Assembly: GCF_023111095.1 (NCBI RefSeq)
Contig: NZ_JALGYW010000007.1
Coordinates: forward strand, 124,001-188,000
Length of the DNA: 64,000 nucleotides
Direction of reading: 5' to 3'
Origin: Maribellus sp. YY47
GTDB taxonomy: Bacteria > Bacteroidota > Bacteroidia > Bacteroidales > Prolixibacteraceae
Shown: in pieces, positions 1 to 64,000 of the stretch
How the letters are laid out: each line of letters begins with the position of its first letter
Position numbering within the stretch: the stretch's first letter is position 1
The notes under the pieces: model-generated
Seen by the model: only the letters and a program-made list of their open reading frames with translations
Databases searched by the model: none
What the model was told of the DNA's origin: nothing
Program-made: the position numbers and the translations under genes

Positions 1-63
1 AGTGGGAGGTACACTGAAATGGGATAAAATCAAAAATTACGGAAAGGTATTGATCGCATTCTT

Positions 64-1017
64 TTGCTCGAAAGCCTTTTACCGTTTTTCCTGGTGCTGA
101 TTTTCATCAGCCTGAGCGGCTATCTGTTCCCGGGCATTTTCTCGATGCAAAGTCACTGGATACTTATTCTGGCACTGCTGATAGCGCCGCTGGCCAGTCC
201 GACAGATCCCTCTGCAACCATTGCCGTTATTCACCAGTACAAAGCAAAAGGCCAGGTTTCGGACACCATAATGGAAGTTGCCGCTCTCGACGATGCGATG
301 GCGGTATTGCTGTTTAGTATTTCGGTGGCAGTTGCTGCTATTGTGGCCGGAAACAACGACACCAGCATCAGTTCATCGGTTTTACACGCTTTTTATAAAA
401 TAGCAGGCGCAGTTTTGGCGGGAGGAATTACCGGGTGGCTGACGGGCTTTTTATCCAAAATGCTAAAAATAGAGAACGAAGGACAGTGGATTGTTTTGCT
501 CGCAGCCGTCATCATTTTTACTTTTGGAATAGCCTCATTTTTGAATCTGGATGAGATACTTGCTGCCATGGCTTTGGGGGCCTTTATTACCAACTTCAAC
601 AAACAAAGCAAATTACTTTTCAAAATTGTGGAACGTTATACCGAAGCATTGATTATGTTGCTTTTCTTTATTCTCTCCGGCCTCCATCTCGACCTGTTTG
701 CCATCCCCGATGCTACCTTGCTCATTCTGATTTTTGTGCTCCTGAGAATTACCGGGAAGTATTTCGGTGCGCGACTGGGCGCTTCGTGGGCACACGCTCC
801 TCAAAAAGTAAGAAGATACACCAGTGGCGGACTGATTCCGCAAGGAGGAATTGTTATCGGATTGGCCTTGCTGATCTCAAAAAATCCTGCTTTTTCAAAC
901 ATTGCCCATCCTCTTCTGGCGGTGATCATGGGAAGCGCCATTTTCCACGAGTTACTTGGCCCCCTGGCTGCTATCCGTGCATTAAAAAAGGCAGGTGAAA
1001 TTCCAGGCAAAACTTAA
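64..1017 (+). CDS. Cation:proton antiporter, 5' part cut by window and frameshifted
   Basis: Inner-membrane monovalent cation/H+ antiporter of the CPA superfamily, exchanging Na+ or K+ for protons. The visible part has about nine hydrophobic segments, a PTDPSAT motif near residue 45 and a LDD motif near residue 76, matching the paired acidic residues of the ion-binding site. The TTG start at 64 is unlikely to be real. Bases 2-63 in the neighbouring frame read VGGTLKWDKIKNYGKVLI, which looks like the preceding segment of the same family, so a one-base shift near the T run at 62-65 splits the gene. It may be a true frameshift or a sequence error. The N-terminal portion lies outside the window. 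Confidence 0.75.
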   Translation: MLESLLPFFLVLIFISLSGYLFPGIFSMQSHWILILALLIAPLASPTDPSATIAVIHQYKAKGQVSDTIMEVAALDDAMAVLLFSISVAVAAIVAGNNDTSISSSVLHAFYKIAGAVLAGGITGWLTGFLSKMLKIENEGQWIVLLAAVIIFTFGIASFLNLDEILAAMALGAFITNFNKQSKLLFKIVERYTEALIMLLFFILSGLHLDLFAIPDATLLILIFVLLRITGKYFGARLGASWAHAPQKVRRYTSGGLIPQGGIVIGLALLISKNPAFSNIAHPLLAVIMGSAIFHELLGPLAAIRALKKAGEIPGKT

Positions 1018-1060
1018 TTTTCGGCAAAAAAATTATACTTTCCCCTTCAAAAATCATACG

Positions 1061-2803
1061 ATGAAAAGAACTGCTGCTGCATCACTTCTATTAATGTTTT
1101 GTTTCACTGCTTTTGCACAAAAGCAATCGCTGTTAAAGCTCAAATATGAAGAGAACTATACTCCAACCTATTCCGAAGTAATTGAAATGTTCCGTTTGCT
1201 CGACAGAACCTATGAAAATGCAGTTCTGCTTGAAAAAGGAAAAACCGACAACGGCAAGCCCCTGCATCTTTTTGTGATCAACAACGAGCCTGTTTTTGAT
1301 CCTGCAATCCTTCGGGAACAGGGCAAAACAGTTTTACTGATCAACAACGGAATTCATCCGGGAGAACCCGAAGGAATTGACGCCAGTTTAGAATTTGCCG
1401 ACGACATACTTCGTAACAAGGATGACCTGGCTGAGCTCCTCGAAAATACAGTGATCATTATGATTCCGGTCTATAATATCGGCGGCCATTTAAACCGCAG
1501 TGCCTATAACCGTTCGGGACAAACCACCCCCTACGAAACAGGATTCAGAGGAAATGCCAAGAACCTCGACCTGAATCGTGATTTTACAAAAAGCGATTCA
1601 CAAAATGCACTTAGTTTTTACGAAATTTTTAACGAATGGAACCCAGATGTTTTTCTCGACACACATACCACCAATGGTTCCGATCATCAGTATTCCATCA
1701 CGCTCATTCCACCATCTCCGGCCCGATATCCTAAAGTAATGCAGGAATTTATTCAGAACGATTTTGTTCCGGCGCTTTATAATGATATGAAAAAGGGAAC
1801 TTACGAAATGATTCCCTATGTCAATTACATTTACCACGATCCAAGACAGGGAATGGCTCTTTTCCAGGGAAGCCCGCGCTACTCGAACGAATTTGCCACC
1901 ATGTTTCACAGCCTCGGATTGGTGACAGAAAATCATATCTATAAAAATTACTCCGACCGTGTAAAATCGTGTTATCAGTTTATTCAGGTATTGGCCGAAT
2001 ACACTTCGCACAACAGTAAGAAAATCAAACAAAAGAGAGCGACGGCCATTCGTGAATCAATGATAATCAACGAATTTCCGGTAAGTTACCAACTCGATAC
2101 GACACAATTTACCATGATCGAATTTAAAGGATATGAAGCAACCGATAATCAGCTTAGTCCGGTAAGCGGCGTTGAACGTTTTGGTTACGACACCAGCCGT
2201 CTCTACACCGACTCGATTAAATACTACGAATTCTGGATTCCATCGGAAAAGGTAAAAGTTCCGGAGTATTATTTGTTGCCACAGGGATACGACGAAATTA
2301 TCCAGAAACTGAATTTGCTGGGAGTACGTTATTCCACCCTTCAGCATGATTCGGTAATGAAAGTATCGGTTGATTACATCGACGATTATTCCAATTCCTC
2401 CCAACCGAGCAACGGTCATTACTACCACAATAAAGTAAGCACGCACTCCGAAATACAGGAAATTCAGTATTTCAAAGGTGATTTGCTGATTCCGGTGCGA
2501 CAGGAAAAGATCCGTTATATTCTGGAAATGTTCGAGCCCAAAGCGGAAGATTCATTTTTCAGGTGGAACTTTTTTGACAACATACTCGATCAACGCGAAT
2601 ATTTCTCGTCGTATGGGTTTGAAGAGAATGCGCTAAAATACCTGAACGAACATCCCGATTTCAAAAAGAAGATGGAAGAAAAACGCGCTGCAGATCCGGA
2701 GTTTGCAAAGGACCATCGCGCACAAATGGCTTTTATTTACAACAATACCGAATGGCTTGAAAAAACCTGGAAACGCTATCCGGTCGGAAAAATATACGAG
2801 TGA
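1061..2803 (+). CDS. M14 family zinc carboxypeptidase, secreted
   Basis: Predicted exported zinc carboxypeptidase of family M14 that trims C-terminal residues from peptides. With a start at 1061 the protein has 580 aa and begins with a clean signal peptide (MKRTAAASLLLMFCFTAFAQ). An in-frame start at 995 would overlap the antiporter and put 22 residues before the signal, so it is rejected. Zinc ligands appear as HPGEPEG (His99, Glu102) and DTHT (His202), and a TENH segment near residue 290 may hold the catalytic Glu. The C-terminal roughly 250 residues form a separate region typical of large Bacteroidota M14 proteins. An intrinsic terminator follows. Substrate unknown. Confidence 0.85.
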   Translation: MKRTAAASLLLMFCFTAFAQKQSLLKLKYEENYTPTYSEVIEMFRLLDRTYENAVLLEKGKTDNGKPLHLFVINNEPVFDPAILREQGKTVLLINNGIHPGEPEGIDASLEFADDILRNKDDLAELLENTVIIMIPVYNIGGHLNRSAYNRSGQTTPYETGFRGNAKNLDLNRDFTKSDSQNALSFYEIFNEWNPDVFLDTHTTNGSDHQYSITLIPPSPARYPKVMQEFIQNDFVPALYNDMKKGTYEMIPYVNYIYHDPRQGMALFQGSPRYSNEFATMFHSLGLVTENHIYKNYSDRVKSCYQFIQVLAEYTSHNSKKIKQKRATAIRESMIINEFPVSYQLDTTQFTMIEFKGYEATDNQLSPVSGVERFGYDTSRLYTDSIKYYEFWIPSEKVKVPEYYLLPQGYDEIIQKLNLLGVRYSTLQHDSVMKVSVDYIDDYSNSSQPSNGHYYHNKVSTHSEIQEIQYFKGDLLIPVRQEKIRYILEMFEPKAEDSFFRWNFFDNILDQREYFSSYGFEENALKYLNEHPDFKKKMEEKRAADPEFAKDHRAQMAFIYNNTEWLEKTWKRYPVGKIYE

Positions 2804-2823
2804 TTTTTGAGTGTATTTCAAAT

Positions 2824-2854
2824 AAAAACGGAAGCCAATTGACTTCCGTTTTTT
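2824..2854. terminator. Bidirectional intrinsic terminator
   Basis: Perfect 10-bp stem (AAAACGGAAG at 2825-2834 with CTTCCGTTTT at 2843-2852), an 8-nt loop and T or A runs on both sides. It lies between the convergent M14 peptidase and DAHP synthase genes and can serve both. Confidence 0.85.
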
Positions 2855-2860
2855 ATCGTT

Positions 2861-3955
2861 TTATTTCTCTGCATCCATAATTTCAGTCTGCATACGAACC
2901 GAATCTTCGTGAATCAGCTGAAAGAGTATTTTTACAAACGTTTCGTCGAGGCTTAACTTTTTACCCAGATTAACACGACTTTCCATCAACTGAGTCCAGC
3001 GGTTGATCTGAAGTGCAGTAACGTTATTGTCTCTTTTATATTGGCCAATTTCCTTTACAATCTCCACCCTTGAGGACAGCATCTCCAATAACTCAGAGTC
3101 GATGGCATCAATTCGGTTTCGAAGCATATCCAGTCGGTTTTCAAACTCCGGATTATTGGCACTCTCGTAACGTATTACAAGCCTGTCGAGTAATTTCGCC
3201 AAATCGGCAGGAGTTACCTGCTGAGCGGCATCACTCATAGCACACGAAGGATCGATGTGCGATTCAAGCATCAAACCTTCCATACCCATATCGAAGGCTT
3301 TTTGCGCTATCTCGAACAAGTATTCCCTTTTCCCAGCAATATGGCTCGGATCGCAAATTATGGGAAGATTAGGCATGGTACGACGCAATTCAATTACATT
3401 TTTCCAGTTCGGGTAATTGCGGTACTTGGTTTCACGAAACGGTGTAAACCCGCGGTGAATCGCAACAATATTACGAATCCCCGCCTGGTGAACCCGCTCG
3501 ATCGCTCCCATCCACAACTGCACATCCGGATTCACCGGATTCTTAATCATTACAACTGCGTCGCTGCCTTTTAAAACATCGGCAATTTCCTGTACCACAA
3601 ACGGACTCGCAGTCGACCGTGCTCCGATCCAGATTACATCCAGTCCGGCTTTTAACGCTTCTTCGGTGTGTTGCGCATTCGCCACTTCGGTACCAACGGG
3701 TAATCCGGTTTCCTCCCTTACCTTTTGCAGCCAGCTTAGGCCAATTGAGCCCACTCCTTCGAAAGAACCGGGCCGTGTTCTCGGTTTCCAAACGCCCCCA
3801 CGGTATACAAACACACGTTTATCCTGGGCTAAAAGTCGGGCAGTATCGAGGGCTTGTTTTTCCGACTCGAGGCTACATGGCCCCGCGATCAGCAATGGAT
3901 TGTCAAGATTTGGCAACCAGGCTTTAATCGGATTAATGTCTAATTTCAATGTCAT
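2861..3955 (-). CDS. Bifunctional DAHP synthase / chorismate mutase
   Basis: Two-domain enzyme of aromatic amino-acid synthesis, 364 aa. Residues about 15-265 are a 3-deoxy-7-phosphoheptulonate synthase TIM barrel that condenses PEP with erythrose 4-phosphate; visible signatures are AGPCSLES near the start, KPRTRPGSF, and GTEVANAQH. Residues about 270-355 are an AroQ-type helical chorismate mutase (MLRNRIDAIDSELLEMLSSR) that converts chorismate to prephenate. This fusion is standard in Bacteroidota. The gene follows tyrA with only 2 nt between them, so the two are one transcription unit, probably under the Phe/Tyr attenuator upstream of tyrA. Full length and intact. Confidence 0.95.
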   Translation of the reverse strand: MTLKLDINPIKAWLPNLDNPLLIAGPCSLESEKQALDTARLLAQDKRVFVYRGGVWKPRTRPGSFEGVGSIGLSWLQKVREETGLPVGTEVANAQHTEEALKAGLDVIWIGARSTASPFVVQEIADVLKGSDAVVMIKNPVNPDVQLWMGAIERVHQAGIRNIVAIHRGFTPFRETKYRNYPNWKNVIELRRTMPNLPIICDPSHIAGKREYLFEIAQKAFDMGMEGLMLESHIDPSCAMSDAAQQVTPADLAKLLDRLVIRYESANNPEFENRLDMLRNRIDAIDSELLEMLSSRVEIVKEIGQYKRDNNVTALQINRWTQLMESRVNLGKKLSLDETFVKILFQLIHEDSVRMQTEIMDAEK

Positions 3956-3957
3956 GA

Positions 3958-4854
3958 TTATTTCGTATAAAGTTTTGTTATTTTTTCTTCGTTTTTCACC
4001 AGATGAGGAGTTTCGCCTGCCAAAATGCTTCTGATCCGGTTGGCACTTTCAATCAGATCCCACATCTTTTCATCATCTTCCTCCTTCATGCAATCTCTGA
4101 ATTCTTTTAAATGCTTAATGTATACGTTCAGGGCTTCAACAACGTAACGGCGGTTTTGTTGAAAAATGGGGTGCCACATCGAACCGGCGCTTTTGGCCAA
4201 TCGCACCGTAGAACGAAATCCGCCGCTCGCCAGATCAAAAATGATGCTTCTGTCTTCTTTAGCCTGCACGGCATTTGCCAAAGCGAAAGCCGCAGCGTGT
4301 GGCAGATGAGATACAAAAGCGGTGCTGTGATCCTGCTCATCCGATGTCATATAGGCAATATCCATCCCCAGGTTCTGAAACAATTTTTCGACAAGTGCAA
4401 TGTGTTGCGGGCCTGAATCTTCCTGATCGCAAATAATGGCGATCTTACCCCGAAACAAATCTTCCATTGCGGCAGTTGGTCCCGAGTTTTCAGTGCCCGA
4501 CATGGGATGTGCCGGCACATAATTTTTTCTTCGTTTATGGCTGGCAACCGAATCAACCAATATTTTTTTGGCCGAGCCCATATCTGACACGGTGGTTCCA
4601 CTTTCAATCCGGTCAAGAATAAGCGGCAATACAGCCAGTGTTTTATCCACCGGAATGGCGATCAAAACCATATCAGTGTGGCTAACGCCTTCTTCCAATG
4701 TTGCAACACGATCAACCAGGCCAAGTTCGAGCGCCTGGGCAGCATGTATTTCATTGGCATCAACACCGATCAGCTCGGTGGCAAAACCCGATTTGCGAAG
4801 GTCTTTTGCCATAGACCCTCCAATTAATCCCAGCCCAACGATTGTAATTCTCAT
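3958..4854 (-). CDS. tyrA: Prephenate dehydrogenase
   Basis: NAD(P)-dependent oxidative decarboxylation of prephenate to 4-hydroxyphenylpyruvate, the committed step to tyrosine. The 298-aa protein opens with a Rossmann dinucleotide motif GLGLIGGS (residues 7-14) and carries HPMSGTE, characteristic of the TyrA substrate pocket. It is the first gene of a two-gene unit with the DAHP synthase/chorismate mutase fusion. The ATG at 4854 lies only about 15 nt after the U-run of an intrinsic terminator, so the gene can be reached only by transcripts that read through that hairpin. Confidence 0.95.
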   Translation of the reverse strand: MRITIVGLGLIGGSMAKDLRKSGFATELIGVDANEIHAAQALELGLVDRVATLEEGVSHTDMVLIAIPVDKTLAVLPLILDRIESGTTVSDMGSAKKILVDSVASHKRRKNYVPAHPMSGTENSGPTAAMEDLFRGKIAIICDQEDSGPQHIALVEKLFQNLGMDIAYMTSDEQDHSTAFVSHLPHAAAFALANAVQAKEDRSIIFDLASGGFRSTVRLAKSAGSMWHPIFQQNRRYVVEALNVYIKHLKEFRDCMKEEDDEKMWDLIESANRIRSILAGETPHLVKNEEKITKLYTK

Positions 4855-4870
4855 ATGACGTATTTTTATA

Positions 4871-4900
4871 AAAAAAGGCCCCGAATTTCTTCGAGACCTT
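4871..4900 (-). terminator. Terminator hairpin of the tyrA attenuator
   Basis: On the minus strand an 11-bp stem AAGGTCTCGAA / TTCGGGGCCTT (4900-4890 with 4885-4875, two G-U pairs) closes a GAAA loop and is followed at once by a run of seven T. It lies between the leader peptide stop (4933) and the tyrA start (4854). Its 5' arm can alternatively pair with bases 4942-4949 inside the leader. Confidence 0.85.
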
Positions 4901-4932
4901 TCTGTAACATATCTTTCGTTTTTAACAATACA

Positions 4933-5010
4933 CTACTTCCTGATCCCGATTTTAGAACCAAAATAAAAATAGAAGTAATAAAAGCTATTGTTAAAATTCG
5001 TTTGCATCAT
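4933..5010 (-). CDS. Phe/Tyr attenuator leader peptide
   Basis: A 25-codon reading frame on the minus strand, starting with ATG ATG at 5010 and ending TAG at 4933. Codons 10-17 read FYYFYFYF, four Phe and four Tyr in a row, with a further Phe at codon 6. Translation of such a run makes a ribosome sensitive to charged tRNA-Phe and tRNA-Tyr. It sits directly before the terminator of tyrA. Codons 21-23 carry TCGGGATC (4949-4942), which can form 8 bp with GGTCTCGA of the terminator 5' arm and so act as antiterminator. A ribosome finishing the peptide would cover this segment and allow termination; one stalled in the Phe/Tyr run would leave it free. The function is inferred from the sequence. Confidence 0.82.
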   Translation of the reverse strand: MMQTNFNNSFYYFYFYFGSKIGIRK

Positions 5011-5026
5011 CTAACTTTTGTGTCAA

Positions 5027-5034
5027 CAAATATA
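5027..5034 (-). promoter_or_regulatory. Promoter -7 box for the tyrA leader
   Basis: TATATTTG on the minus strand matches the Bacteroidota -7 consensus TAnnTTTG and ends 16 nt before the leader peptide ATG. No clear -33 TTTG is visible at the expected spacing. Confidence 0.6.
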
Positions 5035-5103
5035 GGTATATATTTTAAAAATGAAATCACACTATCCTATTTGCTTAAAATTATTAAGCTAAATGATGGA
5101 AAT

Positions 5104-7566
5104 TTAGTTTTTAATTAACTTTTTGGTAAGTACGGGTTTTCCATTCTCACTTACCCGGAGCAGGAACATTCCGCTTGCCTGATCCTTCAAATCAACCTGC
5201 TCAGAGTATTCTCCCCAAACACTCTCGACAAAATTCGAATAAACATTTCTGCCAAAAGAATCAAATACATCAATCTGCAGACTTTTCAATACTTGTTCCG
5301 GTTGGATATCAATATGAAATGCAGTGGAGAACGGGTTGGGATACACATTCACATTTCCCGGCGACAACACGACAACAGGCGCCGAAACCGTTTGCTGAAT
5401 CCTCAAATTATCAATTACCCACCCCCAGCCGTTGGCATACGGATCGGAATACAAGCGGAAACGAATCAAAATCGTATCCCCGGCTTCAAAATTTCCGTTT
5501 TGCAATAATGAAATTTTGCGGTTCACATACCACTCTTCTGTTCCCACTGCTTTCGAATCCTGATCAACAATCGAGGCATTATAATTTGTCAGCCAGGTAG
5601 CATTTGCGCCGGAATCGTAGCCATCGACCAGTTCCTGCCAGGTTTCGCCCTTATCCTTGCTCCCTTCAACAATTACATAATCCCAAAAAGCATCGCTCCC
5701 GTAGCCCCCCGTGCCGGGCTCCACCAACACTACTTCGTCAAACCACATTGCTCCTTCCTCTTTCAATATTACCGGATATTTCAGCATCGTGGTAAAATTA
5801 TAGTCCTTGTTATCTTCTTCGGGACTGGGATACGGATGAGGGCTATGCAAAGCGGCATCTTTGAAATTCTTTGCGTCATGAATATCAAAATCTGCCAGTA
5901 AAAAATCAGGGCTTTCGGTATTAAAATTATTGGCATAACTCTCCACCGGTTCGAATATCCTCTCAATTTTAAATGTATAGGTATCCGAGGCCGGAGCAAC
6001 TGTTTGATTTTTGGCAACAGCAGCATCGATCGCTACAATCGAATACTTAATTTCATCACCATCCTGAAGTCCCTCTTCATTTAAATCAAATGTTCCTGAG
6101 TAATCAATACCATTTTGCAAAGTCAATCCAAACGACGGCTGTTCGATGCCGTTGAGCGAATAATTAACGTATACGGTATCAACCCCAAGATTATCGTCTA
6201 CTTGTGCGTTTAGCACAAGCGGATCACCTTGCACAAGAAAGTAAGGAATTGGAGTATGCTCAATAACCGGAGGCTCCTGATCGACCCCAAAATGCACATT
6301 ATGAACTGCAACGGGAGCATTCCAGGGGCTTGTGCTTTTTCGCCCCTTTATATCTGAAACTTCCACATAATACTGGAAATCTGTGGTTCCGTTACCGGGG
6401 ATATAGCTTACGAGGTATTCATCTGTATTTTCGGTTGCCACAAGCAACAAGGTGTCCTGCGTGGTGAAATTATCGGTTGAATAGATCACAAACGTATTGG
6501 AGGAAAGTTCATAATAGCTTTCCACGGTAGCGAAAAACTCGAGGGGTACCAATTGTTCTTTGTCTCTTACCGGAGTATGATGTAAAAACAGGTTCGTCCA
6601 GCCAATGTCCTCCATAATACCCTTTGTAAGTGGTCCCGGATCGTGATTGGCTTCACCCGGAGCAATAGCATGCGTCATCAATGCATTGGCCGTTCCGGTG
6701 CCGTAGGTCACATCATTTAAATGATAAATACTTGAACCGTCATCGAAGGTATTCGGCGCATACAGTCTTGGCCGCGAGGCATTGGTTTTAGCCACCGGGC
6801 TATCTGCAAACAATGAATTCGAAATCAAGGCACTATTCAATTCCACAGAGGCATTTTGAAAAAAGGATGTGTCCAGCAGGTTACGCCCGCTGAATTGCTC
6901 CACCAACAAATCAAAAGAGGTAAAATCGCCCCTTGAATAATACTCATAGATGCCCAGGCCGTTGCTCACATAGAAGAATCCGGTAAATCCGAGGCCGTGA
7001 CCGATCTCGTGTAAAACCACTGTCACAAAGTCGTATTTATCGATGGGGGTATTTCCGTCGATGCCGTAATACCAGTCAATTTTGTTGCTAAAGCTTGCTT
7101 CAATATCCGAACGACCTGTACCGTTTAGCTCTTCGCTGGCTATTTTTTCAGCAACAGCCACCGGATAATAGCAGTCGGGGACCGGAGCATTCGTAAAATT
7201 GGCATAATAGGTTTCAGGACCACAACTGGCCAAAGTATTGACACCAAGGCTCCCCGACCACGTTACGTAAATGTGAATCGGAACACTTGATTCAAGTATG
7301 CTTTCCCAAATACTTACTGCATATTCAAAGGCGACTTTTACAGAATCAGGAAATCCGCTGTACGAAACAACGATATCGCTTTTGGCTTCTCCCGACTTAA
7401 GCAAAAAATCTTTGGGAGGCGGAACAAATGACTTTTCAGCCTTTCCGGAGGCGTAACAAACGGGATTCGGGAATTTCCCCTCTCTGAGGATAGCTTTCTG
7501 CTGTCCGAAAACCAGGTTTGCCAGGCCACATAAAAGCCCAATAATTAGTATGATTCTGCTCATCAA
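5104..7566 (-). CDS. T9SS-exported zinc metalloprotease-like protein
   Basis: Large secreted protein (820 aa) with a signal peptide, a zincin-like domain with HEIGHGLGF near residues 186-194, middle immunoglobulin-like repeats, a domain of about 150 residues resembling those before sorting signals, and a C-terminal T9SS type A domain beginning around VNVYPNPF and ending in KLIKN. The HExxH pair supports zinc binding, but the metzincin third ligand position (HExxHxxGxxH) is not His, so the fold or third ligand differs. It should be secreted through type IX secretion and anchored or released at the surface. A paralogue of the same layout lies upstream at 7832-10270. Confidence 0.8.
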   Translation of the reverse strand: MMSRIILIIGLLCGLANLVFGQQKAILREGKFPNPVCYASGKAEKSFVPPPKDFLLKSGEAKSDIVVSYSGFPDSVKVAFEYAVSIWESILESSVPIHIYVTWSGSLGVNTLASCGPETYYANFTNAPVPDCYYPVAVAEKIASEELNGTGRSDIEASFSNKIDWYYGIDGNTPIDKYDFVTVVLHEIGHGLGFTGFFYVSNGLGIYEYYSRGDFTSFDLLVEQFSGRNLLDTSFFQNASVELNSALISNSLFADSPVAKTNASRPRLYAPNTFDDGSSIYHLNDVTYGTGTANALMTHAIAPGEANHDPGPLTKGIMEDIGWTNLFLHHTPVRDKEQLVPLEFFATVESYYELSSNTFVIYSTDNFTTQDTLLLVATENTDEYLVSYIPGNGTTDFQYYVEVSDIKGRKSTSPWNAPVAVHNVHFGVDQEPPVIEHTPIPYFLVQGDPLVLNAQVDDNLGVDTVYVNYSLNGIEQPSFGLTLQNGIDYSGTFDLNEEGLQDGDEIKYSIVAIDAAVAKNQTVAPASDTYTFKIERIFEPVESYANNFNTESPDFLLADFDIHDAKNFKDAALHSPHPYPSPEEDNKDYNFTTMLKYPVILKEEGAMWFDEVVLVEPGTGGYGSDAFWDYVIVEGSKDKGETWQELVDGYDSGANATWLTNYNASIVDQDSKAVGTEEWYVNRKISLLQNGNFEAGDTILIRFRLYSDPYANGWGWVIDNLRIQQTVSAPVVVLSPGNVNVYPNPFSTAFHIDIQPEQVLKSLQIDVFDSFGRNVYSNFVESVWGEYSEQVDLKDQASGMFLLRVSENGKPVLTKKLIKN

Positions 7567-7658
7567 CTTTTGATATTTGAAAAATAACTGATAAAGCTCT
7601 TAATTGTTCGAAATTAAAATCAAATGAAGTTTATATAAAGCGACCAAGATACAAAAAG

Positions 7659-7684
7659 AATGCCGGGACAATCGTCCCGGCATT
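7659..7684 (-). terminator. Intrinsic terminator
   Basis: Perfect 11-bp stem AATGCCGGGAC / GTCCCGGCATT with a 4-nt loop, followed on the minus strand by TTCTTTTT. It ends the transcript of the 7832-10270 protease and the small frame at 7714-7827. Confidence 0.9.
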
Positions 7685-7713
7685 TCCTAATTTAAGGCTG
7701 TAATACCAATCAT

Positions 7714-7827
7714 CTAATATTCTAACCTTTGCGCTTTTTTCTTTGACACTAATCTCAGTAGAACTACAATTGAAGTTATAAAACCAACGACTGCTGCTAA
7801 AAATGCAATTAATAATAAACTTTTCAT
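7714..7827 (-). CDS. Small single-pass membrane protein, 37 aa
   Basis: An open frame of 37 codons with ATG at 7827 and TAG at 7714. It encodes one hydrophobic helix (about residues 4-26) followed by a short basic tail with KKK. The start lies 4 nt after the stop of the T9SS protease on the same strand, and a strong terminator follows 30 nt after its stop, so it occupies exactly the space between gene and terminator. That placement and the regular membrane-protein composition support a real gene. No family recognised; function unknown. Confidence 0.45.
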   Translation of the reverse strand: MKSLLLIAFLAAVVGFITSIVVLLRLVSKKKAQRLEY

Positions 7828-7831
7828 GATT

Positions 7832-10270
7832 CTAATTTTTTATGATTTTTTGATTGATTGTTAATGCTTGATTATCTGTAACACTGGCGAGATAAACTCC
7901 CGCAGCAACGTTTGGCAGCTCAATTTTGATGCGTTGATCATAGTTGGCCAAACGTGTTTCGCGGTAAATGGTTTTACCGCTGAGGTCTCTTACAATCACG
8001 TCGACATCAGCTCCCTGAGTATCGAGACCATCAATGTATATGCTGTTCTGGAACGGATTAGGATACACGTTCACTTCGTTTTCTGCAAGAATTTCATCGG
8101 CATCGGTGGTTATACTTTGAATGGAAAGATTGTCGATTGCCCAACCCCATCCGGTAACCGCTGCGTCAGATGCAAGTCTGAAACGGAAAAGCACTGTATC
8201 TCCGGCTTCAAACGGTGTATTATCAGTTAGATTAATATGTTGACGCAAAAACATGTTTTCAGTTCCGCTGGCTTCAGAAACGGTACTTTTCAGTGAACTG
8301 CTAAAATGAGATTTCCAAAGTTCATCGGCACCCGAATCGTAACCATCGATCAACGGCAACCAGCTCTTACCATTATTTTTACTGCCTTCAATAATTACAA
8401 AATCCCAGAATTTATCTTCTGTATATATCGTTCCTTCTTCACCCGGCTCAACCAATACCACCTCATCAAAACTCATTTCTCCATTTTCTTCAATAATGAC
8501 CGGGTATTTCAACTGGGCGATCAGGTTATACTTTTGATTTTCGAGTGTTGACTCAGGATAAGGGCTTACCGTATGTAAATTGCCTGATGAAAAGCCTGAA
8601 GGTCTGTTGACTTCAAAATCAGAAAATTCGAAATCGTTGTTAGCATTATCAAAGTTGCTTACATAAGCGGTCACCGGCTTTTGGGCTTCAGAAACACCAA
8701 CTGAGAAATAACCTGTAGCCGGCAAGTATCTTTTGTTTTCGCGAGCTGTAGCATCAAGTGCCAACACGCGGTATTGAATGTCGTCGTTTTCTGTTAATCC
8801 GACAGGTAAAACCAATTCGCCGGTATAGGTATCCTGTCCTTCCAAGCCAAGTGCAAAAGGCTCCTGGCTTTCACCGTTTATCGAGTATTCCACCTGAACC
8901 GATTTAATTCCCACATTATCGGTTGCGGTCGCACTCAGGTTAAGTACAGGATTTACATTTGACATTATTCTTGCAGGATTATGTGCCAAAGTAGGTGGAT
9001 AATAGTCGGCTCCAATAGTGAATATATATTTCCGTTCGGGCGCTCTGTCAGGGCTGGTAAAAACCATATCGCCTGTTGTTGTAGCTGAGTAATAATAATA
9101 CATCTTACCTGTTCGGTTATTGATTGGAGCCTCTCCTTCAAATTTTCGGGTAGACTTGTTGTATTTCAGAGGAAGTACATTCGAGGTCGCAAAATTATCG
9201 GTAGAAAAGAAAAACTTAACCGACGAACTGTCAATTTTCAATTCGCTGCTTACCTCAACCGAAACCGGAAGTTTTTCGCAAGTTTCTTCAAAATCCTTAA
9301 TTACTAAACCGTCAATAGTAACAGCTTTCCAGCCCAACTCTGCCAAAACACTCATTGTTTTATCACCGGGATAGTGAATCGCTTCGCCTTTAAAAATGTA
9401 TGGGCTCATCAGCGCATTTGCATCTCCTTTTTCATAGCCGCTTTCCACATAGTGGTAAACACTGGTGGCTCCGCTCCAGCTACTGGGAGCATACACCAGC
9501 TGACGATCGGTCCCGTCATTTCCTTTCAGAGTCAACTGACCGGAAACCAATGCATTCTTGAGAGCAGCAGAAGGAATATCGAAATGCGAAGGATCACACA
9601 ACGACAAACCGTTGTTATACACATACAGGTCGTAAATACTTGGAAGATGAGCATTGTTGCTCAAGGTTCCCAACCCGTTACTTACATCGAAAAAACCGGC
9701 AAATCCGAGACCATGTACAATCTCGTGCAAAGCTACGGTTACAAAATCGTACTGAGAACCCGGGCCATCGCCATCCGTTCCCAAATACCAATCCATGTTA
9801 CTGTTGAATGTACAAACGATGTCAGCTTCGGTTCCATTTAATTCAGAACCGGAAAGTTTCTCGGCCAAAGCGACCGGATAGTACACGTCGGACAAGCGGG
9901 CACCATTGAAGTTTTTGTAAAACGACGACGGTGAGCTTTCAGCCAGTAAGCCGGTACCCATCGATGACCATTTAGCCTGAACCTTGATCGGAATATCCGA
10001 AGAGATCAGGTTCTCGTAAATGGAAAGCACATATAAAAATGCAGGTTTTGCATTTTCCGGAAAGTTCACGAACTCTACCTGAAAATCTGATTTAGACACT
10101 GATCCCGATTTGAGGTTCAACTCAACGGGAGGTGTGAATGATTTTCTAATTTCTTCTGAAGCGATGTTTACCGGAGCGGTTACCGTGGTAATCCTTTCAG
10201 GTTTCTGCTTCTGTGCCCAGACATTGCAAGCGCCAGCAATTGCCAGGACGGTGATTAAAAAGCGTCTCAT
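7832..10270 (-). CDS. T9SS-exported zinc metalloprotease-like protein, paralogue
   Basis: Second member of a tandem pair (812 aa). It has a signal peptide (MRRFLITVLAIAGACNVWAQ), a zincin-like domain with HEIVHGLGF (His182, Glu183, His186), two or three immunoglobulin-like modules, a domain containing MSFDEVVLVEPGEEG, and a T9SS type A sorting domain starting near NVYPNPF. The layout matches the 5104-7566 protein almost segment by segment, indicating local duplication. Likely a surface or secreted protease of unknown substrate. An imperfect hairpin lies in its 5' leader at 10277-10310. Confidence 0.8.
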   Translation of the reverse strand: MRRFLITVLAIAGACNVWAQKQKPERITTVTAPVNIASEEIRKSFTPPVELNLKSGSVSKSDFQVEFVNFPENAKPAFLYVLSIYENLISSDIPIKVQAKWSSMGTGLLAESSPSSFYKNFNGARLSDVYYPVALAEKLSGSELNGTEADIVCTFNSNMDWYLGTDGDGPGSQYDFVTVALHEIVHGLGFAGFFDVSNGLGTLSNNAHLPSIYDLYVYNNGLSLCDPSHFDIPSAALKNALVSGQLTLKGNDGTDRQLVYAPSSWSGATSVYHYVESGYEKGDANALMSPYIFKGEAIHYPGDKTMSVLAELGWKAVTIDGLVIKDFEETCEKLPVSVEVSSELKIDSSSVKFFFSTDNFATSNVLPLKYNKSTRKFEGEAPINNRTGKMYYYYSATTTGDMVFTSPDRAPERKYIFTIGADYYPPTLAHNPARIMSNVNPVLNLSATATDNVGIKSVQVEYSINGESQEPFALGLEGQDTYTGELVLPVGLTENDDIQYRVLALDATARENKRYLPATGYFSVGVSEAQKPVTAYVSNFDNANNDFEFSDFEVNRPSGFSSGNLHTVSPYPESTLENQKYNLIAQLKYPVIIEENGEMSFDEVVLVEPGEEGTIYTEDKFWDFVIIEGSKNNGKSWLPLIDGYDSGADELWKSHFSSSLKSTVSEASGTENMFLRQHINLTDNTPFEAGDTVLFRFRLASDAAVTGWGWAIDNLSIQSITTDADEILAENEVNVYPNPFQNSIYIDGLDTQGADVDVIVRDLSGKTIYRETRLANYDQRIKIELPNVAAGVYLASVTDNQALTINQKIIKN

Positions 10271-10893
10271 TACAACTTAAATTAGGTTAATACTCAAGCC
10301 TAATTAAGTTTCGATAAAGCATGCTTACAGTTAGCCCTCAAACTGAGCGATACGAGCATACACGAACTGACCTGAATTACCGGGTTTGTATTGTAATTCA
10401 GTGGGTTTGTAAATTCGAATTTGCATCACGCACAATTCTACTTCCAACTAAAGCGAAGAACAAAAAGTTTCAAACGTTGAAACATTTTGAGTGGAACAAC
10501 CTGGATTAACAGCTAAGCTTCATCTTGACTCAATCAGGGTCTGTATCGCACTCACAAATTTCAATCGTCCTCGGTTGAAACGATAATTCTTGCCAAGTTA
10601 AAAAACACAATTCGGGCAATGAAACTGCTTATCCGGTTCACGCGCAAAGATTAAAAAAAAGGAACCGGTGGGTTTGTAAAACAGCAACACGCCAAAACAT
10701 GTCTGTTAACTCTTGAAAGCGAAAATAAAAGCTCTTGATTTAAAATTGATGATTGTCTGAAAATCAAAAGCGTCAGCCAAAGAACGGTTTTACATTTATG
10801 GGTTTGTGGAGGTAAATGTAGGGATTATTTTGATTAATGCAAATTTTTTTTCATAAGTTTAGCAAAACAACGAAAATAGCATAAACAGATTTT
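10271..10893. other. Intergenic region, 623 bp, no gene seen
   Basis: Lies between the divergent T9SS protease and GH32 genes. It contains an imperfect inverted repeat (ACTTAAATTAGG at 10276-10287 with CCTAATTAAGT at 10300-10310) in the protease leader, a hairpin GTTTCAA-ACG-TTGAAAC at 10467-10483, and three copies of GGGTTTGTA (10382, 10403, 10670) plus GGGTTTGTG at 10800. TAAGTTTA near 10854 may be the GH32 promoter -7 box. The 62-codon frame inside looks fortuitous. Confidence 0.5.
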
Positions 10894-12348
10894 ATGAACT
10901 TTTTATCAACAGCCTTACTCTCTATCACTGTGCTTTTTAGTGTTCCGGACAAGAAAAACAACAAAGAACCCTACAGAGAAGACTATCGCCCACAATACCA
11001 TTTTACGCCGGAAAAAAACTGGATGAACGATCCGAATGGCCTGGTTTATTACGACGGCGAATACCACCTTTTTTACCAACACAATCCCAAGGGCAACGAA
11101 TGGGGATACATGCATTGGGGACACGCTATCAGTACCGATTTGATGCATTGGGAAAACTATCCGATAGCTTTATATCCCGACGACAATTCAGAAGACAAAG
11201 TAAACTGCACAGCCTATTCAGGATCAGCCATTGTGGATGAAAAGAATCTCCTTGGAAAACAAAAAGGTGACACAAAAACACTCGTTGCATTTTACACCAG
11301 CCAAAACTGCGGACAGCGCATGGCCTACAGTACCGACAAAGGCCGCAACTGGAAAAAATATGAAAACAACCCGATAATTCCGTTGGACGAAAAAGACGAT
11401 GCCCGCGATCCGAAAGTAATCTGGCACGAACCTACCCAAAAATGGGTGATGGTGCTTTACCGAAAATCGAATGACAGCGATAATTCAAAAGGCGTTTCCT
11501 TTTACACTTCTGACAACCTAACCGACTGGGAATGGAAAAGCCACATTCATGGATTTTTTGAGTGCCCCGACCTGGTAAAATTCAAAGTTGAAAACCGACC
11601 GGAAGAAACCGTCTGGGCTCTTTTCGACGGAGACGGAACTTACCTTTTTGGAAATTTCGACGGAGCAGAATTTACGCCTATTTCAGGTAAAATGAAAAGC
11701 GACTGGGGTAAAAACTTTTACGCCACACAAACCTGGAGTAACATACCAGCTTCCGACGGCCGAACGATACAAATAGCCTGGATGAGAGGAGGAGAATATC
11801 CGGAAATGCCGTTTAACGGGCAAATGACTTTTCCCAGCGAATTGAGCGTTCGTCACTTCCCTTCGGGCTACAAGTTAATCCGGAAACCAATTGCTGAAAT
11901 CACATCCATTCAAAAGAACATTCTGGATATAGAAGACAAAAATGTAATCCCCGGAATAAATGACAACAAAGTGAAAAAAGCATCGGGTGACTGCCTGCGC
12001 ATCGTAGGCGAATTTGACCTTAAAACATCAGATAATTTCGGATTCCTGGTTCGGAACAGCACTAAAAAGCCCGGAACGGAAATTCTATATAATGTAAAAC
12101 GAGGTACACTTTCGGTAATGGGAGTTACAGTTCCGCTGCTTCCGATCGGCACCAAGATTAAGCTTGATATTTTACTCGACCGTACTTCGATCGAAGTTTA
12201 TGCCAACGATGGACAGACCGTAGTTTCAAATTGCTTTACTGCCGATCCAAAATCAAACGGCCTGGTATTGTTTTCGAACGGAGGAGAGTTGGGCATTGAC
12301 AAACTGGATGTGTACGAGATCAAGTCAGTTTGGGAGAAGAAGGACTAA
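10894..12348 (+). CDS. Glycoside hydrolase family 32 (levanase/inulinase-type)
   Basis: Hydrolyses beta-fructans or sucrose by a retaining mechanism. The N-terminal five-bladed propeller has all three catalytic signatures: WMNDPNG with the nucleophile Asp46, RDP (Asp172, transition-state stabiliser) and ECPD (Glu223, acid/base). A C-terminal beta-sandwich includes IEVYANDGQTV. Length 484 aa fits an exo-acting GH32. The first 16 residues are hydrophobic (FLSTALLSITVLFSV), so export is likely, although the cleavage site is unclear. No SusC/SusD pair or fructokinase lies beside it, so it is not part of a visible fructan utilisation locus. Confidence 0.93.
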   Translation: MNFLSTALLSITVLFSVPDKKNNKEPYREDYRPQYHFTPEKNWMNDPNGLVYYDGEYHLFYQHNPKGNEWGYMHWGHAISTDLMHWENYPIALYPDDNSEDKVNCTAYSGSAIVDEKNLLGKQKGDTKTLVAFYTSQNCGQRMAYSTDKGRNWKKYENNPIIPLDEKDDARDPKVIWHEPTQKWVMVLYRKSNDSDNSKGVSFYTSDNLTDWEWKSHIHGFFECPDLVKFKVENRPEETVWALFDGDGTYLFGNFDGAEFTPISGKMKSDWGKNFYATQTWSNIPASDGRTIQIAWMRGGEYPEMPFNGQMTFPSELSVRHFPSGYKLIRKPIAEITSIQKNILDIEDKNVIPGINDNKVKKASGDCLRIVGEFDLKTSDNFGFLVRNSTKKPGTEILYNVKRGTLSVMGVTVPLLPIGTKIKLDILLDRTSIEVYANDGQTVVSNCFTADPKSNGLVLFSNGGELGIDKLDVYEIKSVWEKKD

Positions 12349-12396
12349 CTGAAACCAAATCAAGAACTATAATAAATAAGGAGAAATAAAATTCCG

Positions 12397-12879
12397 ATGA
12401 AAACGATTCTCATAGCCTTGACCTTTATCTTCAGTGTGGCATTACTAAATGCCCAGGAAGTCAAAATATACAATCCCGAAGCCAACGCAAAAGAAGACAT
12501 ACAGGAAGCGGTGAAAGAAGCAGCAGAATCGGGGAAGCATGTTTTTCTTCAGATTGGGGGAAACTGGTGTCCCTGGTGTGTTAAATTCCACCGATTTATT
12601 GAAGAAGACGCAGAAATCAATGCCTTTGTGCAGCAAAACTTTGTGGTGGTAAAAGTTAACTATGATCCCAAGAATAAAAACAAAGAAGTGCTTGCGGAAC
12701 TGGGATACCCGCAACGTTTCGGTTTCCCGGTTTTTGTTATTTTGAATGGAGAGGGAAAGCGCATCCACACTCAAAATTCAGCCTTCCTGGAAAAAGATAA
12801 GGATTACGACCGTGACAAAGTTTTACGCTTTTATCAAAACTGGTCGCCTGCTGCGCTTGACCCAGCAAATTACAAATAA
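12397..12879 (+). CDS. Periplasmic thioredoxin-family protein
   Basis: A 160-aa protein with signal peptide (MKTILIALTFIFSVALLNAQ) and a thioredoxin fold of the Thioredoxin_7 type. The redox motif is CPWC at residues 58-61 in the context GGNWCPWCVKFH. It probably reduces or isomerises disulfides in the envelope. It starts 48 nt after the GH32 gene on the same strand and is closed by a strong hairpin at 12901, so the two may share a transcript, although their functions are not obviously linked. Confidence 0.88.
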   Translation: MKTILIALTFIFSVALLNAQEVKIYNPEANAKEDIQEAVKEAAESGKHVFLQIGGNWCPWCVKFHRFIEEDAEINAFVQQNFVVVKVNYDPKNKNKEVLAELGYPQRFGFPVFVILNGEGKRIHTQNSAFLEKDKDYDRDKVLRFYQNWSPAALDPANYK

Positions 12880-12900
12880 GAAAATCTATATTTCAAAATA

Positions 12901-12941
12901 AAGAAGAAGCTCCGGGAATAATACCGGGAGCTTCTTCTTTA
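12901..12941. terminator. Bidirectional intrinsic terminator
   Basis: Long stem of AAGAAGAAGCTCC paired with GGGAGCTTCTTCTT, with one bulged base and a short AT loop. It separates the thioredoxin gene from convergent pepE. Confidence 0.85.
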
Positions 12942-12948
12942 TACGCCT

Positions 12949-13659
12949 TTACCTGTTCATCAAAAAACTAAAGTCATCTCCGGCCTTCAGTTCAAGCGGC
13001 TCCTGCCCTTTTTTGAAAATCCGGCACGACTGTTCACCGATCAACTCCAACTTATCGTTCTCGAGTTTAAACATGGTCCCTTCGCGTAACCCGGCAACAT
13101 AGCATCTCGGATTCACCTCAATAAACTCCTGAATGCGTTGCTCGCGTGTTTCTCCGCCATGCCCTTCGGGATTGGCATCCAAATAATGGGGATTGATTTG
13201 AAAAGGAACCAAACCGGTACATTCAAATCCTAACGGATCAATAATTGGCATATCATTCGTCGTCCTCAGTGTTGGGCAAGCCACATTCGATCCGGCGCTC
13301 CAGCCAATGTAGGGAGTATCATTAAACGCCTTCTCCCGAATAGGATTCAATAATTTCCTATCTCTAAGCATACGCACCAGCTGCCAGGTATTTCCACCTC
13401 CAACAACAATTGCCTGTGCTTGCTGAATGGCTTTCACCGGGTTTTCAAAAGTATGAATGCCAACAATGTGATGCCCGAGCTCGGCAAACCGCGCTTCTAC
13501 CTTCTCGCAGTATTCATCGAACGAAAAAGTAACCGCAGCATATGGAATAAAAACTGCCGTAACAGGCTTATCGCCTAAAAATTTTTTGATTTCGTTTTTG
13601 GGATAATCCAGGTACGCTTCACCCGGCATTGTTGAATTGCTAATCAGTAGTAGTTTCAT
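12949..13659 (-). CDS. pepE: Dipeptidase E (alpha-aspartyl dipeptidase), peptidase S51
   Basis: Cytoplasmic serine dipeptidase that splits Asp-X dipeptides. The 236-aa length fits PepE. The nucleophile serine is in GWSAGSN near residue 121, within the class-I glutamine-amidotransferase-like fold, and is preceded by the glycine loop VVGGGNTWQL. No signal peptide. Monocistronic by position, with its 3' end at a bidirectional terminator. Nothing unusual. Confidence 0.92.
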   Translation of the reverse strand: MKLLLISNSTMPGEAYLDYPKNEIKKFLGDKPVTAVFIPYAAVTFSFDEYCEKVEARFAELGHHIVGIHTFENPVKAIQQAQAIVVGGGNTWQLVRMLRDRKLLNPIREKAFNDTPYIGWSAGSNVACPTLRTTNDMPIIDPLGFECTGLVPFQINPHYLDANPEGHGGETREQRIQEFIEVNPRCYVAGLREGTMFKLENDKLELIGEQSCRIFKKGQEPLELKAGDDFSFLMNR

Positions 13660-13891
13660 TGTTTTCTATCTCAAAGTTGATTGATTCAATACAAATAAAG
13701 AAAAATTCGATATATAACTGACGGTCAGTCATACGCAAATTTGTCGTTCTCTATTAACGCACAATAACCGTAAAAAACGGAATTCGGGCAATGATAATTG
13801 TTTGGTTTCATCAAGAACTTACAAAGTGGATTTTCACTTCTTATAAATTCTTAAAAAATATGAATCGCGGGGGCTATTTCTTATTTCTTTC

Positions 13892-13899
13892 TAAATTTG
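13892..13899 (+). promoter_or_regulatory. Promoter -7 box, M23 peptidase gene
   Basis: TAAATTTG matches TAnnTTTG and ends 19 nt before the GTG start at 13919. This supports that start over later ATGs. Confidence 0.5.
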
Positions 13900-13918
13900 T
13901 AAGCTTAAATAAATCAGG

Positions 13919-14770
13919 GTGGAAGAAAAAAAGAAATTTTATTCGAAACTAAAAAACCAGTACCGGTTAATTATATACAACGATACGACATTCCAATCGG
14001 TTTGGAGCATGAAACTTTCTCGTTTGAAAGTTTTTACTGCCACCAGCGTGTTGTCGTCAATAATTGTTGTTTTGGTCATTCTGTTGATTGCGACAACCGG
14101 ATTGCGTGAGTACATTCCGGGCTATCCGAAAGCAGAATACCGGCAGATGCTGATTCACAGTGCGCTAAAAGTGGACTCGCTGGAAATGGAGTTGGCCAAA
14201 CGCGACCGTTTTTTCAAAGGGATTCAAACCATTATGTCGGGCGATATACCCGAAGATGATCACATTGTGGAAGCAGAACGCCCTTCATCTGAAGTTGATT
14301 TTCAACAATACAACCACGACTCCATATTTCAGGATGAACTGCTGGCCGAACAGCTCAGCCTTTCGTTGCAGCCGGAAACAGGAAACAAAACCGATTTAAG
14401 TCGCATGCACTTTTTTGTTCCGGTAAAAGGAGTGATAACCGAGCGTTTTAACTCTTCAGCCGATCATTTTGGGATCGATCTAGTGAGCGAAGCCAACGCG
14501 CGAATTTCTGCTGTATTGAGCGGTACTGTTATTTTTTCGGGATGGACACTCAAAACAGGTTATTCCGTTTACATTCAACACGACGGAGACCTGGTTTCGG
14601 TCTACAAACACAATTCGGAACTGCTAAAGAAAGAGGGTGACCACGTAAGTGCGGGCGAAGCCATTGCAATTATCGGAAACACCGGGGAACTTTCTACCGG
14701 GCCTCACCTGCATTTCGAACTCTGGCACGACGGAAACGCGCTGAATCCGGAACAATACATTGATTTCTAG
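13919..14770 (+). CDS. M23 family peptidoglycan endopeptidase, membrane anchored
   Basis: A 283-aa protein with a short basic cytoplasmic N-terminus, one membrane helix (about residues 40-60), a linker and a C-terminal LytM/M23 domain. Zinc ligands are visible in HFGID (His183, Asp187) and HLHFE (His263, His265). It is likely to cut peptide cross-links in the cell wall or activate amidases. It uses a GTG start, supported by a promoter box 19 nt upstream. Downstream dxr starts 133 nt later, and the order M23, dxr, rseP is common in Bacteroidota genomes. Confidence 0.88.
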   Translation: MEEKKKFYSKLKNQYRLIIYNDTTFQSVWSMKLSRLKVFTATSVLSSIIVVLVILLIATTGLREYIPGYPKAEYRQMLIHSALKVDSLEMELAKRDRFFKGIQTIMSGDIPEDDHIVEAERPSSEVDFQQYNHDSIFQDELLAEQLSLSLQPETGNKTDLSRMHFFVPVKGVITERFNSSADHFGIDLVSEANARISAVLSGTVIFSGWTLKTGYSVYIQHDGDLVSVYKHNSELLKKEGDHVSAGEAIAIIGNTGELSTGPHLHFELWHDGNALNPEQYIDF

Positions 14771-14903
14771 AAGCATTCACAATGACACATCCATATCACA
14801 GAATCACAATTTGCAGCAAGCGCATTGAAAAGAGAGACAATGGGCTGAATAACATAATGGAGTTACCGGCAAGCATGCATGCTGAAAACGTATTTTTGAA
14901 CAG

Positions 14904-16064
14904 ATGAAAAAAAGAGTTGCCATTCTTGGTTCTACCGGCTCCATTGGAACCCAATCGCTGGAAGTAATCGCACAAAATCCCGATCTTTTTGAAGTTGAAA
15001 TTTTAACGGCCAACAACAACGTTGATCTCCTGATTCAACAGGCCAAAACATTTCAGCCCAATGTGGTGGTAATTGCCAACAAAGAGAAATACAAACAGGT
15101 ATCGGAAGCACTGAAATCGGAAGACATAAAAGTTTATGCTGGGAATGAAGCACTTGCCCAGGTGGTCGAAATGGAAACCATCGACCTGGTGCTAACCGCG
15201 ATGGTTGGCTATTCCGGACTACTCCCAACTTTAAACGCAGTAAAAGCAGGAAAACACATTGCGCTGGCGAACAAGGAAACTCTGGTGGTTGCCGGTGAAA
15301 TTATCACCAAAGCTGCCTTGGAAAAAGGAGTCGATCTTCTTCCCGTTGATTCGGAACATTCGGCTATTTTTCAATGTTTGGTGGGCGAGTTCATGAACCC
15401 TGTTGAGAAAATCTACCTTACGTGCTCAGGAGGTCCATTCCGCGGCAGATCACTAAAAGAGCTTGAAAACGTAACCGTAGACGATGCGTTGGCGCACCCC
15501 AACTGGGACATGGGGGCAAAAATCACCATCGATTCTGCCACCCTTATGAACAAGGGATTTGAAGTAATTGAGGCCCGTTGGTTGTTTGGCCTCCCTTCAT
15601 CCAAAATTGATGTGATCGTTCACCCGCAATCCATAATTCATTCGCTTGTTCAGTTCGAGGACGGCTCCATGAAAGCGCAGATGGGACTACCCGACATGAA
15701 ACTGCCGATACAATATGCGTTGGGATTTCCGAACCGGATAAAAAACAATTTCCCGCGCTTTAGCTTCCTTGATTACCCGAACCTCAGCTTTGAACAGCCT
15801 AATACAAAAATTTTTCGTAACCTTGCACTTGCTTTCGAAGCGTTGGATAAAGGAGGGAATATGCCCTGCATCCTGAACGCTGCCAACGAAGTAGTGGTAG
15901 AAGCGTTTCTGAAACGAAAAATCGGTTTTCTGCAAATACCGGAAATCATTGAAGCGGCTATGAATAAAGTGGCTTTTATTGAAAAGCCGGAGTTGGAGGA
16001 TTTAATTGAAACCAACAACGAAACAAGAACAGTAACCGAGTTGTTAACAGGAAACGGAAATTAA
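14904..16064 (+). CDS. dxr: 1-deoxy-D-xylulose 5-phosphate reductoisomerase
   Basis: Second step of the non-mevalonate isoprenoid pathway: NADPH-dependent conversion of DXP to 2-C-methyl-D-erythritol 4-phosphate. The 386-aa protein starts with the NADPH-binding motif GSTGSIG and contains the metal and substrate region PVDSEHSAIFQ and the flexible-loop segment HPNWDMGAKITIDSATLMNK in one uninterrupted frame. Cytosolic, full length. rseP starts 9 nt downstream, so the two are co-transcribed. Confidence 0.97.
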   Translation: MKKRVAILGSTGSIGTQSLEVIAQNPDLFEVEILTANNNVDLLIQQAKTFQPNVVVIANKEKYKQVSEALKSEDIKVYAGNEALAQVVEMETIDLVLTAMVGYSGLLPTLNAVKAGKHIALANKETLVVAGEIITKAALEKGVDLLPVDSEHSAIFQCLVGEFMNPVEKIYLTCSGGPFRGRSLKELENVTVDDALAHPNWDMGAKITIDSATLMNKGFEVIEARWLFGLPSSKIDVIVHPQSIIHSLVQFEDGSMKAQMGLPDMKLPIQYALGFPNRIKNNFPRFSFLDYPNLSFEQPNTKIFRNLALAFEALDKGGNMPCILNAANEVVVEAFLKRKIGFLQIPEIIEAAMNKVAFIEKPELEDLIETNNETRTVTELLTGNGN

Positions 16065-16073
16065 AAAACTTGA

Positions 16074-17411
16074 ATGGAATCGATATTAATTAAAACAGTA
16101 CAGCTTCTCTTAAGCCTATCAATTTTGGTGGTTCTGCACGAGGCAGGACACTTTATGTTTGCACGTTTATTCAAAACACGCGTCGAAAAATTTTACCTGT
16201 TTTTTGATCCGTGGTTTTCACTTTTCAAAGTAAAAAAAGGAGAAACCGAATATGGAGTTGGCTGGTTGCCCCTGGGTGGCTATGTTAAAATCTCGGGGAT
16301 GATTGACGAGTCGATGGACAAAGAAGCCATGAAACTTCCCCCGCAACCCTGGGAATTCAGATCCAAGCCGGCATGGCAACGTCTGTTGATTATGTTGGGA
16401 GGTGTTTTGATGAACTTCATTTTTGCGTTCATCATCTACATCGGAGTGCTTTATGCATGGGGAGAAGAATACCTTCCGACCAAAAATGTAAAATACGGAA
16501 TCGTTGTTAACGAAGTAGGCGAACAGATCGGATTCAAAACCGGCGATAAAATCCTGTCGGTTGACAACCAATACATCGAACAGTTTCAAAAAATTGTCCC
16601 CACCATTGTTTTAGACGAAGCCAAAACCGTTCAGGTTGAACGCGACGGGCAAAAGATCGACATCGAAATTTCGAGCGAAGACCTGGCGCTGATGTTAAGA
16701 AGCAAGGGTATCCTGGACGAGCGTCTCCCGTACGACATTAAAATCGGGAAGCTGGCCAAAGATTATCCGGCAGCACAGGCAGGCTTGCTTGTCAACGACC
16801 AGTTGGGTAGTATTGACGGAAATTCGTTTGAATATTACGACCAGTTTACAAATTACCTCGACTCAAAGAAAAATTCGGAGATCGCGATTGAAATCACCCG
16901 CGACGGTCAGAAACTGACCAAAACGGTAAAAGTAAATGAAGAAGGCAAACTGGGTTTCAATCCTGCCCTTGTCAATCCCGATATTTTTGAATGGAAAACA
17001 CTGAAATACGGCTTTTTAGAATCAATCCCTGCAGGAGTTGACCGCGGTGTTCAAACCACCATCAACTACCTGAAACAATTTAAACTCATCTTTAATAAAG
17101 ATACCAAAGGTTACGAGTCGCTGGGAGGTTTTGCTACCATCGGGAATATCTTCGCTCCTACCTGGAATTGGGCACATTTCTGGGACATGACAGCGTTTAT
17201 CTCGATCATTCTGGCGATTATGAACCTACTTCCCATTCCTGCTCTCGACGGCGGCCACGTCATGTTTCTGCTCGGCGAGATCATCACCGGAAGAAAGCCG
17301 GGTGAGAAATTTCTTGAGTATGCACAGATCACCGGAATGATCTTATTACTGGCACTTGTACTTTATGCCAATGCCAACGATATAATTAAGATGATTAACG
17401 GAACATTTTAG
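16074..17411 (+). CDS. rseP: RIP zinc metalloprotease RseP (site-2 protease)
   Basis: Intramembrane protease that cleaves anti-sigma factors or signal peptide remnants. The 445-aa protein has HEAGH in the first membrane helix (His22, Glu23, His26), two PDZ-like domains in the centre, and LDGGH near residue 391 supplying the third zinc ligand in a late helix, followed by a final hydrophobic segment. It is linked to dxr by a 9-bp gap. Full length; all catalytic residues are present. Confidence 0.95.
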   Translation: MESILIKTVQLLLSLSILVVLHEAGHFMFARLFKTRVEKFYLFFDPWFSLFKVKKGETEYGVGWLPLGGYVKISGMIDESMDKEAMKLPPQPWEFRSKPAWQRLLIMLGGVLMNFIFAFIIYIGVLYAWGEEYLPTKNVKYGIVVNEVGEQIGFKTGDKILSVDNQYIEQFQKIVPTIVLDEAKTVQVERDGQKIDIEISSEDLALMLRSKGILDERLPYDIKIGKLAKDYPAAQAGLLVNDQLGSIDGNSFEYYDQFTNYLDSKKNSEIAIEITRDGQKLTKTVKVNEEGKLGFNPALVNPDIFEWKTLKYGFLESIPAGVDRGVQTTINYLKQFKLIFNKDTKGYESLGGFATIGNIFAPTWNWAHFWDMTAFISIILAIMNLLPIPALDGGHVMFLLGEIITGRKPGEKFLEYAQITGMILLLALVLYANANDIIKMINGTF

Positions 17412-17422
17412 CAAAATATTTC

Positions 17423-17430
17423 TATTTTTG
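17423..17430 (+). promoter_or_regulatory. Promoter -7 box, tatA
   Basis: TATTTTTG fits TAnnTTTG and lies 23 nt before the tatA ATG, so tatA can be transcribed apart from rseP. Confidence 0.45.
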
Positions 17431-17453
17431 TCACGAACCAATTAAAAAGTATC

Positions 17454-17651
17454 ATGAATCTATTTGTATTAGCAGGGTTTATTGGGCCACAGGAGATCAT
17501 TATCATCCTGATCATTGTATTACTTCTGTTTGGTGGTCGTAAGATTCCGGAATTGATGAAAGGTCTTGGTAAAGGAATGAAGGAATTCAAGAAAGCCACC
17601 AAGGAAGAAGATGATGACGAAGCTTCGGAATCAGGAAAAATTGAAAAGTAA
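17454..17651 (+). CDS. tatA: Twin-arginine translocase subunit TatA/TatE-like
   Basis: A 65-aa protein with a short periplasmic N-terminus, a single membrane helix ([20 protein letters not shown]), the FGGRKIPEL hinge, an amphipathic helix rich in Lys and Gly, and an acidic C-terminal tail. This is the standard TatA design, which polymerises to let folded proteins with RR signal peptides cross the inner membrane. Several proteins in the window carry such signals (25340, 27112 and 54814 genes). tatC is not in the window. Confidence 0.92.
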
Positions 17652-17673
17652 TCAATATCCAATAAGATAATTG

Positions 17674-17704
17674 AATCCCGTTCGAACAGAGCGGGATTTT
17701 TTTG
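17674..17704 (+). terminator. Intrinsic terminator after tatA
   Basis: AATCCCG / CGGGATT stem with an 11-nt loop followed by TTTTTTTG. Confidence 0.85.
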
Positions 17705-17806
17705 TTTTCTTTCCGTTCTTTAACGGTAACCGGTTCGGGGCGTTTTAACACATCAGAATGGTAAGATTTTTGTTGTAAATGTTCCGAATCTCAAAATCTG
17801 AATGTT

Positions 17807-18856
17807 ATGAAACTCAAAATTAACTACTTTGCTCCGATTGTTTTACTGGCTGCAATTCTTTTCTCGTGTAATAACGACACTTCCAATATGCGGAAAAAAA
17901 TCACCGGGAAAGCTGGCGAAATGGTTGTTGTGATCTCAAAATCGGCGTGGGAAGAAAGCGCTGGAGAAGCCATTCGCGCCACCTTGGCTCAGCCTCAGGT
18001 GGCACTTCCGCAGGAAGAACCGCTTTTTGATGTGATTAACGTGCCACACGAAGCATTCAAAGACATCTTCAAATCCACCCGGAATATCATTCAGGTGAAC
18101 ATATCGCAAACCGTGGAAAAAGAAGGCGTAACCTTTACCGATGATGTTTGGGCCTACCCGCAGGCTACGGTTCAAATTCAGGCTAAAAACCAGGATCGTT
18201 TTGTTGAACTGCTTAACGAAAACAAAGACAAAATTCTCTCCTATTTCCTTTCTGCAGAACGGGAAAGGATAACCATGAATTACAAAAACACCTACGAAAA
18301 ATCGGTTTACAATATCCTGGATAAGGATTTCGGAGTGACCATGCTTGTGCCACCCGGTTTCAGGGTAATGGAACAGAAAAAAGATTTTATCTGGATCCAG
18401 TACGATACTCCTGATATTATTCAGGGAATAGTAATTTACACCTATCCCTTTGTTTCCGACAGTGCGTTTACGGTTGACTACCAGCTTCCATTAAGAGACA
18501 GCATATTAAAAGCCAACGTTCCGGGACCAACCGACGGCAGCTACATGGCAACTGAAACCCGAATCGATCCGATATACAATATTACCCGACACAACGGAAA
18601 TTATGCAGGTGAAATGCGCGGACTATGGCGAGTGGCCAACGATTTTATGGGCGGGCCATACATTGCTTTATCGGAGCTTGACATGGCCAATCAACGGGTA
18701 ATTAATGCCTTTGGATTTGTTTACAAGCCCAACAAAGAGAAACGCAACCTGCTGCGCCAGGTGGAAGCGATGATTTACTCGTTAAAACTGAACAATCAGA
18801 AAGAAAACGATAAGCTAAACAAACAGTCGGACTTTGAAATTAACGTTGAAGGATAA
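17807..18856 (+). CDS. DUF4837 family lipoprotein
   Basis: A 349-aa lipoprotein: signal peptide ending in LFSC with the lipidated Cys21, followed by a conserved Bacteroidota domain (DUF4837) starting around GKAGEMVVVISKSAWE. The function of the family is not known to me; it is widespread and single-copy in the phylum. It is followed by a strong terminator and stands alone between tatA and convergent metF. Sequence appears full length. Confidence 0.82.
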   Translation: MKLKINYFAPIVLLAAILFSCNNDTSNMRKKITGKAGEMVVVISKSAWEESAGEAIRATLAQPQVALPQEEPLFDVINVPHEAFKDIFKSTRNIIQVNISQTVEKEGVTFTDDVWAYPQATVQIQAKNQDRFVELLNENKDKILSYFLSAERERITMNYKNTYEKSVYNILDKDFGVTMLVPPGFRVMEQKKDFIWIQYDTPDIIQGIVIYTYPFVSDSAFTVDYQLPLRDSILKANVPGPTDGSYMATETRIDPIYNITRHNGNYAGEMRGLWRVANDFMGGPYIALSELDMANQRVINAFGFVYKPNKEKRNLLRQVEAMIYSLKLNNQKENDKLNKQSDFEINVEG

Positions 18857-18877
18857 AATACAGCGCATACCAACAAG

Positions 18878-18914
18878 AAGGCCGGGGAACATATTCTCCG
18901 GCCTTACTTTTTTA
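18878..18914. terminator. Intrinsic terminator after DUF4837 gene
   Basis: Stem AAGGCCGGGGAA / TTCTCCGGCCTT with one wobble pair, then TACTTTTTT. It lies between convergent genes. Confidence 0.85.
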
Positions 18915-18940
18915 TATAATGCAATCGCGTTATTGCCAAA

Positions 18941-19894
18941 TTAAAAAGCGGCTTTTACAATTTCTTTCACGTTATCTGAAATACCGTAGGTATAAATGTG
19001 CAGCGACGGCGCCTTATGCGCTACCAGGTCTTTCGACTGCAAAATTGCCCATTCGGTTCCTACTTTGCGGGCCTCGTCGTTGTTCTTGCATTTTGCCAGC
19101 TCTTTCGACAGTTCCATCGGCAAATCAATGCTAAATATTTTGGGAAGAACCGTTAGCTGGTTCACCATGTTAATCGGTTTAATGCCCGGAATAATCGGGA
19201 CTGTGATTCCCATCGCACGACAACGATCCACAAAATCGTAGTACACCTGGTTGTCGAAAAACATCTGAGTAACAATGTAATCAGCCCCTGCATCCACTTT
19301 TTGTTTCAGGTATGCCATGTCCGAATCCATGTTTGGCGCTTCAAAATGCTTTTCAGGATAACCAGCTACACCAATACAAAAATCAAGTGGAGTATTGTTT
19401 TTCAAGTCGCCATCGAGGTATTTTCCTTTTCCAAGATCTTTAATTTGCCCAACCAGTTCGTTCGCGTTGGCGTGTCCGTTTTCGGTTGGAGTAAAAACAC
19501 TTTGCCCTTTAATTCCGTCACCACGCAAAGCCAACACATTATTGATTCCCAGGAAATTCAAATCGATCAGCACGTGCTCCGTTTCACTTTTGGTAAAACC
19601 ACCACACAAAATGTGCGGCACCACCGGAATGTTGTACCGATGCTGAATGGTTGCTGCAATGGCAACTGTTCCAGGACGCTTGCGAACCGTGTGTTTCACA
19701 ATCGAACCATCCTTTAATTCCTTAAATTCCACCTCATCGCGGTGCGTGGTAATGTTGATGTATTTCGGATCAAACTCTGTCAGGCTTTCAACGGTCTGAT
19801 AAAGTTTCGACGCATCGTTTCCTTTTAAAGGAGGTAACAGTTCAAATGAAAATACAGTGCTTTTTGCTGCTTTTATGGTATCTATGACCTTCAT
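18941..19894 (-). CDS. metF: Methylenetetrahydrofolate reductase
   Basis: Flavin enzyme reducing 5,10-methylene-THF to 5-methyl-THF, the methyl donor for methionine synthase. The 317-aa TIM barrel shows FSFELLPPLKG near the start, LALRGD in the middle, and the C-terminal segment FFDNQVYYDFVDRC. Cytosolic. It lies next to metH on the same strand but metH comes first, with 154 nt between them and a promoter box of its own at 19917-19924. The pair provides the remethylation branch of the methionine cycle. Confidence 0.95.
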   Translation of the reverse strand: MKVIDTIKAAKSTVFSFELLPPLKGNDASKLYQTVESLTEFDPKYINITTHRDEVEFKELKDGSIVKHTVRKRPGTVAIAATIQHRYNIPVVPHILCGGFTKSETEHVLIDLNFLGINNVLALRGDGIKGQSVFTPTENGHANANELVGQIKDLGKGKYLDGDLKNNTPLDFCIGVAGYPEKHFEAPNMDSDMAYLKQKVDAGADYIVTQMFFDNQVYYDFVDRCRAMGITVPIIPGIKPINMVNQLTVLPKIFSIDLPMELSKELAKCKNNDEARKVGTEWAILQSKDLVAHKAPSLHIYTYGISDNVKEIVKAAF

Positions 19895-19916
19895 TGTCGG
19901 TTTATCTTTTGTGCTA

Positions 19917-19924
19917 CAAATGTA
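19917..19924 (-). promoter_or_regulatory. Promoter -7 box, metF
   Basis: TACATTTG on the minus strand matches TAnnTTTG, 22 nt before the metF ATG. Confidence 0.5.
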
Positions 19925-20048
19925 ATAAAATCGTACCCTTTGGTATGAATCCCCGGTTGTTTCGCGGAAAATTGCGCGTTAATTTAACCGAAGCTTTTCA
20001 TCCGGCATCCTTTTTACGACAACAGATATCTTCCGGTTTCCCTCCAAA

Positions 20049-23000
20049 TTATTTGTAATTCAAATTAGTGGGTAGAAATTTCTCGACAAAATCAATGCTT
20101 TTCCCTTTCCGTTTGGCATAGTCGGCTACCTGGTCGATACCAATTTTCTCGAGACTAAAATACCGCGACTCGGGATGAACAAAGAACTCGCCGGACACCG
20201 ATGCATTCGGATACATCGCAAAATGTTCGGTCAGCGAAATTCCCACTTCTTCTGCTTTAATAAAGTGGAAGAGGTTTTCTTTTTCTGAATGTTCAGGACA
20301 AGCCGGATAGCCCAGTGCCGGACGTATTCCCTGGTATTTTACTTTCAGGATATCATCCAGTGAAAGATTTTCATCGGGCACATATCCCCAGTAATTCTTC
20401 CTGATTTCCAGGTGCAGCAATTCTGCAAAAGCCTCGCTCAAACGGTCAGCAAGCGCCTCCAACATAATTGCCTTGTAATCGTTATGGTCGGCACGGTACT
20501 GATCTTTCCATTTTTCGATGCCGATTCCCGCTGTAGTTGCAAATCCTCCGCAATAATCTATTTTTCCGGAATCAAGCGGAGCGACAAAATCGGCCAGACA
20601 GAAATTCGGCACACCGGCTTTTTTCTTCTCCTGTTGACGGATGTGGTAGAAACGGCCGATTTCCTTTGAACGTGTTTCGTCTTCAAATAAAACCACATCG
20701 TCACCATCGGCATTGGCGGGCCAAATTCCAAAAGCGGCATTGGCCTGCAACATTTTTTTGTCGATGATCTCATCGAGGAATTCATTGGCTTCCTTGTAAA
20801 GTTTCCTGGCTTCCTCGCCTTGTTTCTCATCGTTGAAAATATCGGGGTAATGACCTTTCAAGCCCCAGGTTATAAAGAAGAAAGTCCAGTCGATGTATTG
20901 CCGCAGTTCTTCGAGCGGAAAATCGATCAGATGCTTCACTCCTGTAAAATTTGGCTTGTAAATCGGGGTATTGTTCCAGTCGATTTTGAATTTATTGGAA
21001 CGTGCTTCTTCCAGCGTCAGGTATTCTTTTGCTTTTCGCTGTCCCTGAAACTGCCGGACATTTTCGTAATCGTCGCGAACCGACTTTAAATAAGTTTCGT
21101 TTTTCGCGATCAGGTTCGACACCACATTTACCGCCAGCGATGCATCTTTCACGTGGATTACCGGATTTGAATATTCTGGTTCGATTTTCACCGCCGTATG
21201 AATTTTTGAGGTCGTCGCACCACCAATCAGTACAGGAATATCCATTTTGCGGCGTTCCATTTCCTTGGCAATATCGACCATAATTTCCAGCGATGGCGTA
21301 ATTAAACCACTCAGTCCAATAACATCCACCTTGTGCTTCACCGCTTCATCCAGAATTTTTTCGGTGGGAACCATTACTCCAAGGTCAATAATTTCATAAT
21401 TATTACACCCCAGAACAACTCCTACAATGTTTTTACCAATGTCGTGTACATCGCCTTTCACGGTGGCCATCAACACTTTTTTCTGTGCTGTTGAGTTTTT
21501 GAATTTTGCTTTATCAGCCTCAATGTACGGGAGCAAATAGGCCACCGCCTTCTTCATCACACGTGCCGATTTGATCACCTGTGGAAGAAACATCTTCCCT
21601 TCACCAAAAAGTTCGCCTACGATGTTCATTCCATCCATAAGCGGCCCTTCGATAATGTTCAGCGCCGGAGAATATTTGGTGAGCGCCTCTGCCATGTCTT
21701 CGTTTACATGCTCGGGTAAACCTTTTACCAGCGCATGACTGATGCGTTCTTCCAGCGGCAGCTCACGCCATTCGTCTTTTTTCTCTTCTTTCTTATCGCT
21801 AACCTTCATGTTTTCGGCAAATTCGAGCAAGCGCTCTGTTGCATTCGGACGACGATTCAAAACAAGGTCTTCAATCTTTTCGAGGAAATCTCTCGGAATC
21901 TCGTCGTAGATCTGCAACATTCCGGGATTTACAATTCCCATGTCGAGCCCGGCCTTTATTGCATGATACAGGAAAACCGAGTGCATGGCTTCGCGCACCA
22001 CATCGTTTCCACGAAATGCAAAGGAAACGTTGCTGACCCCGGCGCTTACTTTTGCAAAGGGCAGATTTTCCTTGATCCATTTCACCGATTCAATAAAAGA
22101 AACCGCGTAATTATTGTGTTCCTCGATCCCCGTTCCAATGGTAAGTACGTTGGGATCGAAAATGATATCCTGGGGTGCAAAATGTACTTTTTCTGTAAGA
22201 ATTTTATACGCACGGGTACAAATTTCCTTGCGGCGCTCGGTGTTATCTGCCTGGCCTTTTTCGTCAAAAGCCATGACAATAACTGCAGCGCCATATCTTT
22301 TTACCGTTTTTGCCTGCTGAATAAAAACTTCCTCTCCTTCTTTCAAACTGATGGAATTCACGATCGCTTTTCCCTGCAGACATTTCAACCCGGCTTCAAT
22401 TACTTTCCACTTCGACGAGTCGATCATGATCGGCAGCTTGGCAATATCCGGTTCCGCCATAATCAGGTTCAGGAAGGTTGTCATTTCCTTTTCGGCATCC
22501 AGCATGGCATCGTCCATGTTTACATCGATCACCTGTGCTCCGTTTTCCACTTGCTGGCGGGCAATCGTCAAAGCCTCTTCGTATTTCCCTTCGCTGATCA
22601 ATCGGGCAAATTTTCGTGAACCGGCCACATTACAACGCTCGCCGATGTTCATAAAATTGGTGTTTTCGGTAATCGTTACAGGTTCAAGCCCGCTCAGTTT
22701 CATATTTGTTCCCGGCTCAACCAATTGGTGAGGTTTAGCCCGGGCTGCCAGATCGGCAAAAGCATGAATATGATCCGGAGTGGTACCGCAACATCCGCCA
22801 ATAATGTTTACAAAGTTGTTATCGAGGTAATCTTTGATGTAACCGGCCATAATCTCGGGCGACTCATCGTAGCCACCAAACTGATTCGGTAGCCCGGCAT
22901 TGGGATGCGCACTGATGTGGAACGGTGCTTTTTTCGAAAGTTCTTTTACATACGGGCGCAAATCGCTGGTGCCGAGCGAGCAGTTCAGCCCGATGCTCAG

Positions 23001-23717
23001 CAAATCGACATGCGATACCGAATTCAGAAAGGCTTCCAGTGTTTGGCCTGAAAGTGTTCGTCCACTGGCATCGGTGATCGTTCCGGAAACCATCAGCGGA
23101 AGTTCAATCCCACGGGCCTCCAGCGCTTCTTCTACCGCAAAAATGGCAGCTTTGGCATTCAGCGTATCAAAAATGGTTTCGATCAGCAACAAATCAACAC
23201 CGCCATCCAGCAAACCATCCACCTGTTCGCGGTAAGCCTTTTTTACCGTATCAAACGAAACAGCACGGTAGCCCGGGTCGTTCACATCGGGCGAAAGCGA
23301 CAAGGTTTTGTTGGTCGGTCCGATTGACCCCGCTACAAAACGTGGTTTGTCGGGAGTCTTTTCGGTGTATTCGCGGGCCACTTCCAGCGCCAGTTCTGCC
23401 GAAGCTTTGTTCATTTCATACACAAACTCCTCAGCTCCGTAATCGGCCTGTGAAATACTGGTTGCGTTGAAAGTGTTGGTCTCTAAAATATCGGCTCCTG
23501 CCTCCAGGTAACGGGTGTGAATTTCTTTAATGATCTCAGGTTTTGTAATCGACAGCATGTCGTTGTTCCCCTTTTGGTCGTTGGGGAAATCCTTCAATCG
23601 CTCTCCTCGGTAATCTTCTTCGGTTAGTTTATATTCCTGAATTAAAGAACCCATTGCGCCGTCCATTACAAGAACGCGTGTTTTAAGTTCTGCCCTGATG
23701 TCTTTCCGTCTGTTCAT
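20049..23717 (-). CDS. metH: Cobalamin-dependent methionine synthase
   Basis: Transfers the methyl group of 5-methyl-THF to homocysteine through cobalamin. The 1222-aa protein is full length with four modules in order: homocysteine domain (zinc Cys pair in [10 protein letters not shown] near residue 310), pterin-binding domain (starting around [17 protein letters not shown]), cobalamin domain with DVHDIGKN, and the SAM-binding activation domain at the C-terminus ([12 protein letters not shown]). It therefore needs B12. The leader is short and carries no SAM or B12 riboswitch that I can see. A clear promoter lies upstream at 23779-23810. Confidence 0.97.
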
Positions 23718-23778
23718 TCGATGAATTTGCTTTGGGGTTAATTTCCCCCTTCTAATTTTAATATCGCAATCTGAGCTA

Positions 23779-23810
23779 CAAAGGTAAATAAAGCCCCCTT
23801 GGAATTCAAA
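23779..23810 (-). promoter_or_regulatory. Bacteroidota-type promoter of metH
   Basis: On the minus strand TTTG (23810-23807) and TACCTTTG (23786-23779) are separated by 20 nt, a good match to the -33 TTTG and -7 TAnnTTTG elements. The remainder of 23718-24037 holds no gene. On the plus strand TAATTTTG at 23980-23987 is a likely -7 box for the MFS gene. Confidence 0.6.
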
Positions 23811-24037
23811 GGTTGCGTAGCATTTACCTCATTTGTAAACTGAAACTTTCCTAAAAGTCGGATAGTTGCTCTTAATAACCATCCCCCCGATGAAATGTTC
23901 TAAGTTTAATTTAAACTTTCGTTTTAACGGGAAAAATGTTGTTCCGAACAATTTTAGGACAATTACGTCTCTTTCATGTTAATTTTGCTGTTTCCTAATA
24001 AAATAATACAATCTGCTCATGAACAGAAAATAAGAAT

Positions 24038-25249
24038 ATGAGCAAGAGCATCAAATATTTAACTACAGTTATTTCCGTGACACTTGGATTACGTTTGTTT
24101 TCCATGTCGATTATCATTCCGTTTTTATCGGCCTATGCCATGAATTTAAAAGGCGGAAGTCCGGCGCTAACAGGCTATGCCCTTGGAATATTCGGACTCA
24201 CACAAGCAGTGCTGCAAATTCCATTTGGCGTTTTAAGCGATCGGATCGGGTATAAAAAAGTAATGCTGGCCGGGCTTGTAATGCTGATTGCAGGTTTGTT
24301 AACCGCAGCTTATGCCACATCCATTGGCTGGCTCATTTTTGCGCGTGCACTGCAAGGAAGCGGAGCCATTGTGACGGTTGGCTACTCGTGGCTATCATCG
24401 GTTTCGGGCGATGCCGAACGCGACAAAATACTAACCAAGTTGGGAGCACTGCTGGCTACTTTCACCATGTTGTCGTACGTATTGGGGCCGCTTGTTCATA
24501 TTGTGCTAAATGTTAGTCAGATGTTTGTTTTCTCTGCGATCCTGATTGTGGGGTGTTTCATCTGGGTATTAACAAGCACGAAACAGGTAAATCCTGCTCT
24601 CCGAAAAGAATACGCTCAAAAGCACAAAGTGAAATCGGTTTTTAACATCAGTCACCTCAGCAAAAGCCTGATTCTCACCTTTAACAACTTTTTAATGATG
24701 GCTTTCTTTTTTATGCTTCCTCTTTTACTGGAAGGAAATTTGGCCACCAACCAAATATGGATTGTTTTAAGTCCTTCTATTTTGATCGCCGTTGGCGTTC
24801 TGCCTTATTTTTCAAAACAAGCATCAAAAGCAAATGCAAAAAAGGTACTAACCGTCTTGTTTCTATTAATCGCTGTAGGCTTTTTTAGTATATATTTCCG
24901 AACTGTCGTTTCTGTTATCTGCGGAACAATTTTACTGATGGTGGGCTTATTATCCATTTCCTCGATTGTTCCGATGCTGATTAACCGGGAGATGGACAAC
25001 CGCCAGCGCGGGAAAGGCAACGGAGTGATGGTCAGCTTACAATATTTTGGATCGTTTCTGGGCGCTGCGGTTACCGGCAAGCTTTGGGGCTGGGGGCTGG
25101 TCGTAGCCTTTGGCTTCGTGGGAGCGGTAATCTTTGCAGGAATTATTCTGACCAACTTGGAAAGTAAGCCAAGCAACCTACCTCTGGAAATCGAAACGAA
25201 ATACGAAACGCAACCTCAGCCGGCATCAAAACGAAGATATAAACCCTGA
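24038..25249 (+). CDS. MFS transporter
   Basis: A 403-aa inner-membrane transporter of the major facilitator superfamily with about 12 predicted helices. The loop 2-3 signature GVLSDRIGYKKVML is present, with a related segment in the second half. The C-terminal 20 residues are a charged cytoplasmic tail. The substrate cannot be assigned from sequence alone; the best match in feel is the drug/sugar efflux type. It stands alone and is closed by a long hairpin terminator. Confidence 0.85.
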   Translation: MSKSIKYLTTVISVTLGLRLFSMSIIIPFLSAYAMNLKGGSPALTGYALGIFGLTQAVLQIPFGVLSDRIGYKKVMLAGLVMLIAGLLTAAYATSIGWLIFARALQGSGAIVTVGYSWLSSVSGDAERDKILTKLGALLATFTMLSYVLGPLVHIVLNVSQMFVFSAILIVGCFIWVLTSTKQVNPALRKEYAQKHKVKSVFNISHLSKSLILTFNNFLMMAFFFMLPLLLEGNLATNQIWIVLSPSILIAVGVLPYFSKQASKANAKKVLTVLFLLIAVGFFSIYFRTVVSVICGTILLMVGLLSISSIVPMLINREMDNRQRGKGNGVMVSLQYFGSFLGAAVTGKLWGWGLVVAFGFVGAVIFAGIILTNLESKPSNLPLEIETKYETQPQPASKRRYKP

Positions 25250-25269
25250 AAACTTTAACGCTCAAAAAA

Positions 25270-25322
25270 AAGCCGGTGAATAAAAACGGGAATCACTCCC
25301 AATTCTATCACCGGCCTTTTTA
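25270..25322. terminator. Bidirectional intrinsic terminator
   Basis: AAGCCGGTGA (25270-25279) pairs with TCACCGGC-TT (25308-25318), with A and T runs on either side and a 28-nt loop that can form a small hairpin. It lies between the convergent MFS and Gfo/Idh/MocA genes. Confidence 0.75.
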
Positions 25323-25339
25323 TTATATTTTGCGATTAT

Positions 25340-26578
25340 TTATTCCCAATATTTAAACTGCGGGATTTTCAATAACTCCCCATCCTTCATCGCCGATTGA
25401 TGCGCAACAATTCCCCCAACGGTCATGTTCAGTGCCATTGCCACGTCCACCAGAGGTTTTCGGTCCTGAAGAATGGCAGTAACAAACTCATCCATCAGTC
25501 GTCCGTGAGAGCCACCGTGTCCGCCTTCCGGCACCCCGGGAGGCAGAGCAGGCCGGGCCAGATCGGGCAGCGTTTTCTCTATGCCTTCATATTTATCGTA
25601 ATAAGAACCTTTTGTTCCGCGCACCCTTCCGGTCTCCGATCCGTAGCCCTCTCCATAGGTATCGGCGCTTCGCCCCATTCTGGCCATACTGCCCCCATTG
25701 GTTCGGTACAACGAAATTTCAGTTGCAAATGGATTTCCGTACTGGTTATTTAAATTATATCGTTCCATTTTCCCGGGAATACCCATGCACGATACTTCAA
25801 TAAAACTGCCGTTGGTTACGCCAACGTAATAAGCATCGGAATGTGTAGGATACCATTGTGGCGGCATTCCGCTGCGCCAGTTTTTATACGCTGCGATGCC
25901 GTTTGCAGAATAATGCCAGTATTCACCTTCGGTATAAATTATATCTCCCAAAGCCCCGGCATTGTACAGCTGTCGCATTTCATAAAGGTTCTGACGAAAC
26001 ATTGATGTTTCAAACATCATGTATTTTAGTCCTGTTCGTTTCACCGTTTCAAAAACTTTCTCGGCATCTTCGAGCGAACCAAACACAGCCGGCACGGCAG
26101 TGGCAACATGCTTACCGTGGTTCAGCACTTCGATACAATGGCGTGCATGATTGGGTGCATCGGTGGCGACAAAAATGGCTTCAATGTTGTCGTCTTTCAC
26201 CATCTCTTCGAGCGAAGGATAGGTTTTGTTACAGCCCACTTCTTTTGCCAGGGCTTCACACCGTTCAGGAATCAGGTCGCTAACCGCCACAACGTCGACA
26301 TTGGGGTGATTCTGAAACCCAAACGCCGCCGAGAATTTACACACACCGTAACCTACTAGTCCGACCCGAATTTTACGGTCCGAAACAGGTTGCCATATCT
26401 TTGTTGACGTTTCAACCCCTGTATCCTCGAAGCCCTGAATAACAGGTTGATCCGTTTTTTTCTGACTAGTGCAACCTATCTGGCTGACACCTATTAATCC
26501 GGCTCCTACTCCCAAACCACCCAGGCGTATAAAATTACGCCGGTTAATTGTCTGGTCATTTTCTTTCTTTTTTCCCAT
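25340..26578 (-). CDS. Gfo/Idh/MocA family oxidoreductase with Tat signal
   Basis: NAD(P)-dependent sugar or inositol-type dehydrogenase, 412 aa. The N-terminus carries RRNFIRLGGLGVGAG, a twin-arginine signal that would send the folded enzyme to the periplasm. The Rossmann region follows (RVGLVGYGVCKFSAAFG) with the family motif VATDAPNHARHCIEVLNHGK. The C-terminal alpha/beta domain is complete. Such periplasmic members are frequent in Bacteroidota that degrade polysaccharides; some act as glycoside hydrolases (GH109 and relatives) rather than dehydrogenases, so substrate and reaction remain open. Confidence 0.85.
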   Translation of the reverse strand: MGKKKENDQTINRRNFIRLGGLGVGAGLIGVSQIGCTSQKKTDQPVIQGFEDTGVETSTKIWQPVSDRKIRVGLVGYGVCKFSAAFGFQNHPNVDVVAVSDLIPERCEALAKEVGCNKTYPSLEEMVKDDNIEAIFVATDAPNHARHCIEVLNHGKHVATAVPAVFGSLEDAEKVFETVKRTGLKYMMFETSMFRQNLYEMRQLYNAGALGDIIYTEGEYWHYSANGIAAYKNWRSGMPPQWYPTHSDAYYVGVTNGSFIEVSCMGIPGKMERYNLNNQYGNPFATEISLYRTNGGSMARMGRSADTYGEGYGSETGRVRGTKGSYYDKYEGIEKTLPDLARPALPPGVPEGGHGGSHGRLMDEFVTAILQDRKPLVDVAMALNMTVGGIVAHQSAMKDGELLKIPQFKYWE

Positions 26579-27111
26579 GTTGGTTGTTTCTTTTCTAAGT
26601 TATTATCGCTTATCGTTCGGTTAAAATTTTTTCCTTATGCTTTTTGTTGGTAAAACGATGATTGGTGTCCCTGATACCATCGCAGGTAACTTCGTTTCAG
26701 TATTTTTAAATAACTCCACTCGTCACCTGATACCAAACATAATCATTTCATTAAATAGAATAATCTGAAAATGAAGGATTAATCCACTACCCTGCTACAA
26801 AACATAAGTAGGCTCCAAATTAAATTCAACGATATAAATCAGCACAAACCCAAAATTTAGCAATTGCACCAGTCAACTTTTATTTCTCCTTTCAAAACCA
26901 ATACCTATATTTAGACTTCCATGCAATAGGGCAGTTATAATTCCATAATGCATGTGAAAACTTTTAAATTCGACTCATTATCTTTTTTGTTGCGAATACC
27001 ATCCAAAAAGTTACCATTGAGTTTTTTTAAAAGACTGACCCGAGAAACGACTCTGACCAAGTTCAGAGTACATGATTTCCGGGGTGAACTAAAACCAATT
27101 AAACCATAACC
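26579..27111. other. Intergenic region, 533 bp, no gene seen
   Basis: Divergent promoter space between the Gfo/Idh/MocA and FAD oxidoreductase genes. AT-rich. I see no open frame, clear hairpin or repeat of note, and no confident promoter box. Confidence 0.5.
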
Positions 27112-30100
27112 ATGAAACGACGCAGCTTTATTAAAACAACCGCAGCCGGTTCGGCTTTCCTGATGACTTCAGGTGCATTTGCATTTGGAAGTACTTTACC
27201 TGACGAAAAGAAATTCTGTTACCAGTCGGCCAGAAAAATACCTGTAGCCTACAATGTTGACGTTGTGGTGATAGGTGGCTCTTTGGCAGCGGTGGCTGCT
27301 GCTGTTGAAGCAAAAAAATCGGGCTCCAATGTTTTTTTGGTAGCCATGGAACCGTATTTAGGTGAAGATGTTTGCGGAACTTCCCGTCTTTGGACGAACG
27401 ATGCCAGCATTTATAACACCGAACTCGGGAAAACTATTTTCGGGAACGGACTTCCCACTCCGATGCATGTGAAACGCACACTGGATAATGCGTTGATCGA
27501 AAACAACATTGACTTCCTGTATTCGAGCTATGTAACCGATGTTTTAAGTGATAAGAACAATCAACTGGCAGGAGTAGTTATTTCAAACCGCTCTGGAAGA
27601 CAGGCAATAATTGCCAAAACGATCATCGATGCCACTCCCCGAGCAATGGTGGCACGGATGGCCGGAGCGCAGTTTGGTGTTTATCCATCAGGCGAACAAA
27701 CCTTTAAATTCACGGTAGTTGGAAATCAGTTAAAGGAAGCTCCGGGTCTCAAAGGAAAAATTCAGGATAAAAAGGTGCAACTGAAATACGCTTCAACCGG
27801 AGATACGCAAGGAAGTGGTTTTTCTGATGCTGATGTAAAATATGATGTCATCGAATATTCTATTCAGATCAACATGAAAGATGGAAGTTGGGCATCGTTT
27901 GCAGAAGCTGAGCAAATTGCCCGCGACCTCACATGGGATACTGATCAGGTAGAATCATCCGACTTAATTTTCCAGAATCCCCCGGATAAACTGACCGGGC
28001 AGAAAAGATGGAACAACGCCGATGTTGATCCGGAGAACATTAATCTTAAAGTTTTCAGGCCCCGGAAACTGGAGAACATTTTTGTATTAAGCGGAAGCGC
28101 CAATTTGAGTGACGAAGCAGCAGAAACGTTGCTGCAACCCGGAAAGCTTATTCGGGTTGGAGAAAGAATCGGAAAAGAAGCTGCAACTGTTGCCACAAAC
28201 ACCGATGAACCACAAGCTGTGAAAATTAAAGGCAGCAGAAACTCAACTATTGTACAGGGAGACGTGGGCGAAATACTGGAAGGATTGCGGCCTTCTCTCA
28301 ACATTGGCGAGATTGTTGCCGAAGAAACCATACTTCCTGTTCTGGGAACTTACGACGTGGTTGTAATGGGGGCCGGAACTGCCGGTGCACCAGCCGGTGT
28401 TGGCGCTTCAAAACAGGGAGCAAAAACCCTCGTGCTCGATTACATGCACGGAATGGGCGGAATGGGAACACTCGGCATGATTGGAAGATATTACCATGGC
28501 TACCGGAAAGGATACACAAACACCGTTGACCAGGGAGTAAGGAATATGGATTTGGATAATCCCCGAAAAAAGAAATCGCTGGCGGAATGGGTGTTCGACT
28601 GGAAAACAGAATACTTCAGACGGGAGATTCGCAGTGCCGGTGGCGACATATGGTTTGGCGTGCTGGGTAGCGGGGCCTATGTTGAAAACGGGAAAGTTAA
28701 AGGAGTTGTTGTTGCAACGCCTGAAGGACGTGGAATTGTGCTTGCCCACACGGTTATTGACTCCACCGGAAGCGCTGACATTGCCATTGCCGCGGGTGCC
28801 GAATATCACTACACTGATGGACTTTCAGTTGCCGTTCAGGGTTCTGGCCTTCCGTTTAAAAATCCGAATGATTTTTATAACAATACCGACTGGACTTTCA
28901 TCAACGATTCTGACATGCTCGATGTTTGGCGCGCATTTGTTATTGCAAAAGATAAATTCAAAGATCAGTACGACATCGGGAAAATACCACAAACCCGCGA
29001 ACGCCGCAGAATGGTTGGCGATTTCACGGTTGGCGTGCTGGATGTATACAACGGGCGCACATACCCTGATATCATTTCGGCTCATTTCAGTTCGTTCGAC
29101 ACACACGGATTCACCGAAGATCCGTTCTTCTCGTTAAAACCGCCTGCTCACAGCGGGGTAGATGTTTTGGCTTTTGTTCCGTTCAGAGCACTGCTTCCAA
29201 AAGGACTGGAAGGAATCGCCGTTACCGGGCTTGGTGCCAGTGCACACCGCGATGCCATGCCGGTGATAAGGATGCAACCTTGTTTGCAAAACCAGGGATA
29301 TGCGGTTGGAATGGCTGCAGCACAGGCAAAGGTGAATAATCAGAACATTCGCTACATTGATATCAAGGCACTTCAAAAAGAACTGGTGAAAATTGAAAGC
29401 TTACCGGAACATGTGCTTACCGACAAAGACAACTACCCACCGGCCTACGAAAAAATTCAGCAGGCTGCCATCACAGTAGTTGATAACCTGGAAGGTTTGG
29501 AAACTATTTTGTGGGATAAAGAAAGGGGCGTAACTGCTCTGATTGACCAGTTTCACATGACAAAGAATGATGAACACAAACTGGTTTATGCACGTATTCT
29601 GGGAATGTTGGGCGATCCAAACGGATGGGAAGAGCTGATCAAGGCGATAGATACTTACGATGATTGGGACGAGGGCTGGAACTACACCGGCATGGGACAG
29701 TTTGGGAAAAGCATCAGCTACCTCGACAGCCTAATCATTGCCGCAGGCAGAACGCAAAAAAGAGAAGCTATCCCAACGATAGTCAGGCTTGCAGAGAAAC
29801 TAACACCCGAAAGTCATTTTTCTCATTTCCGGGCAGTTGCCATTGCACTGGAAACAATTGCCGATCAAAAAGGCGCCGAACCACTTTTCAAAATTCTGGA
29901 AATGCCGGGGGTAAAAGGGCATGTTATGCCGGACATAAAAACAGCTAAAAAACTCACGCCTGCTGACAAAAACGATGTTTCAACCCGAAACAATGCTTTG
30001 CGGGAAATTATTTTGGGGCGGGCGCTATACAAATGTGGAGACTACAACGGTGTGGGAAATCAAATTCTGAATGAATACTCAAAAGATTTGCGCGGACACT

Positions 30101-30168
30101 TTTACCGCCACGCAAGCGGAGTTTTGCAACTTTCTCCTGCCCCCAAAAATGTGGATGTTGAATTATGA
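27112..30168 (+). CDS. Tandem FAD-dependent oxidoreductase with Tat signal
   Basis: A 1018-aa exported flavoprotein. It begins MKRRSFIKTTAAGSAFLM, a twin-arginine signal. Two FAD-binding Rossmann motifs occur: VDVVVIGGSLAAVAAA near residue 48 and YDVVVMGAGTAGAPAGVGAS near residue 416, each followed by FAD_oxidored-type segments (LWTND; GGMGTLGMIGRYYHG). So the catalytic region appears duplicated within one chain. The last 250 residues are helical and repeat-like (LVYARILGMLGDPNGWEEL), reminiscent of HEAT repeats. Substrate unknown. A strong terminator follows, then the left end of the mobile island. Confidence 0.8.
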   Translation: MKRRSFIKTTAAGSAFLMTSGAFAFGSTLPDEKKFCYQSARKIPVAYNVDVVVIGGSLAAVAAAVEAKKSGSNVFLVAMEPYLGEDVCGTSRLWTNDASIYNTELGKTIFGNGLPTPMHVKRTLDNALIENNIDFLYSSYVTDVLSDKNNQLAGVVISNRSGRQAIIAKTIIDATPRAMVARMAGAQFGVYPSGEQTFKFTVVGNQLKEAPGLKGKIQDKKVQLKYASTGDTQGSGFSDADVKYDVIEYSIQINMKDGSWASFAEAEQIARDLTWDTDQVESSDLIFQNPPDKLTGQKRWNNADVDPENINLKVFRPRKLENIFVLSGSANLSDEAAETLLQPGKLIRVGERIGKEAATVATNTDEPQAVKIKGSRNSTIVQGDVGEILEGLRPSLNIGEIVAEETILPVLGTYDVVVMGAGTAGAPAGVGASKQGAKTLVLDYMHGMGGMGTLGMIGRYYHGYRKGYTNTVDQGVRNMDLDNPRKKKSLAEWVFDWKTEYFRREIRSAGGDIWFGVLGSGAYVENGKVKGVVVATPEGRGIVLAHTVIDSTGSADIAIAAGAEYHYTDGLSVAVQGSGLPFKNPNDFYNNTDWTFINDSDMLDVWRAFVIAKDKFKDQYDIGKIPQTRERRRMVGDFTVGVLDVYNGRTYPDIISAHFSSFDTHGFTEDPFFSLKPPAHSGVDVLAFVPFRALLPKGLEGIAVTGLGASAHRDAMPVIRMQPCLQNQGYAVGMAAAQAKVNNQNIRYIDIKALQKELVKIESLPEHVLTDKDNYPPAYEKIQQAAITVVDNLEGLETILWDKERGVTALIDQFHMTKNDEHKLVYARILGMLGDPNGWEELIKAIDTYDDWDEGWNYTGMGQFGKSISYLDSLIIAAGRTQKREAIPTIVRLAEKLTPESHFSHFRAVAIALETIADQKGAEPLFKILEMPGVKGHVMPDIKTAKKLTPADKNDVSTRNNALREIILGRALYKCGDYNGVGNQILNEYSKDLRGHFYRHASGVLQLSPAPKNVDVEL

Positions 30169-30200
30169 AATAGTTTTTCAACCAGATAAAACCAACAAAA

Positions 30201-30230
30201 AAGCACTTTCGAAATTGAAAGTGCTTTTTT
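30201..30230 (+). terminator. Intrinsic terminator
   Basis: AAGCACTTTC / GAAAGTGCTT stem with a 6-nt loop and TTTT. It ends the FAD oxidoreductase transcript just outside the island boundary. Confidence 0.88.
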
Positions 30231-30236
30231 GTTTTT

Positions 30237-30283
30237 GTGGGCCCAACTGGGCTTGAACCAGTGACCCCCTGATTATGAGTCAG
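30237..30283. repeat. attL, left 47-bp direct repeat
   Basis: Identical over 47 bp to 54597-54643. It equals the 3' part of the tRNA-Met gene from the anticodon arm to just past the acceptor end, in reverse orientation. The sequence then diverges (TGATTA here, GTGCTG at the right). Confidence 0.93.
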
Positions 30284-30379
30284 TGATTAATAATTTCCTT
30301 TATTTTCTTCAAGGCTGATTTACAGCCTGTTAGTTTCTTTTATTTTCCTGTTTTTTCTCTTTTTTACCCCTTATTTCAC

Positions 30380-30408
30380 AATTTGTATGTATCTTGTATG
30401 TATCAAAT
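30380..30408 (+). repeat. Left subterminal repeat, probable integrase arm site
   Basis: A 29-bp sequence with two copies of GTATGTATC (30385 and 30396) spaced 11 bp, about one helical turn. A 28/29 match in the same orientation lies at 54525-54553 near the other end. It overlaps the earliest possible integrase start codons. Confidence 0.7.
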
Positions 30409-30412
30409 CCTG

Positions 30413-31648
30413 ATGCTCATGATTGGTGTAACTACCTCAATAGTACTTGATACAAGGGTTCAAAGGGCAGACGAAACCTATGCAGTAAAGTTACGAATTA
30501 CTTATAAAAGGCAACAAAAGTATTATCCAATTGGTATTTGGTTAAATGAGGAAGCTTGGCAAAGAACCCAGCAAGATAATCCCAGAAAAGGATATAAAGA
30601 AAACAAGCTATATTTCAATGAGATTGAAAAAAGAGCTATTGACATTATAAAACAACTCCATCCCTTTTCTTTTTCTGGTTTCAAGCGCAAATTCAATCAA
30701 GATTCCCAGCAACAACTTGATACAGTTGAGTTATTTAATGAATACATCAAAAAAATGAAGGATGAAGAAAGGTTTGGGTCAGCGGCCTCCTATTCAGATG
30801 CTTTAACTTCTATCCAAAAGTTCTTGGCTACTCAGAAAAGAAAAAAGTTAATGGTATGGGATATTACACCTGAATGGCTACAGGGTTATGAGGATTGGAT
30901 GAAAGCCCAGAAAAGAGCATCTTCAACAATTGGGATCTATTTAAGAAGTCTAAGGACTATTGTCAACATTGCCATTGAAAATGGCAGCATCAGCAGGGAG
31001 GACTATCCTTTTGGGAAAAGAAAATACCAAATACCGGCATCCCAAAATGTAAAGAAAGCATTGACGCTTTCTGATATTAAAAAGATTGTTGAATATGAGC
31101 CAAGAAGCAGGTTTCAGGAAAGAGCCAGAGATATTTGGCTACTAAGTTACCTTTGTAATGGAATTAATTTCAAAGACCTTGCACTCCTTCAAAACAAAAA
31201 TCTTGCAGGGAATAAAGTAATATTTATCAGATCTAAAACAGAAAATTCTACCAAGCAAGAACTAAAACCTGTCACAATTATCCAAACTGAAGAGATTAAA
31301 AATATTATAGCGAAATGGAGAGCTGATACAAAAGATCCCGATGATTTTGTCTTTCCATTCATTAGCCATAATGATCCCCCCGAGCAGCGCCACAACAAAA
31401 TCAAGAACATTACAAAGAAGATCAATAAGCACATGAAGAATATAGGTGAAGTCCTCAAGCTTGAGATGAAAATAACAACATATACAGCAAGGCATTCCTT
31501 CGCCACTGTATTAAAAAGATCTGGTGCCCCTATTGAATTTATTTCTGAAAGTTTAGGTCATAAGGACTTGAAAACTACTGAGAATTATCTTGATAGCTTT
31601 GAAGATGATGTGAAGGAAGCATATCAACGAAAATTACTTGACTTCTAA
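30413..31648 (+). CDS. Tyrosine recombinase (integrase)
   Basis: Site-specific recombinase expected to integrate and excise the island at tRNA-Met. Order: N-terminal arm-binding domain (TSIVLDTRVQRADETYAVKLR), SAM-like core-binding domain (about residues 95-190) and C-terminal catalytic domain. Visible catalytic elements are TARHSFAT with Arg II, LGHKDLKTTENYL with the late His and the nucleophile Tyr. The position of Arg I reads LCNGINFKDL and has no Arg, as in the Bacteroides CTnDOT integrase. The frame is open from TTG 30383, but the family usually begins close to TTSIVLDTR, so ATG 30413 or 30419 is preferred. Confidence 0.9.
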   Translation: MLMIGVTTSIVLDTRVQRADETYAVKLRITYKRQQKYYPIGIWLNEEAWQRTQQDNPRKGYKENKLYFNEIEKRAIDIIKQLHPFSFSGFKRKFNQDSQQQLDTVELFNEYIKKMKDEERFGSAASYSDALTSIQKFLATQKRKKLMVWDITPEWLQGYEDWMKAQKRASSTIGIYLRSLRTIVNIAIENGSISREDYPFGKRKYQIPASQNVKKALTLSDIKKIVEYEPRSRFQERARDIWLLSYLCNGINFKDLALLQNKNLAGNKVIFIRSKTENSTKQELKPVTIIQTEEIKNIIAKWRADTKDPDDFVFPFISHNDPPEQRHNKIKNITKKINKHMKNIGEVLKLEMKITTYTARHSFATVLKRSGAPIEFISESLGHKDLKTTENYLDSFEDDVKEAYQRKLLDF

Positions 31649-31659
31649 TTTCTCAAATC

Positions 31660-32547
31660 ATGCAAAAATCAGATTCAACATTAGACTTCCCAGTTAAATT
31701 TTTTGTGGATTTCTTTATCAATGGCGGTTATCCAAAATACAAAGAGAACTTCTTAAGTTGGTGTCAAAATGAGGCAGCAAAGGATTCAAATGTAAAAATG
31801 TTCCGTAGTCAACATGATCTTTGGGTCAATCAAAATATCGCCAATTCCGTGGGAGAGGATTCTTATCAGACAACTTTCATGAGTCAAGACCTCAATACTT
31901 TTATCAGATCAGAGGTGGAAAAGTCAAAGAAACTACTCCTGAATGAACAGGCTACTAAATACACAGATAGAGATAAATTATTTACATCACAAAAAGTTAC
32001 TCTAAAACAGATTCTGAAAGAAAACGAATCTCTATTTAAAGAATTCACCTCTATTAGAGAAAGTATTGAAGAACTAGTAAGCTACATTGATGAATTAAGT
32101 GAACTTGAGAGTTATCAACCTGATAACTTAATAAATACTTCATTCCCACAAGAACAAAAAGAAGAGGTAGACATAGTTGAAGAGGTAACTGGCTACCTTA
32201 AAGGGCAAAATGAATACGGGCAAACAATAATGTCATCTGAAGAATACAACAGAATGTTGAAGTTCCTAAGGAAAGTTATTGAAGACAAAAAAGTCCAAAC
32301 CCCAGAGATTCCTTTTGACTTTGGAGGGAGATTAACAGTTGGTGTTCTACGGTTTACATTCCATGTCCTTCATCTCAAGCTCTATGGGAAGGAGAAAAAG
32401 GACTATTTCTTGAAATCCGTACACAAGGCCATTAAGCAATTTGAACGCTGGAAGTATGAATCATTCAAAACCAAAATCTCTGTTCCCCCGACAAAATTTC
32501 CTGAATGTGATGTGCCTGAAATTATAAGAAAACAAGCAGGAAAATAG
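31660..32547 (+). CDS. Hypothetical protein next to integrase
   Basis: A 295-aa soluble, mostly helical protein, 11 nt after the integrase and likely co-transcribed. A charged coiled-coil-prone stretch spans about residues 85-150 (KQILKENESLFKEFTSIRES), followed by an acidic linker and a basic C-terminal domain containing FHVLHLKLYGKEKKDYFLK. No signal peptide or membrane segment. I do not recognise a family. Position beside the integrase suggests a role in recombination or copy control, but this is only contextual. Confidence 0.7.
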   Translation: MQKSDSTLDFPVKFFVDFFINGGYPKYKENFLSWCQNEAAKDSNVKMFRSQHDLWVNQNIANSVGEDSYQTTFMSQDLNTFIRSEVEKSKKLLLNEQATKYTDRDKLFTSQKVTLKQILKENESLFKEFTSIRESIEELVSYIDELSELESYQPDNLINTSFPQEQKEEVDIVEEVTGYLKGQNEYGQTIMSSEEYNRMLKFLRKVIEDKKVQTPEIPFDFGGRLTVGVLRFTFHVLHLKLYGKEKKDYFLKSVHKAIKQFERWKYESFKTKISVPPTKFPECDVPEIIRKQAGK

Positions 32548-32727
32548 AATATAACTGGGTGTGTTTTATTTTAGTTACACCGCGATTCCCAAACTTACCT
32601 GCACTTACCTACTTCTACCGGCCCTTACCTATTGATTTGCAATTTATTACCCTGTTTATTTGTAAGTGAAAATTTTCATTAACAGATGCAGTGCACAGCA
32701 TAGTCATTAATCAAAAAAAATGGAATT

Positions 32728-33027
32728 ATGTTACAAAATGAAATAGGGTTAGAAAAGTTGAAGCAACTGCTAACTGAACAGAATTTATTACAGAAGGAAG
32801 TTTTGAATCTTGAAGAAGCCAGTGCTTATATTGGAATCAGTAAGTCAAATTTATACAAAAAGACCTCTGCTCATAAGATCCCTCACTATAAACCAGAAGG
32901 TAAGCTATTATATTTTAAAAGATCGGAATTAGATGAATGGATGCTCAGAAATCGTCAATCATCAACTGATGAAATAGCTGATAAAGCAGCCACTCTTTTT
33001 ATTAACCAGAAAGGGGGATTATCATGA
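32728..33027 (+). CDS. Excisionase-like helix-turn-helix protein
   Basis: A 99-aa DNA-binding protein. The MerR/excisionase-type winged HTH is at about residues 28-75: LNLEEASAYIGISKSNLYKK, then KIPHYKPEGKLLYFKRSELDEWM. Such proteins act as directionality factors for tyrosine recombinases or regulate the element. It overlaps the next gene by 4 nt (ATGA), showing translational coupling into a three-gene unit (32728-33877). Confidence 0.85.
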   Translation: MLQNEIGLEKLKQLLTEQNLLQKEVLNLEEASAYIGISKSNLYKKTSAHKIPHYKPEGKLLYFKRSELDEWMLRNRQSSTDEIADKAATLFINQKGGLS

Positions 33028-33656
33028 AATCAATTAATAAGTGGTACGATTCAATCTGGAATCCTTTTTCCGGAGTGCCAATCGATGGAAATAAGGGAAA
33101 AATGAATACTTCAGTCAAGGGTTGGTTCAATGAATTAGAACTTGATGATGAAAAGCTTACCTATCCATCACTTATGGAGCGTGCAAACAGGATTCTTATA
33201 AATCCGACTATTGATCTACTAGACTATCATATGGGGAGCAAAAAAAATCTCGATCTTCTTAATCGAATTGTAAACGTTATTAGAGATAACAGCCATTTGA
33301 AATTTATGATTGTTTCATATTGGGTAGATACGAGTATCTTGAAATTAATTGAATGGCCAAATAATCTAATAATTGTTGCACAAGTTTTTGATGAAGAAGA
33401 CAAAAGGAATCTTGAATTTTTGTACTGTATTGATTTTCCAGGGCAATGTTATGTTCTTTTTGAAGACTGTGTACCTAATTTAGGTTTTGTCAGCTTAGAG
33501 ACGATAGATGAGGTGATTATTAATTTGAATTCCAATACCCCCTTAAACCATTGGGACCTAAATTGGATAAGTTCAATGTTATCCCAAGCTATTGCTGATG
33601 GATGTGGTTTCTCACTTGAATTTGAACCCAAGTCTGAGAAAGGAGAATTATCATGA
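33024..33656 (+). CDS. DUF5131/Gp37-like protein lacking the Cys motif
   Basis: A 210-aa protein of unknown function. The opening INKWYDSIWNPFSGV, the central LLNRIVNVIRDNSHLKFMIV and the order of strands after it recall the DUF5131 (phage Gp37/Gp68) family, where the equivalents are IEWTDxTWNPxxGC and a VxxxxPxHxFxxLTKRP segment. The cysteines expected after WNPxxGC are missing here; the region reads SGVPIDGNKGK. If the relationship is right this is a cofactor-free derivative. It is coupled by ATGA overlaps to the excisionase-like gene before and a short frame after. The assignment rests on motif memory only. Confidence 0.55.
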   Translation: MKSINKWYDSIWNPFSGVPIDGNKGKMNTSVKGWFNELELDDEKLTYPSLMERANRILINPTIDLLDYHMGSKKNLDLLNRIVNVIRDNSHLKFMIVSYWVDTSILKLIEWPNNLIIVAQVFDEEDKRNLEFLYCIDFPGQCYVLFEDCVPNLGFVSLETIDEVIINLNSNTPLNHWDLNWISSMLSQAIADGCGFSLEFEPKSEKGELS

Positions 33657-33877
33657 GTAATTCTAAGGAATCCTCAATATTTGTGAATGGCGAGGGGCAA
33701 ATTAGCCCCCACCTTCCATATGGATTTTATTCAAGTATGGGTATCGGGCTTTTTCCGGATGAAAGAAAAAGAAAGAAAGCAGAACCAAGATTGCTCGAAT
33801 TCGTGAAAATATGGTCTCTGAAATATGATATCAGATTTTTGTCCGGCTTAGCCACTGGACCTTTACCCCTTGGTTAG
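33653..33877 (+). CDS. Short hypothetical protein, possibly a broken gene
   Basis: A 74-aa frame coupled by ATGA overlap to the previous gene. It stops abruptly in a run of Pro/Leu/Gly codons. From about 33860 the next frame continues as TFTPWLDYFKLYTKYNIVEG for over 20 residues before a stop at 33944, and then another frame stays open to the 34056 gene. This pattern suggests a longer ancestral gene damaged by one or two small indels. No family recognised. Confidence 0.5.
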   Translation: MSNSKESSIFVNGEGQISPHLPYGFYSSMGIGLFPDERKRKKAEPRLLEFVKIWSLKYDIRFLSGLATGPLPLG

Positions 33878-34055
33878 ACTATTTTAAATTATACACCAAG
33901 TATAACATCGTTGAAGGACATACAGGGAATACCCGTAATACCCTTTGATTCTCAGAATCTACAAACAAATCCAACTCTAAATCCAGCCAATAGGCGTTTG
34001 GGATCTTGGTTTGGCCATACAGTTTTATCAAGTCAAAACTTAAAATCAATACAAC

Positions 34056-35204
34056 ATGTTAGTCTCAATATTTGAAAATTCTACCCCAACGAACATAGAT
34101 GTTGATATCAACCAGATTGTTGATGCTATAAAATCAGGTACCCACCAACATGTTCAGTTCTCGCCATCAGGAGTTATTAAAGTTCTCAGCAATAGATACG
34201 ACACACTGATATACAGTGGACTATGTTTATTGACATACAAAGCAAAATCAAAAGAAGAACTCAATTGTATCTTTAAAACTGTAACTCAAGTACCAACTAC
34301 ACTATGCTGTTTCCGGAATGAATCAGGCACCGGTTTAAATGTGCTGATTAAAACAGATTGTTGGGAAGGGCATCATCAGACAGGCTACACTCAAGTATTT
34401 AATACTTATCAAAACCTGATTAATCTGGGGACAGTTGATTTTTTACCAGATGAAAACATACTTTGCCAATTATCTCATGACCCTAACCTTTACTACAATC
34501 CTGAATGTAGGATTTTTGAGGTCGAATTTAAAACACCAATAGACAATATTTCAGAAACGATATTGAGAGAACTAAATAAAGAAGCATTTGAAAAACAAGT
34601 TATTTACACAGAACAAAGACACAAATTAACCGAAGAGACATTTAACGACTTCTTTGGGACACTTGCCAGCAATTGTTTTAATGCACATATTCCGTTGACA
34701 TCAACATTGGAACTGATATATCGAAAATACGGGTTGTCTTTTATTGTCAAAGGAATTGTAAAAAGGGTCTACAAAGCTTTATCTCTGCAGCCAGTAAAGA
34801 TAAAAGATCCAGCCCATTCTATTCATTTCAGGAACTTCCAGAACTACAAGGAGGATGTTGAAAATGATGAGATTATATTCTTTGAAGCTTTGGTATATTA
34901 CTCTCGCCTATGGGGAATTCCGTTTTATTACTCAGATAAGAAGATCGCAGCAGATCTGAGAATTAATAGACATAGAAGGAAAAAAATCGTTGATAGGTAT
35001 AAAAACATGGGGTTTCTAAGTACCTTTCAAAAAAAAGTCTATGATTCAGATAAGTTCGCTACAACTCACTACTTTTTAAATCTGGATCAATTGCCCAACG
35101 CTGCAAGGGAATTAATGATTGATCCCAAGGACTTCCTTAAAACTATGATGCCTCTCTTGATGCAAAAGAAAGGAACTCCTATGGGCTATTCTGTGGATCC
35201 TTGA
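34056..35204 (+). CDS. Replication-initiator-like protein (BT4734/VirE N-type plus winged helix)
   Basis: A 382-aa protein. The N-terminal half, with SGLCLLTYKAKSKEELNCIF and FRNESGTGLNVLI, resembles the BT4734/VirE N-terminal domain found in Bacteroidota element primases, where a segment of this kind precedes the active site. The C-terminal part (about residues 285-370) looks like a winged helix: YYSDKKIAADLRINRHRRKK then MGFLSTFQKK. There is no Walker motif, so it is not a helicase-primase. Most plausible as the element's replication or initiation factor. It is followed by a 628-bp non-coding region that could hold its binding site. Confidence 0.6.
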   Translation: MLVSIFENSTPTNIDVDINQIVDAIKSGTHQHVQFSPSGVIKVLSNRYDTLIYSGLCLLTYKAKSKEELNCIFKTVTQVPTTLCCFRNESGTGLNVLIKTDCWEGHHQTGYTQVFNTYQNLINLGTVDFLPDENILCQLSHDPNLYYNPECRIFEVEFKTPIDNISETILRELNKEAFEKQVIYTEQRHKLTEETFNDFFGTLASNCFNAHIPLTSTLELIYRKYGLSFIVKGIVKRVYKALSLQPVKIKDPAHSIHFRNFQNYKEDVENDEIIFFEALVYYSRLWGIPFYYSDKKIAADLRINRHRRKKIVDRYKNMGFLSTFQKKVYDSDKFATTHYFLNLDQLPNAARELMIDPKDFLKTMMPLLMQKKGTPMGYSVDP

Positions 35205-35832
35205 GTCATTAAAAGACAACTACGCTACAATCTTCCCTTTTGGAGTTGCCCTTCTAGAATCAGCCTTAAAATGGATATTTCACGCTGCTGATTTCAGCAT
35301 CATTGATTACCTGTTTATGTTGTAGATTTTAGCACTATAGATTGTCAAAATCATGTTGTTGAAATCTACAACTAATAGAAATACCCTTATAGCATATAAA
35401 TTGGGAAAGGGGGTGTGGGGGAAAACCCTTAGGATAATTTCAAACCATTTTTTCATCCTTCAAATGAGTCGCCAATACTTGTTCAGGGCAGCATGACAAG
35501 AGAGTCAATATTACCAATGCAAATACAGCAACATGTATAAAATCGAATGATCAAAGTATATATCCACTGCTTATAAAAATATTGAAGTCAAATTTTTTTT
35601 ATAAAAAAATTTTTGCCCTTACTTTGCACTTGCACAATCTACCCGTGAATCCACCACATCCTCCTTGCCTTTGGGGAAATACCCCCTACCCTGGATTATC
35701 ATCAGTTTTTTTCAGCAGCAGGAATAAATGATTTTCTTTTTTATTCAGCTCCCCACATCTTTGCCACCCCCACCCAGCTTTGAACTGCATCAGAGGCAGT
35801 TGAATCAAGTATAAACGTTAAAACTTTTAGCT
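35205..35832. other. Non-coding region, 628 bp, candidate origin
   Basis: No credible gene. Contents: an 11-bp perfect inverted repeat (35319-35329 and 35362-35372), a G-rich tract GGGAAAGGGGGTGTGGGGG near 35403, an AT palindrome of T and A runs at about 35590-35614, and a small GGGG-AAATA-CCCC hairpin near 35676. Inverted repeat, G-tract and AT-rich zone after an initiator-like gene are typical of a replication or transfer origin, but no iterons are obvious. Confidence 0.4.
35319..35372. repeat. Inverted repeat GTTGTAGATTT / AAATCTACAAC
   Basis: Perfect 11-bp arms at 35319-35329 and 35362-35372 with a 32-nt spacer. No T-run follows, so it is not a simple terminator. Confidence 0.75.
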
Positions 35833-36186
35833 ATGGTAACCATCGTAGATATCGTAAAGAGATCTTCCCGGGAAGGGAATGAATTTGTTGCATTGATTGT
35901 GCAGGGTGAATTGGAGATGCTAACAAGCAAGTCAGGAAACCTCTATGCAGCAGCAAGAAAAGCCAGCATTCCCTCGACATTGGAATTTGAGGCTGCCAGA
36001 TTAATGATTGGCAAAGAGCTGCCGGGCAGCATAGAGAAAGTTGAATGTGCGCCTTATGAGCACTTCACACCTGAAGGTGAAATTCTTCAACTGAACCACA
36101 GATGGCAATTTGTTCCGGAAAATCAAGCAAGGCAGCAGCAGAAAGAGGTACTGTACTTGCAGGATTTGGCACATGAAGTTGGATAA
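35833..36186 (+). CDS. Hypothetical protein, 117 aa
   Basis: A small soluble protein (MVTIVDIVKRSSREGNEFVA) with a compact beta-rich N-terminal half, then FEAARLMIGKELPGSIEKVE and a Gln-rich tail. No motif that I can assign. Proteins of this size and style recur in Bacteroidota mobile elements before recombination genes. It has its own intrinsic terminator at 36192. Confidence 0.65.
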   Translation: MVTIVDIVKRSSREGNEFVALIVQGELEMLTSKSGNLYAAARKASIPSTLEFEAARLMIGKELPGSIEKVECAPYEHFTPEGEILQLNHRWQFVPENQARQQQKEVLYLQDLAHEVG

Positions 36187-36191
36187 ACAAG

Positions 36192-36226
36192 AACAATGCC
36201 TTAGCACTAGCAGGGCATTGTTTTAA
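36192..36226 (+). terminator. Intrinsic terminator
   Basis: AACAATGCC / GGCATTGTT stem with a 13-nt loop followed by TTTAAG. It ends the 35833 gene. The stretch from here to 36526 holds no other gene; a repeated CTGCTGCCC/GCTGCCC theme occurs around 36429-36470. Confidence 0.8.
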
Positions 36227-36526
36227 GTTTTTAATTTAATTCTTTCCGGATTAAATTTTAAAACTGAAATATTTCAAAGATTCAAAATTGACTTGACTCA
36301 AATTAAATTTTAAAGTGAAAAGCAGCAGTGTGAAGCACCCAAGACACATTAAATTCTATCGCATTCTGCTATGTGATAGATTTTATCTATTTGTGGGATC
36401 GCTCTATAATAGCCCTTTTCTCTTCCAACTGCTGCCCCTCCAATTCTACTTTCTTGCTTTGCTGCCCTTTGCTTGAATGGCAGCATGGAGAAAATACTCA
36501 ATTACAAGGATTTTAAATCAAATACT

Positions 36527-36835
36527 ATGAAAATCAAAATCCACTACATGATCATTTGTATTATAGCCATTTTGGCTTTTGCATGTGCACCATCTCCTGA
36601 AAATGTATCTCACTTTAATCAGGCAGATAATTTCAATATCGTCATTGGTTTCTGGCATGGACTTATAGCTCCTTTCTCACTAATTGGAAAGCTATTAGGC
36701 TTGGATATTGGTCTGTATGATGCAGGGAAATCAATGTTCAGTTACTGGGTGGGATACGGAGCTGCAATCTATCAATACCTTAGGTATGGGTTTTTCTTTG
36801 GGAATCAGCTTTGGCAGCAGCATGAGGTAAAATAA
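36527..36835 (+). CDS. Small lipoprotein/membrane protein
   Basis: A 102-aa protein starting MKIKIHYM, with a hydrophobic signal ending in the lipobox-like LAFACAP, then FWHGLIAPFSLIGKLLGLDIGLYDAG and two further hydrophobic stretches. The FWHGLIAP segment occurs in small conserved Bacteroidota membrane proteins of unknown role. A start at 36473 is possible but would add 18 residues before the signal. It is followed by a hairpin at 36973-36999. Confidence 0.65.
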   Translation: MKIKIHYMIICIIAILAFACAPSPENVSHFNQADNFNIVIGFWHGLIAPFSLIGKLLGLDIGLYDAGKSMFSYWVGYGAAIYQYLRYGFFFGNQLWQQHEVK

Positions 36836-36971
36836 TTCTTAACACTGCTGCCCTGCAAAATATGGCCCTCGCACATCAATAAGCAAACAGGTTTTCTGCT
36901 GTATTTTTAAAAGTTTTTTGAGAAGGTATTTCCTGTGATGTGTGAAAAAAATACCACTGAAAAAAGGAGAT

Positions 36972-37003
36972 AAAAGGTTGCCTTGATGGTGACCTTTTAA
37001 TTT
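36972..37003 (+). terminator. Probable intrinsic terminator
   Basis: AAAAGGTTGCC / GGTGACCTTTT stem (two wobble pairs), loop TTGAT, then an AT-rich tract. It lies 140 nt after the small lipoprotein gene. Confidence 0.6.
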
Positions 37004-37213
37004 AAATATTTTATCACGCTGGAAGCCTTCTTCTTGTTGCAATACATTTCATGAACAGCTCAATATCAGAAGATATTCCCAAATAGAGAAAGCTATCTAA
37101 TTAACAAAATATTTATTTCGCTGAAATAGAGCACTTAGCATTCTTGGCTTACTCCTTGTAATATTTAAATAACTTCAAAAAGGACGATAAAAAAATAAGG
37201 ATATTAAGATAAC

Positions 37214-37318
37214 GGGGAAAGCGACTTCTGTATTTATGATTGGTTTTGTGTTTAGGGGTTTGTAAATTATCAATCATCTTCAAAAAGCGTCCATTGAGCT
37301 TTCCCCTTTCTTTTTTTT
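37214..37318 (+). ncRNA. Candidate structured RNA ending in an intrinsic terminator
   Basis: Two nested stems: outer GGGGAAAGC (37214-37222) with GCTTTCCCC (37298-37306), and inner ATGATTG with CAATCAT (about 37237-37243 and 37270-37276). The outer stem is followed by TTTCTTTTTTTT. The enclosed roughly 90 nt contain no open frame. Nested pairing plus U-run suggests a small RNA or a regulatory leader. No promoter box was found upstream, so the 5' end is open. Confidence 0.45.
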
Positions 37319-37346
37319 ATCTACCATTAAAGATTTGTAAATTATA

Positions 37347-37521
37347 GTTGAAATTGTTTTTTCAACATTCCCATGTATGGGGAAACAGTAAAATAGGGTA
37401 GTTTAAACTGCCCTGTTTCTATTTAATGTTCAAAATAACATTTTCGATAAGAAGAAAGGGCAGTTCAACAACTGCCCTTTACTAATGTTAACCCCCAAAC
37501 ACACAATGGGCAGAATGCCCA
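37347..37521. repeat. Cluster of five hairpins, three sharing GGGCA-type stems
   Basis: GTTGAAA/TTTCAAC (37347-37366), TTCCC/GGGAA (37367-37383), AGGGTAGTT/AACTGCCCT (37394-37413), AAAGGGCAGTT/AACTGCCCTTT (about 37454-37480) and ATGGGCA/TGCCCAT (37505-37521). Three stems are variants of GGGCAGTT. The cluster lies just before the Sak4-like ATPase gene. It may be an origin, a set of protein-binding sites, or terminators. Confidence 0.55.
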
Positions 37522-37602
37522 TCAGCTTTAAAACTACAAAGAAATTCTCTTTCTCCCAACATAATTGCCATTCATAAAATCTATCACTTTTAATCTTTTG
37601 AT

Positions 37603-38466
37603 ATGGAAATAAGAAAAGCTCAAAGAAAGCAAGCCAAGATTAAGCTTGCTTTACAAGGGCCATCTGGCTCTGGAAAAACTTATTCAGCACTCCTACTTGC
37701 TGCTGGATTAACTGACTACAGCAAAATCGCTGTTATTGACACTGAAAATCACTCTGCTGACCTCTATGCTCATTTGGGTGATTACTCTGTACTTCAACTT
37801 CAAAAGCCATTCTCTCCTGAAAGGTATATTGAAGCTATTGAAACCTGTGAGAATGCAGGAATGGAAGTGATCATCATTGACTCCATCACACATGAGTGGG
37901 ATGGCTCAGGTGGTGTTCTTGATGTACATGGCAACATGCCTGGGAACTCTTTCACCAACTGGGCTAAAATGACGCCAAGGCATAATGCTTTTGTGCAAAA
38001 GATCTTGGAATCACCTTGTCACATCATATCAACAATCAGGACCAAGACAGATTATACCCTTTCTGAAAAGAATGGGAAAATGATTCCTGAGAAGGTTGGA
38101 CTAAAGGGAATTACTAGAGACGGGATGGACTATGAATTTACCGTTGTTTTTGATCTTGATATTAAACACTACGCTTCTGCGTCAAAAGACAGAACAGGTT
38201 TATTCATGGATAAACCGGCTTATGTTATTTCATCAAAGACAGGTGAAAGAATTCTTCAATGGTGTAATGCCGGGACTTCATTAGATGAAGTCATCAAGCA
38301 AGTTCAGCAGGCCAAAGACACCATAGAACTGAGGGATCTACTTAAAAGGTACCCGGAATTCAGGACTTCTATTGAACCTCTGGCTGTAAAGCGAAATGAG
38401 GTTTTAAATGCTACGATTATTAACCAAACAAGAATATCCGGAAATGGAACTAATAAAGGTAAATGA
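37603..38466 (+). CDS. Sak4-like RecA-fold ATPase
   Basis: A 287-aa P-loop ATPase related to the Sak4/AAA_24 nucleotide-binding proteins of phages. Walker A is GPSGSGKT at residues 19-26, and Walker B is VIIIDSITHEW around residue 90. The segment KVGLKGITRDGMDYEFTVVF is typical of this family. Such proteins assist single-strand annealing or recombination. It overlaps the DUF3871-like gene by 23 nt, so the two work as a unit, likely the element's recombination or replication module. Confidence 0.78.
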   Translation: MEIRKAQRKQAKIKLALQGPSGSGKTYSALLLAAGLTDYSKIAVIDTENHSADLYAHLGDYSVLQLQKPFSPERYIEAIETCENAGMEVIIIDSITHEWDGSGGVLDVHGNMPGNSFTNWAKMTPRHNAFVQKILESPCHIISTIRTKTDYTLSEKNGKMIPEKVGLKGITRDGMDYEFTVVFDLDIKHYASASKDRTGLFMDKPAYVISSKTGERILQWCNAGTSLDEVIKQVQQAKDTIELRDLLKRYPEFRTSIEPLAVKRNEVLNATIINQTRISGNGTNKGK

Positions 38467-39442
38467 CAAGTCACAACTCAAACTTGTGCCTTCACCAACT
38501 GCTGTAAAAGATAATCAAAGGACAAACTCTGATGTACATTTTATGGCAGCAAACACAGAAATAATTGGCATTGATGATATGCGTAAAAAACATACCATCC
38601 CTGTATTTGCCAAGGACAATGAGAGTACAATTTCTCATCAGGAATTTATTGAAACTGTTGAATATGTTACTCAACAAATCTTTGGAGGTGAGCATATTCT
38701 TACACCTGCTGTAAGGGTCTCACATCCCATTAAAGGGAGAATTCCATCTGCTGTAGGTAAACCTGCCAAAGAGCTTCTGGAACATGAAAAAACGCTTTAT
38801 TTTGAGAGGATGGCGTTTGCAATAGAGATTGCTTCCATCAGGGATAATGTTGCTGGGAATGAGCTTAATTTGACTGTGGGTGGTGTCAGGGCTTATAACC
38901 TTGACAACCTTCATTCAACGAAAAGAGCAGAGAGTTTCAGGCTATTTATCGGATTCAAAAATTCGGTATGCTGTAATCTTTGTGTTTCAACAGATGGATT
39001 CAAGAATGACATCAAGGTCAGAACCATTGCAGAACTGGCAAAGTCTGCTTATAATCTCTTTGGTGAATTCAACTCTTACAAGGAAATTGAAAAGTACAGC
39101 AGTTTGCCAGATACAGTCATTACAGAAAGCCAGTTTGCTCAAATTGTTGGTAGAGCAAGGTTGTACCAAAACATGCCATGGAAAAACAGGAAAGATTTAC
39201 CTGCATTTCCATTAATGGATAACCAAGTGACTCAGATTGTAAAAGACTTCTATTCAGATGAAAGTTTTTGCAGGGACGAATCTGGAAATATCAATCTGTG
39301 GAAGCTGTATAATCTGTTCACAGGAGCTAATAAGTCATCTTACATTGATAGTTTTCTTGACCGGGGTGTAGGATGCCAGCATTTTGTTGGTGGTTTACAT
39401 CAGGCTTTGTCTGGAAGCGAATTTAATTGGTTTTTGAATTAA
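38444..39442 (+). CDS. DUF3871-like protein
   Basis: A 332-aa cytosolic protein with start MELIKVNDKSQ at 38444; an upstream in-frame start at 38408 adds 12 residues and overlaps the ATPase further. Visible conserved stretches are HEFIETV-like SHQEFIETVEYV, PAVRVSHPIKGRIPSAVGKP, NLTVGGVRAYNLDNL and WKLYNLFTGANKSSYIDSFL. I believe this is the DUF3871 family, repeatedly found next to Sak4-like ATPases in Bacteroidota elements and plausibly a functional partner such as an annealing protein. A terminator follows 4 nt after the stop. Confidence 0.7.
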   Translation: MELIKVNDKSQLKLVPSPTAVKDNQRTNSDVHFMAANTEIIGIDDMRKKHTIPVFAKDNESTISHQEFIETVEYVTQQIFGGEHILTPAVRVSHPIKGRIPSAVGKPAKELLEHEKTLYFERMAFAIEIASIRDNVAGNELNLTVGGVRAYNLDNLHSTKRAESFRLFIGFKNSVCCNLCVSTDGFKNDIKVRTIAELAKSAYNLFGEFNSYKEIEKYSSLPDTVITESQFAQIVGRARLYQNMPWKNRKDLPAFPLMDNQVTQIVKDFYSDESFCRDESGNINLWKLYNLFTGANKSSYIDSFLDRGVGCQHFVGGLHQALSGSEFNWFLN

Positions 39443-39445
39443 ATT

Positions 39446-39476
39446 AAGACTGCTCTATATCAAAGAGCAGTCTTTA
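39446..39476 (+). terminator. Intrinsic terminator
   Basis: Perfect 11-bp stem AAGACTGCTCT / AGAGCAGTCTT with a 7-nt loop followed by TAATCTTC. It marks the end of the core module and start of the cargo. Confidence 0.8.
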
Positions 39477-39489
39477 ATCTTCATCATAT

Positions 39490-39497
39490 TAATTTTG
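39490..39497 (+). promoter_or_regulatory. Promoter -7 box for the DnaQ-like gene
   Basis: TAATTTTG fits TAnnTTTG, directly after a terminator and 56 nt before the ATG at 39554. Confidence 0.5.
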
Positions 39498-39553
39498 TAA
39501 CTTGCAGAATCAATATTTTCAGTAATGTACATTAAGGAAGTCAATCTCAATAA

Positions 39554-40942
39554 ATGTCAAATTTACTATTTATTAAAACGAAAACTAATACAAAGGATGG
39601 GGATATATTATTCACTGGACCATATTCAATGATAGCTCCATATTTAATAGAAATCGCTTGGATTCTTGCCAATGAATTTGGTGAGATTATTCAAGAGAAT
39701 AATTTCATCCTTGATAAATCTAATGACACCAACATATTTGTAAATAAGTCAATTTCAGAGAAAACATCATGGTCTCTCAAAACAATTTTAGTTGAACTTA
39801 ACAAAGTTATTCTGAATACAGATTGTCTTATCTATCAGGATTTTATTGTTGAAAGAATTATTGAAACAGAATCATTGAGAAATGATGTGAGATTTATTTT
39901 GCCCTCAAAAAATCGGATTAATCTTCGTGATATTAGAGAGTATCTTTTAGATGAAAGTCAATTTCTTGCTACTATAAGTATTAGTGATTTATATTTCAGG
40001 TTATTTGCAGAGAATGCAAGGACAAAGAAAAATGGTGCTCACAAGGATGTATGGTTACTGTATCGCTGTTTCTTTGCGATGATAAAACGTAAGATTATTA
40101 TGTACCCACGAGAAAAAAATAACTGCCTAAACATTAATAAACTAATTACTACAAGAAATAATAAACTATTTAGAAGAGTTAATAATAAGATTTCGTTAGA
40201 ATATGATTATGCTGGTTTCTGGCACTCCAAATTATCTGGGAAAAAAGCAACTATATATTGTGATAAAGATAAATTTAAAGAATCTTTTTTCAGCAAGGAA
40301 TTGTTAGAGATTGAACTGAAACTAAAAGGATTAATGACAGTTTCAACGATTTACAAAAAGAATGAAATCCAAAATAAAAACATACAAGAAGAAACAAATA
40401 AAATTACACGATTAATTAACTCTATTATAAACCTTTACAAACAAGCCAGACTTTATAATGAATACACTATTATGGGATATCCAAAAGAAGATTTTATTGG
40501 TTTTAAAGGCAACTTAATTGATGAATACCAAGGGGAATATACTTTGCAAAACTATTATTTTGAGCAAATTCCTTATTTTACTGGTGATGAGGTATTTTTT
40601 CAAGCTTTTGATAGTGAGTGGATTTATGATGGTTTGTGTCAATATTTACGCATTTTGAATCCAAGAACAAAGATAAGTAATTCATATTTCAAACATTTTA
40701 GAAATAGAATTAAGTCAGATGACGCGTATTCTGAGATATGTAATGAACTTGACAATATTTATTTAGCTGGAAATTTCATTTATGATAATACTCTTGAAAT
40801 TCATCTTAAAAAAGTATTGAAGCTAATTAATATAGAAGATATTTGGATTGGATATGATAACGGTATACATTTTCCCAAAAATGGCTTTTTTATCGGTAAA
40901 CCATTTAGGAGTTATTTGTCCGAGGAAGAGTGTCTTTATTAG
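39554..40942 (+). CDS. DnaQ-like fold protein with degenerate exonuclease site
   Basis: A 462-aa protein of very AT-rich codon use. The first 180 residues follow the DEDDh exonuclease pattern: LLFIKTKTN in place of the FFDTETTG motif, IAWILANEFGEIIQENNFIL, then KTILVELNKVILNTDCLIYQ in place of the HNxxFD motif, and GAHKDVWLLYRCFFAM in place of the HNALxDxxA motif. The paired acidic residues of motif I are Lys (KTK), so DNA or RNA cleavage by this site is unlikely. The remaining 280 residues match nothing I know. It has its own promoter and opens the cargo region. Possibly a nucleic-acid sensor or structural derivative. Confidence 0.6.
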   Translation: MSNLLFIKTKTNTKDGDILFTGPYSMIAPYLIEIAWILANEFGEIIQENNFILDKSNDTNIFVNKSISEKTSWSLKTILVELNKVILNTDCLIYQDFIVERIIETESLRNDVRFILPSKNRINLRDIREYLLDESQFLATISISDLYFRLFAENARTKKNGAHKDVWLLYRCFFAMIKRKIIMYPREKNNCLNINKLITTRNNKLFRRVNNKISLEYDYAGFWHSKLSGKKATIYCDKDKFKESFFSKELLEIELKLKGLMTVSTIYKKNEIQNKNIQEETNKITRLINSIINLYKQARLYNEYTIMGYPKEDFIGFKGNLIDEYQGEYTLQNYYFEQIPYFTGDEVFFQAFDSEWIYDGLCQYLRILNPRTKISNSYFKHFRNRIKSDDAYSEICNELDNIYLAGNFIYDNTLEIHLKKVLKLINIEDIWIGYDNGIHFPKNGFFIGKPFRSYLSEEECLY

Positions 40943-41050
40943 GTTAATATTTTGTAATATGAGGGATTGCCTCTTAATTCTTTTTTCTATAATTAATGAC
41001 TTAGCTTGCTTCTGGATAAATCGGAAGTGTTTTATTAGAATTGCCATATA

Positions 41051-41299
41051 ATGAAAAAAATACAGTTAATTCATAAAGAACATCATGAGGAATGCATGGA
41101 AGTGCTAAAAAGCACCATAGTCAAAGATGAGGATTTGGATAAATTCACGATTGATAAGGACACTCTGTTACATGAACTTCCAGAGCCTGTAATTAATGCT
41201 TTTTTAGATTTTCTATCATCATACAGGGGAGAACTGAGGCAAATTGCTTTAAAAATGATTAAAGAAGGCACACTTATTTTAGAATGTTGGGAAGATTAA
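41051..41299 (+). CDS. Small acidic protein, copy 1 of a two-member family
   Basis: An 82-aa protein (MKKIQLIHKEHHEECMEVLK) with no known domain. It is clearly paralogous to the protein at 44359: shared anchors are QLIH, IDKDTLL, LP, FLDFL, MIK-GTL and CW at the end, about half of residues identical. Mostly helical with an acidic tail. Its stop overlaps by 4 nt the stop of the convergent 41296 gene. Size, charge and recurrence would fit an antitoxin, inhibitor or immunity-type protein, but nothing shows this directly. Confidence 0.7.
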   Translation: MKKIQLIHKEHHEECMEVLKSTIVKDEDLDKFTIDKDTLLHELPEPVINAFLDFLSSYRGELRQIALKMIKEGTLILECWED

Positions 41300-41649
41300 T
41301 AGTCAAATTTCACTATACCAGTTTCCTCAGAAATTGACACATTAAGATTATGCCCCCCATCTCCATTAATTTGATTTCGACTGTCTCCTTCTTCGGTTGA
41401 TAAATGCAGGATGTGGTCAGAGATTCTTTTTTCCCATTGCTTTCTTGTTTTTTTATGGAATTTAGGCTTGTCAATCAATGCATCTATCATCATCTCAATA
41501 GTATAAGTTCCTTCAAGAATCATCAAATCAATAAGTCCACATTCAGCATCAATATGATGTCTTAACCAAGTAACACCTTTGGAGACAGGATTTGGTTTTC
41601 TAACCAGCTTCATAGTGTTCTGAATATCTTCCTCTCTTGCTTTGGACAT
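41296..41649 (-). CDS. Hypothetical protein, 117 aa
   Basis: Soluble protein with a Lys-rich N-terminus (MSKAREEDIQNTMKLVRKPN), a central segment GVTWLRHHIDAECGLIDLMI and a basic KKTRKQWEKRISDHI helix. No recognisable domain. It is convergent with the small acidic gene at 41051 and is the only minus-strand gene of the island besides the XRE regulator. Start at ATG 41649; no clear promoter box. Confidence 0.6.
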   Translation of the reverse strand: MSKAREEDIQNTMKLVRKPNPVSKGVTWLRHHIDAECGLIDLMILEGTYTIEMMIDALIDKPKFHKKTRKQWEKRISDHILHLSTEEGDSRNQINGDGGHNLNVSISEETGIVKFDY

Positions 41650-41762
41650 GAATTTTGAGTTTAAGTACAGAGAAAGTTACAAAAATCATATAAGAAATCC
41701 CTTTTCACATCACTACAAGTTGGCAATGGATTAGCTATTTATTCAACCTCAAAAACTTAATC

Positions 41763-42071
41763 ATGAAAACAAAACAAATCATACTTCACCTTATTGGTGA
41801 GCAAATTCGCAATCAGTTGCTAATCCTTACATTTGAAAAATTAGGATTTGACTGTAATAATTACACACTGAACATCAGTGAAGTAATTTTAACACTGGTT
41901 GGATTTGATGCAAAGTCAGATTGTCTGTATGAACAATATTTTCAACTGCTGGAAGATGCAGCAAAAGAAACGTCATACATCAATTTGGATCAAATGCTGA
42001 GCAAGTGGTCAAATTTAATTTATTCGAAGCTAATTGAAATTAAGGCAAATGAATTTTTCTCTTCCGGGTAA
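41763..42071 (+). CDS. Hypothetical protein, 102 aa
   Basis: Soluble helical protein starting MKTKQIILHLIGEQIRNQLL. It contains FDCNNYTLNISEVILTLVGF and an acidic-aromatic centre. No family recognised. It is convergent with the XRE regulator; the two stops are 11 nt apart, so this is a real, bounded gene by spacing. Confidence 0.6.
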   Translation: MKTKQIILHLIGEQIRNQLLILTFEKLGFDCNNYTLNISEVILTLVGFDAKSDCLYEQYFQLLEDAAKETSYINLDQMLSKWSNLIYSKLIEIKANEFFSSG

Positions 42072-42082
42072 AATCATGAATA

Positions 42083-42310
42083 TTAATTAGCAGTTTCTAC
42101 ATCAACTAACTCAGCGATTGAAATTTCAAGTGCCTGACTAATCTTATAAAGAGTTGAAATCGTTGGGTTAGTTCTTCCAGCTTCCAAACGAGATAAGTTC
42201 GCTTTTTCAAAATTGCAGATGGCAGCCAGATTCTGTTGGGTAATCCCCTTGGATTCCCTTAATATGCGAATTCTATCACCAATCTTTTTTTGAAGCTGGT
42301 TAATATTCAT
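42083..42310 (-). CDS. XRE-family transcriptional regulator
   Basis: A 75-aa repressor-like protein that is almost entirely a helix-turn-helix: IRILRESKGITQQNLAAICN and ANLSRLEAGRTNPTISTLYK, ending in an acidic tail. Probably a dimeric repressor controlling itself and the divergent gene at 42409. Two copies of a matching imperfect palindrome lie in the 98-bp gap upstream. Confidence 0.9.
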   Translation of the reverse strand: MNINQLQKKIGDRIRILRESKGITQQNLAAICNFEKANLSRLEAGRTNPTISTLYKISQALEISIAELVDVETAN

Positions 42311-42313
42311 TAA

Positions 42314-42376
42314 TTATCATTTCTGACAACTAAGATTTTGTTTTATCTTTATAAATAGGTTATCATATATGACAAC
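42314..42376. promoter_or_regulatory. Two operator-like palindromes between divergent genes
   Basis: Site 1 TTATCATTTCTGACAAC (42314-42330) and site 2 GTTATCATATATGACAAC (42359-42376). Site 2 is an imperfect palindrome GTTnTCAT-AT-ATGAnAAC; site 1 shares 14 of 17 bases in the same orientation. Site 1 begins 4 nt upstream of the XRE start codon. Likely binding sites for the XRE protein. Confidence 0.65.
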
Positions 42377-42408
42377 CAAAAGGATAGTAGTAATATAACG
42401 GGCTATAC

Positions 42409-42657
42409 ATGGGAGGTGTTTTAGATAAACTGGTCTTCACAGAATCTCTGTTACTTCAGCTTCTGGTCATTGGATTGCTTTATGCCCTGTTCCATATAGT
42501 TGGACTCTTTGTCCTAAAATTCATGGATCATCGAAGTAACTCAGTCTCAAGAATCATTAGGATCAAATACGCCTTTGTCGTGAGCTTTTTTATCACATTG
42601 CAAATTCAAATATTGCTTGTCGGGATTGCACAGTGCTATATTCTCTTTTTTTACTAA
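42409..42657 (+). CDS. Small two-helix membrane protein
   Basis: An 82-aa protein with two long hydrophobic segments (LLLQLLVIGLLYALFHIVGL and the C-terminal YAFVVSFFITLQIQILLVGI) separated by a basic loop MDHRSNSVSRIIRIK. No family recognised. It is divergent from the XRE regulator and directly precedes the 42669 gene, so it probably forms a regulated two-gene unit with it. Confidence 0.6.
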   Translation: MGGVLDKLVFTESLLLQLLVIGLLYALFHIVGLFVLKFMDHRSNSVSRIIRIKYAFVVSFFITLQIQILLVGIAQCYILFFY

Positions 42658-42668
42658 AGTCATCTGCT

Positions 42669-43538
42669 ATGCCAATTAACCAAATACAACAGACGAGCTC
42701 AGAGAATAATACTATTGATGGGTTATTGCTAAAAGCCGCAAAGGTGTTTGTCAAATATGATTTATACCCTCATTCTCCAAAACAATATTTTATTGAGCAG
42801 TTTCCATTTGTAAATAGGGTTAGTTTAAATCGGGCTTGGGACAAAGCAAATAATGAAATCACATATCAAGAGCGCATAAAATTCAATCAATATGGGTATG
42901 ACAAGGAAGAATGCTTTTGGACCAAAGAGGTAGAGTTTGATAAAGATGAAATAATTAAGAATCTCAATCAAGACTATGATTTGGTGTTCGACTATCTAAT
43001 TAACAAGCCAAATTCATATACATTGAAAGCCCGTGACAAAAGAGCTCATTATTACTTAGCCTTAGGTTACATTACAAACATATCCGAGGAAATAAAGTCT
43101 AGTGATAAGCTAAAGAAATTTAATCTCCCCGGAGAAATTGAAAAGGCTATTTCATACGTCTTTTTCTTCTTCGGAGCTGTAGTCGCACTCAGTCCTATAT
43201 TGATTCCTTTTCTAATTACAAGCTTCACTCCGAGTGATAAACTTGTCCTGAAATATTTGAAGGAGGAATTTAAAACTTTTGACGAGTCCCAGTTTGATAT
43301 TGACTCTTTAACCCTGCTTGTTGCCCATGAACATCTTTACAGGTTTAATGGCGCAGTGTGTAATGATGGATCAATAAGTCACTCCCAGGGCAGGGGAACG
43401 TGCTCGTATCATGGAGGAGTTTCATATTACTTCTACAAAGGGGATTGTATGATGACATGGGATGAATGCCAGGAAGAAGCCATCAAGCTCTTGGAAAAGA
43501 TAAAGAAGAAAGCAAAACGAAGATCATGGATTGATTGA
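42669..43538 (+). CDS. Membrane protein with C-terminal DUF3761-like domain
   Basis: A 289-aa protein; the preferred start MPINQIQQ at 42669 removes 12 residues that would overlap the upstream gene. Residues 1-165 are soluble and rich in Tyr and charged residues, a hydrophobic segment follows near 165-195 (AISYVFFFFGAVVALSPILI), and the end carries CNDGSISHSQGRGTCSYHGGV, which matches the small DUF3761 module (CxDGxxSxSxxxxGTCSxHGGV) often found in exported proteins. The last 30 residues are very basic. Role unknown. Confidence 0.65.
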   Translation: MPINQIQQTSSENNTIDGLLLKAAKVFVKYDLYPHSPKQYFIEQFPFVNRVSLNRAWDKANNEITYQERIKFNQYGYDKEECFWTKEVEFDKDEIIKNLNQDYDLVFDYLINKPNSYTLKARDKRAHYYLALGYITNISEEIKSSDKLKKFNLPGEIEKAISYVFFFFGAVVALSPILIPFLITSFTPSDKLVLKYLKEEFKTFDESQFDIDSLTLLVAHEHLYRFNGAVCNDGSISHSQGRGTCSYHGGVSYYFYKGDCMMTWDECQEEAIKLLEKIKKKAKRRSWID

Positions 43539-43607
43539 CTTTTTGAATATAACCTTCACCTACATGAAATTTAATTCTTACGCAATAATCAATAAAAACT
43601 ATTTAAA

Positions 43608-44321
43608 ATGAAAATAAAACATTTATGCTTTGCATTAATACTCCTAGTATGTGCCTGTTCTGACAGTAGTTCAGATGATGAGAAGATCGTTGATTTCTCA
43701 GGAGACTCCGGGATCTTTATTGATCAAAGAGATGGACATCGTTACAACTGGATTAAGATTGGAGAACAAGTCTGGATGGCGGATAACCTGGCCTATCTCC
43801 CTGATGGAGTTTCATTAACTGACTCTCCTTTTGCCGTGTTTGAATACAATGGGGACAACCCTCAGGAGGCAAGGAAAAGTGAAGGGTATAAAGAATACGG
43901 AGTATTTTACAACTACTATGCAGCAAATGAGTTCTGTCCAGAGGGTTGGCATCTACCATCCAATGCTGAATGGGAACATTTGGCAGAGTTTATCAGTGAA
44001 GATAATGGCGGCTTTGAAAAACAAGAAGAGACCAAATATGACCTTGAAGGATGGTTTGAAGTTGGTAAACAACTAAAAATAGTAACGAGTGTGTATGAAA
44101 CTAATGGAACTGACAATTATGGCTTTTCTGCACTGCTGCCAGGAATAATTGAAGGCAACGGGAGTGTTTCTTCCAAAGGGCAATATGGTAGATTTTGGAC
44201 AGCAACAGAGGAAAATGAAGGTAGGACTTATGCGAGGTTTGTAAAATCCAGTTCAAGCCTGCTATATACCACTCATTTATGGAAAACAAGCAAACTTAGT
44301 GTCAGATGTGTAAAAGATTAA
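43608..44321 (+). CDS. FISUMP-domain lipoprotein
   Basis: A 237-aa lipoprotein with signal peptide ending LVCACS and a Fibrobacter succinogenes major paralogous domain: DGHRYNWIKIGEQVWMADNL, then YGVFYNYYAANEFCPEGWHL and a C-terminal FWTATEEN...SVRCVKD. Such proteins are surface lipoproteins with a C-type-lectin-like fold, common in Bacteroidota. It is an unusual item beside defence genes and may be passenger cargo. Confidence 0.85.
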   Translation: MKIKHLCFALILLVCACSDSSSDDEKIVDFSGDSGIFIDQRDGHRYNWIKIGEQVWMADNLAYLPDGVSLTDSPFAVFEYNGDNPQEARKSEGYKEYGVFYNYYAANEFCPEGWHLPSNAEWEHLAEFISEDNGGFEKQEETKYDLEGWFEVGKQLKIVTSVYETNGTDNYGFSALLPGIIEGNGSVSSKGQYGRFWTATEENEGRTYARFVKSSSSLLYTTHLWKTSKLSVRCVKD

Positions 44322-44358
44322 TAGATTTCGTAACACTTCTTGCATGCCAACCACTTTA

Positions 44359-44610
44359 ATGAAAAAGTTCCAACTCATTCACCAAGAAAAAGATGAGCAG
44401 TGTTTTGAGATTCTCAAATCCTGCATTGTTGAAGACAAGAAACTCAAGGAATACCGCATTGACAAAGACACTCTGTTAGAAAACCTGCCAGAAAGTATTG
44501 TCAATAAATTCCTTGATTTCTTAGGCACTGATCGACAGTTTAGAACTTTGATGTTGCACATGATTAAATCAGGAACATTGGTTATCAGTTGTTGGGATGA
44601 TGAAGAATAG
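44359..44610 (+). CDS. Small acidic protein, copy 2 of a two-member family
   Basis: An 83-aa protein beginning MKKFQLIHQEKDEQCFEILK and ending GTLVISCWDDEE. It is the paralogue of the 41051 protein, with which the start MKK at 44359 is aligned; an in-frame ATG at 44344 would add five residues. It stands 64 nt before hsdR on the same strand, so it could be the first gene of the R-M operon. No known domain. Confidence 0.7.
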   Translation: MKKFQLIHQEKDEQCFEILKSCIVEDKKLKEYRIDKDTLLENLPESIVNKFLDFLGTDRQFRTLMLHMIKSGTLVISCWDDEE

Positions 44611-44674
44611 CATTTATCAATAAAATTCCTAAATTTAGCCAACCAAAAACAAAAAGTACGACAACCGCTTTATA

Positions 44675-47494
44675 ATGCCAAACCAAAATCCTGAGCAAAT
44701 AGCAAGAGACCATATTGACAGGCAGTTAGTTGCTTGCGGATGGACTATTCAGGACATCAAAAAGATAAATCTTCATGCTGGTATTGGGGTAGCAATCAGG
44801 GAATATTTAACTGATGTTGGTCCTGCTGACTATGTATTATTTGTTGATGGAAAGCCTTGCGGGATTATTGAAGCAAAAAGGGAAGATGAAGGATTTCGCC
44901 TGAATGTACATGAAGACCAGACTGAGGGTTATGCAATAGCCAAACTCAAACACTTGAATAATGAACCTCTTCCTTATGTTTATCTCAGTACTGGTGAAAT
45001 AACAAGGTTTACCGACTTCACAGACCTAAAACCAAGAGCAAGGGAACTGTTCTGTTTTCACAGACCTGAAACTTTAAGAGATTGGATAAAAAGGGATAAA
45101 TCCCTGCGCAGAAGGTTACATGATTTACCAGCCTTACAAACTGATGGTCTAAGGGAATGCCAGATAAATGCAATTACCAAACTGGAAAATTCATTCAGGG
45201 AAAACAGACCAAGAGCGTTAATTCAAATGGCTACAGGTTCAGGAAAAACCTTTACTGCCATTACAACCATTTACCGTTTACTGAAATTTGCAAAAGCTAA
45301 AAGGATATTATTTCTGGTAGATACTAAAAACCTTGGAGAACAGGCAGAACAGGAATTTATGTCTTTTGTCCCCAATGATGATAACCGGAAATTTACAGAA
45401 TTATACAGCGTTCAACGTTTAAAATCAAGTTATATAGCAACTGACAGTCAGGTTTGCATCAGTACCATTCAACGTTTGTATTCCATTTTAAAAGGAACTG
45501 AGTTGGATGAAAAACTGGAAGAGGAAAATCCAAATGAAAGGAAATACCAGCCAAAGGAGATTCCACCAGTGGAATATGACGCTAAAATGCCCATTGAGTT
45601 TTTTGATTTCATTGTAATTGATGAATGCCACCGTAGCATTTATAATTTGTGGAAGCAGGTTCTGGAATATTATGACGCTTTTGAAATTGGGTTAACAGCA
45701 ACACCTGACAGCAGAACCATTGGATATTTTGACCAGAATCTTGTAAGTGAATATTCTCATGAAATGGCTGTTGCTGATGGGGTAAATGTGGGTTACGATG
45801 TTTTTATTATTGATACTAAAATCACTCAGCAGGGGGGAACTCTCTGGAAAGGGGAATACATTGAACACCGGGAAAGGTTAAGCAGGAAAAAGAGGCTGGA
45901 ATTACAGGATGAGGATGAAAACTATTCTGCTCAGCAGTTGGATAAAGATGTAGTGAATCCCAATCAAATCAGAACTATTATTCGCAGTTTCAAAGAACAT
46001 TTACCAAATATTTTCAAAGAGAGGTTTGATAAGGATGGAGTTTTTGAGGTTCCCAAAACTTTAATATTTGCAAAAACAGATTCACATGCTGATGACATTA
46101 TCCAGATTGTAAGGGAAGAATTTGCAGAAGAAAACCGATTCTGTAAAAAGATTACTTATACCTCAGACAAAGACCGTTTGGATGCTGATGAAAATATTCT
46201 GGAAAAAGGAGAAGACCCAAAAACAACTTTGGCTCAGTTCAGAAATGGTTATCATCCAAGAATAGCTGTTACCGTTGATATGATAGCAACAGGTACAGAT
46301 GTAAAACCTTTGGAGTGTTTGCTTTTTATGCGTGATGTAAAAAGCCGCAATTACTTTGAGCAGATGAAAGGTAGGGGAACAAGAACTGTTGACCTTGATA
46401 CATTGAGAAAAGTTACCCCTTCTGCCAAAACCACCAAAGACCATTTTGTAATTGTTGATGCCATTGGTGTTAACCGTAGCCTGAAAACTGACAGCAGACC
46501 ATTGGAGAAAAAGCCTGGCATTCCATTAAAAGATTTGCTACAGGCAATTGCAGTTGGAGTAAGGGAAGAAGATTTGTTTACATCATTAGCTAACAGGTTA
46601 ACTCGTTTAGACAAACAAATTACACCAAAAGAAAAACAGAAGTTTGCTGAAAAGGCAGATGGTAAAAGTATTTCGCAGGTGGTAAAAGAGTTGCTAAATG
46701 CTTTTAATCCTGATGTGCTGGAAGGAATTGAGACCAAAGTAAAAAATGATTACATAGGCGCTGCACCTGATGATATAGAAAAAGCCATTCTATATGAAAC
46801 CGAAAAGTTAAAGGATGAGGCTGCCAAAGTCTTCACAGGTGAATTGAATGAATACATTGAAAATGTTCGTAAAGCACATGAGCAAAGGATAGATACAGCC
46901 AATCCTGATGAGGTGGTTCATGTGGGTTGGGATAAGGAAAACAAGGATAAGTCAGCAGAACTGGTAATTGAATTTTCAGCGTGGATGCAGCAGCACAAGG
47001 ATGAATTAACTGCATTGCAGATTTTCTATAACCAACCTTATAGAAGACGAGAACTCACTTACACCATGATTAAGGAAGTGCTGGAAAAACTGCAAAGTGA
47101 CAAACCATTACTTGCACCGCTGCATGTTTGGAGAGCTTATGAAGCCTTGGAAGAATGTAATGGTTCGCCAAGAAATGAATTGACAGCCATAGTTTCACTT
47201 ATCCGCAAAGTAAGTGGGTTGGATGCTGTTCTTACAGCCTACGATAAAACAGTGGATAAGAATTTTCAGGAATGGGTATTTAAAAAACAGGCTGGTGCTG
47301 TAAAGTTTAATGAAGAACAAATGTTATGGCTCAGGATGATTAAGGACTATGTAATCAGCAGTTTTCATATTGAAAAGGATGATTTTGATTACAACCCTTT
47401 TAATGCTCAGGGTGGATTGGGCAAAATGTGGCAGCTTTTTGGAGAGCAGACAGAGGAGATTATTAATGAATTAAATGAGGTATTAGCAGCATAA
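44675..47494 (+). CDS. hsdR: Type I restriction enzyme, R (motor/nuclease) subunit
   Basis: ATP-dependent DNA translocase and endonuclease of a type I R-M system, 939 aa. The N-terminal nuclease has D52 and EAK (Glu66, Lys68) of a PD-(D/E)XK site. The SF2 helicase core shows ATGSGKT near residue 187, IDECHRS (DECH box) near residue 315 and TGTDVKPLECLLFMR further on. The C-terminal helical part ends in EEIINELNEVLAA and should bind the methylase. It is the first gene of the hsdR-hsdS-abi-deiminase-hsdM array, with 1 nt between it and hsdS. Intact. Confidence 0.95.
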   Translation: MPNQNPEQIARDHIDRQLVACGWTIQDIKKINLHAGIGVAIREYLTDVGPADYVLFVDGKPCGIIEAKREDEGFRLNVHEDQTEGYAIAKLKHLNNEPLPYVYLSTGEITRFTDFTDLKPRARELFCFHRPETLRDWIKRDKSLRRRLHDLPALQTDGLRECQINAITKLENSFRENRPRALIQMATGSGKTFTAITTIYRLLKFAKAKRILFLVDTKNLGEQAEQEFMSFVPNDDNRKFTELYSVQRLKSSYIATDSQVCISTIQRLYSILKGTELDEKLEEENPNERKYQPKEIPPVEYDAKMPIEFFDFIVIDECHRSIYNLWKQVLEYYDAFEIGLTATPDSRTIGYFDQNLVSEYSHEMAVADGVNVGYDVFIIDTKITQQGGTLWKGEYIEHRERLSRKKRLELQDEDENYSAQQLDKDVVNPNQIRTIIRSFKEHLPNIFKERFDKDGVFEVPKTLIFAKTDSHADDIIQIVREEFAEENRFCKKITYTSDKDRLDADENILEKGEDPKTTLAQFRNGYHPRIAVTVDMIATGTDVKPLECLLFMRDVKSRNYFEQMKGRGTRTVDLDTLRKVTPSAKTTKDHFVIVDAIGVNRSLKTDSRPLEKKPGIPLKDLLQAIAVGVREEDLFTSLANRLTRLDKQITPKEKQKFAEKADGKSISQVVKELLNAFNPDVLEGIETKVKNDYIGAAPDDIEKAILYETEKLKDEAAKVFTGELNEYIENVRKAHEQRIDTANPDEVVHVGWDKENKDKSAELVIEFSAWMQQHKDELTALQIFYNQPYRRRELTYTMIKEVLEKLQSDKPLLAPLHVWRAYEALEECNGSPRNELTAIVSLIRKVSGLDAVLTAYDKTVDKNFQEWVFKKQAGAVKFNEEQMLWLRMIKDYVISSFHIEKDDFDYNPFNAQGGLGKMWQLFGEQTEEIINELNEVLAA

Positions 47495-47495
47495 A

Positions 47496-48695
47496 ATGGC
47501 TTTAGGACGTAAACCAATTGAAATAGTAAACGAAGGCAAACATCAACTTTTAGTAAAAGCTGAACATTGGAACAGGATTTATTTAAAGGAAGTTGCCAAA
47601 GTTCAAAATGGATATGCTTTTAGTTCAAAAAATTTTGTAAAAACAGGTGGCTTACCATTAATCAGAATACGTGACATTGATAGTACATCAACTGTTGATA
47701 GGTTTGACGGAGAATATTCAGATGAATTTATAGTAACAAAAGGAGATGTACTTATTGGTATGGATGGAGATTTCAAAGTTGCACGTTGGAAAGGTGATGA
47801 TGCTTTGCTTAATCAACGGGTATGTAGAATTATTCCAAAATCAAAAGATTTTGACTCTAAATTTTTATTTATTTGTTTACAGCCATACCTAAATGCAATT
47901 AATGAAGAAACTTCATCGGTAACTGTTAAACACTTGTCTTCAAGAACCATTGAAGAAATTCCTTTGCCTTATCCACCTCTTCCTGAACAACAAGCCATTG
48001 TCTCCAAAATAGAAGAACTACTCAGTGATTTGGAAAACGGGAAACAGCAATTGATATTGGCACAACAACAAATAAAAATTTACAGGCAAAGTTTGTTAAA
48101 ATGGGCATTTGAAGGAAAACTCACCAACAAAAATGTGAAAGAAGGGGAGTTGCCAGAGGGATGGAAGATTGCTCCCCTTGGAAATATATGTGATATGAAA
48201 GCTGGTTTTTTTGTAAAGGCTGTTGAAATCCAAAAAGAATATAATGAAGGACTGTTTCCTTGTTATGGTGGAAATGGATTAAGAGGTTATACTGAATCAT
48301 ACACACACAAAGGCACATTTTCTCTTATAGGTAGACAAGGAGCTTTGTGTGGCAATGTGCATCGGGTTAATGGAGTTTTCCACGCTACCGAACACGCAGT
48401 TGTCACTTCTGCAAAAGATGGAATTGACACAGATTGGTTATTTCATAAATTAACAGCAATGAAATTGAATCAATATTCTGCTGGTGCAGCTCAACCTGGT
48501 CTTTCTGTAAATAAACTTTTAAAAATCGAAGTCTTATTCCCAACACTCAAAGAACAAAAACTCATCGTTGATGAATTGGAAAGCAAACTAACTGTTTGCG
48601 ATAAAATTGAAGAAACCATCAGCCAAAGTTTGCAGCAAGCAGAATCATTAAGGCAGAGTATTTTAAAAAAGGCGTTTGAAGGGAAACTGGTATAA
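47496..48695 (+). CDS. hsdS: Type I restriction enzyme, S (specificity) subunit
   Basis: A 399-aa specificity subunit with two target-recognition domains and two conserved coiled-coil spacers. Spacer 1 is at about residues 155-215 (PPLPEQQAIVSKIEELLSDL, then LLKWAFEGKL), spacer 2 at the C-terminus (LKEQKLIVDELESKLTVCDK, ILKKAFEGKL). The repeated AFEGKL confirms the two-half design. TRD 1 opens VQNGYAFSSKNF; TRD 2 opens MKAGFFVKAVEI. Specificity cannot be read from sequence. Direct neighbour of hsdR. Confidence 0.95.
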   Translation: MALGRKPIEIVNEGKHQLLVKAEHWNRIYLKEVAKVQNGYAFSSKNFVKTGGLPLIRIRDIDSTSTVDRFDGEYSDEFIVTKGDVLIGMDGDFKVARWKGDDALLNQRVCRIIPKSKDFDSKFLFICLQPYLNAINEETSSVTVKHLSSRTIEEIPLPYPPLPEQQAIVSKIEELLSDLENGKQQLILAQQQIKIYRQSLLKWAFEGKLTNKNVKEGELPEGWKIAPLGNICDMKAGFFVKAVEIQKEYNEGLFPCYGGNGLRGYTESYTHKGTFSLIGRQGALCGNVHRVNGVFHATEHAVVTSAKDGIDTDWLFHKLTAMKLNQYSAGAAQPGLSVNKLLKIEVLFPTLKEQKLIVDELESKLTVCDKIEETISQSLQQAESLRQSILKKAFEGKLV

Positions 48696-48706
48696 CTAAT
48701 ATAGAC

Positions 48707-50026
48707 ATGAAAAAGATAAAAACATTTGATACTTTTTTCTGGTGGAGTGCAGCAGCATTCATTTTAGTTGTTGCACTTATTAGTTTTTTTCCAGCATGGT
48801 TTACTGCTTCTTTTAGCAAGTACAATTTTACAACTACTGGACAGATAGGAGATACAATTGGTGGAATAATGGGACCATTTATTGCAATTGCTGCTGCTGC
48901 ATTAACTTTTTTAGCATTTTGGGTTCAGTATAAAGCTAATGAACAACAGAAACAGGATATTAAGGATTTAAAAGAAAGGGGAGAAATTGAAAAATTAGAA
49001 GCTAAATTTTTTGAATTAGTTAAACTTCATAGAGATAACGTTTCTGAATTAACATACAGCCCTTTTAAAAGAGTGCATATTGAAGCCAGTGATGAAGATA
49101 TTATAAAAGAAGAAAAATTTGAAGGAAGGAAGGTATTTAGAGCTATCGATAAAGAATTCAAGAGTTTGTTTGCAGAGTTAAAACATTTTTTTCAAAACAC
49201 AAATGAAATAAATATATATGAGGAATATTATTTAAATCAACTAAAGAAAAACAATGAAATTAATTTAAGAAATATAGATTTTGTCACGTTTGCCCAAATT
49301 GATATTTTATACAGTATCATTTATTTTGGATTAAGTTTTGAAGGGCAAAAAACGTTAGGGGATTTCTTTAAGGGGAGGTACAAACAATCTTTTTTTGAAA
49401 GCATTATTCAATTTGCATCCCTTAAACCCAAAGAGGATTCTGGCTTTTGGAATAAATGGCATTCAATGAATTCTAAAACAACAACAAGAATAAAACATTT
49501 TAACCGCCTTATTCAAGATTGGAATAAAAATGTACAAAAAATAGAAGAGCTTAGAGATGAATGGCAGGTGGATGAAGAATTAGAGTATAAATATAAGTAC
49601 TATAAAAAAGGTAATTACACAAAATACTATGGAGGTCATCAATTCAGATTAGGTCATTACTTTAGGAATCTCTATCAAACAATTACACTTATCAATGATG
49701 ATAAACGGATAGATTTTGTTCAGAAATATTCAAATATCAAGATATTAAGAGGGCAATTATCAACCTTTGAGCAAACAATCATTTTTTTAAATTCTCTTTC
49801 ATCTTTAGGGCGTGTTTGGGAGTTTGAGAGCAGAAACAATCCTGAAAAAGCAATTGAAAAGGATAATCAACTAATCACAAAATATAATTTCATTAAGAAC
49901 ATCTTGAATGATGAAATTATTGAAGGTGTGTATGTTTCTCACTTTTATCCATTGGTTGAATTTGAATCTGGAATTAACGAAGAGAAGAAAAAACAAAGAG
50001 AATTATTAGAAAAACAATATTCGTAA
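48707..50026 (+). CDS. Putative phage abortive-infection membrane protein (AbiC-like)
   Basis: A 439-aa protein with two N-terminal membrane helices (about residues 10-30 and 50-72) joined by GQIGDTIGGIMGPFIAIAAA, then a charged stretch KANEQQKQDIKDLK and a large cytosolic domain with FAQIDILYSIIYFGLSFEG. This layout is that of the putative AbiC family (putAbiC), membrane proteins repeatedly found in defence loci. Mechanism not known. It starts 11 nt after hsdS and lies before the deiminase gene, in the same direction. Confidence 0.82.
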   Translation: MKKIKTFDTFFWWSAAAFILVVALISFFPAWFTASFSKYNFTTTGQIGDTIGGIMGPFIAIAAAALTFLAFWVQYKANEQQKQDIKDLKERGEIEKLEAKFFELVKLHRDNVSELTYSPFKRVHIEASDEDIIKEEKFEGRKVFRAIDKEFKSLFAELKHFFQNTNEINIYEEYYLNQLKKNNEINLRNIDFVTFAQIDILYSIIYFGLSFEGQKTLGDFFKGRYKQSFFESIIQFASLKPKEDSGFWNKWHSMNSKTTTRIKHFNRLIQDWNKNVQKIEELRDEWQVDEELEYKYKYYKKGNYTKYYGGHQFRLGHYFRNLYQTITLINDDKRIDFVQKYSNIKILRGQLSTFEQTIIFLNSLSSLGRVWEFESRNNPEKAIEKDNQLITKYNFIKNILNDEIIEGVYVSHFYPLVEFESGINEEKKKQRELLEKQYS

Positions 50027-50048
50027 TGAGGAAAATTGACAACCTAAA

Positions 50049-50927
50049 ATGCACAAGATGAGAGTCTATATTTCAGAATATCTCAAAAATACTATCCGGG
50101 GTAAGTTGATTACTAATACTCTCAAAGAAATTTTAGGCAAAAAGTTGTCTGAAATTCCCCAAAATAAAAATGAATGGTGTAGGGATTATATGCCTGTCAA
50201 GGGTTATGGTGGTCATTTGGTACTGTTTAAATACAGTCCATCCTACATTGTAGGAAGAACTACACTTGAAAAAACTATTCCTGAACAAAAACAAATATGT
50301 AATAATCTTGGACTTGAATACACAGAGTCTTCTGTAATTCTGGATGGTGGTGCAATTGATATTTTTGAAGATATTGGAATTGTTTCTGACCGTGTAATTT
50401 TTGATAATTGCAGTAGCTGGATGAACCAAGAACCATCAGTTTTAAAAGATATTAAAGAGAGACTGAAACTAAATAAGTTAGTTGTTGTTCCATCTGACCC
50501 ATGGGATTTTACTGGTCATGTTGATGGAATGGTCAGGTTTATCAATAATAATAAGGTGCTAATAAATGACAGTTCAACTATAGATAATGCAATAAAACTA
50601 TGCACTAAGAAGGAGCAGGAGAAATACGAAATGTGGAAAAACAACCTTCATCTTTCATTGAAAAATGCTGGATTAGAAATTGAAGTATTACCATGTGCTG
50701 TTAGCTCAAATGAAGATGATTCAGATACTGATGCTACTGGCATCTATCTCAATTTTCTTTTACTTGAAGATAAAATTATCATGCCATCTTTTGAGCAATA
50801 TCCTGATTATAATAAAGCAGCAAAGAAAAAATTGAAAAACCTATATAATAGAGAGGTACTGCCTGTTGAAGCAGGTTTGTTGGCACAGCATGGAGGAATA
50901 ATTAATTGCGTTACATGGAATTTCTGA
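50049..50927 (+). CDS. Peptidylarginine/agmatine deiminase-family enzyme
   Basis: A 292-aa member of the guanidino-group hydrolase superfamily (pentein fold). All expected catalytic elements are visible: WCRDYMP with Asp46, DGGAID at 99-104, GHVDG with His157 and Asp159, NFLLLED, and the nucleophile Cys287 in GGIINC. Agmatine deiminases normally have GGNIHC there; the His before Cys is Asn. Shorter than typical agmatine deiminases (about 360 aa). It has no signal peptide. Embedded between the Abi gene (22 nt) and hsdM (10 nt). Substrate unknown: protein arginine, agmatine or a nucleotide-linked guanidine are options. ATG 50058 is an alternative start. Confidence 0.85.
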   Translation: MHKMRVYISEYLKNTIRGKLITNTLKEILGKKLSEIPQNKNEWCRDYMPVKGYGGHLVLFKYSPSYIVGRTTLEKTIPEQKQICNNLGLEYTESSVILDGGAIDIFEDIGIVSDRVIFDNCSSWMNQEPSVLKDIKERLKLNKLVVVPSDPWDFTGHVDGMVRFINNNKVLINDSSTIDNAIKLCTKKEQEKYEMWKNNLHLSLKNAGLEIEVLPCAVSSNEDDSDTDATGIYLNFLLLEDKIIMPSFEQYPDYNKAAKKKLKNLYNREVLPVEAGLLAQHGGIINCVTWNF

Positions 50928-50937
50928 AATTTAAAAA

Positions 50938-52419
50938 ATGAATACAAACTCAATAGTATCAAAAGTATGGTCATTCTGCAATCCCCTGCGTGATGTAGGA
51001 GTAGGTTATGGTGACTATCTGGAACAACTTACCTATCTGCTGTTTTTAAAAATGGCAGATGAATATAGCAAACCACCACATAATCGTAATCTGAACATTC
51101 CCTTAGATTACAATTGGGAAAGTTTGACTGACAAAAAAGGAGCAGAACTTGAAATTCATTATGCCAATCTTTTGCGTGAGCTTAGTTCTCAAAAAGGAAT
51201 ACTTGGTCAGATATTCACCAAAAGCCAGAATAAAATTCAAGACCCTGCCATGCTTGGAAAAGTAATTGAAATGATTGGTTCAGAAAAATGGCTGGTTTTA
51301 GGCTCTGATGTAAAAGGAGATATTTATGAAGGATTGCTGGAAAAAAATGCAGAAGATGTTAAAAGTGGAGCAGGGCAATATTTTACACCAAGAGCTTTAA
51401 TTAAAGCAATGGTTGAATGTGTTCAACCTCAGCCAATGCATACCATTGCAGACCCTGCATGTGGCACAGGTGGCTTCTTTTTGGCTGCTTATGATTATCT
51501 GGTATCAAACAACAAACTGGATAAAGAACAAAACAAATTCCTCAAACTTGAAACCTTTTACGGGAATGAAATTGTTGCAGGGACAAGGCGTTTAGCTTTA
51601 ATGAACATGTTCCTTCACAACATTGGTAACATTGACAGTGATAACTTTATTTCTCCTGCTGATGCCTTGATTGCAGCATCACCAACAACCTATGATTATG
51701 TGCTGGCAAATCCACCATTTGGCAAAAAGAGTTCACAGACTTTCACCAATGAAGAAGGAGAATTGGAGAAAGATGATTTAACCTATAACCGTCAGGATTT
51801 TTGGGCAACCACAAGCAATAAACAATTAAATTTTGTACAACATATCAGAACCATGCTTAAAACAACAGGCTCAGCAGCAGTTGTTGTGCCAGATAATGTG
51901 TTATTTGAAGGTGGTGCTGGTGAAACAGTCAGAAAGAAATTACTGGAAACAACAGATTTGCATACCATTCTGCGTCTGCCAACAGGTATTTTCTATGCTC
52001 AGGGCGTAAAAGCCAATGTGATTTTCTTTGATAACAAACCAGCAAGCAAAGACCCATGGACTAAAGAAATATGGGTGTATGATTACCGTACAAATATTCA
52101 CCATACTTTAAAAAAGAATCCTTTAAAACTGGATGATTTAAAAGATTTTATTTCCTGTTATAATCCTTCAAACAGGTTTAAAAGGAAAGAAACTTACAAT
52201 GCAGAAACAAATCCTGAAGGAAATTGGAGAAAATTCAGCTACGAAGAAATTATTGCAAGAGATAAAACCAGTCTGGATATTACATGGCTAAAAGATAAGT
52301 CATTGGCTGACCTTGATAATCTGCCAGACCCAGAAACCATTGCAGAAGATATTATTGAGAACCTTGAAGCAGGATTAGAAAGCTTTAGGGAGATTATGGT
52401 AAAGTTGAATGCCAAATAA
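50938..52419 (+). CDS. hsdM: Type I restriction enzyme, M (methylase) subunit
   Basis: N6-adenine DNA methyltransferase subunit, 493 aa. The N-terminal helical HsdM domain is at residues 5-140 and the catalytic domain begins with AGQYFTPRALI. The SAM motif is ADPACGTGGF near residue 171, and the catalytic motif IV is NPPFG near residue 258. Together with HsdS it modifies target sites to protect host and island DNA. It is the last gene of the five-gene array and is separated from hsdS by the Abi and deiminase genes, which is unusual because M and S are normally adjacent. Confidence 0.95.
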   Translation: MNTNSIVSKVWSFCNPLRDVGVGYGDYLEQLTYLLFLKMADEYSKPPHNRNLNIPLDYNWESLTDKKGAELEIHYANLLRELSSQKGILGQIFTKSQNKIQDPAMLGKVIEMIGSEKWLVLGSDVKGDIYEGLLEKNAEDVKSGAGQYFTPRALIKAMVECVQPQPMHTIADPACGTGGFFLAAYDYLVSNNKLDKEQNKFLKLETFYGNEIVAGTRRLALMNMFLHNIGNIDSDNFISPADALIAASPTTYDYVLANPPFGKKSSQTFTNEEGELEKDDLTYNRQDFWATTSNKQLNFVQHIRTMLKTTGSAAVVVPDNVLFEGGAGETVRKKLLETTDLHTILRLPTGIFYAQGVKANVIFFDNKPASKDPWTKEIWVYDYRTNIHHTLKKNPLKLDDLKDFISCYNPSNRFKRKETYNAETNPEGNWRKFSYEEIIARDKTSLDITWLKDKSLADLDNLPDPETIAEDIIENLEAGLESFREIMVKLNAK

Positions 52420-52519
52420 AATCAGCCAGCAGCAGAATGAAATGTTATTGCAGCACGGATTGAGAGAGGCTTTAGAACCGGGAAAATCAATCAAATAACA
52501 ATATCCATAAACACAAACT

Positions 52520-52774
52520 ATGGACGAGAAGAAATTATTTAATGCTTATGAGGGACTAAAAGGATTTGACCCCACAGCAAAAGGGAGTGGTCCAAGACCA
52601 ATAGATGTACCTATGGATGAATGTATAACACAGACTGAATGGGATGGCTACACCAAGGCAAAGGAAGCATGTGAAAAAAGAGGTGGAAATTGGCAACGTG
52701 AAAGAAATGAAAGACACGATAAAATTGCAAGGATGTATGCAACAGGATGTAGAATCGTAGATGATATGTGTTGA
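52520..52774 (+). CDS. Hypothetical protein, 84 aa
   Basis: Small hydrophilic protein with four cysteines (ECITQTEWDGY, ACEKRGG, TGCRIVDDMC), mixed charge and no hydrophobic segment. It lies 100 nt after hsdM on the same strand. No family recognised. The cysteines could bind metal or form disulfides, but spacing does not match a known motif. Confidence 0.55.
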   Translation: MDEKKLFNAYEGLKGFDPTAKGSGPRPIDVPMDECITQTEWDGYTKAKEACEKRGGNWQRERNERHDKIARMYATGCRIVDDMC

Positions 52775-52804
52775 TGCTTTTGTGGTCAATTAAATCTAAA
52801 TATT

Positions 52805-53338
52805 ATGGCTAAACTAACCGATTTCCAGTTTTTAGAGAATGTACTTATTTACAGTTCAAGAATTGCAGTCTACACTGAGAAGCTTGATGAAGGAAATTTT
52901 CTCAATGACAGAAAAACTGTTGATGCAGTGTTATACTGTGTGCTACAATTTGGTAAAAACGTATCCTCAATATCTGACGGTTTTAAGAAAAATCATACTG
53001 AAATTATGGGGATGGATTGGGCAATGTTAGCAATTTTATATTCGGATGACCATTTTGATGAGGAAGAACTTTGGGATATTGTCTATGGAGATGATGTTGG
53101 TATTCTGAAATTCTACCCTGTTATTGAATCAATGTATTTGAGAGAAAGGCAGAAACTAGGGAACAGTGAAATTGCAAGAATACCAGCAAGAGCGTTTAAA
53201 ACAGAAGATACTCTACCTCTAAGAAAAGGGAAGGTGCAAAGTTTTAAGTTTGACGCTTCCATAGATAAAAAGAGAGGTTTTAATCCCATGAATCATATTA
53301 CATCACATAGTTCAATTTGGACTGTAAAAAAGAGATAA
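52805..53338 (+). CDS. HepT-like (HEPN/DUF86) protein with degenerate motif
   Basis: A 177-aa protein. Residues about 8-100 align in pattern with HepT/DUF86 toxins: FLENVLIYSSRIAVYTEKLD, then FLNDRKTVDAVLYCVLQFG, then IMGMDWAMLAILY and EEELWDIVYGDD. In active HepT the GMRNxxxHxY segment carries the RX4-6H catalytic pair; here it reads GMDWAMLAILY, with neither Arg nor His. The C-terminal 75 residues are a basic extension not seen in HepT. No MntA-type nucleotidyltransferase partner is next to it. It is probably not an RNase; it may be a derived sensor or binding protein. Confidence 0.6.
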   Translation: MAKLTDFQFLENVLIYSSRIAVYTEKLDEGNFLNDRKTVDAVLYCVLQFGKNVSSISDGFKKNHTEIMGMDWAMLAILYSDDHFDEEELWDIVYGDDVGILKFYPVIESMYLRERQKLGNSEIARIPARAFKTEDTLPLRKGKVQSFKFDASIDKKRGFNPMNHITSHSSIWTVKKR

Positions 53339-53374
53339 AATAATATCTGTTTAAAAAGTGACAAAACTAAACTA

Positions 53375-54256
53375 ATGAGTACAGATTTAAAGATTAAATA
53401 TCAAGGACAAGCACACGAAATTGATGCTAATGTCTTTATAAATAGCCTTCTTCACACTACAACATTAATTCAGGAGATTAATAGGGAATTAAATACAGGA
53501 GCTAAGATTGAAGTCAAAATAAAAGCTCTTGAAAAGGGTAGTTTTTTAGTTCACATCCAACTGATTGAGACAGTCATAGATTCACTTAAAAACATCTTTA
53601 CTGCTGAAAACATTGCTGTTGGAGGGACTATAATAGGTGGACTAGTAGGATTAGTTGAATTAAAGAAGTTTTTAAAAGGTGATAAGCCTGAAGTTATAAA
53701 AAGAGAGGGAGAAGATGTAACAATAAAAAACGGGAAAGGAGATATTACTGTTTTTAAGAATTTTACCGTAAACATGTATCAAACAAACCAAGTTGCAAGA
53801 GATAGTCTTGAACAAGGTTTTGAAACATTAAACAATGATCCCTCTATTGATGGTATTGAGTTCACTGATGTTAATGAAAAACCACTTCTTACTGTAAATA
53901 GGGATGATTTTGGTGATTTGATAACAAGAAGTGAGGAAATATTGAATGGAGATAAAATAACCACCAAAAGTGCAAAGTTGAATATTGTACGATTATCATT
54001 TGATGAAAATCTCAATTGGGAATTTTATTATCATGGGAATAAGATTGGTGCAAGAATAAAAGACCCAAGTTTTTTTGAAAAAATTAATAACGGAGAAACC
54101 TTTGCCAAAGGTGACACTCTTGAAGTTGAACTACAAATCAGACAGAAATTTGATTCAACAGTAAACACATATATAAATAAGTCATATCAAGTCAATCGTA
54201 TAATAAATCATTTTCCAAGGGATGAGCAACAGAAATTGGATTTTGAACGAAATTGA
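53375..54256 (+). CDS. Hypothetical protein with central glycine-rich hydrophobic segment
   Basis: A 293-aa protein. The N-terminal 65 residues (IKYQGQAHEIDANVFINSLL) form a domain seen in many uncharacterised bacterial proteins, then a short hydrophobic stretch AVGGTIIGGLVGLVELKKFL, and a long C-terminal half of beta character (KGDITVFKNFTVNMYQTNQV onward). I cannot name the family. It overlaps the next frame by 35 nt. Its placement in the cargo tail between the HepT-like gene and a truncated frame suggests a defence or competition role, which remains inference. Confidence 0.6.
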   Translation: MSTDLKIKYQGQAHEIDANVFINSLLHTTTLIQEINRELNTGAKIEVKIKALEKGSFLVHIQLIETVIDSLKNIFTAENIAVGGTIIGGLVGLVELKKFLKGDKPEVIKREGEDVTIKNGKGDITVFKNFTVNMYQTNQVARDSLEQGFETLNNDPSIDGIEFTDVNEKPLLTVNRDDFGDLITRSEEILNGDKITTKSAKLNIVRLSFDENLNWEFYYHGNKIGARIKDPSFFEKINNGETFAKGDTLEVELQIRQKFDSTVNTYINKSYQVNRIINHFPRDEQQKLDFERN

Positions 54257-54479
54257 AAGAAAATATGTTTTTTCTTTTGGCTTTTCACTTCAAAAGGTTA
54301 ATCAACAAGACACAACACCTAAAAAAGTATTTGTCCTTGGAGTCTATGCCAGTGCTGTTCATGCTAAGTGGATAGATGCAGCAGGCAAAGTAAAGGTCAA
54401 TGCCTTAGCAGTAACTAGTGAGCCAGAGATATTCTGGAAAGGAGAAGGTGCTCAGCAGATTATTGATGAAATCATTTGA
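54222..54479 (+). pseudogene. 3'-truncated gene at the island end
   Basis: An 85-codon frame reading IERKYVFSFGFSLQKVNQQD and KKVFVLGVYASAVHAKWIDA, a strand-loop pattern I recall from N-termini of longer (over 200 aa) uncharacterised proteins, possibly uracil-DNA-glycosylase-like. It ends 43 nt before the right subterminal repeat, so the rest of the gene seems to have been lost. Alternatively it is a genuine short protein. It overlaps the preceding gene by 35 nt. Confidence 0.45.
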
Positions 54480-54524
54480 CAAGATAGTCTTCTTTTAGTT
54501 GCTCTCTGTTACTATTTATCTCTT

Positions 54525-54553
54525 AATTTGTATGTATCTGGTATGTATCAAAT
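54525..54553 (+). repeat. Right subterminal repeat, probable integrase arm site
   Basis: 28 of 29 bases identical to 30380-30408, same orientation, with two GTATGTATC units at 54530 and 54541 (11-bp period). It lies 43 bp inside the right att copy. Confidence 0.7.
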
Positions 54554-54596
54554 AAAAAAAGCAGCTAAGAAATGTTCTTAACTGCTTGATTTTTAA

Positions 54597-54643
54597 GTGG
54601 GCCCAACTGGGCTTGAACCAGTGACCCCCTGATTATGAGTCAG
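54597..54643. repeat. attR, right 47-bp direct repeat
   Basis: Copy of 30237-30283, located in the 3' half of the intact tRNA-Met gene. Recombination between the two copies would excise the island and leave tRNA-Met whole. Confidence 0.93.
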
Positions 54644-54672
54644 GTGCTGCTAACCAACTGAGCTATGGGCCC
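54598..54672 (-). tRNA. tRNA-Met (CAT anticodon)
   Basis: Minus-strand tRNA of 75 nt without an encoded CCA. Acceptor GGGCCCA pairs with TGGGCCC; anticodon stem CCTGA / TCAGG encloses loop CTCATAA with anticodon CAT; T arm contains GGTTCAAGC. D-arm and variable-loop layout match elongator tRNA-Met. A CAT anticodon can also belong to initiator or lysidine-modified Ile tRNA; the body resembles E. coli elongator tRNA-Met. It is the attachment site of the island. Confidence 0.92.
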
Positions 54673-54768
54673 TAAATGAAAATCGAATGTTACTTATGAT
54701 TTTCGGAGTGCAAGTTTACAACTTTGCCCGAAAATACGCAAGTTTTTTTACCTTTTTAAAGATAAGAA

Positions 54769-54794
54769 AAGGGTGTCTTCTACAGACACCCTTC
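54769..54794 (-). terminator. Intrinsic terminator
   Basis: AAGGGTGTC / GACACCCTT stem with a 7-nt loop. On the minus strand it is followed by TTCTTATCTTT, ending the 54814 gene. Confidence 0.85.
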
Positions 54795-54813
54795 GCTATC
54801 CAAAAATCTTTTA

Positions 54814-56322
54814 TTATGCAGGCATATCTGGCAAGCTCCAAGGCTTACGATAAGTATGCTTAATCAATTCAGCTGCAAATTCTTTCGCCGGAACCGGATC
54901 TGTCCATGTTTTGTGGAATGTTGGGTGACCGTCGTGAATTTCAAAACCATCTTTGATAACTGTTTTGATTTTTTCGTCATCAGTAAGGTTCGTGAATTCC
55001 ATTTTTTCACCATCCCAATCCAGTTCTTTATTCAACGACTGCAAACGAACACCTAAAACACCCATTACAACCATTTCGTTGAATGGACCAGCTTCGCTAA
55101 AGTCAGAAGCAGTTTTTACACGGTTTTCAGGACTTTCTTTACAAGCGCGTACCCAATCCATTTCGTGGCTGGTTTCTACCCTGCGACGGAATTTAGGAGC
55201 ATCAGGTTTACGACCTGAAAGCAACCATGGATTAACGCCATAGCAACCACAAATCAGTTTGTCTTTTGTTCCGTGGAAAATTACACCACCGCCGCTATCA
55301 TTTGGATTTTTACCATCTGGCCATCCTTCCGGTAACATCGGCTTAATACCACCATCATACCAATACACATCAACCTGAGGAAGCGTGTTTTTCTTCAAGC
55401 CTTTCCATGGTTTCTCGGCATTTGCCTTACGGGCCGGATAAGTCAGTTTTACCGATTGAGCGGTTGGGGCACAATCTTGTAAAAGAAGGGTTGAATTACC
55501 CTGAGTATGAATTGGGTAACCCAAATCGAGACCAACAAATACCGGATGAAGAATATGACAAGCCATATCGCCAAGAGCACCTGTACCGTAGTCCCACCAG
55601 CCACGCCAGTTCCATGGGTGATACACCTGGTTAAACGGACGCATTTTTGCAGGACCTGTAAATAAATCCCAGTCTAATGTTTCCGGAACCCAGTCTCCTC
55701 TTTCAGGAGTGTTCAAACCTTGCGGCCAAATTGGACGGTCGGTGAAAGCTTCCACTTTTGTAACTTCACCAATTTCGCCATTTGCCAACCATTCAGTGGT
55801 CAGGTTTACACCTTCGCCAGAAGAACCCTGGTTACCCATCTGAGTGGCCACTTTGTATTTGGCGGCGAGTTTTGTTAATAAACGTGATTCATAAACGGTG
55901 TGAGTCAAAGGCTTTTGAACATACACATGTTTGCCCATTGCAATCGCGTGGGCAGCAATAATAGCATGCGTATGGTCGGCAGTTGCCACAACAACGCCAT
56001 CAATGTTCTTGCCTAATTCATCGTACATCTTACGCCAGTCTTTGTACATTTTGGCGTTCGGATGCGCTTTGAACACCGGATCAGCGTATTTCCAGTCAAC
56101 GTCGCAAAGTGCATAGATGTTCTCAGAAGCAAGATTTTTAATGTTAGCGTTACCCATTCCACCAATACCTACGGCAGCAATATTGAGCTTGTCGCTGGGG
56201 GCTTTATGCCCCAATCCGGCCACGGCGTGACGCGGAACGATAGTAAGTCCGGCAGCGGCAACCGCTGTAGTACCCAGGAAGGCTCTTCTCGAGACCATTC
56301 CACTGTTTTCTTTTTCTTTCAT
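54814..56322 (-). CDS. Gfo/Idh/MocA family oxidoreductase with Tat signal
   Basis: A 502-aa exported NAD(P)-dependent oxidoreductase. The start at 56322 gives MKEKENSGMVSRRAFLGTTA, a twin-arginine signal; an upstream in-frame ATG at 56463 would bury the signal 47 residues inside and is rejected. The Rossmann region carries AAVGIGGMGNANIKNL, then VVATADHTHAIIAAHAIAMG and VQKPLTH, the catalytic Lys-Pro motif. The C-terminal domain is long, as in periplasmic Bacteroidota members acting on sugar derivatives. It is distinct from the 25340 protein. Substrate unknown. Confidence 0.87.
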   Translation of the reverse strand: MKEKENSGMVSRRAFLGTTAVAAAGLTIVPRHAVAGLGHKAPSDKLNIAAVGIGGMGNANIKNLASENIYALCDVDWKYADPVFKAHPNAKMYKDWRKMYDELGKNIDGVVVATADHTHAIIAAHAIAMGKHVYVQKPLTHTVYESRLLTKLAAKYKVATQMGNQGSSGEGVNLTTEWLANGEIGEVTKVEAFTDRPIWPQGLNTPERGDWVPETLDWDLFTGPAKMRPFNQVYHPWNWRGWWDYGTGALGDMACHILHPVFVGLDLGYPIHTQGNSTLLLQDCAPTAQSVKLTYPARKANAEKPWKGLKKNTLPQVDVYWYDGGIKPMLPEGWPDGKNPNDSGGGVIFHGTKDKLICGCYGVNPWLLSGRKPDAPKFRRRVETSHEMDWVRACKESPENRVKTASDFSEAGPFNEMVVMGVLGVRLQSLNKELDWDGEKMEFTNLTDDEKIKTVIKDGFEIHDGHPTFHKTWTDPVPAKEFAAELIKHTYRKPWSLPDMPA

Positions 56323-56646
56323 GATAAATGTAGTTTTAATCGGATAGGTTTTAATACTAAAACTTTTAAAAAAACTGTTAAATATAGCGATATTCACAGG
56401 ACACACAACCCAACATGCTGTTAAATAGTTAAACCTCCCCATTATTTTTTTGACGCATCGCACAACAATAACGGAATCATTTCATCTCCACAAGCCTGAC
56501 TATTAGATAGTTACTACAAGCATTATAGCTGAATTCTATTTTGGTTCAAGAAAATCGATTTGACTGGAGGCAGATGAAAGACTAAATTTGTTTGTCGTCG
56601 GGAAACCGGACAAGTTTTTAAAAAACCAAAAGAAAAATTACAAGTC
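56323..56646. other. Intergenic region, 324 bp, no gene seen
   Basis: Divergent spacer between the Gfo/Idh/MocA and OsmC genes. TACATTTA just upstream of the first may be a weak -7 box. No other structure noted. Confidence 0.4.
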
Positions 56647-57072
56647 ATGACAGTAAGAAAAGTAAAATCAGTATGGAATGGCACTTTGAAAAAAGGTGCA
56701 GGTAAAATGGATATAACCGGGTACAGTGGCCCGTTCACTTTCGCATCTCGTTTTGAAAACGGAAAAGGAACAAATCCGGAAGAACTTGTGGGCGCAGCTC
56801 ATTCAGGCTGTTACTCCATGTTTCTTTCAGCATTGATCAGCGGTGAAGGACTGACACCTGAAAGCATTGAAACCGAAGCATCGGTTACGTTGGGCGAACT
56901 CGACGGAGGACCGGCAATTACCAACATTACGCTCGATTGCCTTGTTAAATGCGAAGGACTCGCACAAGACAAATTCGACGAGCTGGCGTTGGCAGCAAAA
57001 GCCAAATGCCCGATCTCAAGACTTTATGCAGGCGGAACAGCAACCATTGAACTAAATGCGAAACTGGTATAG
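56647..57072 (+). CDS. OsmC family peroxiredoxin
   Basis: A 141-aa thiol peroxidase of the OsmC/Ohr type that reduces organic hydroperoxides. The two redox cysteines are Cys55 in AAHSGCYSM and Cys121 in KAKCPISRL, and the length is standard for OsmC. Cytosolic. The leader from 56523 to 56646 has no other gene. A short GC-rich hairpin terminator follows at 57109. Confidence 0.92.
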   Translation: MTVRKVKSVWNGTLKKGAGKMDITGYSGPFTFASRFENGKGTNPEELVGAAHSGCYSMFLSALISGEGLTPESIETEASVTLGELDGGPAITNITLDCLVKCEGLAQDKFDELALAAKAKCPISRLYAGGTATIELNAKLV

Positions 57073-57108
57073 TAAAATATTTTTTTACACTAAAAAACAC
57101 AACAAACA

Positions 57109-57130
57109 GGAGCTCTCAAGGCTCCTTTTT
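57109..57130 (+). terminator. Intrinsic terminator after OsmC gene
   Basis: AGGAGC / GCTCCT stem with a 7-nt loop and TTTTTATTT. Confidence 0.7.
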
Positions 57131-57882
57131 TATTTATCCATCCAGCGTTTAAAATCCGTTACTTTATCGCGGCTGACGATAATGCCCTCTTCAAAATCTT
57201 TTTCAAGTTTAAGTTTTAACCGGTTTGTTGAATAACTGACTACCTCTACAATACAATTAATATTCACCAGAAAATTCCGGTTGACTCTGAAAAACTGCTC
57301 CGGATCGACCAGCGACTGGAGTTGATCCAGCGATTGATCCAGATCGTAAATTTTTCCTTCCGCCGTCTTTAGAAAAGTATTCCGCTCTTCAACAAAAAAG
57401 CAGCAAATCCGCGATACCGGTACCGATTGAAAGCGCATTCCTATTTTTATAAAAAACCGTGACTTGTAGCGGTTGGAAACATTTTCGATAACACGCCGAA
57501 CTTTCAACTCAAAATCGAGTTGCTCGTTGTATTTTTTTTTGAACTTCAAAAGAGCCCCGGCAAGTTCTTCCCTATTAATTGGTTTTAACAGATAATCGAC
57601 ACTGTTTACTTTGAACGCGCGAATGGCATATTCGTCGAAAGCGGTAGTGAAGATAACAGGTGCCTCTATTTTTACCTCATCAAAAATCTCGAATGAAATC
57701 CCGTCTTCAAGCTGAATATCCATAAAAACAAGATCAGGCGACGAATGGGAAGAAAACCAGTTAACAGCCTCTTCCACCGACTCAAGCACTTTCAATACTT
57801 TAATTTGCTGATCGACGGCCTGCAGTATATCAGCTAAACGTTCTGCGGCCAGTCGTTCGTCTTCAACAATTACTACATTCAT
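57130..57882 (-). CDS. LytTR-family response regulator
   Basis: A 250-aa transcription factor. The receiver domain (residues 1-120) has the phosphoacceptor Asp55 in LVFMDIQLEDG, with VEDE at the start and a conserved Lys in LLKPINREEL. The LytTR DNA-binding domain (residues about 145-248) contains FFKVNRN-like FFRVNRNFLVNINCI. It overlaps the sensor kinase gene by 4 nt, so the two form a coupled two-component pair. The regulated genes are not evident. Confidence 0.92.
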   Translation of the reverse strand: MNVVIVEDERLAAERLADILQAVDQQIKVLKVLESVEEAVNWFSSHSSPDLVFMDIQLEDGISFEIFDEVKIEAPVIFTTAFDEYAIRAFKVNSVDYLLKPINREELAGALLKFKKKYNEQLDFELKVRRVIENVSNRYKSRFFIKIGMRFQSVPVSRICCFFVEERNTFLKTAEGKIYDLDQSLDQLQSLVDPEQFFRVNRNFLVNINCIVEVVSYSTNRLKLKLEKDFEEGIIVSRDKVTDFKRWMDK

Positions 57883-58931
57883 GATAATTCGGTTTTTACA
57901 GGAACTTTCACCACAAATTCTTCCATTGTCTTTTGAATTTCAATTTCCCTTCCTAAAATAAGCCGGCATCTTTCATTCAGGTTTTTAAGCCCAATTTCTG
58001 AACTCGCTTTTAGTTGATTACGGGGCTGCAGATTATTTCGCACGGTTAGTTTGTCCAATCCTTCAAAATGAATCGTAATCAACAAGGGCTCTTTTCGTGA
58101 TGCGACATTGTGCTTCAACGCGTTTTCAACCAGCATCTGAAGCGAAACAGGCATTATCAGCGCATTCTCAGGCCCGTTACGTTCAATCTTCAACTCGATT
58201 TTCTCCTGATCGCGAACCTGTTGCAACGCAAAATAGTCGCGCACAAAAGAAAGCTCCGAAGAAACCGGAACAAGGTCCTTTTCCTGGTTTTCCAGTACAT
58301 AACGGTAAACGGAAGATAGCTTCTGAATAAATTTTTCAGACTGCTCGGGATCTTTGCCAACCAACGAAGATAAAGTATTCAGGCTGTTGAAAAGAAAATG
58401 CGGATTTACCTGGCTTTTCAGCGTTTCGTATTGGAAAATCAGTTTTTCCTCCCGCAACTTTTGCATGCTTTTTACAACATCGGTCCACTGTGTATAAAAG
58501 AAAAACAGAGCCCCAAACGCAAAGCCGATAAGTGTTGCAAGCAAAAACGTTTTTAATTCGGGGTACATAAGGCCTGGAACAAATTCAGAAAAACCGGCAC
58601 CCGAACGAATAAAATAAAAAAGATAAAGTGTCAGAAACAAAGTGAAAGCGATCAACAATACACTTACATAAAAAAGCGCCAGCCTGAGTATGGTTTTCTG
58701 AACGAACTTTGGACTTTCGGGTTTGATGGACCGAAAGAAAAGATGCCCCAGCCAAAGGAACAACTCGAGCTGCAAAAAAGTGAGGAGCAACATATTGTCC
58801 AATCCGGCATGAAATATTCGTTGGAAAAGAACCAAACTAAAAATAGTGGAAATAAAAACTGCTCCGGCTGCCACTTTTAGGTGATAGACAATTTTTCGGG
58901 TTATCGTTTTATGGATTTCTGCCTGTAACAT
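57879..58931 (-). CDS. LytS-like sensor histidine kinase
   Basis: A 350-aa membrane kinase of the His_kinase (PF06580) class. Four hydrophobic segments occupy residues about 15-150, then a coiled segment and the phosphoacceptor His in NPHFLFNSLNTLSS near residue 198. The ATP-binding part has MPVSLQMLVENALKHNV and GLKNLNERC. No periplasmic sensor domain is large enough to name a ligand. Co-transcribed with the LytTR regulator. Confidence 0.92.
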   Translation of the reverse strand: MLQAEIHKTITRKIVYHLKVAAGAVFISTIFSLVLFQRIFHAGLDNMLLLTFLQLELFLWLGHLFFRSIKPESPKFVQKTILRLALFYVSVLLIAFTLFLTLYLFYFIRSGAGFSEFVPGLMYPELKTFLLATLIGFAFGALFFFYTQWTDVVKSMQKLREEKLIFQYETLKSQVNPHFLFNSLNTLSSLVGKDPEQSEKFIQKLSSVYRYVLENQEKDLVPVSSELSFVRDYFALQQVRDQEKIELKIERNGPENALIMPVSLQMLVENALKHNVASRKEPLLITIHFEGLDKLTVRNNLQPRNQLKASSEIGLKNLNERCRLILGREIEIQKTMEEFVVKVPVKTELS

Positions 58932-59058
58932 GTTGACGATTTGAAAATAATAAAAGTCTGTATTCGAACAGTTTGTTTTTTAATCGATGATGAGATATTA
59001 TTTTACTCCTGACAAAAAGAGGAAAGTTTGGAAAAATCCAAACCTCGCTGTACAACCA

Positions 59059-59877
59059 TTAAAGCAGCTTTTTCATCGTTATCTCGCGTGTGATATTGAG
59101 TGCTTGTTTCTGTGTCTGCTCCGGGAGGATCATTTCCATGATCACATCTTCGTACAACACGGCGTGTTCAATCTCTTTGTCTTCCAGCGACACCCAAATG
59201 GTTCCCCAATAATGGCTCCTTCCTTTCATATTCATACCTTCGGCTGTTACTTCCAGTGGGTTTCTGAAAGTACGATAGTTGATTACGGCACACGTTTCTC
59301 CGTTACGTTCCGAAATTCCGGTCCAGGTTAACCGAACGTCCTTATTTTCAAAAAAGCCTTCTCCGGCCAAATCGATTTTCCCGTTAAAATCTTTTGCCGC
59401 ATAATCTTCATTTAACTTCAGGCTGCCAAAATTGCTCCACGCGAAACCTTCGATTGCGAGCATATCCCACACCAGGTTCTTGGTAAAGGCACTGTACTCT
59501 TTAAAGGTTACAAACTTATCGGCCTTAATCATGTCCTCTCCCGGGAAATAGGTGAAATCTTCCATGTACGAAATTGGTGTTCCCTGTGAGAATTCTGCGT
59601 TCTCCGCCATCGACATTGCCACCGATACATTGTTCCATTTCACCTCTCCTCCGTCCAAACCACGGGTATATTCACCCTTCACACGCATTTTATTAATAAA
59701 ATGGCAGAAGATATCGCTGGTGAAATGGTCGGTAATTACTTCGTACTTCTGAATCTCATTTTTTAGCTGAAGATCCTTTGGAAGCGTTTTCATTTCTTCC
59801 AACGAAAAGCTGTTTTGGGCGCTTGCGAATGAAGAGATGGTCATCGCAACCAGCAGGTAAATTGTTTTTGTTTTCAT
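59059..59877 (-). CDS. Secreted hypothetical protein
   Basis: A 272-aa protein with signal peptide MKTKTIYLLVAMTISSFASA and a soluble, beta-rich body (KWNNVSVAMSMAENAEFSQG, HYWGTIWVSLEDKEIEHAVL). No family that I can name. It probably acts in the periplasm or outside the cell. It stands alone between the LytS kinase and a DEAD-box helicase on the same strand. Confidence 0.75.
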   Translation of the reverse strand: MKTKTIYLLVAMTISSFASAQNSFSLEEMKTLPKDLQLKNEIQKYEVITDHFTSDIFCHFINKMRVKGEYTRGLDGGEVKWNNVSVAMSMAENAEFSQGTPISYMEDFTYFPGEDMIKADKFVTFKEYSAFTKNLVWDMLAIEGFAWSNFGSLKLNEDYAAKDFNGKIDLAGEGFFENKDVRLTWTGISERNGETCAVINYRTFRNPLEVTAEGMNMKGRSHYWGTIWVSLEDKEIEHAVLYEDVIMEMILPEQTQKQALNITREITMKKLL

Positions 59878-60017
59878 GACTTTGAGTTTTTATTGATTTA
59901 TGAATCAAAACTCGTAAGTCGGACCAACAATTGAAAAAAAGAAATGCTGAGTGGGGTATTTTTTACTACGAACCGGAGAAAAGCTTTCTGAAAATTTTGG
60001 AGGATAGAAGAAAAATA

Positions 60018-60047
60018 AAAAAAGCTGCCGGAACCCGACAGCTTTTG
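60018..60047 (-). terminator. Intrinsic terminator after DEAD-box helicase
   Basis: On the minus strand AAAAGCTGTCGG pairs with CCGGCAGCTTTT, followed by TTTATTTTTC. Confidence 0.85.
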
Positions 60048-60060
60048 TATAGCGTAATTT

Positions 60061-61746
60061 CTATTTCTTTTTGTTCGCTAACTCGATATTCACTTTCTGA
60101 CCTTTAAAACGCGCATTTTTAAAGGCTTTTACAATATCCCTTTCATAACGGTTGTCGAGTTCAAAAAATGAAAAACCTTTCAGTACCTCAATACTTCCGA
60201 TCTCCACACTTTTACCCGGCATTTGCTGGTTGATCATATCGATAATCGAACGCTTGCTGATGCCGTTCTTTTTTCCCATGCTAAAAAAGAAGCGGGAGTA
60301 TTGATAATCGCCGCGACGACCTTTGCCGCCTCTTTCCGGCCGTCCCCTCTCACCTCTCTCAGAGCGGCCACGGGCATTCCGGTCTTTCCGGTCTTCCTTC
60401 CGTTCGTCGTACCCGTGTTCATCCACGTTGATATCCTGTGCCCCTTCGTAATACGTAAGGAAACGATTGAATTCTACCGAAACAAAATGTTTGATCAACT
60501 CTTCACGATCGAGCCACGCCAGTTTTTTATAAATAACGGGCATGTATTGTTCAATCTCATCCTCATTCACTTCAACTTTTTCTACCTTATCAATCAGGTT
60601 AAAAAGCTGCTTCTCACATATTTCTCTTCCTTGCGGAACATCTTGTTTTTCAAACTTCCTGCCCAATTTGCGCTCTACATCTCTCAGCTTTCCCTTTTCA
60701 CGCATGTGAATCAGAGTAATGGAAATACCCTTTTTCCCGGCTCGTCCGGTTCGTCCACTCCGGTGAATATATACTTCAGGATCGTCGGGCAAGTTGTAAT
60801 TGATAACATGGGTAAGATTATTTACATCCAGCCCACGTGCTGCCACGTCGGTAGCAACCAGCATTTGCAAATGTCCGGAACGAAAACGAGCCATTACATG
60901 GTCGCGCTGTGCCTGTGAAAGATCACCGTGAAGCGCATCGGCATTGTACCCGTCCTGCATCAGTTTATCGGCCACTTCCTTGGTTTCCATACGGGTGCGG
61001 CAGAAAATAATGCTGTAAATATTCGGATTAATGTCGGCTACCCGTTTTAACGCCAGGTAACGGTCTTTGGCATGCACCAGGTAATAATGGTGTTCCACGT
61101 TTTCAGAACCGGTATTCTTCTTCCCTACAGAAATTTCGTGCGGATTGTCCATATATTTACTGGCAATCGAAACAATTTCTGCAGGCATGGTTGCCGAAAA
61201 TAAAAGCGTTTGTTTTTCGGCCGGCGTATCTTTCAGAATTCCATCCAGGTCGTCTTTAAAACCCATGGAAAGCATCTCGTCAGCTTCGTCTAAAACCAGC
61301 CATTTTATTTCATTCACCCGCAACTTGCCGCGCTTGATCAAGTCGAGTGTTCTCCCTGGAGTTCCAACTACAATCTGTGCACCCTTTTCCAACGAATTGA
61401 TCTGCGCTCTAATATCAGCACCCCCATATAACACCGCAATATTAAATTTGCTCATGTTCTTTGAAAAGGTGTTCAGATCGTTCGCAATCTGCATCGCCAA
61501 CTCACGGGTTGGGCTCAGAATCAAAGCCTGTGGAGCTTTTAAGGTGTTATCTATCTGCTGAATAATGGGCAGGCCAAAAGCTGCTGTTTTCCCGGTTCCG
61601 GTTTGTGCCAATGCTACCATATCCTGGTCGCTCTCCAGTAAAAACGGAACTGCTTTTTCCTGTATCGGCGTGGGCTGTTCAAATCCTAGCTCCTGAATAG
61701 CGCTCAAAATTTCGGACCGTAAACCCATTGATTCAAATAAACTCAT
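60061..61746 (-). CDS. DEAD-box RNA helicase with DbpA-type RNA-binding domain
   Basis: A 561-aa ATP-dependent RNA helicase for ribosome assembly or cold-linked RNA unwinding. Motifs in order: Q motif FEQPTPIQEKAVPF, AQTGTGKT, PTRELA, VLDEADEMLS, SATMP, then domain 2 with VATDVAARGLD and HRSGRTGR. A low-complexity Arg/Gly/Glu stretch follows (near residues 450-480), then a C-terminal DbpA/CsdA RNA-binding domain (SIIDMINQQMPG). Similar proteins are annotated deaD or csdA. A TACCTTTG -7 box at 61770-61777 lies 24 nt upstream. Confidence 0.93.
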   Translation of the reverse strand: MSLFESMGLRSEILSAIQELGFEQPTPIQEKAVPFLLESDQDMVALAQTGTGKTAAFGLPIIQQIDNTLKAPQALILSPTRELAMQIANDLNTFSKNMSKFNIAVLYGGADIRAQINSLEKGAQIVVGTPGRTLDLIKRGKLRVNEIKWLVLDEADEMLSMGFKDDLDGILKDTPAEKQTLLFSATMPAEIVSIASKYMDNPHEISVGKKNTGSENVEHHYYLVHAKDRYLALKRVADINPNIYSIIFCRTRMETKEVADKLMQDGYNADALHGDLSQAQRDHVMARFRSGHLQMLVATDVAARGLDVNNLTHVINYNLPDDPEVYIHRSGRTGRAGKKGISITLIHMREKGKLRDVERKLGRKFEKQDVPQGREICEKQLFNLIDKVEKVEVNEDEIEQYMPVIYKKLAWLDREELIKHFVSVEFNRFLTYYEGAQDINVDEHGYDERKEDRKDRNARGRSERGERGRPERGGKGRRGDYQYSRFFFSMGKKNGISKRSIIDMINQQMPGKSVEIGSIEVLKGFSFFELDNRYERDIVKAFKNARFKGQKVNIELANKKK

Positions 61747-61925
61747 TATCTAATTTTATAAAGTGGGCGCAAAGGTATTTCTTTTATTTGTATTTCAGCT
61801 ATTTATGGCACTCATTCCATCAAATTTAACGTTCTTTCCCACATGAAAACGAATTGTTCATTTTCCATACAATATTCGATTTCAATTTAACGCGGCATTC
61901 CTTCCCCTTATTTCGCTGATTCCCT

Positions 61926-61933
61926 TAAATTTG
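61926..61933 (+). promoter_or_regulatory. Promoter -7 box
   Basis: TAAATTTG matches TAnnTTTG and lies 24 nt before ATG 61958. A translation start at 61931 would lie inside this box, so the later ATG is preferred. Confidence 0.55.
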
Positions 61934-61957
61934 CAAAACCAAATTCATTCAAAAATT

Positions 61958-62794
61958 ATGTGTATGAATGGGCACACTTCATCAAAAGCGAAACAAAACC
62001 TCACCCGGTTTTTTCTGATTATTTTTCTACTTGTATTCTCCTGTACCAGTATTTTAGCGCAGGATCAGGATACAGTTCCGGCATCTGTCTACAAACCGGA
62101 GAAAGCGTTAAAGCGAATTCACATCCGTCAGCTTACCAAAAACGGATTCAAATTCTGGCAAGACGATTTTTCAGGACATTGGGCAGGAATCGATTTTGGA
62201 TTTAACCTGCTTCTTAATCCAGATTACAAGGATTACAACTCCGAATTTATGGACATTGACGAGCTGCGGTCGAATTCGGCCTACTTCAATGTTTTGCAAC
62301 AAAGCATCGGTCTGCAGTGCAACCGCAATAAAATAGGCCTGGTCACCGGTCTCGGACTTCACCTTCAGGGATACAGGCTAAACGACAACATCACCATTTT
62401 TCGCGACGGGAACAGCGTTATCCAACCCGAATCGCTGGTGGCAAATGACAATCAGAAATCAAAACTCGCACTGATCTCTTTTATGGTGCCGGTATTGCTC
62501 GAATTTCAGATTCCGGTAAATCACTACGACAACCGGATCTATTTTTCGGCAGGCCCCTACGGCGAGGTTAAACTAAACAGTCATACCAAAGTAAAATACA
62601 AAACCGACCAAAAGGAAAAGTTAAAAGTGGGGGATCACTTTTCGCTGCGCGACTTTCGCTATGGTTTAATGGTACGAACCGGCTACCGAAGCATCAACTT
62701 TTTTGCTACCTGCGATCTGGTTCCTTTGTTTCGCGATGAAAGAGGGCCAGAATTAACACCTTTTACGGTTGGGATTACATTGATCAGATTTTAA
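61958..62794 (+). CDS. Outer-membrane beta-barrel protein (PorT-like)
   Basis: A 278-aa exported protein. The start is ATG 61958 or 61964; then a hydrophobic signal ends near SILAQDQD. The body has alternating strands with aromatic girdles (WAGIDFGFNLLLNPDYK, NKIGLVTGLGLHLQGYRL, YFSAGPYGEVKLN), as in PorT/OmpX-like barrels, and the protein ends in an amphipathic strand TPFTVGITLIRF. It precedes the creatininase-family gene by 20 nt and may share its transcript. Exact role unknown. Confidence 0.72.
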   Translation: MCMNGHTSSKAKQNLTRFFLIIFLLVFSCTSILAQDQDTVPASVYKPEKALKRIHIRQLTKNGFKFWQDDFSGHWAGIDFGFNLLLNPDYKDYNSEFMDIDELRSNSAYFNVLQQSIGLQCNRNKIGLVTGLGLHLQGYRLNDNITIFRDGNSVIQPESLVANDNQKSKLALISFMVPVLLEFQIPVNHYDNRIYFSAGPYGEVKLNSHTKVKYKTDQKEKLKVGDHFSLRDFRYGLMVRTGYRSINFFATCDLVPLFRDERGPELTPFTVGITLIRF

Positions 62795-62814
62795 TACAAT
62801 AAATATAAACTAGC

Positions 62815-63579
62815 ATGAAACCATTTATTCTGGAACAAACCAACTGGAAACAAATCAAAAACACCCAATACGATATCGCCATATTGCCCTGGGGCGCTAC
62901 CGAGCCGCACAACTATCACCTGCCTTATGGTACCGACTCGCTGGAAACCAGCAAAGTTTCGCAGGAGTCGGCAGCCAAAGCCTGGGCAAACGGAACAAAA
63001 GTTATGGTACTACCGGTTATTCCGCTGGGCAGCCAGAATCCCGGGCAGATCGATATGCCGTTTTGTTTGCATACGCCGCCTTCTACCCAGCTGATGATAT
63101 TAAAAGACATCGTAAGAGCACTCAACCGTCAGGGAATAAAAAAACTGGTGATTATTAACGGACACGGAGGCAACGATTTCAAGCCGATGATTCGCGAACT
63201 TTTGCCCCAATTCCCCGAAATGTTTCTTTCGCTGGTCGAATGGTTCAAAATCACAACCAGCGTTAACTATTTTGAAGAAGCCGGAGATCATGCCGACGAA
63301 ATGGAAACCAGTGTTGTAATGCATTATTACCCCGAACTGGTACTGCCGCTCGACGAAGCCGGGGAAGGAACAGCCAAAAAGCATAAACTAAAAGCTTTCC
63401 GCGAAAAAACCGCATGGTCACCCCGCCCCTGGGATAAAGTGACGGAAGACACCGGCATTGGAAACCCCAAAAAAGCTACGGCAGAAAAAGGAAAAAGGTT
63501 TGTGGAAGAAGTAACGAACAAAATTGCCGCCTACCTAACCGAATTGGCGCTTTGCGACGTTAACGACCTTTACGAATAG
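62815..63579 (+). CDS. Creatininase-family amidohydrolase
   Basis: A 254-aa cytosolic metalloenzyme that opens cyclic amide substrates. Metal-binding elements are visible: ILPWGATEPHNYHLPYGTD (Glu and His and Asp), IINGHGGND and DHADEMETS with the second Asp/Glu. It matches the creatininase fold in length. Substrate may be creatinine, a formamide or a riboflavin/F420 intermediate; no neighbour settles this. Confidence 0.87.
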   Translation: MKPFILEQTNWKQIKNTQYDIAILPWGATEPHNYHLPYGTDSLETSKVSQESAAKAWANGTKVMVLPVIPLGSQNPGQIDMPFCLHTPPSTQLMILKDIVRALNRQGIKKLVIINGHGGNDFKPMIRELLPQFPEMFLSLVEWFKITTSVNYFEEAGDHADEMETSVVMHYYPELVLPLDEAGEGTAKKHKLKAFREKTAWSPRPWDKVTEDTGIGNPKKATAEKGKRFVEEVTNKIAAYLTELALCDVNDLYE

Positions 63580-63770
63580 CCCACTTTGACTCTTTTAAAA
63601 TAAAAAGTTTGCAGTGTGTAATATTTATGCTGCAGGTGATACTTATGGGTGAAACCTGACCAGTATAAAACCTGATTTCTTCCGGCTAACCGCCAGTTAG
63701 AGAATTAATTTTGTATTTGTACGGTTCGAATAAACACGATAAATATCACTACAGAAAATGTAGGAAAAAT

Positions 63771-63778
63771 TATATTTG
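63771..63778 (+). promoter_or_regulatory. Promoter -7 box, S46 peptidase gene
   Basis: TATATTTG fits TAnnTTTG, 29 nt before ATG 63808. A second match, TAATTTTG, lies at 63704-63711. Confidence 0.5.
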
Positions 63779-63807
63779 CAAACTTTATTAAATTGAAACG
63801 ATTAACA

Positions 63808-64000
63808 ATGATTAGAAAAATTAAACTCCTGCTGCTACTCAGCGTATTTGCGATTGGCACCGCAGTGGCCGATGAAGGAATGTGGCTGCCCTCGCTCATT
63901 CACAAACTGAACATTAATACAATGCAGCAAATGGGTTGCGAGCTTAGCGCCGACGACATTTACAGCATCAACCATTCGAGCCTGAAAGATGCTATTGTGG
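63808..64000 (+). CDS. S46 family dipeptidyl peptidase (DPP7/DPP11-like), 5' part
   Basis: The frame from ATG 63808 runs to the window end without stop (64 codons). It has a signal peptide (MIRKIKLLLLLSVFAIGTAV) followed by ADEGMWLPSLIHKLNI and DIYSINHSSLKDAIV, the hallmark N-terminus of S46 exopeptidases, which remove dipeptides from oligopeptides in the periplasm of Bacteroidota. The conserved SSLKDAIV precedes the catalytic His region, which is outside the window. Specificity (DPP7 or DPP11 type) cannot be decided here. Confidence 0.88.
   Translation, partial: MIRKIKLLLLLSVFAIGTAVADEGMWLPSLIHKLNINTMQQMGCELSADDIYSINHSSLKDAIV

Follow-up and report, generated by a model that had tools for sequence, protein, structure and literature searches.

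A short agmatine-deiminase-like pentein is encoded within a type I restriction-modification (R-M) operon of Maribellus sp. YY47, and it belongs to a subfamily whose genes recurrently adjoin, and often overlap, genes of DNA-directed enzymes. The operon is located in the window, that is, the whole stretch of 64,000 nucleotides analysed here (positions 124,001 to 188,000 of contig NZ_JALGYW010000007.1). The deiminase and its exchangeable partner very probably form a coupled module of a putative defence type. The best explanation overall, to which a probability of roughly 40% is assigned, is that the deiminase module prepares modified foreign DNA for a partner that destroys it. The arrangement in the window is real and no description of it was found in the literature searched, where the titles and abstract openings of open-access articles made no mention of a deiminase that takes part in phage defence or adjoins DNA enzymes of this kind.

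The operon comprises five genes in the order hsdR-hsdS-putAbiC-deiminase-hsdM (44675-52419), all on the plus strand and with every frame open (Table 1). The initial annotation had placed the deiminase gene between hsdS and hsdM, after an AbiC-like gene and on one strand with them, and this is borne out by the ORF coordinates and Pfam matches. The gaps of 10-22 nt which it reported are correct for the genes that it named (11, 22 and 10 nt), while hsdR and hsdS are separated by 1 nt. An alternative ATG of the deiminase gene lies at 50058, three codons downstream, and may be the real start. With hsdR, hsdM and hsdS intact within one operon, the locus is a type I R-M system. The same proteins scored below the curated cut-offs of MADS (HsdM, 99.8 bits vs 720; HsdS, 34 vs 400), of the BREX-1 methyltransferase (HsdM, 30.8 of 500 bits) and of the Dnd restriction enzyme (HsdR, 38.7 of 600 bits).

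Table 1. Genes of the type I R-M operon that contains the short deiminase
Gene and product	Coordinates	Strand	Supporting matches
hsdR, type I restriction/translocation subunit, EcoEI-like C-terminus	44675..47494	+	Pfam ResIII 142 bits, EcoEI_R_C 138 bits, HSDR_N 34 bits; PADLOC REase_I
hsdS, specificity subunit	47496..48695	+	Pfam Methylase_S 145 bits, two target-recognition stretches; PADLOC Specificity_I 283 bits
putAbiC, putative abortive-infection protein	48707..50026	+	Pfam PF16872 57 bits (cut-off 22)
Short agmatine-deiminase-like pentein	50049..50927	+	PAD_porph PF04371 83.3 bits (cut-off 25); catalytic residues intact
hsdM, N6-adenine methyltransferase subunit	50938..52419	+	Pfam N6_Mtase 233 bits, HsdM_N 47 bits; PADLOC MTase_I 644 bits

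The pentein catalytic set noticed earlier (Asp46, His157, Asp159, Cys287) was found at the positions given and is conserved throughout the subfamily: Trp43, Asp46, Asp99, His157, Asp159 and Asn235 are present in all 107 aligned short-deiminase rows, Cys287 in 106 (the remaining row has a gap) and Trp290 in 104. These four catalytic residues and the pentein fold are shared with AguA (TIGR03380) and the Porphyromonas-type PAD (PF04371). Unlike AguA, however, the short deiminases are mostly 260-300 aa in length and have Gly160 where Asp is found in 20 of 30 AguA-type rows. The Glu-Gly-Gly motif of AguA is likewise absent, position 99 being Asp in 107/107 short rows; the AguA-type rows have Glu (24/30) or Asp (6/30) there, so that some of these controls may not be true AguA. 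The AlphaFold2 model of the window deiminase (pLDDT 93) found its top solved match in the agmatine deiminase of Campylobacter jejuni (6b2w, TM 0.73 on the query), and the solved structures nearest to the short deiminase are enzymes acting on agmatine. The median pI of the short deiminases is 5.18 (trimmed rows), compared with 5.01 for AguA-type proteins and 6.03 for the window deiminase; being acidic, the short deiminase looks unlike a DNA binder. The names given to the window protein by Pfam and NCBI read agmatine or peptidyl-arginine deiminase.

Such names would suit an agmatine deiminase copy that is merely a chance passenger of a mobile restriction island, but this explanation appears very improbable. 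Adjacency is conserved across distant loci, and the genome possesses a separate AguA-type gene, which is located on another contig and adjoins a gene of a 290-aa family that we take, from its sequence, to be AguB-like. The window deiminase itself reaches 41.9 of the 381.8 bits set for the AguA equivalog TIGR03380 and 37 of 483 bits for NF010070. An AguB-like gene adjoins 13 of 20 AguA-type control genes but was detected nowhere in the 160 locus records of the short deiminases and their relatives, and the neighbours of the window deiminase are putAbiC and hsdM instead. The possibility that the homologues occur mainly in agmatine/putrescine operons, raised in the initial annotation, was thereby ruled out. 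We conclude that the window deiminase is not the agmatine deiminase of this genome. As far as the available part of PMC13060105 goes, the agmatine pathway described there is also unconnected with the defence island of that paper.

At 42 of the 79 genome loci, a same-strand gene encoding an AAG-fold, HNH-type or UDG-superfamily protein was detected one or two genes from the deiminase (19 AAG-fold, 12 HNH, 10 UDG, 1 both), and all 42 fall among the 57 loci with a deiminase shorter than 380 aa. The 79 loci derive from 80 retained out of at least 541 candidates, with L081 dropped as having no mapped deiminase ORF; L049, whose contig is also in L098, was omitted from one locus set. When starts are taken from the longest ORF, 40 of the 43 partner genes overlap the deiminase gene or lie within 30 nt of it, including 16 with an overlap of exactly 4 nt. 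Across all 116 first-survey records, overlap with the deiminase gene was seen for 45 of 62 partner genes, and a UDG-family gene directly precedes the deiminase in 13 records. Meanwhile, none of the three families was found at AguA-type controls, either at 30 loci with 1.5-kb flanks or at 20 loci with ~20 kb, which represent 33 different genes (16 are common to both sets and one is double in the set of 30). Partners were also present in regions that had not been used for model building, namely in 7 of 10 new regions and in 9 of 22 of a second set (11 of its 33 regions repeat earlier loci; L235 repeats L108). The 13 partnerless regions of the latter include the type I locus L312, one fragment and six members of one partnerless clade. 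None of the three partners occurs at 37 of the 79 genome loci, 22 of which carry the long form, mostly from Bacteroidales. The arrangement described by the initial annotation stands, but the usual partners, glycosylase-like and HNH-type proteins, had been missed, and the type I R-M operon represents a single form of a more general pattern.

The commonest partner (family c0) is an AAG-fold protein, predicted from its structural model to be glycosylase-like. The five best Foldseek rows of the model (pLDDT 84.7) are all AAG, and the structural Z was 12.8 for AAG vs 4.5 for the next fold. Although the family has the fold of AAG/MPG, the five members tested show no Pfam match above the cut-off, and its sequence profile retrieved no AAG from the PDB, the likeness being found by structure only. 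In a direct comparison, the profile gave a colinear match to bacterial AAG with an hhalign E of 3e-4 and a probability of only 40%; the EiEfYY motif aligns with ETEAY of AAG, and the invariant Glu74 is aligned to the first glutamate of the latter. This glutamate has a catalytic role in AAG. The AAG-like gene was encountered without a deiminase at 6 of 15 places. As for the other families, one of the two UDG-superfamily partners tested (L063) matches PF03167 and the other (L092) has no Pfam match, and the HNH-type assignment is based on a Pfam match of L068 at 16 bits, below the cut-off of 21, plus a motif seen by eye. AAG and UDG families remove hypoxanthine, xanthine or uracil, and they would fit as removers of the product if the deiminase acted on adenine, cytosine or guanine of foreign DNA. 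Deamination of ordinary bases is nevertheless scarcely credible, as it leaves the HNH and type I partners unexplained and would endanger the cell's own DNA; moreover, we know of no pentein that deaminates ordinary DNA bases.

Partners have been exchanged repeatedly in the course of deiminase evolution. At least 19 partner changes were counted on a tree of 111 rows, which omits L077, L097, L149, L080, L056 and L035 (fragments, fusions and odd rows) together with four duplicate cores, and at least 21 on a tree of 139 rows. Deiminases sharing 73-91% identity differ in whether their partner is of the HNH or the UDG type, and in the phage record L035 an AAG-like domain is fused to the deiminase. 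The fusion, as well as the tight coupling evident from the 4-nt overlaps, could also be accounted for if the deiminase citrullinated the nuclease or glycosylase and thus kept it off or switched it on, in the manner of a modifying antitoxin. However, the partners are of unrelated fold and are exchanged among near relatives of one deiminase, so that a single deiminase would need to recognise proteins unrelated to each other, and type I subunits besides, which makes modification of the partner improbable. The existence in nature of near-identical deiminases with two different partners, such as those of the L061/L085 type (88% identical), one paired with HNH and one with UDG, renders a concrete test possible.

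Relatives of the short deiminase adjoin an hsd gene in four further type I operons (L072, L086, L148, L312), and the HsdM proteins of these and of the window share 25-31% pairwise identity; no hsd match was obtained at 20 AguA-type control loci (~20 kb). Uniqueness of the association to this genome, which the initial annotation had allowed for, is ruled out by these four operons. The pairing of the abi and deiminase genes, by contrast with what had been envisaged there, did not prove to be a recurrent unit: when the 2,893 ORFs of the 160 locus records were searched with the Abi protein (phmmer), no match was obtained at E≤1. Genes of modification-dependent restriction accompany two of the type I operons. 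In L312, the deiminase gene is directly followed by genes for an EVE/AAA protein and a component of McrBC, and it could there serve McrBC instead of the type I system. In L072, GmrSD is found two genes before the deiminase. A viral subclade adjoins a phosphatidylserine-decarboxylase-like gene at 5 loci (PF02666 checked for one). Among 36 other genomes of the genus, short-deiminase copies above 85 bits were present in G732 (two), G736, G759 and G765, in every case with an AAG-like or HNH-type neighbour. The R-M arrangement of the window is absent from all five regions, the only hsdR match being one of 12 bits (L229), and the exact window operon was thus not seen elsewhere.

Within the class, the distribution is patchy (19 places above 95 bits in 395 genomes), and relatives are carried on plasmids and phages. 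This, together with the GmrSD, McrBC and type I neighbours and the exchange of partners, speaks against a role of the pair in DNA repair or nucleotide sanitation, that is, in the removal of damaged bases such as guanidino-type guanine oxidation products. The partners do look like repair glycosylases, and some members are partnerless in plain chromosomal settings, yet we consider such a role quite improbable. When 120 flanking genes of either group were screened with PADLOC (E≤1e-10), 341 models were matched at the test loci vs 68 at AguA-type loci, a hint only, as the models are redundant and the best 25 of each list were viewed; the matches listed include DUF262/SspE, type I MTase and GajB for the test loci and mostly PD-T4-6 for the controls.

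The presence of putAbiC in the window operon, and of an Avs2-like gene 48 nt upstream in L057, agrees with a different division of labour: the phage would be attacked or sensed by the DNA enzyme or type I system, the deiminase, as the separate effector of a second arm, would deplete a guanidino metabolite or citrullinate proteins of the phage or the host, and AbiC would add a third arm in this operon. The fold and acidic pI of the deiminase match those of metabolic deiminases, and PrrC is a precedent for an effector inside an hsd operon. Nonetheless, three unrelated small DNA-directed families recur with the short form, none of them an obvious sensor, and a deiminase acting freely would need no such partners; this arrangement therefore seems rather unlikely.

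According to the reading preferred here, members of the subfamily form swappable two-part modules. The deiminase would most likely hydrolyse a guanidino or amidino group that is carried by a modified base (or nucleotide) in foreign DNA, such as that of phages, and thereby expose the DNA to the partner or mark it for the partner, on the same principle by which BapA acts for Brig3. The partner would be an AAG-fold, HNH-type or UDG-superfamily protein or, in the window, the type I R-M system. The initial annotation had considered R-M subunits, phage proteins or a metabolite as targets, and the pattern of partners makes DNA at least as strong a candidate. That the deiminase performs DNA-unmasking chemistry is a tentative proposal, and the full statement, namely that a pentein acts on guanidino- or amidino-modified foreign DNA on behalf of interchangeable AAG-fold, UDG, HNH or whole type I R-M partners, is more doubtful still. 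If true, it would be the first pentein to act on nucleic acid, as we know of no other, and a metabolic enzyme fold would be tied to the attack on foreign DNA. It would also point to little-known phage DNA modification, since phages whose bases carry guanidino or amidino groups would be expected, and wherever a gene next to such a partner is labelled "agmatine deiminase family protein", a new name would be called for. Speculatively, the phage base deoxyarchaeosine (formamidino-7-deazaguanine), which bears a group of the right kind, may be a candidate substrate; dG+ is treated in the available part of PMC6884629.

In comparison with EcoEI/EcoAI-like type I R-M systems, the window operon likewise has the full hsdR/hsdM/hsdS set, to which the putAbiC and deiminase genes are added between hsdS and hsdM. 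A second counterpart is Brig3-BapA, described in the available text of PMC13160076 as a two-gene operon of a defence island that combines a UDG-superfamily glycosylase with a second hydrolase, the glucosyl hydrolase BapA, on a fragment that also has a predicted ADP-ribosylglycohydrolase gene; the word "deiminase" is absent from its main text. The window contains no UDG-superfamily glycosylase beside a second hydrolase. Elsewhere, UDG-superfamily proteins are among the partners of the short deiminase, and an ADP-ribosylglycohydrolase is encoded nearby in L070, L098 and L225. If the preferred reading is true, the idea embodied in Brig3-BapA would be widened to a modular family with an exchangeable DNA-destroying half. 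In contrast to Brig3-BapA as presented in that text, the constant part here, known from its genes, is the deiminase, and its range of partners extends to the AAG-fold and HNH-type families and to type I R-M.

The locus at 44675-52419 constitutes a single operon of five genes with every frame open on the plus strand, the intergenic gaps from hsdR to hsdM being 1, 11, 22 and 10 nt, which bears out the initial annotation of a deiminase embedded in a type I R-M operon; the catalytic residues are also present at the positions then assigned. At 41.9 bits the window deiminase lies far under the 381.8-bit agmatine-deiminase equivalog cut-off, and a family profile run over 395 genomes of the phylum produced a clean split, with 7 places at 279-403 bits and the remaining listed matches at or below 125. 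The protein therefore belongs to a subfamily separate from agmatine deiminase. The same genome carries, on a different contig, a second PF04371 gene (404 bits vs 83 for the window deiminase), which adjoins a gene labelled AguB-like from its sequence (L251). Downstream of the operon, the HepT-like and LAPAL-motif proteins, the latter scoring 143 bits to the PADLOC candidate PDC-S42, possibly form a further defence unit.

The AlphaFold2 model of the window deiminase (pLDDT 93) adopts the pentein fold, its nearest solved structure being the substrate-bound agmatine deiminase of Campylobacter jejuni (TM 0.73 on query). In 107 short-family rows Trp43, Asp46, Asp99, His157, Asp159, Gly160 and Asn235 are invariant, and the sole departure at Cys287 is one gap; among 30 AguA-type rows (ordinary agmatine deiminases), Asp99 is replaced by Glu in 24 and Gly160 by Asp in 20. 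Because of these conserved residues and differences, the short deiminase is expected to be an active enzyme whose substrate may differ from agmatine.

Relatives were gathered by a class-wide search, a scan of a species-genome collection (best 80 loci), viral contigs (14 loci) and plasmid and phage records, and clustering of their neighbour genes revealed three recurrent partner families. The first has nothing above the Pfam cut-off; among solved structures (top five Foldseek rows) the sole strong matches to its model are alkyladenine DNA glycosylase (AAG; Z 12.8, next fold 4.5), and across 153 columns its profile aligns to that of bacterial AAG with the glutamates coinciding (E 3e-4, probability 40%). 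Strong structural matches to one such model (L070) were also seen in the giant viruses Hyperionvirus and Catovirus (BFVD, E 2e-13 and 9e-11). The second family comprises small HNH-type proteins with paired cysteine motifs seen by eye (L068: HNH 16 bits, helix-turn-helix 17 bits, both below cut-off). The third belongs to the uracil-DNA-glycosylase (UDG) superfamily; of two members tested, L063 matches PF03167 at 41 bits and L092 has no Pfam match. The AAG-like and UDG-like partners that were tested had no PADLOC match, and neither did the window deiminase and putAbiC protein.

A same-strand partner lies 1-2 genes from the deiminase in 42 of the 79 mapped genome loci among the best 80 (19 AAG-like, 12 HNH, 10 UDG, 1 both), all 42 falling within the 57 loci with a deiminase below 380 aa. 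The partner overlaps the deiminase or lies within 30 nt in 40/43 cases, with an exact 4-nt overlap in 16/43, and one protein of L035, a human faecal phage scaffold (MT836602, marked unverified), joins an AAG-like domain to the deiminase. The remaining 22/79 loci encode, without such a partner, a long form of 389-458 aa, mostly assigned to Bacteroidales by record title (L078, L083, L088-L090, L100-L103, L106 and others among L114-L136). Its N-terminal extension is hydrophobic in the members inspected, and a part resembling it is a separate gene in L131. The genome with the split deiminase (L185) has a second pair (L055). A viral subclade of the deiminase (L139, L140, L143, L144, L145) lies beside a gene resembling phosphatidylserine decarboxylase (L143: PF02666 confirmed); in some of these loci the surrounding genes look, by eye, like those for phage structural proteins.

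At 30 AguA-type loci with 1.5-kb flanks the three families were absent, and 20 AguA-type loci spanning about 20 kb contained neither them nor an hsd match; the two control sets comprise 33 different genes. Two later surveys, which took no part in model building, agree in part with the partner pattern. Among near relatives a partner occurs in 7/10 new regions (AAG-like in L225, L226, L230, L231; HNH in L227, L228, L229), the other three being two longer deiminases and one fragment, one of them with an opposite-strand AAG-like gene. In another family a partner occurs in 9/22 new regions; the 13/22 with none count against the pattern. These include a type I locus (L312), a fragment (L316), a locus with an overlapping 189-aa gene (L297) and six loci (L306, L308, L309, L311, L314, L315) whose short deiminases form one clade, lie in chromosomal surroundings of plain appearance and have possibly been reassigned to another role; L303, L304, L310 and L313 likewise have none. 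The L297 gene has no Pfam match; inspection by eye shows what may be a nuclease-like motif (YYEFKTS), and the gene perhaps represents a fourth partner family. The AAG-like gene stands without a deiminase at 6/15 places.

Features and gene orders in the window and at related loci
Locus	Coordinates	Strand	Feature or gene order
Window	44675-52419	+	hsdR - hsdS - putative abortive-infection gene (PF16872) - short deiminase - hsdM
Window	50049-50927	+	Short deiminase
Window	52805-54256		HepT-like protein (below cut-off) and LAPAL-motif protein
L072			GmrSD - HNH - deiminase - hsdM - 289-aa gene - hsdS
L086			deiminase - hsdR (92 nt apart) - PD-(D/E)XK nuclease - hsdM - hsdS
L148			hsdR - deiminase - hsdM - YhcG-type nuclease - hsdS
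L312			hsdM - hsdS - deiminase - EVE/AAA protein - McrBC component - small ORF - hsdR
L035	6972-8516		AAG-like domain and deiminase in one protein
L037	10599-11738		379-aa gene near deiminase
L057	3862-5010		382-aa gene near deiminase
L070	5707-6438		AAG-like partner
L185	9649-11116		AAG-like gene and deiminase, the latter split across two ORFs
L297	8451-9017		189-aa gene, 14-nt overlap with deiminase

On a 111-row tree the partner type switches no fewer than 19 times; a 139-row tree, many inner branches of which are weak, gives at least 21 switches. The clearest exchanges are evident without any tree, from deiminase identity between loci with an HNH and a UDG partner: L061 (HNH) vs L085 or L038 (UDG), 88-91%; L128 (HNH) vs L092 or L096 (UDG), 80%; L119 (HNH) vs L135 (UDG), 77%; and L046 (HNH) vs L066 (UDG), 73%.

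Among 160 locus records (116 + 11 + 33, partly duplicates), an hsd gene adjoins the deiminase at four loci beyond the window (L072, L086, L148, L312), confirming recurrence in other genomes. Their HsdM proteins and that of the window are 25-31% identical pairwise, therefore the deiminase has joined distantly related type I systems. L148 is an IMG/VR contig and perhaps a bacterial mobile element, since its first two genes resemble recombinases by eye. On the 139-row tree the window deiminase groups with those of L312 and L057 in a single clade (99%), the L057 deiminase lying 48 nt downstream of an Avs2-like gene. The listed genes of L057 and L037 have similar starts by eye, the former being followed by a PDC-M27B/ZacB-like gene; a link to Azaca-like systems is possible.

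The association of deiminase, DNA enzymes and R-M is real, recurrent and non-metabolic. The Abi protein and deiminase, initially proposed as a defence pair, did not prove to be the unit, which is instead the deiminase with an exchangeable DNA-directed enzyme; the window operon seems to represent the type I version of that unit. Titles and abstract openings of the open-access papers listed in literature searches yielded no description of this arrangement.

One constant enzyme combined with unrelated DNA-directed enzymes suggests that DNA is the common element. By analogy with BapA of the Brig3 operon, the deiminase would act on a modified base, taking off or converting its guanidino or amidino group, and the DNA so altered would become exposed to the partner enzyme. 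The acidic nature of the deiminase counts against such unmasking, and no pentein is known to have a nucleic acid as target; the main rival explanation makes the deiminase an effector arm of its own. The neighbours EVE-McrBC and GmrSD belong to the modification-dependent types of restriction, in keeping with the Brig glycosylase parallel. Groups of the kind that unmasking would require do exist in the DNA of phages, as deoxyarchaeosine illustrates: this phage base bears a formamidine group (PMC5485725) and protects against many restriction enzymes (PMC6884629). Nothing connects it with the deiminase.

The Brig3-BapA precedent fits the deiminase-partner pairs closely. As reported in PMC13160076, Brig3 is a UDG-superfamily glycosylase acting against 5hmC DNA in a two-gene operon with BapA, which strips glucose from glucosyl-5hmC and so broadens the Brig3 target range. 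Two UDG-superfamily genes lie near the deiminase in L231 (26.3 and 24.4 bits; cut-off 24.3). The Brig3-BapA fragment, as described there, also held a predicted ADP-ribosylglycohydrolase gene, and such a gene likewise adjoins the short deiminase at three loci (L070, L098, L225).
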